A stretch of 26,130 nucleotides of DNA, from positions 1-26,130 of IMG/VR virus record IMGVR_UViG_3300022540_000106, one strand, 5' to 3'. This DNA comes from a virus. A model generated the notes under the pieces. That model ran no database searches, was not told the DNA's origin, and was given only the letters and a program-made list of their open reading frames with translations. Shown one piece after another: positions 1 to 26,130 of the stretch. The number at the start of each line of letters is the position of its first letter. Within the stretch, counting starts at the first letter, position 1. Both the position numbers and the translations under genes were made by a program.

Positions 1-32
1 TATAGGTATGTAAATAATAAGGGGAAAGTGTT

Positions 33-221
33 GTGAAAACTCGGAAACCGTTAAGTAGAGAAAGGAAGATGGCGGAAGCTATGATTAAACGAATAGATAC
101 CTACATATCTAAACAGGGCCAAACAGATAATACCTATATAGAGCTCGAGGGGATTCTGAGACGCGTGGTCAAAGAGTTCGGTGTTAAGGTAGCTAAGTAT
201 AGGTATTCAAAGAATAAATAG
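33..221 (+). CDS. small basic hypothetical protein
   Basis: A 62-residue, strongly basic protein with many Lys/Arg and no Cys, signal peptide or membrane segment. The start is GTG, preceded by a purine-rich AAGGGGAAAG ribosome site; no ATG in the same frame would be better placed. It is the first complete gene of the rightward block and ends 9 bases before the start of the next gene. I do not recognise a family. The charge would suit nucleic-acid or acidic-protein binding, but that is only inference. Confidence 0.6.
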   Translation: MKTRKPLSRERKMAEAMIKRIDTYISKQGQTDNTYIELEGILRRVVKEFGVKVAKYRYSKNK

Positions 222-230
222 GAGGTCGTG

Positions 231-473
231 ATGAAGACTGTGAGTATAGTATTAGAGCATGACCCAGAATTAGAATCAGTAGAGCAGCATGATCTAGCAT
301 GTCTGGCGGCTGTTAATGGTAAGTATTACCACGACTGTCTGCGTAAGGTTTGCGATATTCTGTTATCTTACGATAGGAAGAAGAGCTTATCTGAGGAGCA
401 GAAGCTATTAATCAGAGAGTTAAGCGCTAAGTGCGCCGCACATTTCCAAGGAGTACGCCATGACAGCAGATAA
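231..473 (+). CDS. hypothetical early protein
   Basis: An 80-residue soluble protein with no recognised domain. The ribosome site GGAGGT at 221-226 lies 4 bases before the ATG at 231; a GTG at 228 is also in frame but sits too close to that site, so 231 is preferred. The reading frame overlaps the next gene by 14 bases, which suggests translational coupling. It looks helical (Leu-rich, charged) in its second half. Function unknown. Confidence 0.6.
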   Translation: MKTVSIVLEHDPELESVEQHDLACLAAVNGKYYHDCLRKVCDILLSYDRKKSLSEEQKLLIRELSAKCAAHFQGVRHDSR

Positions 474-774
474 GCCACACCGAGACGATCTGTACCCAGA
501 GTACCACACACCTGTGACCAACCAGTGTCGTAAGTTCCTTTGGAGGCTCCCCGATGAGGAATTACAGGACCTATCCCAATCCTGTTGGGAGGAAATAATC
601 AGCAAATATACGACATTCAACCCGGCGGAATGTGAGCTAAGTCTTTGGATTCACACACGTTCTAGGGATAAGTTGTATGCAATGTTGCGCATACTTCAGA
701 CGGAGAGGGAGCAGTTGCGTAAGAATACTGTGAGCCTTAACGGTATGGCTGATGAGTCTGGTAGGTACTTATGA
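460..774 (+). CDS. sigma factor region 2-like small protein
   Basis: A 104-residue protein whose residues 10-80 follow the pattern of sigma-70 family region 2, especially the ECF type. DLYPEY at 10-15 matches the start of region 2.1. LQDLSQSCWEEIISKY at 35-50 matches the 'eDLvQevf...w' helix of region 2.2, the core polymerase-binding surface. TFNP and SLWIHT (52-66) match the 'fdp...WL' segment of region 2.3, and RSRDKLYAMLR at 67-77 matches 'arN..ldxLR' of region 2.4. No region 4 helix-turn-helix follows; the protein stops about 24 residues later. Ribosome site AAGGAG at 448-453. If real, it could bind host RNA polymerase core and recognise a -10-like element, as T4 gp55 does for late genes, or act as an inhibitor. 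The similarity is read by eye, so the assignment is moderate. Confidence 0.5.
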   Translation: MTADKPHRDDLYPEYHTPVTNQCRKFLWRLPDEELQDLSQSCWEEIISKYTTFNPAECELSLWIHTRSRDKLYAMLRILQTEREQLRKNTVSLNGMADESGRYL

Positions 775-1061
775 TATCCTTTGATGAAGCCTTGCTGGAA
801 CTCCGAAAGGTGGCGCCATGGGCTACACATGAAGTTGGTGGACATCAGGCTACCCACGAGGCTGCAGGACATCTGAACACTATAACGATAGGGCAACTCA
901 AGCCTATTACATACTCCTGGGCTGAAGGTAAAGAGCTCTCACTTGGTATGGAGAACGCTGCTCCCATCATATATCAGTGGTATGCACATGTCGTGCCAAA
1001 TGATCGAGTAATATCTAACATTATTCTCTTGACAAAACGTATCAAGAAGACTATACTTTAG
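771..1061 (+). CDS. hypothetical protein with His-containing tandem repeat
   Basis: A 96-residue protein starting at an ATGA overlap with the preceding gene. Residues 18-35 are two copies of a nine-residue unit, ATHEVGGHQ and ATHEAAGHL, encoded by adjacent 27-base direct repeats (821-847 and 848-874). The two pairs of His residues could bind metal, but no known metal site is recognised. The remainder has no recognised domain. A near-consensus promoter for the next gene lies inside its last codons. Confidence 0.55.
   Translation: MISFDEALLELRKVAPWATHEVGGHQATHEAAGHLNTITIGQLKPITYSWAEGKELSLGMENAAPIIYQWYAHVVPNDRVISNIILLTKRIKKTIL
821..874 (+). repeat. 27-bp tandem direct repeat, two copies
   Basis: Two head-to-tail 27-base units that I count as identical at 20 of 27 positions. 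They are in frame and encode a duplicated ATHExxGH peptide. Several differences fall in third codon positions, so the protein repeat is better preserved than the DNA. Confidence 0.7.
1029..1057 (+). promoter_or_regulatory. sigma-70 type promoter
   Basis: A perfect -35 hexamer TTGACA (1029-1034), a 17-base spacer and a -10 hexamer TATACT (1052-1057), i.e. 11 of 12 consensus positions with ideal spacing. Predicted transcription start is about 1063-1065, some 20 bases upstream of the ATG at 1085, whose ribosome site AAGGAGAA lies between. It would feed the genes from 1085 to at least 4969. Confidence 0.7.
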
Positions 1062-1084
1062 ATAAGACCAAAGGAGAACATGTT

Positions 1085-1420
1085 ATGAACACACCCACAG
1101 TATACAAATACAACGAGCAGTTACTTACAGAGACAGAGGCTTTGACCTTGATTACTGAGCGGTTGACTCAGTCTAGTGGGCATATTATGTTAGACATTGA
1201 GTATATTCAAGCACTTGACAAACTTGATGCGGTAGGTTATTCCGCTGAGAAGCGTCAATCAGTAGGTGATCTGGACAATTGTTTACGGTTCTATCCGAGG
1301 ATAGATAAGCACTCCTTTTACGTGGATGAACTATCGTATTTCAAGCCGTCGTATGCCTTGGGACATTGGTCGGATTTAGATTGTCCTTGTGTTATTTATC
1401 TTAATGTGGGGGAGGAATAA
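1085..1420 (+). CDS. hypothetical early protein
   Basis: A 111-residue acidic, soluble protein that I do not recognise. The start ATG at 1085 follows a strong AAGGAGAA site and lies just downstream of the promoter at 1029-1057, so it is probably the first gene of that transcript. It has aromatic-rich stretches (YPRIDKHSFYVDELSYFKPSYALGHW covers roughly residues 70-95) but no catalytic motif that I can identify. Strongly expressed first genes of phage early operons are often host-takeover proteins; here this is only inference. Confidence 0.6.
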   Translation: MNTPTVYKYNEQLLTETEALTLITERLTQSSGHIMLDIEYIQALDKLDAVGYSAEKRQSVGDLDNCLRFYPRIDKHSFYVDELSYFKPSYALGHWSDLDCPCVIYLNVGEE

Positions 1421-1423
1421 ATA

Positions 1424-1597
1424 ATGCGTAAACAAGAGAAAGACAGGTTAGTTCGCGATGAAATGGTAGACTTTGAGCGCCGCAAGCCTTTTGTCGCTGA
1501 TTGCCTAGTCATACTAGGCTTCGTGGCCGTAGGGGCAACCGGCTTATGCCTCGCCCTTATATTTATCTGCACTATTTTGGGAGCGAAATGGCTATGA
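1424..1597 (+). CDS. small single-pass membrane protein
   Basis: A 57-residue protein, M-R-K-Q-E-K-D-R at the start, with a charged N-terminal part of about 24 residues followed by a continuous hydrophobic stretch (VADCLVILGFVAVGATGLCL onward, about residues 24-54) that would span the membrane once or as a hairpin. The ATG at 1424 lies 6 bases behind a GGGGGAGGAA site. It overlaps the next membrane-protein gene. No lipobox or known holin/spanin motif is visible. Confidence 0.6.
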   Translation: MRKQEKDRLVRDEMVDFERRKPFVADCLVILGFVAVGATGLCLALIFICTILGAKWL

Positions 1598-1794
1598 CTA
1601 TTGGGCAGCGAAGATATAAATTGGCACACACAATAGCGAAAGTTATTGTCACTACTTTGGTGGTTATGTTATTAATTTTAGAAACAAAAACAACTAACAT
1701 CGTGTCGGTAGTGGTTTGGATATGGGGAGTGAATCCGATAGCTCATGCAATAGAGATAATTACGGGCTGTAAACATAAGCATGACTGGTTATGA
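1588..1794 (+). CDS. small membrane protein, two hydrophobic segments
   Basis: A 68-residue protein with two hydrophobic stretches: IAKVIVTTLVVMLLIL and IVSVVVWIWGV, ending in a His/Lys-rich tail (CKHKHDWL). Two ATG codons are possible, 1588 and 1594; the GGGAG site at 1579-1583 is 4 bases from the first and 10 from the second, so the choice is open. The frame stays open to 1501, but upstream in-frame codons overlap the preceding gene and lack a ribosome site. It overlaps both neighbours, forming a pair with the preceding membrane protein. Function unknown; a membrane-modifying or superinfection-related role is possible but unsupported. Confidence 0.55.
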   Translation: MAMTIGQRRYKLAHTIAKVIVTTLVVMLLILETKTTNIVSVVVWIWGVNPIAHAIEIITGCKHKHDWL

Positions 1795-2213
1795 AGAAAT
1801 GTACTGTATGTAAAGAGCTGAAAGAACCTAAATCGTTCTACAGTGACTGCACTAGAGGGGACGGCTTGTCCTATAGGTGTCGAAGCTGTGCGAAAGTATA
1901 TCGGGATAAGCGCCGAGGGAAGTTTAATGAATACCACAAAGCGCGGAGAAGGCGTGGTGAAGGTCTGCGTAGTGCATATAATATAACTTTGCAGGAGTAT
2001 CAAGTTATGCTAGATAAGTGTGAACATAGATGCATGATATGCGATACACATAAATCGGATTGCTCTGACGTTAAGTTGTTCGTAGATCATTGCCACAAGA
2101 CCAACGCTGTTCGTGGATTATTATGCCGACATTGTAATAGCATGTTAGGATTTAGCAGAGATAGCACTAAAACATTGCTGCGTGCGGCAACGTATTTAAG
2201 GAGAATAAGATGA
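1791..2213 (+). CDS. recombination endonuclease VII-type HNH nuclease
   Basis: A 140-residue protein of the endonuclease VII (His-Me finger) family. Two zinc sites are visible: CTVC (4-7) with CRSC (30-33), and CMIC (81-84) with CRHC (112-115). Between the second pair lies the family signature VDHCHKTNAVRGLLC (98-112) with the catalytic DHxH core (D99, H100, H102). T4 endonuclease VII resolves branched DNA; relatives also occur as free-standing homing endonucleases. The N-terminal Cys4 ribbon and the basic linker (KARRRRGE) are common in the smaller phage forms. It overlaps both flanking genes by 4 bases, arguing that it is integrated in the operon and not a recent insertion. Confidence 0.88.
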   Translation: MKKCTVCKELKEPKSFYSDCTRGDGLSYRCRSCAKVYRDKRRGKFNEYHKARRRRGEGLRSAYNITLQEYQVMLDKCEHRCMICDTHKSDCSDVKLFVDHCHKTNAVRGLLCRHCNSMLGFSRDSTKTLLRAATYLRRIR

Positions 2214-2404
2214 GTAAAATTAGGGGGTATTCTATCTCAATGGTGACGTCTCTGAGTTGTTTTAGGTGCAGCGATATTGAATATTGTTTCGTGGTATACG
2301 AACAAGGTAATGATTATAATTATGATGTGGGCACATTTAAGACTAAGGCTGAGGCAGTGGATTTTATTATCAATTATTTAGAGAGTAACATATTGGAGGA
2401 CTAA
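2210..2404 (+). CDS. hypothetical protein
   Basis: A 64-residue acidic protein that begins at an ATGA overlap with the endonuclease gene. The central part (YCFVVYEQGN, YDVGTFKTKAEAVDFI) looks like a beta-beta-alpha unit, as in many small phage proteins with an 'AEAVxFI' helix. No family recognised and no catalytic residues evident. Confidence 0.5.
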   Translation: MSKIRGYSISMVTSLSCFRCSDIEYCFVVYEQGNDYNYDVGTFKTKAEAVDFIINYLESNILED

Positions 2405-2408
2405 TGAT

Positions 2409-2981
2409 ATGCGGGACTTAGAATTTAAACGGTGGCCTAAGATTAAACGTTTTATGGACGCAGACATGATTATTACCCAGAAGATGGAAGGTACAAATGC
2501 TCAGATAACGTTTCGGGAGGATTCTTCTGGCTGCATACAATGGTTCGCCGGGTCCCGCAACAGGAAACTATGCGCACTACATGATAACTTTGGGTTCTAT
2601 AAATGGGCTGGGGAGAATCTACAAGCTTTGTATGATGTACTGGGTCCAGGTAGACACTACGGCGAGTGGTGTGGGCCTGGGATTCAGAACTCTGAAGGGT
2701 TACGAGAACGTAAATTTTTTAGTTTTGACCCGTTCTTGGAAGTGCTCGAGGGATTAAAACATTTGGTTGAGCCAGTTCCCCTACTCTATAAGGGACCGTT
2801 CAACTTGGATTCTATTCATGGCATCTTAGTAGGCCTAAGAGATCATGGCAGTAAGGTTAACGGATTTCATCCTGCAGAGGGGGTAATTGTCAATTTATCT
2901 GGTACAAGGTATAAATTATATTTAGATAATATAGATGATTTTGCTGTGCGACATCTACTTCGTGGAGGATTAATGACATGA
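2409..2981 (+). CDS. minimal RNA ligase (Rnl2-like nucleotidyltransferase)
   Basis: A 190-residue protein with the motifs of the covalent nucleotidyltransferase superfamily as in RNA ligases: motif I KMEGTN (25-30) with adenylated K25, motif Ia around SRNRK (49-53), motif III HYGEWCG (83-89), motif IIIa KFFSFD (102-107), motif IV AEGVIV (156-161) and motif V YKLY (168-171). The family seals nicked RNA through enzyme-AMP and AppRNA intermediates and often repairs tRNAs cut by host defences. The protein stops about 20 residues after motif V, so it lacks the C-terminal domain of T4 Rnl2 (about 330 residues). No polynucleotide kinase partner is in the window. The ATG at 2409 follows a GGAGGA site. 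Confidence 0.88.
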   Translation: MRDLEFKRWPKIKRFMDADMIITQKMEGTNAQITFREDSSGCIQWFAGSRNRKLCALHDNFGFYKWAGENLQALYDVLGPGRHYGEWCGPGIQNSEGLRERKFFSFDPFLEVLEGLKHLVEPVPLLYKGPFNLDSIHGILVGLRDHGSKVNGFHPAEGVIVNLSGTRYKLYLDNIDDFAVRHLLRGGLMT

Positions 2982-3157
2982 AAACTTTAGTAAATAATGC
3001 GGCTATGTTGGCCACTCTATTACTTATAGTGTTGAAGGTATCAGGTGTTATCACTGCCTCGTGGTGGTTAGTGTTCTTACCTATCTTGTTTCCTTTGGGT
3101 CTTATCTGTGGTTTACTTATTTTTATGGTGATTCTAATCTTAGTGGGTGAGAAATGA
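2978..3157 (+). CDS. small two-TM protein, 'transmembrane Fragile-X-F'-like
   Basis: A 59-residue protein read from ATG 2978 (ATGA overlap with the ligase gene) to TGA 3155-3157. It holds two hydrophobic segments: AAMLATLLLIVLKVSGVI, and the stretch after ASWWLVF to the C-terminus. The 'LKxxGVI..SWWxVxxPxxxPL' pattern (LKVSGVITASWWLVFLPILF region) matches the small phage proteins annotated as transmembrane Fragile-X-F proteins, whose function is unknown. It overlaps the next gene by 4 bases. Confidence 0.7.
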   Translation: MKTLVNNAAMLATLLLIVLKVSGVITASWWLVFLPILFPLGLICGLLIFMVILILVGEK

Positions 3158-3336
3158 AGGGGCTCGTGTATCTCGTGATGGAGCTGGAGGCTCTGGAGGG
3201 TATAGAGAAGTCAGGAAAAGCTAAAGAAATTCTCCGCACGGTTGAGATATATTATCGAAGGGGTTGGATTAATACTGATGTATACCAGAAAACAGTCGGC
3301 TACGTCGAGGACTTTGTGGAGATTAGCGATGAGTAA
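3154..3336 (+). CDS. small helical hypothetical protein
   Basis: A 60-residue charged protein, predicted mostly helical, overlapping the previous gene by 4 bases and the primase-helicase gene by 8. No family recognised. Its position immediately before the primase-helicase suggests translation coupling into that gene. Confidence 0.5.
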   Translation: MKGLVYLVMELEALEGIEKSGKAKEILRTVEIYYRRGWINTDVYQKTVGYVEDFVEISDE

Positions 3337-4969
3337 CCTACTTGAGAACAAAGCATGCCCCAAGTGTAGCCGCACTGGTGAGGGTAAGAGTCTAGCTGTG
3401 TATGAGAATGGGGTCTACTGCCACGAGTGCGGTCACCACGAATTAGGGGAAGGTGTTATGAGTGAAGATTTTGTACGTACAGTTCAGAAGAAGACCCGTC
3501 CCATGATACCGATAGGTGAGTACAAAGCCATTCCCTCTAGAGGTATCAGTTTAGAGACAGCCCGTAAGTTTAAATGCACCATAGCTCAATACAACGGTGA
3601 GTCAGCCATGTGCATGTCTTACTACAAGGGTGGCGCTGTGGTCGCACAGAAGCTTAAGCTCAAGAAGGACCCCAACAACCTGAATAAGCCTAAGTGTATG
3701 TGGTTAGGAGATAAGTCTCAGGTGCCTCCGTTATGGGGTATGGACTTATGGGAACCTAACCCTAAGCTGGGCGTCACTATTTGTGAAGGCGAACCCGACC
3801 TTTTATGTAGGAGCACATTGAATGATGACCAGTGGCCAGTGCTAAGCCTATTAGATGGGGCCGGTAAGCAATCCCTGAAGGGCCTAGCTAAAGCCAAAGA
3901 ATACCTATTAGGATTTAAGCGGATAGTATTAATGTTTGATGGGGATGAGGCTGGTAGAGCTGCTGCTGAGGCTGCTGTCGAGTTGTTAGGTCCCAAGGCG
4001 AAGATTGCACAGATGCCTGACGGAGAGGATGTGTGTAGCATGTACCAGAAGGGTAGGGGTGGAGAGGTATCCCAACTAGAGATACGCGCGGTTGGACACA
4101 GGCCCAAGGATATCGTTACTGTAGAGGACTACACTGATGAGCAGCTTTACGAAGTAGAGGGTAGAGGTATCGAGTTACCCTTCCCCAAGCTGAACCACTT
4201 ACTACGTGGGTTAAAGCACTCAGCCTTGTATATGTTCTGTGCTGGTTCAGGGTTAGGTAAAAGTACGGTAGCCAAAGAGATAGCGTACGACCTTATGTTC
4301 AACAAGGGTATTAAGGTCGGGTGTATCTTCTTAGAGCAAGGCGATAAGGAAGCTATGAAAGATTACATAGCCATGGATTCGAACGTAGAGTGTGAAGACT
4401 TTAACATGAACCCTGACCTTATAGACTTGCCTAAGAGGACAGAGTCCCGTGATAAATTGGCCGAGACAGGAGTATTTTACAAGCACTTCGGGTCGTTGGA
4501 TTCTGCAACCCTCATATCAAAGATTGAGTATATGATGGTAGGTTGTGATTGCGACTTCGTGATACTTGATCACATATCCATGGCCATCTCAGGCACAACG
4601 TCTAGCCAAGGGGAACGTAAGGATATCGACATACTGATGACCAACCTGCGGACAGTGATACAAGCCACCGGTAAAAGTGTCATAGCTATCAGCCATCTGA
4701 AGCGGCCCCCAAGTGATGCTAGAGATTATAATAATGGAGGCAAAGTAACTTTAAGTGCTTTACGTGGTAGCGCCTCATTGGAGCAGATAAGCGATTACGT
4801 TATCGCCCTAGAGCGTAACCAATTTGGGAGCGGGACAGAAGATCAAATCAAATTGAAAGTACTTAAGTGCCGCAGGGGCGGTAGGGTAGGGTATGCTGAT
4901 ACCTTAGAGTATTCGCATGAGACAGGAAGATTGTCTGTTATATGCAGCAACGAATTAGATGAAGATTAG
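3329..4969 (+). CDS. T7 gp4-like primase-helicase
   Basis: A 546-residue bifunctional replication protein, close to T7 gp4 (566). It has a zinc-binding domain with C10, C13, C31 and C34 (CPKC, CHEC); a TOPRIM primase core with CEGEPD (152-157) and FDGDEAGR (203-210); and a DnaB/RecA-type helicase domain with Walker A GSGLGKST (306-313), the catalytic FLEQ segment (334-337), Walker B VILDH (411-415), SHLKRP (455-460) and the LRGSASLEQISD element (478-489). The C-terminus is acidic (NELDED), as in T7 gp4 where it contacts the polymerase. It unwinds DNA 5'-3' and makes primers. An in-frame ATG at 3242 exists, but the start at 3329 is chosen because the zinc domain begins there and upstream residues do not resemble the family. 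Confidence 0.95.
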   Translation: MSNLLENKACPKCSRTGEGKSLAVYENGVYCHECGHHELGEGVMSEDFVRTVQKKTRPMIPIGEYKAIPSRGISLETARKFKCTIAQYNGESAMCMSYYKGGAVVAQKLKLKKDPNNLNKPKCMWLGDKSQVPPLWGMDLWEPNPKLGVTICEGEPDLLCRSTLNDDQWPVLSLLDGAGKQSLKGLAKAKEYLLGFKRIVLMFDGDEAGRAAAEAAVELLGPKAKIAQMPDGEDVCSMYQKGRGGEVSQLEIRAVGHRPKDIVTVEDYTDEQLYEVEGRGIELPFPKLNHLLRGLKHSALYMFCAGSGLGKSTVAKEIAYDLMFNKGIKVGCIFLEQGDKEAMKDYIAMDSNVECEDFNMNPDLIDLPKRTESRDKLAETGVFYKHFGSLDSATLISKIEYMMVGCDCDFVILDHISMAISGTTSSQGERKDIDILMTNLRTVIQATGKSVIAISHLKRPPSDARDYNNGGKVTLSALRGSASLEQISDYVIALERNQFGSGTEDQIKLKVLKCRRGGRVGYADTLEYSHETGRLSVICSNELDED

Positions 4970-4970
4970 C

Positions 4971-4998
4971 TTGACATTCTTATCTAATGTGCTATAGT
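4971..4998 (+). promoter_or_regulatory. sigma-70 type promoter before the SSB gene
   Basis: A perfect -35 TTGACA (4971-4976), a 16-base spacer and -10 TATAGT (4993-4998; 5 of 6), followed by an AT-rich initial region and the AGGAG ribosome site at 5015-5019. It occupies the only sizeable gap (57 bases) in the rightward block, directly after the primase-helicase stop codon. It would raise expression of SSB and the downstream polymerase, ClpX-like and exonuclease genes. Confidence 0.8.
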
Positions 4999-5026
4999 TA
5001 ATTAAACAACAACTAGGAGTATTATT

Positions 5027-5560
5027 ATGATATTATCAGGAATCGCACTGTGGCCATACCTAAATAGACCGAAGCCGGCGTCCAAGTATAAGAAAAAAAT
5101 TATACCTTCGTCATACACTCTAGACTTAATCTTAGATATTAAGACAGCCAAGAAATTGAAAGCTAAAGGCTTCAATATCAAGAAAGTTAAGGAGACGGAT
5201 AACGAGTTGATGCAGGATTATATTGGTAAGCCTTTCGTTAACATCAGTAAGCGGGCCGAGTACGAAGGTAAGGACTTAGAAGGCCCAGAGGTGGTCGACG
5301 CCAAGAGGAAACCCTTTAATGGCATCGTAGGTAACGGCTCTAAAGTAAACGTTGTGTTCGCTGCTAAGGAATGGGAAGATGATAGGGATGACGGTAAGAT
5401 TAAGATTGCTGCGAAGCTAAGAAAAGTCCAGGTGATCGATTTAGTATCTTATGAGAGCTTAGAAGAGTTTGAAGATGAAGACGGCTTCGAAGCTACCAAC
5501 TCATCGACTAAGTCTAGTGAGAGTTTGGACGACATTGATGATGACGACTTAGACTTCTAG
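5027..5560 (+). CDS. single-stranded DNA-binding protein (T7 gp2.5-like)
   Basis: A 177-residue protein placed between primase-helicase and DNA polymerase, where T7-like replication modules carry their SSB. The body contains strand-rich stretches and Lys/aromatic residues (KPFNGIVGNGSKVNVVFAAKEW) of the type seen in OB-fold gp2.5 relatives, including the 'G(S/D)xVxVxF' element. The C-terminus is an acidic tail ending in DDDDLDF; in gp2.5 such a tail with terminal Phe regulates DNA binding and contacts polymerase and helicase. It is expressed from the promoter at 4971-4998 and separated by 11 bases from the polymerase gene. Sequence identity to T7 gp2.5 appears low, so the call rests on context and architecture. 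Confidence 0.85.
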   Translation: MILSGIALWPYLNRPKPASKYKKKIIPSSYTLDLILDIKTAKKLKAKGFNIKKVKETDNELMQDYIGKPFVNISKRAEYEGKDLEGPEVVDAKRKPFNGIVGNGSKVNVVFAAKEWEDDRDDGKIKIAAKLRKVQVIDLVSYESLEEFEDEDGFEATNSSTKSSESLDDIDDDDLDF

Positions 5561-5571
5561 GAGGATTTAAG

Positions 5572-7671
5572 ATGAGCACCAATTACGTTGTAATCGATTT
5601 AGAAACATACGGACATAAGACTTATAAGAGGTTCTGTAACCCACTCGACCCTGAGCACTACATAGTGGCTGTGGCGTATAAGTTCAAAGGACAAGAGGCC
5701 CAAGTCGATTACAACTACGATGGTATCTCACCTGACGACGCCTTTAAGAACATAGACCTCAGTACTGTAGATGTGATCATTGCTCACAATGCGAAGTTCG
5801 ATCTACTCTATCTGTGGCCAAGTAAGATACTACAGGATTGGTTGAGGTGTGGGGGACGCATCTGGTGTACCCTACAAGCCGAGTACCTTCTTAGAGGACA
5901 ACAAGGAGTCGTACATGGCGGACGGGGCGCTGATAGCCTGAGCTTGGATGCTTTGTCTGTTAAGTATGGTGGTACTCTTAAGGATGAAGAAGTTAAAGAT
6001 GTGTGGTCTAACGGCGGCACAGTTTTAGATATCCCGAAAGATCAATTAATAGAGTACGCAGTATATGATGTAATCAATACAGAGATAGTCCTAGTGGCGC
6101 AGATAAAGAAGGCTACGAAACTAGGCATGATTCCTATCATCACTACGTACAACGAGCATCTATTGGCTGTGACTGAGATGGAATTTAATGGGATGTACTT
6201 CAATAAAGAGAAGGCTAAGGTGTATGCTGCGAAGCTGGAGAGGAAGTTAGAAAAACTTAGTAGGGACTTAGTGTCGTTACTGGTAGACAACGAACTCTGG
6301 CCTCAGCAGATGGTAGACTTTAATATAAAGAGCTACAGGCATATGGGTAATTTATTCTTTGGAGGCTCTCTCAAAGTTAAACAGAAGGCTCCCCTTCTAG
6401 GGAAGGATGGCCAACAAGTTAGATTTAAGAGTGGGCCCCGTGAGGGCGAACTGCGAACACGCAATGAAGTAGTGGAAGTGTTAATCCCAGGTCTAAACGA
6501 ACCTTTTCGTAATGAGTGGACGACAGATAAAGGTGGTCGCGGGACTGGAGAAGATGTTTTACTAGCATTAAAAGAAATAGCAACAAACGATTTAACTCCT
6601 GACGTAATTAATCTCTTGTTAAAATATAGGACGCACGCTAAAATACTTTCCACGTATTTATATAAACGAAAACCAGATGGAGAATCTGGACTGGTTCCAT
6701 TAGCACATATAGATGACTGTTTACACTCAGAATATGAAACAACTTATACTGAGACTGGGAGATTATCTAGCCGCAACCCTAACCTGCAAAACGTACCGCC
6801 ATTTGTGACGGAGTTGTTTGAGTCTAGGTACGGCCCAAAGGGTAGCATTGTAGAATTAGATTTCAGCCAGCTAGAGATTGTGGTGCAGGCATATATCACA
6901 CAATGCCCGCAGATGTTACAGGACATAGAGGATGGTGTAGACTTCCATTGTCTACGTCTCAGTTATGCAGAAGACAGGCCGTATGAGGAAGTGTATGACC
7001 TCTGCCAAACAGACGCAGACTGGAAGTTAAAACGTAAAGCAGCTAAGATTATATCTTTCCAGAAGGCGTACGGCGCTCACCCAAGTAAGATCGCAAACGA
7101 GGTAGGGTTACCTGAAGCTACCGTCACAGGCATCTTCGACAAAGAGAGTGAACGCTACCCAGAGATCAATGCCTACTATGATGGCATGACTGATTATTTA
7201 GATTCTAATCACGAGTATACGGATAGACCTTTGGATGTCAGAGTTAACGGTGTATATGAGACGAACTATAAAATGAAACAGATTACGGGTAAGTACCAAA
7301 CACTCACAGGTAAGCGGTACACATTCTACAAGAAGGCTGTACAAACTAAGAGAGGCGTGTTTGAATATTGGCCTGGACCTAATATCATGAACTACCCTAT
7401 CCAAGGGACAGCGGCTGACATCGTATCCATGCAGACAGGTAGAGTCTTCCGTTACATGTTAAACCAAAGAGATAAAGGGTTGATGGTTAACGAAATTCAT
7501 GATAGTAACGTATTAGATGTTAAGAACGAATACGTAGAAGAGATTACAGCGGAGGTCAAAAGGATATTAGAAGATGTAGAAACATCCTTTAAGACCTTGT
7601 TCGGTTTAAAATTCAACGCTCCAATCAAAGTTGATAGTGGTCATGGGGTTAATTGGCGGGAGGCAAAGTGA
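5572..7671 (+). CDS. family A DNA polymerase with 3'-5' exonuclease (T7 gp5-like)
   Basis: A 699-residue replicative polymerase, close in length to T7 gp5 (704). Proofreading domain: exo I VIDLET (D9, E11), exo II HNAKFD (D77), exo III YAVYD (Y162, D166). Polymerase domain: TGRLSSRNPNLQNVPP (395-410), motif A LDFSQLE (D430, E435), motif B R488-K492-F496-Y500-G501 and motif C EIHDS (H643, D644). All catalytic residues are present, with no intein or intron. F496 aligns with E. coli Pol I Phe762, a residue proposed to correlate with lifestyle in phage PolA; Phe favours discrimination against dideoxynucleotides. There is no 5'-3' exonuclease domain; that activity is encoded separately at 9563-10399. 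Confidence 0.96.
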   Translation: MSTNYVVIDLETYGHKTYKRFCNPLDPEHYIVAVAYKFKGQEAQVDYNYDGISPDDAFKNIDLSTVDVIIAHNAKFDLLYLWPSKILQDWLRCGGRIWCTLQAEYLLRGQQGVVHGGRGADSLSLDALSVKYGGTLKDEEVKDVWSNGGTVLDIPKDQLIEYAVYDVINTEIVLVAQIKKATKLGMIPIITTYNEHLLAVTEMEFNGMYFNKEKAKVYAAKLERKLEKLSRDLVSLLVDNELWPQQMVDFNIKSYRHMGNLFFGGSLKVKQKAPLLGKDGQQVRFKSGPREGELRTRNEVVEVLIPGLNEPFRNEWTTDKGGRGTGEDVLLALKEIATNDLTPDVINLLLKYRTHAKILSTYLYKRKPDGESGLVPLAHIDDCLHSEYETTYTETGRLSSRNPNLQNVPPFVTELFESRYGPKGSIVELDFSQLEIVVQAYITQCPQMLQDIEDGVDFHCLRLSYAEDRPYEEVYDLCQTDADWKLKRKAAKIISFQKAYGAHPSKIANEVGLPEATVTGIFDKESERYPEINAYYDGMTDYLDSNHEYTDRPLDVRVNGVYETNYKMKQITGKYQTLTGKRYTFYKKAVQTKRGVFEYWPGPNIMNYPIQGTAADIVSMQTGRVFRYMLNQRDKGLMVNEIHDSNVLDVKNEYVEEITAEVKRILEDVETSFKTLFGLKFNAPIKVDSGHGVNWREAK

Positions 7672-7967
7672 TGAAACATTTAGGGCAATCTAAGAAACAC
7701 GCAGGACTGGAGGCCGTAGTTAATATAGGTAGCGGGATGTTTATAGCATTCACATTATCTCAGTTAGCTTCTTACTGCGCTCCTGAGATACGTATGTATA
7801 TCTGGACAGGGTTTGAGTGGAATGTGGGAGCAGGAAGTAATCTATTTATGACTGTGGTACTCACGTTTGTAAGCATGGCTAGAAGTTATGTCTGGCGGCG
7901 AGTGTTCAATAAGGTGCACGTTAAAAAGTTAACTGAAATGTTGGAGGGTAAAGATTATGCCAAATAA
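7671..7967 (+). CDS. DUF7220-type small membrane protein
   Basis: A 98-residue protein. The start ATG overlaps the polymerase stop codon by one base and follows GGGAGG (7658-7663); upstream in-frame codons are less well placed. It matches the DUF7220 pattern: an N-terminal QSKKHAGLEAVVNIGSG segment (family 'QSRRxSLVEAVxNVxxG'), a first hydrophobic helix FIAFTLSQLASYCAP, and a second helix ending in FVSMARSYVWRRVFN (family 'FTxxSxxRSYxxRRxF'). Function unknown; the family is widespread in phages and genomic islands. It overlaps the next gene by 11 bases. Confidence 0.75.
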   Translation: MKHLGQSKKHAGLEAVVNIGSGMFIAFTLSQLASYCAPEIRMYIWTGFEWNVGAGSNLFMTVVLTFVSMARSYVWRRVFNKVHVKKLTEMLEGKDYAK

Positions 7968-8373
7968 AAAGAAAGTCACTGACCCCAAAGCAGCAGCGGG
8001 AAGCGTTAAGATGAGGTTCGATCATATCCCATTAACCGCTTGGGTCGATTTGTCAGATGGGATGATCGACGGTGTACCTAAGTATGGAAAGTTTAATTGG
8101 CTCTCGGTAGACGAGCCACTAGATAACTTAGTTTATGTTAACGCTGCACAAAGACATTTATTATTGTATCTCGCAGGCGAGGACTATGCTAGGGATAGCG
8201 GAAGATATCATATAGCTCATATCATTAGCGGACTATCTGTATTAAGGGACGCTGAGGCTGCGGGTTTAGCGGCAGATGAACGAGTGAAGTTGCCTCTAGA
8301 AGCATTGAATAATTTTGCTAAATCTATTTGCGGAGAAGAGTATGCCAACCTTCCCTTAATAATCAAACCATAA
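7957..8373 (+). CDS. dATP/dGTP diphosphohydrolase-like (MazZ-type domain) protein
   Basis: A 138-residue, probably all-helical protein with the pattern of the dATP/dGTP diphosphohydrolase N-terminal domain family (formerly DUF5664): IPLTAWVDLSDGMIDGVPKYG with KYG at 42-44, NW (47-48), VNAAQRH (61-67), YLAGEDYARDSG (71-82) and HIAHIISG (85-92). In phage phiVC8-type Z-genome phages a protein of this family (MazZ) hydrolyses dATP or dGTP to the monophosphate, feeding diaminopurine synthesis or clearing competing nucleotides. Many phages without modified adenine also carry it. It sits directly after the polymerase and shares the window with a MazG-type enzyme, so nucleotide pool control is the likely role. 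Confidence 0.8.
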   Translation: MPNKKKVTDPKAAAGSVKMRFDHIPLTAWVDLSDGMIDGVPKYGKFNWLSVDEPLDNLVYVNAAQRHLLLYLAGEDYARDSGRYHIAHIISGLSVLRDAEAAGLAADERVKLPLEALNNFAKSICGEEYANLPLIIKP

Positions 8374-8387
8374 TTTAGGAGATTACT

Positions 8388-9566
8388 ATGTCCAGAAGAA
8401 AAGCTAATGATGTAAATGCATGGGCAACTATCATACAAGAATACGAGAATAATTACGGTTCGGGAGAAGGTCCGCCGGGAGAGGATGTTTTTGAGGTGGA
8501 GTTGATGACCCCCAAGCAAATAGTGGAGGAATTAAATAGGACGGTGATCGGACAGGACAAAGCTAAGGAGTTAGTAGCTATCGCAGCGTGGAATAGATTA
8601 TTGTCTATGAAGAATAAAGAACTCGAAAGAGATGATGATTATTATTTTGAAAAGAATAACATACTGTTAGTAGGCAACACAGGTTGTGGTAAAACACATC
8701 TCATCAAGGCGTTGGCAGAGGCTGTGTCTTTGCCTGTGACTATACAAGATGCCACCGGCTTCACCTCTGCTGGGTATGTGGGCAGGGATGTAGATGAATG
8801 CATCATTGATTTATTTGAAAATGCTCGTACGTTGGTCGAAAAAAATTACGATACCCTCTACATGAGTCGTTACGATAAGTCGGACTTAATTAAGAAAATA
8901 GCTGAGTACGGAATCATATATGTAGATGAGGCAGATAAGATACGTACCAGTAATAGTAATGGTAAAGATGTTAATGGGCGCAGCGTACAAGAAGCCTTCC
9001 TAAAACTAGTGGAAGGTACAGAGTGTACCATAAAGAGTGTCACATATTGTGGCACCGTGGACACATCCAACATGTTGTTTATCTTTGGCGGAGCTTTCTC
9101 GGGACTGGACCAAATCATCTCTAAACGCTTGGACGGTAAGAGTATTGGATTCTCTGCCCCACTCTTATCTAAGGCTGAGAAATCTAATCTATTGAACAAG
9201 GCTTCCATATCTGATTTTACAGCGAACGGTATGATACCCGAGTTAATGGGTCGGCTCCCCATCATCGCCGTACTAAAAAACTTAGATAGAGATATGATCT
9301 ATAAAATCTTCACTCTTCCGGAACGTTGTATCATGTCCCAAGTAGTGAATGAGTTCAAATCATATGGAGTGGAGGCATACTTCACCGAGGATGCTGTAAA
9401 CCATATTGTAGATCAAGCTCTAGAACTTAAGCTTGGTGCGCGAGGGTTGAAGAGTGTATGCCAACAATCCCTACGACCCCTACTCTTTCATCTACCCTCA
9501 AACGAATTAGATAGACCGTTGATGATAACGAAGAAACTACTATTAACTATAGGAGAAGACGAATGA
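8388..9566 (+). CDS. ClpX-like AAA+ protein unfoldase
   Basis: A 392-residue AAA+ ATPase resembling ClpX over its whole ATPase region. Visible: VIGQDKAK box (53-60), Walker A GNTGCGKT (96-103), pore loop GYVGR (129-133; ClpX GYVGE), Walker B YVDEAD (178-183), the FGGAFSGLD segment (233-241), an IGF tripeptide (253-255) where ClpX carries its ClpP-docking loop, the box VII Arg in GRLP (R289) and sensor 2 GARGL (350-354). The N-terminal Cys4 zinc domain of cellular ClpX is absent, replaced by about 35 residues without Cys. The segment holding the RKH pore loop is shortened and lacks RKH. An extra stretch of about 20 residues precedes Walker B. It lies within the replication operon, overlapping the exonuclease gene by 4 bases. 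It probably unfolds or remodels selected proteins, perhaps delivering them to host ClpP. Confidence 0.93.
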   Translation: MSRRKANDVNAWATIIQEYENNYGSGEGPPGEDVFEVELMTPKQIVEELNRTVIGQDKAKELVAIAAWNRLLSMKNKELERDDDYYFEKNNILLVGNTGCGKTHLIKALAEAVSLPVTIQDATGFTSAGYVGRDVDECIIDLFENARTLVEKNYDTLYMSRYDKSDLIKKIAEYGIIYVDEADKIRTSNSNGKDVNGRSVQEAFLKLVEGTECTIKSVTYCGTVDTSNMLFIFGGAFSGLDQIISKRLDGKSIGFSAPLLSKAEKSNLLNKASISDFTANGMIPELMGRLPIIAVLKNLDRDMIYKIFTLPERCIMSQVVNEFKSYGVEAYFTEDAVNHIVDQALELKLGARGLKSVCQQSLRPLLFHLPSNELDRPLMITKKLLLTIGEDE

Positions 9567-10399
9567 AAGAGCAGCACAGTATAACAGAGAGGGTTGCTTT
9601 GGTGGATGCTGATAGTCTTATCTACTCTATAGGCTACCAGACAGATAAGCTAGAAGAGGACAGAGTATTCGCTGTCAAATTGTTGAGGCAATCCGTAGAT
9701 AACATTCTTGATGGTGCAGAATGTTCAATGTTAGAATTGTATTTGGGTACGGACACCAACTACAGAGATTCTATAGCTACGATGAAGCCTTACAAAGGCA
9801 ACAGGGAGACATCAAACCGTCCACAGTTCTATAGGGAGCTACGTGCGTACTTAGTAAAGCAACGGGGAGCGGTATTGTGTGTGGGCCAGGAGGCTGAGGA
9901 TGTAGTAGGTATCCGTTCATATGAGTTCGATAACTTCGATGACTTTGTTATCTGCCATATAGATAAAGACCTTGACATGTTAGCAGGAGTGCACTACAAT
10001 TACAGAACAGGAAAGAGTTATGAGGTTGATAGATATCAAGCACTTAGAAACTTCTATGTACAGCTGGTCACTGGGGATAGTGTGGATAACATCCCAGGGC
10101 TGTATCACCAACTGCTTATAGATGAGGATGGGGAGGCTGCATACAAGTTTAGGTACAGTAGATATAAATCAAAATTAATTAAAGATTTATCTGAGCTAAC
10201 CGATGAATTGAGTATGTGGCAGCATGTGTACGGTATCTACAAGGAGTGGGGCCAAATAAGTAAGCACGGCATAGACCGCATCCTTGAGATAGGACAACTG
10301 CTGTGGTTACGTAGGGAACAAGGGGAGCTCTGGGTGCATCCGATAGATAGGAAGTTTGATTATATAACTGACGACATACGGGAGAACAAAGATGAGTGA
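9563..10399 (+). CDS. 5'-3' exonuclease (T7 gp6 / FEN-like)
   Basis: A 278-residue PIN-fold nuclease of the PolI 5' nuclease / T7 gp6 type. Metal-binding and signature residues: ALVDADSLIY (12-21; D15, D17), the KPYKGNR motif (75-81), GQEAEDVVG (108-116; E110, E112, D113), CHIDKDLDML (131-140; D134, D136) and VTGDSVDNIPG (169-179; D172, D175). The Gly-rich helix-hairpin-helix expected after DNIPG is degenerate. Roles in T7-like phages are RNA primer removal, recombination and host DNA breakdown. It supplies the activity missing from the separate polymerase. Starts at an ATGA overlap with the ClpX-like gene and overlaps the MazG gene by 8 bases. Confidence 0.9.
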   Translation: MKEQHSITERVALVDADSLIYSIGYQTDKLEEDRVFAVKLLRQSVDNILDGAECSMLELYLGTDTNYRDSIATMKPYKGNRETSNRPQFYRELRAYLVKQRGAVLCVGQEAEDVVGIRSYEFDNFDDFVICHIDKDLDMLAGVHYNYRTGKSYEVDRYQALRNFYVQLVTGDSVDNIPGLYHQLLIDEDGEAAYKFRYSRYKSKLIKDLSELTDELSMWQHVYGIYKEWGQISKHGIDRILEIGQLLWLRREQGELWVHPIDRKFDYITDDIRENKDE

Positions 10400-10712
10400 T
10401 ATATTGATAGAGTATGAAGAATTTTGTCTGAGTGTAGATGAGACATATAACTCTCCGTGCACCGATGCTGTATGTTTAATGCATTACGCCACAGGGCTTG
10501 CAGCCGAGACAGGAGAAGTGTTAGAGTTATTACAAAAGGCTATACGCAAGGATAAAAAAGTTGATGTATTTATTAACAATGTGGAGTTAATTAATGAACT
10601 TGGGGACGTGCTTTGGTATCTTACTAGATTAGCAAACCATAACGGTATCTCGTTGAAGCGTGTCATTGCTTGCAATAGAGCTAAATTACTTCGCCGACAT
10701 GGGGGAGAATAA
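10392..10712 (+). CDS. MazG-type nucleotide pyrophosphohydrolase
   Basis: A 106-residue all-helical protein with the MazG signature: GLAAETGEVLELLQKA (35-50), with E39 and E42, followed by INELGDVLWYLTRLA (67-81), with E69 and D72. This gives the ExxE-x26-ExxD Mg-binding pattern of the family. MazG enzymes cleave (d)NTPs to monophosphate and pyrophosphate; in phages they are linked to nucleotide recycling or alarmone control, though the target here is unknown. It overlaps the exonuclease gene by 8 bases and precedes the holin gene by 2. Confidence 0.9.
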   Translation: MSDILIEYEEFCLSVDETYNSPCTDAVCLMHYATGLAAETGEVLELLQKAIRKDKKVDVFINNVELINELGDVLWYLTRLANHNGISLKRVIACNRAKLLRRHGGE

Positions 10713-10714
10713 TT

Positions 10715-11149
10715 ATGTGGGGAGCAGCGATAGGATTGTTAAATGTTATAACAGGTGGCATCTTCGGTCTCAAGAACAGGAAGGCGGACCTTCTACAGGA
10801 CGGTATTAAGTTAGCTAGCCAGATAAAGAGTGAGGATGCGAAGGCAGGAGTGGCAGCCTTCCAGATGGCCATAGCTGAAACTCAATCAGAGTCCTGGTTA
10901 ACTCGTACGTACAGACCTCTGATACCGTTCATCTACACCATGTTCTTTATAGCCTTCGCCTTTGGGTATGTACCACAGGCGCTATTAGGCCCTATGCCTC
11001 CCGTCATAGCTGGTATGTTTGATGTGATGAATACCATTGTCCTGGTAGGTTACCCTGCCCGAACGATAGATAAGATAGCTAAGCAGATTAACTTAGGTAA
11101 GATAGCTAACACTTTTATTACTGAACTGATGAGTAGGAGGAAACGATGA
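10715..11149 (+). CDS. three-TM holin (GTA holin-type)
   Basis: A 144-residue protein with the layout of the 'holin of 3TMs' family: a short N-terminal hydrophobic segment (about 3-19), a charged/amphipathic linker, the family motif SWLTRTYRPLIPFIY (60-74) entering a TM helix (68-88), a Pro-containing turn and a third hydrophobic segment (98-114), then a basic C-terminus (SRRKR). Holins form holes in the inner membrane that time lysis. The endolysin usually paired with it is not recognised in the window. Good ribosome site GGGGGAG upstream of the ATG. Confidence 0.8.
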   Translation: MWGAAIGLLNVITGGIFGLKNRKADLLQDGIKLASQIKSEDAKAGVAAFQMAIAETQSESWLTRTYRPLIPFIYTMFFIAFAFGYVPQALLGPMPPVIAGMFDVMNTIVLVGYPARTIDKIAKQINLGKIANTFITELMSRRKR

Positions 11150-11400
11150 AGCCGATTAAAAGAACTCAGGAGGACCTTGTAATTAACGACATTACCCCAA
11201 AAGAATTTGCAGATTACTTTATTGGTAATTGTGATTCTTGGCAAGCAGACGTTTTAGATGAGATAGGCAATCAATTTTACGACCTAAACTTGGAAATGCA
11301 GATACTTTATTTTACTAGAGCAATCGAAGGAGATAGTAAATTTTGGTGGTTTTTAGAACAAATAGAGGCGTTTAAGGAGATTAATGCTAATGAATATTAA
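11146..11400 (+). CDS. hypothetical acidic protein
   Basis: An 84-residue acidic, aromatic-rich protein starting at an ATGA overlap with the holin gene. It contains ITPKEFADYFIGN and WWFLEQIEAFKEI helices. No family recognised. It begins a set of four small overlapping genes (11146-12092) of unknown function. Confidence 0.55.
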   Translation: MKPIKRTQEDLVINDITPKEFADYFIGNCDSWQADVLDEIGNQFYDLNLEMQILYFTRAIEGDSKFWWFLEQIEAFKEINANEY

Positions 11401-11662
11401 GACACCGCCCCGTAAGATGGAAGAGCACGCTCTGGTAGAGTGGGTATATGATCACGACTTTAAATACTGGTCCGCTATATACCTCGAGATAGTACAAGAT
11501 AACCCTGCTAAGATGGAAGAGCTATTTCGACAAGAAGTGTATGACATCATTGATGACGCAGTACGGTATGGGGATGAATATTCTAAGTATATACTTGATG
11601 AGAGGGATGAGGACGATGTTTATAATTGCCTACACTTCCGCAAACCAAAGGATAACAAATGA
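11384..11662 (+). CDS. hypothetical acidic protein
   Basis: A 92-residue strongly acidic protein, rich in Asp/Glu/Tyr (for example ILDERDEDDVYN). Start at ATG 11384 or ATG 11390; the AAGGAG site at 11374-11379 is 4 or 10 bases away respectively. It overlaps the preceding gene by 17 bases (11 with the later start) and the next by 4. No family recognised. The acidity would suit DNA mimicry or interaction with basic partners, but nothing in the sequence proves it. Confidence 0.55.
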   Translation: MLMNIKTPPRKMEEHALVEWVYDHDFKYWSAIYLEIVQDNPAKMEELFRQEVYDIIDDAVRYGDEYSKYILDERDEDDVYNCLHFRKPKDNK

Positions 11663-11916
11663 TGTTAACTAAAGCGGAAAGAGAAGCTGTTGTAGCGGAA
11701 ATAGAAACTGTTGTGGCGGACACTATACCATCAGAGTTTAATTTTACAATTGAGTACGTCGTAGGTTTCATGGCGCGCCCATTTTGCCGGGTAGAAATTA
11801 TACTCGGTTTGAGATACGTGCCTATAAGATTCTATAAAGAGCACCCAGATCTAGTTAAGGACCAGGTTGGAGTAGCAGTAAATGTATTATTAAACGAACT
11901 TAAGGAGGATGAGTAA
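11659..11916 (+). CDS. hypothetical protein
   Basis: An 85-residue acidic protein beginning at an ATGA overlap. N-terminal helix AEREAVVAEIETVVAD, then a strand-rich centre (FTIEYVVGFMARPFCRVEIILG), then a C-terminal helix. No family recognised. Confidence 0.5.
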   Translation: MMLTKAEREAVVAEIETVVADTIPSEFNFTIEYVVGFMARPFCRVEIILGLRYVPIRFYKEHPDLVKDQVGVAVNVLLNELKEDE

Positions 11917-12092
11917 TGACTATGAAGTGGAAGGAGTGTTCGCCAGATGAGGTGAAAGTTTCCCGACTAATTTGGAGTCAAGGTACTCCACACGACCCCG
12001 CAGGTTATTATGTTAATCTGGAATTCAGAGGTGCAAGTATACAAGCATTTTTAGCCTACGCTGACGAGCCTACAGGAGACGACGATGAGTAA
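11916..12092 (+). CDS. small hypothetical protein
   Basis: A 58-residue reading frame from ATG 11916 to TAA 12090-12092: it begins M-T-M-K-W-K-E-C and ends TGDDDE. The ATG shares its first base with the preceding stop codon (TAATG), an AAGGAGG site lies just upstream, and the 3' end overlaps the next start by 8 bases, so it fits the operon exactly. The acidic tail and the short beta-like core (AGYYVNLEFRGASI) give no family. Confidence 0.55.
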   Translation: MTMKWKECSPDEVKVSRLIWSQGTPHDPAGYYVNLEFRGASIQAFLAYADEPTGDDDE

Positions 12093-13689
12093 ATCAATTC
12101 ATAATGAGATAATAAATTTCTGCAAAGAGTTCTATAAATTGAAAGCTAGGTTTCCCACGCTTAGTGACTTGCACGAGAATGGTATCACTCGTGAGGTGGT
12201 CAGACAGAATTTTAAGACTAAGTCTAATCTACAGAAGGTAGTAGAAGAAGAGATGGCTTCAGCTTATCTAGAGGCTCCTAAAGAGAATACGGTATCTAAG
12301 TTTAAGAAGAATCAAAAGAAGTATGTAATCATAGGAGTGCAGAACAATACCTACATCGACCAAGGATTGATGAAGTGTTTGGTGCAGTACGCGAAGCACA
12401 ACAAAGCAGAGATACTCGCGTTGCCTATGTACTACCGTAACCCTACTAACATCACAGAAAGCAATAGGATAGAGAAGGAATATTGGTGGGATGATAACTT
12501 CCCTGGGAAGTATGTTACCAAGAATATGAACCTAGGGCCCCACTTAAAACTAATGCCCGAGCATCGCATCAGCGTCACAGCCATCAATCCTTTGAGTGGA
12601 TTAGAATCTATCGGAGGTAAGTACTCAGCTATATACTCCAACTCCCACCTCATGATGAAGGTTATACCGGAGAGTCAAGATAAGATTCCCCACATCATGC
12701 AGACTACGGGTACGGCGTGTAAATTAGATAACTTTAGTAAGACTAATGCTGGAGGTAAGGCTAAAGGGTTTGCAACTCGGTGCGCATTGGTTGTGGAGTT
12801 GTCAGGAGACATATTTCATTTACGTCAGTTGGAATATAAGAGGGGCGTGGTATGCGACTTGGATAAAGTTTATACCCACACCGATGTGATGGATATCTCA
12901 GATTATGGAACATCTAAGATGGTTTGGGGAGATGTTCATGCCGAAGTGGCTGATAAAGTTGTGGTTAGAGTTTCAAAGGAGTTGTCGGATAGGTGTAACG
13001 TGGACTGCCATTATTTAGAGGATGTGCTGGATTTCATAGGTCAGAATCATCACAACCGTAAGAATGTCATTATGAAGTATATGTTGAATAAACACGGTAA
13101 GGACATTGTTAGTGCAGCTATAAAACAGGTGGCGCAATTCATCCTAGACTTAACAGATAGGGCATCAGTAAAGATAGTAGATAGTAATCACCACGACCAT
13201 ATAACTAAATGGATTAACGAATGTAATTTTAAATATATGGAGGCAGATAACGCCTACTTCTATATATGCCTTATGAAGAAGATAATGGAAGAGGTTGTAT
13301 TAGATGAGCAGCAATTGACTTTATCGAATGATAATGTGCTGCGTATGGCACTTGAGCTGGTAGGAGGCGACTCCGCGGCAGATGTAGAGTTCCTAAGTAG
13401 GAATGAATCTCATACGGTGAGCGGCATCGAGTTGAGCCAACACGGAGACAAGGGGCCTAACGGTTCGAGGGGGAGTATTACAGCTCTGTCACGTACTAAC
13501 AGTCCTATGGTCATTGGCCACTCACACACTCCCGGGATACATAAGCACATCTACCAAGTAGGTAAGACAGCGTATAAAAATCAGTCGTATACCCAAGGGT
13601 ATTCGTCTCATTTGCATAGCCATTGTATCATCTACCCAAACGGTGGACGTACTCTTATACATATCCTCGGAGGTCAGTATAGAATCTAA
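12085..13689 (+). CDS. metallophosphoesterase-like protein with N-terminal DNA-binding-like segment
   Basis: A 534-residue protein. Metallophosphoesterase-type motifs occur in order: WGDVHAE (281-287; GDxH), FIGQNHHNR (317-325), VDSNHHDH (365-372; like the GNHD box) and GHSHTPG (478-484; GHxH). Further His residues at 507-513 and SQHGDKGPNG (451-460) may add to the metal site. Residues 20-55 (RFPTLSDLHENGITREVVRQ and following FKTKSNL) resemble the short helical repeats found beside phage HNH nucleases ('FPTxxD...IRxxFGS'), so the N-terminus may bind DNA. A nuclease or phosphodiesterase acting on DNA is the best guess; T5 A1-type host DNA degradation proteins are a possible comparison. It is the last gene of the rightward block and ends directly against the opposing tail gene. 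Confidence 0.7.
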   Translation: MSKSIHNEIINFCKEFYKLKARFPTLSDLHENGITREVVRQNFKTKSNLQKVVEEEMASAYLEAPKENTVSKFKKNQKKYVIIGVQNNTYIDQGLMKCLVQYAKHNKAEILALPMYYRNPTNITESNRIEKEYWWDDNFPGKYVTKNMNLGPHLKLMPEHRISVTAINPLSGLESIGGKYSAIYSNSHLMMKVIPESQDKIPHIMQTTGTACKLDNFSKTNAGGKAKGFATRCALVVELSGDIFHLRQLEYKRGVVCDLDKVYTHTDVMDISDYGTSKMVWGDVHAEVADKVVVRVSKELSDRCNVDCHYLEDVLDFIGQNHHNRKNVIMKYMLNKHGKDIVSAAIKQVAQFILDLTDRASVKIVDSNHHDHITKWINECNFKYMEADNAYFYICLMKKIMEEVVLDEQQLTLSNDNVLRMALELVGGDSAADVEFLSRNESHTVSGIELSQHGDKGPNGSRGSITALSRTNSPMVIGHSHTPGIHKHIYQVGKTAYKNQSYTQGYSSHLHSHCIIYPNGGRTLIHILGGQYRI

Positions 13690-13702
13690 TCACGGTCTAT
13701 AC
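13677..13702. other. inverted repeat spanning two convergent stop codons
   Basis: GTATAGA (13677-13683) and TCTATAC (13696-13702) form a perfect 7-base-pair hairpin with a 12-base loop. The loop holds both stop codons: TAA of the rightward gene (13687-13689) and TGA of the leftward gene (13690-13692 on the other strand). No T-tract follows on either side, so it is at most a weak bidirectional terminator. Confidence 0.4.
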
Positions 13703-14823
13703 GAATCAATCCAGCCTGACTGATTGTCGAAGGCTGCTACAAGGTTACCACTGGAGTCGTAAGCTCTTATGATTCCGGTGGGAGCTCCTCCACTAGTTTC
13801 ATATATCATATGCCCATTATCCTTAGTAGTCTCAATTGTCCCTGTACGACTTCCTCCGGCACCAAAACAGAAGTTCACCTTAGAGGATGCATTCTTTAAG
13901 TTGGTTGGGACCTCAGTATCAAATTCACTAGATACAAATTGTCCCCCATCCAACTTAAGTACATACTTATCATCGACTGGCCATTGGGTTTCCGTAGGTG
14001 CGGAGATTGGGCAGCTCGTGCCGCTTCCTGGAGTACATGCTCGCGAGCTGGTAGCAAACTCCGTAAGCGAGGGGTCCCCAGAAAAATCTACGTGGTAAAG
14101 CCCACCATCAGTGTAATTTCCAGTTACCCAATATTGCCCAGTAACTGAGCCGGCCGCAGCGTCTAGGAATGACGCAATCTTGGCGTCTATTAATTCCGTA
14201 GTCGTAGGATAGAAAGTAGCAAAACTTTCATTGCCGGTGAACCATTCCACCCCACTAGTCCACCCCACTTTGTTGGGCGGAGTTCCCGCGTCCTCCCACT
14301 GCGCCGCCAATTCCTCACCATTAGAATCCAACGTAGCATCTGGAGGTATGAAATCGTTGCGTAGACGAATCTCCACAGCATCCCCAGTATTACAATCTAC
14401 CGCCGTCAGAGAATTTAAAGAATTATTATTTGAGTAGGTTAATCCTGCTGCGGTAACTTGTGGGTGCGACAACTTGGCCGCAGCGTTTATACCATCTATC
14501 ACATCCTCAGCAGATGCTTGCCCAGTGGTTGTGTTGATGACACCATTCTGTGGGTCTGCGGGGTCTAGACCCTCTTCTCCTGCCGTATTAGCTCCCGTCT
14601 TAGAATCCCCTATCCCTTTTGTAGCAGGTAGTTGAGTCTGGTTAGGAGTACCTGATATAGACTCAGAGCCTCCCGTAGTAGGATTAAAGTATCCTATACC
14701 TCTACGCGCAGCTATGGCCGCCTTCTGTAAGGCAGCGTCTAGGATACTTTGGTTAGGGTCTATGCCCACAATGCGTTTAATATCGTCTGCGTATCTATTT
14801 CCCATATCAAGATTTCCCATCAA
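13690..14823 (-). CDS. virion/tail structural protein, unknown
   Basis: A 377-residue Gly/Ser/Thr/Asn-rich protein, the last gene of the leftward tail block and so probably a tail tip or fibre-associated protein. The N-terminal ~120 residues are Ala/Gly-rich and linker-like; the C-terminal part (about 200-377) is rich in short beta-type segments (GQYWVTGNYTDGGLYHVDF, VPTNLKNASSKVNFCFGAGG). Four Cys lie in the second half. Start choice: TTG 14823, ATG 14820 or ATG 14805; the last begins 1 base after the hub-gene stop codon and is equally plausible, because no clear ribosome site separates them. Family not recognised. Confidence 0.6.
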   Translation of the reverse strand: MMGNLDMGNRYADDIKRIVGIDPNQSILDAALQKAAIAARRGIGYFNPTTGGSESISGTPNQTQLPATKGIGDSKTGANTAGEEGLDPADPQNGVINTTTGQASAEDVIDGINAAAKLSHPQVTAAGLTYSNNNSLNSLTAVDCNTGDAVEIRLRNDFIPPDATLDSNGEELAAQWEDAGTPPNKVGWTSGVEWFTGNESFATFYPTTTELIDAKIASFLDAAAGSVTGQYWVTGNYTDGGLYHVDFSGDPSLTEFATSSRACTPGSGTSCPISAPTETQWPVDDKYVLKLDGGQFVSSEFDTEVPTNLKNASSKVNFCFGAGGSRTGTIETTKDNGHMIYETSGGAPTGIIRAYDSSGNLVAAFDNQSGWIDSYRP

Positions 14824-16810
14824 AGGTTATTACTAAGGTATCGTTTGGAATTTCTACAGTGTAGCTAGAAGTTGTAGCTAAATCTTTAGAGTTCCTCAGC
14901 GAATCTGGTATAGCTGGTGTGTCAACAATAAATTGTTCTTGGTATGTAGTCCTGAACGTATTATTATTTTCCGTCAACCACTTATTCCCAACCATGCCAG
15001 TCCATCCCGCAGCGGCAGCTTGGGCCGGGTCTTCTCCGAAATGATTGTCCAAAGTTATCACACCGCTCGGGTAAGTAATGTTATCAGAAGGTTGTGTCGG
15101 TATAGACAAAGTGCTATCACTCGCAGAGCCTTCAGACTTAGACAATATCAACGTGGTGGACGTAACTGCCTCTCCAGTACCAACATTAAGTCTATGTCTA
15201 AGATTAAATACTTTACCTTGTGCCTGTACTTCATCAGTATCCACCAACACAGTATGCTTTAAATCGACTGCCGGCCAGATAAAAGTATCTACCATAACCC
15301 GTGTATCTCTGTGGCTACCCAGTATCACATTCTTACCTTGTTTCAAGGCCACGTCGACGACTGTGTTGAATTCATTTCTCTTTAAATCTTGATCAATAGA
15401 ATAATTATTACCAGCCTGCGTTGACCTGAAGGATGTATAATCTTCCCAATCACGCACATCCGCCTCTTCATCTAACGCATACGAGAGGTCGGATGTTATG
15501 GTCCCGAATTGTGCCTGAGATTGCGTTGCGTTTAGAGTTAATGTATAAGCTTCGGTAACGCTCTGGCTCCACTGTAGAGTGCCTTGCCATGAGGCGCCCA
15601 TACAATACAGTTCGGTGTAATCGGTGGAGCCAGATATTCTCGACTCAAACAATAAATTGCCGTCAGTATCCTTCAATTGTACTCCGTTAGCATCCACTAT
15701 AGGGATACCGATTCCTCTGAGTTGGGAAGTACTCCATCCCACAGTGACCCCAGAACATCTATACCAACCAGCAGGATGTATTTCATCAAAAGTTATTGCC
15801 CCTTTTACAGGCCATCCCGCTGCATCGACTGCTGATTGTACCATAGGTTTAGCCGTCAATGATAATCCGTCTGTTAATAATAAACATATCGAATTTTTGA
15901 TAGGGGACTCCCAAGTCCAGGAACGTGTTCCGTGATGGAATCTTTCGTATCTATACTGGAGATTGATATTTACTTGGTTAAACACTCTACCCCTGTTAGT
16001 AAGTTCTATCGTAGGCTTATCTCTGTATACATCTGAGTCAGTTAACGTAAAGTCTGGAGTTACTTTAGGTGCCCACGCAGTAATAGTATAGTTACCGGCC
16101 GCATCAAAATCAACAGCCTGCGGGGTCGTAGTTAATCGTTGTTCTACTTCTTCTGCGACATCTCTTGGTTCCGCGAATACATGTGTAGAGTATACACCTA
16201 TAGTATCAACTACACCAGGCAGCTGTCCGTTAATCAGTTCCGTACGCCTGTCTGTACAACGTAATGTAATTTTTTCCTCTATTAAATCTATCTCAGGTAT
16301 ATCGACTACTCCTGTATAGATACGCTGGTTCCCAGAAGCTGTTTGGATATCCGCCGTTACGCTCTGCCCCTGGTAAAGGCTCATATCCTGTACACCAGTA
16401 GGTGGGATCAATGTTACAACCATAAGAGCTGCATCACCCTCTGTCCTGTCGATATCGATTATACCGTAGATTTGTTCTTTAGGTATCTCATAACCCCCAA
16501 TAACTAGAGTTAAATCCCAGCCAGTCCTAGTAACATGTAATTGCGCAACAGCATCTTGTACTTGCTGCTCCATAGATATAGTCACACCTGTATACTGTGC
16601 TTCTACTATCTGCTCGAAGGAAATAGTTGCTTCGGCCACAGAGGATGATAGACGTAGCTGTATCACTTGCTCGAAAGAGATTTCTTCTCCGGCACCTATG
16701 ATAGCCACTACTTGTTCGAAGGAGATTAATTCCCCGACACCCACGCCAATGACATCAGCTGAGAAGCCATTGACTACATGGGTATTTAAAGCTCCACTAT
16801 TGATCGCCAT
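14807..16810 (-). CDS. tail hub/tip-like structural protein with N-terminal ISFEQ repeats
   Basis: A 667-residue beta-rich protein. Residues 28-85 carry four copies of I-S-[FM]-E-Q-x-[VI]. Residues ~95-215 (GYEIPKEQIYGIIDIDRTEG, SLYQGQSVTADIQTASGNQRIYTGVV, EKITLRCTDRR) resemble the first domain of gp27/Tal-like baseplate hub proteins, which measure 'I..i.i.r...e.......i..G..v.i......r.ifTG.v'. A central part with DREVADVRDWEDY-like stretches and a C-terminal domain follow. The position after the tape measure and fibre genes, together with the length, supports a tail-tip hub. It has no lysozyme or peptidase motif that I can see. It overlaps the next gene by up to 17 bases. Confidence 0.65.
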   Translation of the reverse strand: MAINSGALNTHVVNGFSADVIGVGVGELISFEQVVAIIGAGEEISFEQVIQLRLSSSVAEATISFEQIVEAQYTGVTISMEQQVQDAVAQLHVTRTGWDLTLVIGGYEIPKEQIYGIIDIDRTEGDAALMVVTLIPPTGVQDMSLYQGQSVTADIQTASGNQRIYTGVVDIPEIDLIEEKITLRCTDRRTELINGQLPGVVDTIGVYSTHVFAEPRDVAEEVEQRLTTTPQAVDFDAAGNYTITAWAPKVTPDFTLTDSDVYRDKPTIELTNRGRVFNQVNINLQYRYERFHHGTRSWTWESPIKNSICLLLTDGLSLTAKPMVQSAVDAAGWPVKGAITFDEIHPAGWYRCSGVTVGWSTSQLRGIGIPIVDANGVQLKDTDGNLLFESRISGSTDYTELYCMGASWQGTLQWSQSVTEAYTLTLNATQSQAQFGTITSDLSYALDEEADVRDWEDYTSFRSTQAGNNYSIDQDLKRNEFNTVVDVALKQGKNVILGSHRDTRVMVDTFIWPAVDLKHTVLVDTDEVQAQGKVFNLRHRLNVGTGEAVTSTTLILSKSEGSASDSTLSIPTQPSDNITYPSGVITLDNHFGEDPAQAAAAGWTGMVGNKWLTENNNTFRTTYQEQFIVDTPAIPDSLRNSKDLATTSSYTVEIPNDTLVITFDGKS
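16559..16726 (-). repeat. four-copy ISFEQxV peptide repeat (coding)
   Basis: Residues 29-35, 44-50, 63-69 and 78-84 of the hub-like protein read ISFEQVV, ISFEQVI, ISFEQIV and ISMEQQV, spaced 15, 19 and 15 residues. The DNA copies share TTCGAA/GAGAT elements but have diverged at third positions, so this is an old repeat under protein-level selection. Confidence 0.75.
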
Positions 16811-16821
16811 ATCTCACCTAC

Positions 16822-17076
16822 TTATTCTGGTTTTGGGTACTGTGCTTTGATGCTGGTTACCATATCTTGCCAAGTGCTAGTTCCGTTCATCTTATCCCAA
16901 TAAAGCATATCTAACTGATCTCCTATGGATGGGTACTCTTCCTCGCGTTGATGTTTATAGAACTCACTTAACTTTTGAGCATATCTAACAGCTGCCACAT
17001 CTTCTTCTTGGGTTCGGGCCGCAATTTCCTCTTCTGTTAGCTGTATCTCTACTCCGTTCACTATTTTATTAGGCAT
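16822..17076 (-). CDS. small tail-fibre-associated protein ('YPSIGDQLD' family)
   Basis: An 84-residue charged helical protein of a type repeatedly found beside phage tail fibre genes: a short strand-like N-terminus (IVNGVEIQLTEEE), a basic/acidic helix, and the signature REEEYPSIGDQLDMLYWDKM (44-63), ending in IKAQYPKP. Related proteins are annotated as XkdW-like or tail fibre assembly proteins; their role is not established. It overlaps the tail fibre gene start-to-stop by 8 bases, consistent with a chaperone or partner for that fibre. Confidence 0.75.
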   Translation of the reverse strand: MPNKIVNGVEIQLTEEEIAARTQEEDVAAVRYAQKLSEFYKHQREEEYPSIGDQLDMLYWDKMNGTSTWQDMVTSIKAQYPKPE

Positions 17077-18934
17077 TTTTCACTCCGTATAATCTAAATT
17101 CACCACTAGTTATATTACCACTATCCATCAAGATTTGGACGGCATCCACATCCGCAGCTGACATTCGAACCCCCGTCGCCGTTACTTTACAACTGCCTCC
17201 AAAGGCCGCTATATAACTTACATCACTAGTTATCAATGTATTTTTTGTAGAGGATGGGTTTTGAAGTACTACCTGCCCAGAACATGACTCTCCCGCAGCA
17301 TTTCCTAAATCTACAGTACCAACGCCTATAGATAGTAGTATGTGCGTGCTTGATGCGGACCCCGAAGTGGCTAAGGACCCTGTATCAGAGCTTCTAAGAT
17401 TTACATATCTATAGTTTCCTGCGGTACTATCATAACTAGACCCATTATCTGTACTTGTTCTTAACCACAGTTCCGCATCATCAGTTGCAGGAACTACATC
17501 GGTGAACTTTAACACGTAAGTATTGTAGGTACTCGTGAGACCGGTGAACGCTATGGAGGCACTAGCGCTGGCTGTCGCCGTAGCTATTAGCTCGTAATCC
17601 AATGCGCCCCCACCCCCTCCCGCAGCTAATTCAAATTCATCTGTGGTAGCATTATAAGTGACGACATGGGTGTCGGTGGGTGAGGTCAATTCCGCTATCG
17701 GCATTGCAACGACAGCCATTTCCTCGCCACTATAATACTTAATTAAACCCGTTGAGAAATCTGTAATAGTTGTATCTATAGCTACCTCACCATCAGCGTT
17801 GACAGTAGGAGCAGCTCCGTTAGGTATTTCGAAGCTTGTAGCTCCCCCGAAGTCGAACACACCAGTACCAATATCACCAGTATGTAATAAAAACTTATCA
17901 TCTATAGTCACTGAACCTGCCGTGACTGTGAAATCAGCATCAGCAAAAGAAGCTATCCCTTTAACAGTTACGGTAGCAGCTGGGAAATTCTGGAATTCCA
18001 AGTGCCGCATACCAAAGGCTCCGGATTCAATCAGAAATTTATCTGTGATCGCGGGCGCGGCCGTGGCTGAGAAGTCCGCCACAGTCTTAAAGTCTAGTCT
18101 GGTGCCGTCGAAAACCATCATCTCGCCTGAAGCTGTTGGCCCTACTGTAGGAAACTCGAGATCGTAATCAGCCGACAATGCAGCAGGACATTTAAGAGTT
18201 ACTTTATTTGTTCCACTATCACTGTCCTCCAACAGATCAATGAAACCTGCCGCTGTTGCGTTGCCGCCCACAGTTAAGGATGCAGTAATAGTTGCATTAC
18301 CTGAACCATCAAAAGTAAAGGTAGAGCTTCCACCGAAAGCCCCAGCATTGTTATATTGTACTTGCGTATCGGCGCCGCCAGGAGTACCTCCCCCAGCTGC
18401 CGCTACTAATTCAAATTCATCATTAGTGGCATTATATGACACTACGTGACCATCTGTAGGAGTAGTAAATTCAGCTATAGGCATGCCCACTACGCCCACC
18501 TCTTCGCCGCCGTAGTATTTCATGATACCCATAGAGAAGTCTGCCACTGTGGTATCTATAGCCACCTCGCCATCAGCGTCTACGGTAGGTGTCGCGCTGT
18601 TTGGTATCTCTAGGCTTGTGGCTCCACCGAAATCAATAACCCCAGCAGGGTCAATGAAACTTGCTGCCGTAGAGCGTAATTCTATAGTTGCTGCATCTGC
18701 GAAGGCAGTACCTGACGTACCTTCTTGTGCACGTACCACCGTAAGAGTAGTTGTACTATTGCTAGTTACTTGTACAATCTCTATGTTAGTGCCGTCATCG
18801 AGGGTAAGTCTACACGTATCTCCCCCGCCCACAGTAGGTAGGTCAGCGACAGAGGTTACAATGATGGTTGTAGTACTATTATCAATAGCCCCATTGAGGG
18901 TCGTGGTATAATTATTTGTGTATTGTCTGGTCAT
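17069..18934 (-). CDS. tail fibre/receptor-binding-type protein with internal duplication
   Basis: A 621-residue Thr/Ser/Ala/Gly-rich protein without Cys-rich or catalytic motifs. Residues 1-97 form an N-terminal beta domain (NSTTTIIVTSVADLP, TLTVVRAQEGTSGTAF) common at the start of phage tail and appendage proteins, probably the attachment part. Residues 99-177 and 359-437 are near copies of each other. Residues 180-350 hold a fibre-like spacer with VQYNNAGAFGG and NATITASLTVGGNATA segments typical of trimeric shafts. The C-terminal ~175 residues (from DYELIATATASASASI through ATDDAELWLRTSTDNGSSYD to GEFRLYGVKNA) match a jelly-roll-like domain seen at the tips of many phage fibres, so host-surface binding is likely. 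Overlaps flanking genes by 4 and 8 bases. Confidence 0.82.
   Translation of the reverse strand: MTRQYTNNYTTTLNGAIDNSTTTIIVTSVADLPTVGGGDTCRLTLDDGTNIEIVQVTSNSTTTLTVVRAQEGTSGTAFADAATIELRSTAASFIDPAGVIDFGGATSLEIPNSATPTVDADGEVAIDTTVADFSMGIMKYYGGEEVGVVGMPIAEFTTPTDGHVVSYNATNDEFELVAAAGGGTPGGADTQVQYNNAGAFGGSSTFTFDGSGNATITASLTVGGNATAAGFIDLLEDSDSGTNKVTLKCPAALSADYDLEFPTVGPTASGEMMVFDGTRLDFKTVADFSATAAPAITDKFLIESGAFGMRHLEFQNFPAATVTVKGIASFADADFTVTAGSVTIDDKFLLHTGDIGTGVFDFGGATSFEIPNGAAPTVNADGEVAIDTTITDFSTGLIKYYSGEEMAVVAMPIAELTSPTDTHVVTYNATTDEFELAAGGGGGALDYELIATATASASASIAFTGLTSTYNTYVLKFTDVVPATDDAELWLRTSTDNGSSYDSTAGNYRYVNLRSSDTGSLATSGSASSTHILLSIGVGTVDLGNAAGESCSGQVVLQNPSSTKNTLITSDVSYIAAFGGSCKVTATGVRMSAADVDAVQILMDSGNITSGEFRLYGVKNA
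17621..17860 (-). repeat. second copy of intragenic duplication in the fibre gene
   Basis: Encodes residues 359-438, from DFGGATSFEIPNGAAPTVNA-like sequence to NATTDEFELAA. It is the counterpart of 18401-18640, displaced by exactly 260 codons with no insertion or deletion between copies. DNA identity is visibly lower than protein identity. Confidence 0.85.
18401..18640 (-). repeat. first copy of intragenic duplication in the fibre gene
   Basis: Encodes residues 99-178: DFGGATSLEIPNSATPTVDA, GEVAIDTTVADFS, KYYGGEEVGVVGMPIAE and NATNDEFELVA in that order. It aligns without gaps to residues 359-438. The unit probably forms a repeated shaft or bead domain. Confidence 0.85.
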
Positions 18935-19548
18935 ACTTCTGTCTCCACTACGGTATTAATAAATACACCCACGTTAGGGTATCCCGTATTGCTCTGTACT
19001 GTTGTCACAGCATTAGTTACTCTCACCCAGACGTCTACCCTATTAGCAGATAGGCTGGTTAAAGTAGTCCCAATAACCAAAGGGTCTCCAGGATTGTTGG
19101 TATCTAAAGCAGCCTCAGTTAAGGCTAACGTAATCTCTGTAATTTCATGTCTCTTGCCTACCAATGTCCACACAACGGTACCATCAGCAACCGTGTCCCC
19201 GATAGCAGCTGTAGGAAACGTAGGCTCCCCTGAGTCAGACGTGCCCGCAGTAGTACACCGATATACGTATGTATTAGGAGTTGTAGGTTCGATCAATTGT
19301 CCCACAGTATACGCGGTCACTGTAACCCATTCATCCAACGTGTTGGTAGGAGTGAGTACTATGTCGTCTACGCCAGGATTAGAATTAGCTTCTAGTTGCC
19401 TCGCGGCTGTAGGGCTCCCGAAGTATAGAGTAGAATCCTGTGGGTTATCACTCAAATCGGTTTCATGCGTTAATTGAAAGAGCCCGTTGAAGGACGCAGT
19501 CAATGCCGTATCAGTGAAAAATGCAAAACTTAAATCAGCTAATGCCAT
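18931..19548 (-). CDS. tail tip structural protein with carbohydrate-binding-like module
   Basis: A 205-residue beta-rich protein between the tape measure and the fibre genes. Residues ~72-131 contain a module frequent in phage tail proteins: W-V-T-V-T-AYTVGQLIEPTTPNTYVYRC, then TTAGTSDSGEPTFP, then GDTVADGTVVWTLVG. Similar 'Y..Gd.v.P.....vY.....GtSg..eP.wP...g.tv.DG.v.W' units are thought to be small beta domains that bind sugars or stabilise fibres. The C-terminal part (RVDVWVRVTNAVTTVQSNTG) is also beta-rich. It likely sits at the distal tail. Function beyond this is not recognised. Confidence 0.7.
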   Translation of the reverse strand: MALADLSFAFFTDTALTASFNGLFQLTHETDLSDNPQDSTLYFGSPTAARQLEANSNPGVDDIVLTPTNTLDEWVTVTAYTVGQLIEPTTPNTYVYRCTTAGTSDSGEPTFPTAAIGDTVADGTVVWTLVGKRHEITEITLALTEAALDTNNPGDPLVIGTTLTSLSANRVDVWVRVTNAVTTVQSNTGYPNVGVFINTVVETEV

Positions 19549-19552
19549 CGTA

Positions 19553-20899
19553 CTATCTCCTGGTTGCTCTTGCTGCGTCGTTAGTTGCAGTATTAACTTG
19601 TTGAACTACGCTATCTTTGAAAGATTGATTAGTAACTACAGCATTAATTATTCCTTCTTTATCTGCTGTCACAGTTACTTCCACTTTCTGAGGCTTGCCT
19701 ATCTCTAATCTTCGTCCTGTAGCATCCGTAATAGAACCGAAACCACTCATTGATTTCTTAACAGAAGGTTTGGATACTTCTGAAATGATAGTAGCCTGTT
19801 TATCTAAGCTCTGAGACAATTTAAGTAAACCTGCTGTAATAGCTTCAGTATCAATTGTAGGTAAGACACTACTACCCTTACTAATACTAGCGAAGGTTTC
19901 ACCTAGATTTCTTTCTTTTTCCTCGACATCTTTTTTAGACGCGAAGGGATTTAATTTTTTAGATAGTATCGCTACAGATTGAGCCACGACTTTCACACCT
20001 TGTGCTGCTGCCACAAATCTGTTAAACGTTCCTATAAGCACGTTTAGTACGTTAATCAATATTGAGAAAGCTTTAATCATACCTGATACACCTGAGATCA
20101 CAGCCGAGGCCATTCTCTGGGCGACGGGCCCCACTCCTCCCGCTTCCTTTATAAATTGGACAACCTTATCAACTAAGCTCTGCAACGCAGGAGCCACGCC
20201 GGCGGTAACCTGTTTTAACAGTCCTTCCCATATAACGCTCAGCTTTAAAGAGGAATCATTAAATGCTTCTACTGCTTTAGCTTGCTGCGAGCTGATAGCA
20301 ATACCTAATGATCTGAATTCTGCACTTACTTTCTCTAAGTTCAGACCTAATGTATTCACTAATGCCACACCTTCAGAATCAAACAACTTCATAGCAAGTC
20401 GTACCTTGTCTCCCTGGTTTCCTATGGCCCTCATAGCTCTGGATATCTTTAAGAATTGTTGGTCAGGGGATAGTCTCGAAAGCTCTTTAGCATTTAGCCC
20501 TAACTCCTTCAGGGCGTTAACAGCTTCTCCGGTACCTAGTCCAGCTTCTGCTACCCTACGCACCATCCGTTGTATAGCCATATTAAATGTCTCTACAGAG
20601 ACGCCAGATAATCTAGCTGCGAATTGTAGCTCTTGTAATTTCTCTACTGTTATGCCAAGCTTCTTAGATGTCTTAGCTAGAACATCTATTTCTTTAGCTG
20701 TACGTTTAATCATATTCGCAATCTTAACTGTTGCTAAGGCAGCTGCGAATGCTACCGCCGCTCCTACTAATATTAATAACTTCTTCTTTATAGCTTTGGC
20801 AAACTTCGCCACTTGATTCTTCGCCTTCCTTAACCCTCTACGAAGGCCTGCGTCTTTCGCAGTAATCTTAACTAATAGTTCTGCTATTGTTGCCATCAT
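19553..20899 (-). CDS. tape measure protein
   Basis: A 448-residue helical protein that sets tail length and is threaded through the tube. N-terminal part: IAELLVKITAKDAGLRRGLR then a basic segment, a hydrophobic stretch LLILVGAAVAFAAALATVKI (41-60), then the tape measure signature IDVLAKTSKKLGITVEKLQELQFAA with following 'SGVSVETFNMAIQRMVRRVAEA' and 'LFDSEGVALVNTL'. A further hydrophobic region lies near residues 262-300. At the usual 1.5 angstrom per residue it predicts a tail of about 65-70 nm, short for a siphovirus. ATG at 20899 or 20896; the former overlaps the chaperone stop codon by 4 bases. Confidence 0.9.
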   Translation of the reverse strand: MMATIAELLVKITAKDAGLRRGLRKAKNQVAKFAKAIKKKLLILVGAAVAFAAALATVKIANMIKRTAKEIDVLAKTSKKLGITVEKLQELQFAARLSGVSVETFNMAIQRMVRRVAEAGLGTGEAVNALKELGLNAKELSRLSPDQQFLKISRAMRAIGNQGDKVRLAMKLFDSEGVALVNTLGLNLEKVSAEFRSLGIAISSQQAKAVEAFNDSSLKLSVIWEGLLKQVTAGVAPALQSLVDKVVQFIKEAGGVGPVAQRMASAVISGVSGMIKAFSILINVLNVLIGTFNRFVAAAQGVKVVAQSVAILSKKLNPFASKKDVEEKERNLGETFASISKGSSVLPTIDTEAITAGLLKLSQSLDKQATIISEVSKPSVKKSMSGFGSITDATGRRLEIGKPQKVEVTVTADKEGIINAVVTNQSFKDSVVQQVNTATNDAARATRR

Positions 20900-21129
20900 C
20901 CACCGCCCAATAATCGTTTCAAAAGTTTTGCCCGTTCTTCGTTGGACATACTTCTTTGTCTTTCTAATTCTTCTTCTTTTTTGAATTTATCGCACCACTT
21001 TTCATCATGTGATAAATCATACGCCATCCATTCACAAATCTCGGCACTACTTATTTGCATGATCTCATGTACATGCTTACCTAACTTCTCAGCTAGATAG
21101 AAGCAGTACCGCCTAAATGGATGGCCCAT
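20896..21129 (-). CDS. tail assembly chaperone, frameshifted part (gpT-like)
   Basis: A 77-residue charged protein with ISSAEICEWMAYDLSHDEKW (about 27-46), matching the 'isseltEWiaYd...p' signature of the second chaperone reading frame in siphoviruses. It is placed between the first chaperone gene and the tape measure, as lambda T lies between G and H. It starts with ATG at a TAATG junction but is also exactly in the -1 frame of the preceding gene across the slippery site at 21132-21138, so the main product is probably the C-terminal half of a 194-residue fusion. Confidence 0.85.
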   Translation of the reverse strand: MGHPFRRYCFYLAEKLGKHVHEIMQISSAEICEWMAYDLSHDEKWCDKFKKEEELERQRSMSNEERAKLLKRLLGGG

Positions 21130-21479
21130 TAGTTTTTTGCTAATTCGTCAATCTCGTTCTCACCTATATGATTTAATTTTTGTGCTTCCTCAAAGATTCT
21201 ATCTAACGCTGTACATGATTTCTTACCTAATTTCACAATATCACTCTCTGTGAATAATAGATTACCTTTGTCATCCACTAAGCAGGACGCTACTAGTTTG
21301 GCACGAATGTTAGCAGTGTTCATGCTTCCGTTCTTACCTAAGATAGATGTCTCGAATCTATCTCTAGCGAACCCGGACATAGTAGAGATGATAACATCTC
21401 CACCCCATTCAGGTACTTCAATCTGTTTTGTTTTTACATCATCTTGTTTAAGAATTTCATCTTTACTTAGAATAGCCAT
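21129..21479 (-). CDS. tail assembly chaperone (gpG-like)
   Basis: A 116-residue protein of the siphovirus tail assembly chaperone type: ILSKDEILKQDDVKTKQIEV, PEWGGDVIISTMSGFARDRF, AKLVASCLVDDKGNLLFTES and LGKKSCTALDRIFEEAQKLN are in the order and spacing of the family ('vpeWgg.V.vr.lsg.erd.fe...a..va..l.De.G..lft..D...L..ks..al.rlf..a..LN'). It coats the tape measure protein before tube assembly. It ends ELAKN at a slippery heptamer, followed by the second chaperone in the -1 frame. Confidence 0.9.
   Translation of the reverse strand: MAILSKDEILKQDDVKTKQIEVPEWGGDVIISTMSGFARDRFETSILGKNGSMNTANIRAKLVASCLVDDKGNLLFTESDIVKLGKKSCTALDRIFEEAQKLNHIGENEIDELAKN
21132..21138 (-). promoter_or_regulatory. 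programmed -1 ribosomal frameshift site A_AAA_AAC
   Basis: Read on the minus strand, the last codons of the first chaperone are GCA AAA AAC TAA. The heptamer A AAA AAC has the X_XXY_YYZ form in the correct frame. After a -1 slip the next codons are CTA ATG GGC, which continue straight into the 77-residue downstream frame. A small AATGG/CCATT hairpin (21126-21130 with 21116-21120) begins one base after the heptamer; its close spacing makes a stimulating role uncertain. The arrangement matches the conserved G/GT frameshift of tailed phages. Confidence 0.85.
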
Positions 21480-21486
21480 ATCAACC

Positions 21487-21663
21487 TCACCACTTGTTTA
21501 ACGGACATTTACTTCTCGTGAGCGCTATCTTCGTTGGGAGATAGCATCCACACTCAGTACACAGAATCTGTAGTTTGCTAGACGGACACTGTATACACTC
21601 AGAAATTCGTGCGCGACGAGTCTCTCTGCTCGCCACGACTTTGATAGGTATTTTATCTACCAC
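21487..21663 (-). CDS. small zinc-ribbon protein
   Basis: A 58-residue reading frame starting GTG at 21663 (sharing one base with the tail tube stop TAG) and ending TGA at 21487-21489. It reads V-V-D-K-I-P-I-K-V-V at the start; the second half has ECIQC (22-26), CTECGC (35-40) and the end SKCPLNKW (51-58). This Cys arrangement ending in CPLxKW is shared by a family of very small phage zinc-ribbon proteins found among virion genes, of unknown function. The codons fill the gap between tail tube and chaperone almost exactly. No ATG is available, so the GTG start and translational coupling are inferred. Confidence 0.75.
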   Translation of the reverse strand: MVDKIPIKVVASRETRRARISECIQCPSSKLQILCTECGCYLPTKIALTRSKCPLNKW

Positions 21664-22073
21664 TACGGAGTCTCATCAGACCATACGACGCTACCAGTAA
21701 TCTTAAGATTAGCTGTGCCTCGTGCCACATCATCTACTCCACCAGAGGTAGAGACGCTTTTAACATAAGCTGTGAATGTAGCTACATTTAAGGCGACATC
21801 ATCTGGGAATGTAAGTACGCAGGTGCTCGTAGTCTGCGCTGCTTTCTGTGTCAGCATCTCATCTTGTCCTGCATCATTTGGGTCTCTATTTAATTCTATG
21901 GTAAAGTTACCGAAGTCTTGTAGACCTTGTCTATACTCTTTAGCTGTACTATCTAGTGTCGTGATATCAATATCAGACGCTTCCCCGTCAAAGCCGGAGA
22001 ATGATAAGATACCACCGACTGTCTGGGAGTTAATTGTAAAGGTTGTACCTTGTGCATCAATTGCTGTTGCCAT
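21663..22073 (-). CDS. major tail tube protein (gpV-like)
   Basis: A 136-residue beta-rich protein with the siphovirus tube pattern: GTTFTINSQTVGGILSFSGF, then DGEASDIDITTLDSTAKEYR, then QGLQDFGNFTIELNRDPND, and a C-terminal TGSVVW. The 'v.g....G....iDvTtldst.ke...Gl.DfG.ftve.n.d' signature is shared with lambda gpV-type and HK97-type tubes. Hexameric rings stack to form the tail lumen. It is probably highly expressed; the gene starts after an 14-base gap that contains an AGGAG site. Confidence 0.92.
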   Translation of the reverse strand: MATAIDAQGTTFTINSQTVGGILSFSGFDGEASDIDITTLDSTAKEYRQGLQDFGNFTIELNRDPNDAGQDEMLTQKAAQTTSTCVLTFPDDVALNVATFTAYVKSVSTSGGVDDVARGTANLKITGSVVWSDETP

Positions 22074-22087
22074 TGTGCTATCTCCTG

Positions 22088-22492
22088 TTAATTGTTATAT
22101 AATTTTATATTTACTTCTACACTAGTCATAAGCCAAGCATCTTCTCTAGACACTGTAGGCCTTCTACTAATCTGTTTTACGTGTACGGTCACCCCGCCAG
22201 AGACTAATGTTATATCTCCCTTGAAGTGGTCGTATATCGCATCAGCTTTGGCTAGGGCTGCCCCATTACCATTACCTAGCGGATAGAATACATCGATCTG
22301 ATATATCCCTGAATTCATTTGTAAGTCATCTAAATCCATTAACTCTGAGGGAGCCATCAATAACGTGGGTCTCAGGTAAGCTGTTCCTCGCACGGGAGTG
22401 TATTCTACATTCTCCCAAACTATAGGGGTGCCGCCTGTCAGTGCATCTAGTCTTGTGTCTAGGGCGGCTTGCACATCTTGAAAAAAGCTCAT
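22088..22492 (-). CDS. tail terminator protein (DUF4128, gpU-like)
   Basis: A 134-residue protein with the DUF4128/tail terminator pattern: an N-terminal helix (FFQDVQAALDTRLDAL), ENVEYTPVRGTAYLRPTLLM ('w.n..f.p..g..yl...ll'), then SGIYQIDVFYPLGNGNGAAL ('G.yqidv..p.g.g...a...a') and a helix KADAIYDHFK. It caps the growing tube and joins it to the head. Starts at an ATGA overlap with the upstream tail completion gene. Confidence 0.87.
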   Translation of the reverse strand: MSFFQDVQAALDTRLDALTGGTPIVWENVEYTPVRGTAYLRPTLLMAPSELMDLDDLQMNSGIYQIDVFYPLGNGNGAALAKADAIYDHFKGDITLVSGGVTVHVKQISRRPTVSREDAWLMTSVEVNIKLYNN

Positions 22493-22935
22493 ACTTTATG
22501 AATCCTCGCTATCTTCTCTATGATGGGTTTGAACTGCTTTACAGTAACCCTCACCATCCCCTCTGGACGTTGTTTAGACCAACCATGCTCAACACGGTCC
22601 GCATACGGTAAGTTATTAGTAAAGAAGATACTCTTATCTTTTAACTTGAATTTCTTAATCTTACCGGCCCCTTTCGCTATAGCCTGTCCACCAGCTGCAT
22701 CCTTAGCAGCTAATTCCCCATAGTTCGGGGACCGTAAGGAGGTCTGCCAATTCCCTCTCAGGGAGCCTCCAGTGTATCCAGCAGCAGCTGGTCCTGCCCA
22801 TAAGGTAGGGTTACCTACTGGGGTACGCTTTACTATCTCTGAGAACAGCTCTATGGCCGCCCCGCGTATAGCCTTCTCTACAGCAGTATTGATTTGCTTC
22901 ATAGCTCCGTTGAGCTCTCTATCGAATGTTGCCAT
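22489..22935 (-). CDS. tail completion / HK97 gp10-like protein
   Basis: A 148-residue protein with the neck/tail-completion signature: SEIVKRTPVGNPTLWAGP (30-47), AAAGYTGGSLRGNWQTSL (50-67) and SIFFTNNLPYADRVEHGWSK (102-121) then RPEGMVRVTV. The 'RTPV.....G.lr.nW' and 'nn.pYA..le.Gws.qap.GMv' motifs are typical of HK97 gp10 family members. It sits between head closure and terminator genes as expected for the head-tail interface. Confidence 0.87.
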   Translation of the reverse strand: MATFDRELNGAMKQINTAVEKAIRGAAIELFSEIVKRTPVGNPTLWAGPAAAGYTGGSLRGNWQTSLRSPNYGELAAKDAAGGQAIAKGAGKIKKFKLKDKSIFFTNNLPYADRVEHGWSKQRPEGMVRVTVKQFKPIIEKIARIHKV

Positions 22936-22936
22936 A

Positions 22937-23296
22937 CTATACCCTTATCTGTAGCTCATACAACACGTTCTCACTGTTGATGGTGTATTTCCTGGTGTTC
23001 ATAACCCGGTATACCCTAGAGTCTAACGTGACTTTATCGCCCGGTAGGGGGGCCGTAGAGACCGCGTTGGTGTATAACCTGACGTCTCCTTGCTGGATGA
23101 CGGTACCATCTATCTCGTTATCATCGTAATCTATAGGAGTCCCGAACCCGGTAAACACTGAGTCACTGCCTGCGGCTGTCGCGCCTGTAGCAGTGTTGTA
23201 GGCTCCCTCTGTGGTCCTGGTGAATGATACAGCCTCTCCGAACTCAGTTAAGAGTTCTAGAGCCACAGCATCCATCTCGTCGCTGAATGCACTCAT
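22937..23296 (-). CDS. head closure-type head-tail joining protein
   Basis: A 119-residue beta-rich protein at the conserved position between adaptor and tail completion genes. LLTEFGEAVSFTRTTEGAYN, the central TGFGTPIDYDDNEIDGTVIQ, QGDVRLYTNAV and a C-terminal GDKVTLDSRVYRVMNTRKYT resemble small stopper proteins ('G...tlrr...g.ydp.tG......' then 'i..gD.........p...D.v...g..y.vv'). It plugs the connector after DNA packaging. One base separates it from the following gene. Confidence 0.75.
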   Translation of the reverse strand: MSAFSDEMDAVALELLTEFGEAVSFTRTTEGAYNTATGATAAGSDSVFTGFGTPIDYDDNEIDGTVIQQGDVRLYTNAVSTAPLPGDKVTLDSRVYRVMNTRKYTINSENVLYELQIRV

Positions 23297-23298
23297 AT

Positions 23299-23781
23299 CT
23301 AACCCCTATTAACAGTGAACGATGTTCCATTACTTCCGCCGCCAGCTAATAGTTTCCTCAGCTGGGCTGTAATCTTACGTACTATCGTCGTGGCCTGGCC
23401 TGCCGCATACTCTACTGAGATAGGGCCAACCGTTGCCTTGTTCTTAACTCGGCCTATATCAGCTAACGGGTCTTCGCCATTATCGATTGACATAGCCGTT
23501 TCCATCTCGACATTCTTAAGTAACTCAGGTATATCATCAGTATCGATGAGGTAACCGTCGACTACAACTCCAGCCCGAGGCCACTGTAATGGTTGGCCTT
23601 CCGTAAGCTTGAGTCCTTGATACTCTAGGCTCTCAACGTAATCCATAGCTCGTATTAAGAGCTGCTCTGTATCAGTGGTTAAAGTAATTCCGCGCGCAGT
23701 AGCATAAGTCGTAAGCTCTGCTTCGGTGACATAACTATTAGCCCCAGCTACTATTGTTCCGTCTTCTACTACTATCGCCAT
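23299..23781 (-). CDS. head-tail adaptor protein (annotated elsewhere as DnaT-like)
   Basis: A 160-residue helical protein of the phage adaptor family often labelled 'DnaT-like ssDNA-binding': IVVEDGTIVAGANSYVTEAE (3-22), then YATARG, LLIRAMDYVESLEYQGLKL (41-59) and QPLQWPRAGVVVDGY (63-77), followed by a helical C-terminus with an Ala/Gly tail. These proteins form the ring below the portal; a DNA-replication role suggested by the domain name is unlikely here. It shares one base with the upstream gene (TAATG). Confidence 0.82.
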   Translation of the reverse strand: MAIVVEDGTIVAGANSYVTEAELTTYATARGITLTTDTEQLLIRAMDYVESLEYQGLKLTEGQPLQWPRAGVVVDGYLIDTDDIPELLKNVEMETAMSIDNGEDPLADIGRVKNKATVGPISVEYAAGQATTIVRKITAQLRKLLAGGGSNGTSFTVNRG

Positions 23782-24290
23782 TATTCTTCTCCGATGATGA
23801 TTATATCATAATCAACCGTTGTTCCGCCTGCGGAATTAGTCAGTCTTAGGATATCTCCTGTAGCAGCAGTCACTACATAACCAGTTGCTTCTGGATTAAC
23901 AATCGCGAAACTGCCTCCGGGAACCACAGTCACACTAGGACTAGTTCCACCTAGGAAAGTCTCAAAAGGATTGGTTGCTGAGCCGCCTATGATTACATCA
24001 TTTGTATTAGCTGAGGCCGCAGTTACGACAATAGCTTTGATCGATGTGAATGTAAGTGTTGCTCCAAATGCATTAGTTAATACGCCAGCTAAATCTAAAT
24101 CATCATTAGACGATGCAGAGATGGTGCGAGTATCTGCCCACATTTGATTAGCCTGATTCGCACCTGTACCGTTAGCCAGTGTGGTGGAATAGTTACTATC
24201 TATTTTATGTCGACCAGTACCGATATCAAGTCCGCCCTCTAATAGAGCATCTACTATTACCTTTACTGTGCCGTTGAATGTTTCTGCCAT
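23781..24290 (-). CDS. virion structural protein (possible capsid-associated)
   Basis: A 169-residue beta-rich protein. It has the pattern LANGTGANQANQMWADTRTI (38-57), SNDDLDLAGVLTNAFGATLT (61-80), FTSIKAIVVTAASANTNDVI and an end TVDYDIIIIGEE, common to a phage family of unknown role coded near head and connector genes. Compact beta-sandwich folds with these Asn/Gly loops would suit a decoration or appendage protein. No catalytic residues are evident. Good spacing and overlap place it in the virion operon. Confidence 0.72.
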   Translation of the reverse strand: MAETFNGTVKVIVDALLEGGLDIGTGRHKIDSNYSTTLANGTGANQANQMWADTRTISASSNDDLDLAGVLTNAFGATLTFTSIKAIVVTAASANTNDVIIGGSATNPFETFLGGTSPSVTVVPGGSFAIVNPEATGYVVTAATGDILRLTNSAGGTTVDYDIIIIGEE

Positions 24291-24302
24291 TGTTATTTCC
24301 TC

Positions 24303-25085
24303 TTATTCGTTATCTCTTAATAGTATTCCAAAATGTACTTCTACCGCAGCGGTAGGCGCTGACGCTATCTTAGCCAAGAAACCTACATCTGATAGTTCTT
24401 CTATAGGTCCTAAAGGTGAGTGAAACTCTTTTTGTCCATCTCTGATAATTGCAGCTACACCTAATACTTTCCTCATCGCTTTATAAGGAGCAGATGTATC
24501 TAGTATGCCGGCCCTTTTAACGAGTTGTAATGTAGTTATCTTTGTTGAATCCACACTATAATCAAGTGTGATTATGAAACCTGTTTTCCCTCTGGGTATC
24601 GTATACCAACCTATTTCAGTTTGGCTATCTGGATACCCATTTAAAGATATAGTAGCCCAGTCTTCTGAGCCTGCTGCTTTCTCTATTACTACGTTTGCAG
24701 CATGAGAGCCTGCACCTGTTGTAGCATATGTTCCTGAGTCCAACACGTAGGCACGAGTTAGTCTCAAATATGTATAGACACTATCTGCACCAGCACTCGT
24801 GCCTGCTGTAACTAGTACTTCGTTTATAGGGTCTCCGGAGGCATCTAAACCTTCGATGTATACCGACTGTGCTCCCGAACCTGCGGCGGTGTCGTTTGTG
24901 TTACCCGCCTTAATTCTTAGTTTTGTAGCTCCTGATACTTGAGGCGTTCTGTAAATACCTCCTTCTGATACAGGTACTAACGTAGTATCGACAGCTTTAT
25001 TCTGTCCGAACTTATGAATTATAGATTCCCCTGAATGGGTATTACCCATCAACGCTTCTAAATAGTATGGTGGGTATGCTGACAT
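24303..25085 (-). CDS. structural protein, paralogue B of tandem pair
   Basis: A 260-residue beta-rich protein aligning over its whole length with the next upstream gene (25095-25874). Shared landmarks: HKFGQNKAVDTT (24-35), GGIYRTPQVSGATKLRIKAG, DTAAGSGAQSVYIEGLD, RAYVLDSGTYATTGAGSHAA, SEDWATISLNG, LVKRAGILDTSAPYKAMRKV and the end GILLRDNE. No predicted TM, signal or catalytic motif. Position between the capsid gene and the connector cluster suggests a decoration or head fibre protein. It is not a family I can name. Confidence 0.7.
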   Translation of the reverse strand: MSAYPPYYLEALMGNTHSGESIIHKFGQNKAVDTTLVPVSEGGIYRTPQVSGATKLRIKAGNTNDTAAGSGAQSVYIEGLDASGDPINEVLVTAGTSAGADSVYTYLRLTRAYVLDSGTYATTGAGSHAANVVIEKAAGSEDWATISLNGYPDSQTEIGWYTIPRGKTGFIITLDYSVDSTKITTLQLVKRAGILDTSAPYKAMRKVLGVAAIIRDGQKEFHSPLGPIEELSDVGFLAKIASAPTAAVEVHFGILLRDNE

Positions 25086-25094
25086 CCCGTCTCC

Positions 25095-25874
25095 TTATTC
25101 TTTATCTTTAAGTAGTATCTCAAAACCTACACCTATCTCACTAGTAGTAGCTGATACATTAGCCATTACCCATATGTCAGTATGTTCTTTGAAAGGCCCT
25201 AAAGGTATTTCAAATGTTTGTGTGCCTGAAGATGCTATTCCACTCAACACAAGTAATTCTCTAGCAGCAGTATATGGGGCTGAAGCTCGTAGTATCCCAG
25301 CTCTTTGAAATAGAATAATACCAGTCGTTTTAGTAGTATCTACCGCGTAGTGGATATCCATTAAATAAGCCGTCTTACCTGTAGGTACAGTGTAGGCAGC
25401 AATCTCACTCTGCGCTCTTGCTACACCATTGGCATCTATTATAACCCAATCCTCTGTTCCTGCCGTATTCTCTATTGTAATTACATCCGCATGTGAATTA
25501 GCAACTACAACACTATAGGTTCCACTAGTCCCTACGTACGCTCTGAATATTCTTAACCAGCTAGTAGAAGTACTCGCACTAGCGCTGACTCCAGCAGTCA
25601 CTAAAGTCTCAGTAGCGTAGGCGCCTGTTGAATCTATTCCCTCTAAGACAATAGACCTAGCCCCTGCGCCAGCAGCTGTGTCGGCGACGTCTCCGCCCGC
25701 CTTCACTCTAAGAGTAGTAGCGCCGGCAACTTGAGGTGTTCTCCATATTCCGCCCATCGCCACGGAAGCGAAAGTAGTACCTACGGCATCATTTCTGCCG
25801 AACTTATGTACTACTTTCGCCCCAGAAGGCGCATTACCTGAAACAACATCTACAAAATACGTGGACCTAGTCAT
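25095..25874 (-). CDS. structural protein, paralogue A of tandem pair
   Basis: A 259-residue paralogue of the following gene with the same block order: HKFGRNDAVGTTFASV, GGIWRTPQVAGATTLRVKAG, DTAAGAGARSIVLEGIDSTG, RAYVGTSGTYSVVVANSHAD, TEDWVIIDANG, FQRAGILRASAPYTAARELL and GFEILLKDKE. It starts 19 bases after the capsid terminator hairpin, with a TTTAGGAG ribosome site. The pair probably arose by tandem duplication, and the products may occupy related positions on the capsid. Function unknown. Confidence 0.7.
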   Translation of the reverse strand: MTRSTYFVDVVSGNAPSGAKVVHKFGRNDAVGTTFASVAMGGIWRTPQVAGATTLRVKAGGDVADTAAGAGARSIVLEGIDSTGAYATETLVTAGVSASASTSTSWLRIFRAYVGTSGTYSVVVANSHADVITIENTAGTEDWVIIDANGVARAQSEIAAYTVPTGKTAYLMDIHYAVDTTKTTGIILFQRAGILRASAPYTAARELLVLSGIASSGTQTFEIPLGPFKEHTDIWVMANVSATTSEIGVGFEILLKDKE

Positions 25875-25892
25875 TGGTTAACTCCTAAAGTT

Positions 25893-25924
25893 AAAAAAGT
25901 ACTCCCCCACCAATGCAGGGGAGT
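25893..25924 (-). terminator. rho-independent terminator after the capsid gene
   Basis: On the minus strand ACTCCCC (25924-25918) pairs with GGGGAGT (25907-25901) around a 10-base loop, followed after two bases by TTTTTT (25898-25893). It lies 8 bases downstream of the capsid stop codon and before the paralogue pair. It would reduce transcription into the genes beyond, keeping the capsid protein in excess, with read-through supplying the tail genes. Confidence 0.8.
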
Positions 25925-25932
25925 GGTTAAGA

Positions 25933-26130
25933 CTAGTCAATCAACAAAGCACAATGCTCAGGTTTAATCATTTCAAAACCCCAAGCAGCAGCAATTTCAT
26001 ACTTAACTTGACGATGTTCTAAGTACTTACTAACTTCAAAAGCAAGTCCAGAACGTGGGTCTTGGATAACCATACGATCAACTGCGCTATCACCTTCAGC
26101 AGGTAGAGCAGGAGCACGAGTTACCAAGTG
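25933..26130 (-). CDS. major capsid protein, C-terminal part (5' end outside window)
   Basis: The final ~65 codons of a gene entering from the right edge. Residues include APALPAEGDSAVDRMVIQDP, SGLAFEVSKYLEHRQVKYEI and AAAWGFEMIKPEHCALLID before TAG. The 'DP.sGl.Fev..y...rqvryei..aWG...ikPeh...l' pattern is that of the C-terminal end of major capsid proteins in this group of siphophages. The terminator directly after it fits a highly expressed gene. The frame continues open to the window edge (TTG at 26127 is internal), so no start is given. Confidence 0.75.
   Translation of the reverse strand, partial: HLVTRAPALPAEGDSAVDRMVIQDPRSGLAFEVSKYLEHRQVKYEIAAAWGFEMIKPEHCALLID

Follow-up and report, generated by a model that had tools for sequence, protein, structure and literature searches.

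The stretch of DNA analysed here (the window; 26,130 bases of IMG/VR record IMGVR_UViG_3300022540_000106, possibly a fragment) encodes what is by its sequence a ClpX-type AAA+ protein, with the large and small domains and intact ATPase motifs, in which the loop predicted to dock on ClpP is kept and the parts known to receive substrates are lost or rebuilt (Table 1). We consider it rather probable that the protein is a phage ClpX-derived hexameric unfoldase that docks on the host ClpP via its IGF loops and delivers to it proteins other than those that the host ClpX would choose. It may redirect host protein-disposal machinery.

Table 1. Coordinates of the ClpX-like gene, its neighbours and the motifs and rebuilt regions of the protein.
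Feature	Position	Strand	Basis or remark
dATP/dGTP diphosphohydrolase N-domain-like protein, conserved neighbour	7957..8373	+	PF18909, E 4e-18; 42% identical and syntenic in L001
ClpX-like AAA+ unfoldase gene, 392 aa	8388..9566	+	NCBIfam ClpX, PDB ClpX, predicted fold
N-terminal tail replacing the zinc domain, residues 1-38	8388..8501	+	No Cys; residues 1-19 of low confidence
Walker A GNTGCGKT, residues 96-103	8673..8696	+	G99, K102 and T103 invariant in 66/66 aligned phage ClpX
Pore loop 1 GYVGR, residues 129-133	8772..8786	+	GY and second G in 66/66 aligned phage ClpX
Helical insert of 19 residues at the HslU I-domain site, approx. residues 153-171	8844..8900	+	Length survey, Huxley match, model
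Walker B IIYVDE, residues 176-181	8913..8930	+	DE in 66/66 aligned phage ClpX
Site of the deleted RKH loop, approx. residues 212-222	9021..9053	+	17 aa vs modal 24 aa; alignment
IGF tripeptide, predicted ClpP-docking loop, residues 253-255	9144..9152	+	[IMV]GF in 64/66 aligned phage ClpX
Box VII arginine finger R289	9252..9254	+	66/66 aligned phage ClpX
Sensor 2 GARGL, residues 350-354	9435..9449	+	A351 and R352 in 66/66 aligned phage ClpX
5'-3' exonuclease-like protein (phrog_107)	9563..10399	+	E 1.4e-47; 43-45% identical in L001

Judging from its genes, the window is a tailed-phage genome of small siphophage type. The plus strand encodes a T7-like primase-helicase, a single-strand binding protein (SSB), a family A polymerase, the dGTP-diphosphohydrolase-like protein, ClpX, the phrog_107 exonuclease and MazG, and the minus strand carries siphophage-type tail and connector genes. 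The tail genes are closest to those of Pseudomonas siphophages, at only 24-26% identity, and the matches to the polymerase are scattered over Vibrio and others. The only close relative of the ClpX protein found in 2.9 million viral contigs is encoded by the contig IMGVR_UViG_3300035698_007423 (L001) and is 50-51% identical. In both phages, the stop codon of ClpX and the start codon of the exonuclease overlap by four bases, ATGA. A bacterial origin of the gene was rejected on account of the phage genes on both flanks, and a frame or assembly artefact on account of the conservation of the gene and the exonuclease overlap in L001. In agreement with the original prediction, no ClpP gene was found in the window, nor was one found in the L001 record, and neither record contained a match to HslV (PF00227). 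Both records are possibly fragments, and a phage ClpP may be located elsewhere; a host HslV could also serve. Because neither record contains ClpP or HslV, the partner ClpP would be that of the host.

The protein matches the NCBIfam ClpX family with an E-value of 2.9e-90, and its best solved relative is ClpX from M. tuberculosis (E 7.3e-65). It scores below the ClpX equivalog cut-offs (303.1 vs 359 bits and 271.4 vs 370.75 bits) and obtains 175 bits with the HslU equivalog, for which the cut-off is 362 bits. Membership in HslU was rejected on account of this score and the presence of a 19-residue insert rather than a full I domain. The motor elements listed in the original prediction (Walker A and B, GYVGR, the box VII arginine and GARGL) were all located in the open reading frame of 392 residues, and the ATPase motifs are intact, with key residues that are invariant or nearly so among 66 aligned phage ClpX proteins. 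We built an AlphaFold2 model on this 66-row alignment (mean pLDDT 87, pTM 0.85), and its top matches were ClpX chains of ClpXP complexes, both with Foldseek (E about 1e-28) and with VIA-align (Z up to 35.8 over 341 residues). Bacterial ClpX (E. coli, N. meningitidis and M. tuberculosis; PDB 6wrf, 6vfs and 8yd0) shares with the window ClpX the AAA+ motor, the GYVG of pore loop 1, the arginine finger, sensor 2 and the IGF loop, with an identity over the motor of about 36-39% and a fold similarity of Z 34-35. However, the window ClpX differs in that it has no zinc domain, a deletion of RKH, an insert of 19 residues before Walker B and an arginine after GYVG.

The IGF tripeptide aligns onto the IGF loop of ClpX, at the very residues that the original prediction had named. 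Our survey, which is a sample, comprises 66 aligned phage ClpX proteins among the matches listed, including those of the window and L001, and retention of the tripeptide is the rule (64 of 66 among the matches listed). Its glycine is present in 66/66 and its phenylalanine in 64/66 proteins, and only I, M or V occurs at the first position. The entropy of the three columns averages 0.40 bits, as compared to 2.83 bits in the flanking loop. About 10% of the residue triplets in the core are equally conserved, yet the IGF is placed within one of the most variable stretches of the protein. The motif is absent at this place in phage AAA+ proteins that resemble ClpX or HslU but belong to other lineages (L015-L018), namely Proteus PM135, Klebsiella KpCHEMY26, Vibrio phi50-12 and the Erwinia HslU-like protein. 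Since it can be lost, its retention in phage ClpX suggests that the loop is used, although the near-universal occurrence also fits slow loss. From the conservation of the motif, we infer that the window ClpX docks on ClpP. The original prediction was to fall if the tripeptide lay buried in the core, and the model gave no indication of this: the IGF falls in a coil (residues 250-261) between helices in a confident prediction, and it is predicted to be exposed on the basis of this secondary structure and of where the equivalent tripeptide lies in ClpX. Two related phage ClpX proteins have IGL (L055, 5806-7026) or IGI (L083, 2293-3534) replacing IGF, along with a shortened RKH region, and represent natural tests of the docking loop.

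The zinc domain is a site where ClpX binds adaptors and substrates, and it is a docking site for several replication substrates. As had been predicted, it is missing from the window ClpX: there is no zinc motif in the protein, whose first 38 residues are without cysteine, and there were no matches to zf-C4_ClpX, which does match the ClpX of phage Lak-A1. The predicted absence of the RKH pore loop was borne out as well, as the alignment of phage ClpX proteins reveals a deletion of seven residues in this region. RKH is essential for recognition of the ssrA tag by E. coli ClpX (PMC7112952, PMC9035409), for which reason ssrA recognition by the window ClpX should be abolished or weakened.

A distinctive part of the protein follows pore loop 1 and precedes Walker B. 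The spacing between these motifs is 41 residues in the window ClpX and 43 in L001, as compared to exactly 22 in all 64 other aligned phage ClpX proteins. The model suggests that the region is largely helical, with helices at residues 137-154 and 161-172 and blocks at pLDDT 80-97. An HslU-like protein from Erwinia phage Huxley has a stretch of almost 300 residues at the same site, and the pairwise match between the two proteins halts at residues 154/115 and restarts at 171/403. In HslU, this site is occupied by the I domain, which faces the incoming substrate. The residue that follows GYVG, Arg133, is likewise found only in the window and L001 among the 66 proteins, most of the others having a glutamic or aspartic acid. 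By sequence comparison, the insert and this arginine are thus what is special to these two proteins among the 66. HslU, including the Erwinia jumbo-phage HslU-like proteins, is an AAA+ relative with an insert at the same place, and the Huxley protein contains GYVGRN, but HslU has a large I domain and no IGF loop, unlike the window ClpX with its IGF and short insert. From its position, the insert is a candidate for a new substrate receptor. More tentatively, and with a chance that we put well below even, the insert may be a small-scale equivalent of the HslU I domain that arose independently and substitutes for the zinc domain and RKH as substrate receiver and makes host ClpP a phage-specific protease with its own targets.

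Phage-encoded ClpX is not new in itself, as jumbo phages are already known to encode it (PMC6102473, PMC7824862), and a broad scan contained at least dozens more beyond the published ones. The jumbo-phage proteins (Agrobacterium phage Atu_ph07 gp2, Bacillus phage G gp258, PA5oct and the Lak phages) resemble the window ClpX, to which they are 32-37% identical, in the motor and the IGF-type loop, but they have the zinc domain and no insert. Bacillus phage G has its own ClpP beside ClpX, unlike the window record. Similar in architecture are the zinc-less ClpX of a huge phage (LR756504, L007/L036) and those of L031/L037/L045, in which RKH is altered and [IV]GF is kept; however, these have no insert and have an aspartic or glutamic acid after GYVG. 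The combination of a retained IGF with loss of the zinc domain and RKH, on which the original prediction was built, is therefore present but less unusual than was implied, since the IGF is near-universal and zinc-less and RKH-altered forms occur elsewhere. The 19-residue insert, the clade-specific arginine in pore loop 1 and the finding that IGF retention is normal in phage ClpX go beyond that prediction.

In the phylogeny, the window and L001 proteins form a fully supported clade, the branch to which is very long (1.98 changes per site). No further members of the insert-containing clade were identified in IMG/VR with the single protein, a two-sequence alignment or two clade-specific DNA pattern scans, which only retrieved the L001 contig again. 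Two matches of one of these patterns in genome_contigs were dismissed as chance, with no homology. The zinc-less proteins L007/L036 and L031/L037/L045 sit on separate branches, and this scatter suggests that the zinc domain was probably lost repeatedly, in a tree that was midpoint-rooted and based on limited sampling. Many of the matches labelled 'Bacteriophage sp.' or otherwise as phage (L002-L005 and L012, in the phages collection) were rejected because they are bacterial clpP-clpX loci, in which clpP lies upstream and ClpX has both the zinc domain and RKH; they are evidently host DNA inside phage assemblies and were treated as contamination. The ClpX of Prevotella phage Lak-A1 (MK250017; L008, 2324-4531) is interrupted in frame, right at Walker B (LDEC...GNCDKI), by an insertion of about 310 residues that resembles an intein and is absent from that of Lak-B5 (L009).

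The comparison with L001 bears on the partners of the protein. The tail and connector genes of the two phages are mostly 38-88% identical, and the best-conserved early genes are those for the dGTP-hydrolase-like protein (42%), ClpX (50%), the exonuclease (45%) and one small unnamed open reading frame (41%). The polymerases are 23-27% and the helicases 29% identical, and the SSB of the window (phrog_112) has no detectable match in the L001 contig, where the gene in that slot belongs to phrog_862, of unknown function. Since ClpX was kept while the polymerase and SSB diverged or were swapped, its role is seemingly not tied to a particular polymerase or SSB. The original prediction had read the location in the replication operon as favouring remodelling of replisomes, and this is not what the pattern of conservation suggests. 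Within the primase-helicase of the related phage (L001, 13-1554; L006, 2-2551), there is a Hint domain of intein type (PF05203, E 6e-13).

In the mechanism that we propose, the protein would form an ATPase-driven, ClpX-like hexamer in which the motor (Walker A and B, sensor 2, the arginine finger and the pore-1 tyrosine) and the ClpP plug are kept, and the IGF loops would dock on host ClpP. The face that meets substrates would be rebuilt by loss of the zinc domain, which removes a known adaptor and substrate site, deletion of RKH, an arginine next to pore loop 1 and the gain of a helical hairpin at the HslU I-domain site. Such an entrance would select other substrates, and, as far as two genomes allow a comparison, the target or partner would more plausibly be a protein of the host, or one that both phages have kept, like the overlapping exonuclease, than the polymerase or SSB. 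It is already known that phages redirect host Clp proteases via small adaptors and that jumbo phages carry near-complete ClpX; the adaptor of SPO1 for host ClpCP (PMC6873191) is an example of the former, in contrast to the replacement ATPase proposed here. If this is true, a small siphophage-type ClpX without the known receptor parts, but with a new one and a ClpP plug, would amount to a protease re-targeted by nature. It would be direct evidence of the parts of ClpX on which substrate choice depends, and it could reveal host or phage proteins that a virus needs removed.

A different role, which we regard as unlikely, is that of a ClpP-independent remodelling chaperone that dismantles the complexes in which phage DNA is replicated or recombined, in the way that the MuA transpososome is taken apart by host ClpX. 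In favour of this, the gene lies between those for the DNA polymerase and the exonuclease and overlaps the start codon of the latter in both phages, and ClpP was found in neither record. However, the strong constraint on the IGF loop is not accounted for, the zinc domain that would serve as docking site for replication substrates is missing, and the polymerase, helicase and SSB are strongly different or from other families in the two phages even though ClpX is conserved. It is considerably less probable that the protein has a dominant-negative effect and blocks host ClpXP, either by assembling together with host ClpX subunits or by occupying ClpP. The similarity to bacterial ClpX over the motor and the IGF, which would allow competition for ClpP, are in line with this, but a blocker needs neither a working motor nor a specific new insert, and the ATPase residues are all intact.

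Re-targeting of host ClpP could also take the special form of an anti-restriction function, in which the phage ClpX and host ClpP destroy the translocating subunit of type I restriction enzymes and mimic restriction alleviation by host ClpXP. Host ClpXP is known to degrade HsdR in the course of restriction alleviation (PMC4231737, PMC11109961), and expression from the early region would fit, but nothing in the sequence links the window ClpX to HsdR, and we give this idea if anything a slightly smaller chance than the dominant-negative one. That the phage acquired the gene from a host and that this copy has no function is hardly credible: the single close relative found in the viral contigs searched speaks for it, but the reading frame is open, all catalytic residues are present in a second phage at 50% identity, the neighbours and the overlap are conserved, and the very long branch that separates the clade from cellular-type ClpX excludes a recent pickup. 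Docking on host ClpP with an altered choice of substrates is thus the reading that we prefer.

Some other genes in the window were also noted. The product of the gene at 7957-8373 is labelled 'endolysin; inhibits RNA polymerase' in PHROG 2252, as opposed to the dATP/dGTP diphosphohydrolase N-domain in Pfam, and the PHROG label may mislead. Two adjacent paralogues on the minus strand (24303-25085 and 25095-25874) are 49% identical, belong to phrog_8198, of unknown function, and have no match in the L001 contig. Also absent from this contig is the gene at 12085-13689, which encodes a relative of the T5 A1 or 'DNA transfer protein' family (phrog_1745, E 1.6e-105), here located in a small siphophage-type genome. 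Finally, the minus-strand gene at 13690-14823 encodes a protein of 377 residues with no Pfam or PHROG matches, and the L001 phage contains a counterpart that is 38% identical.
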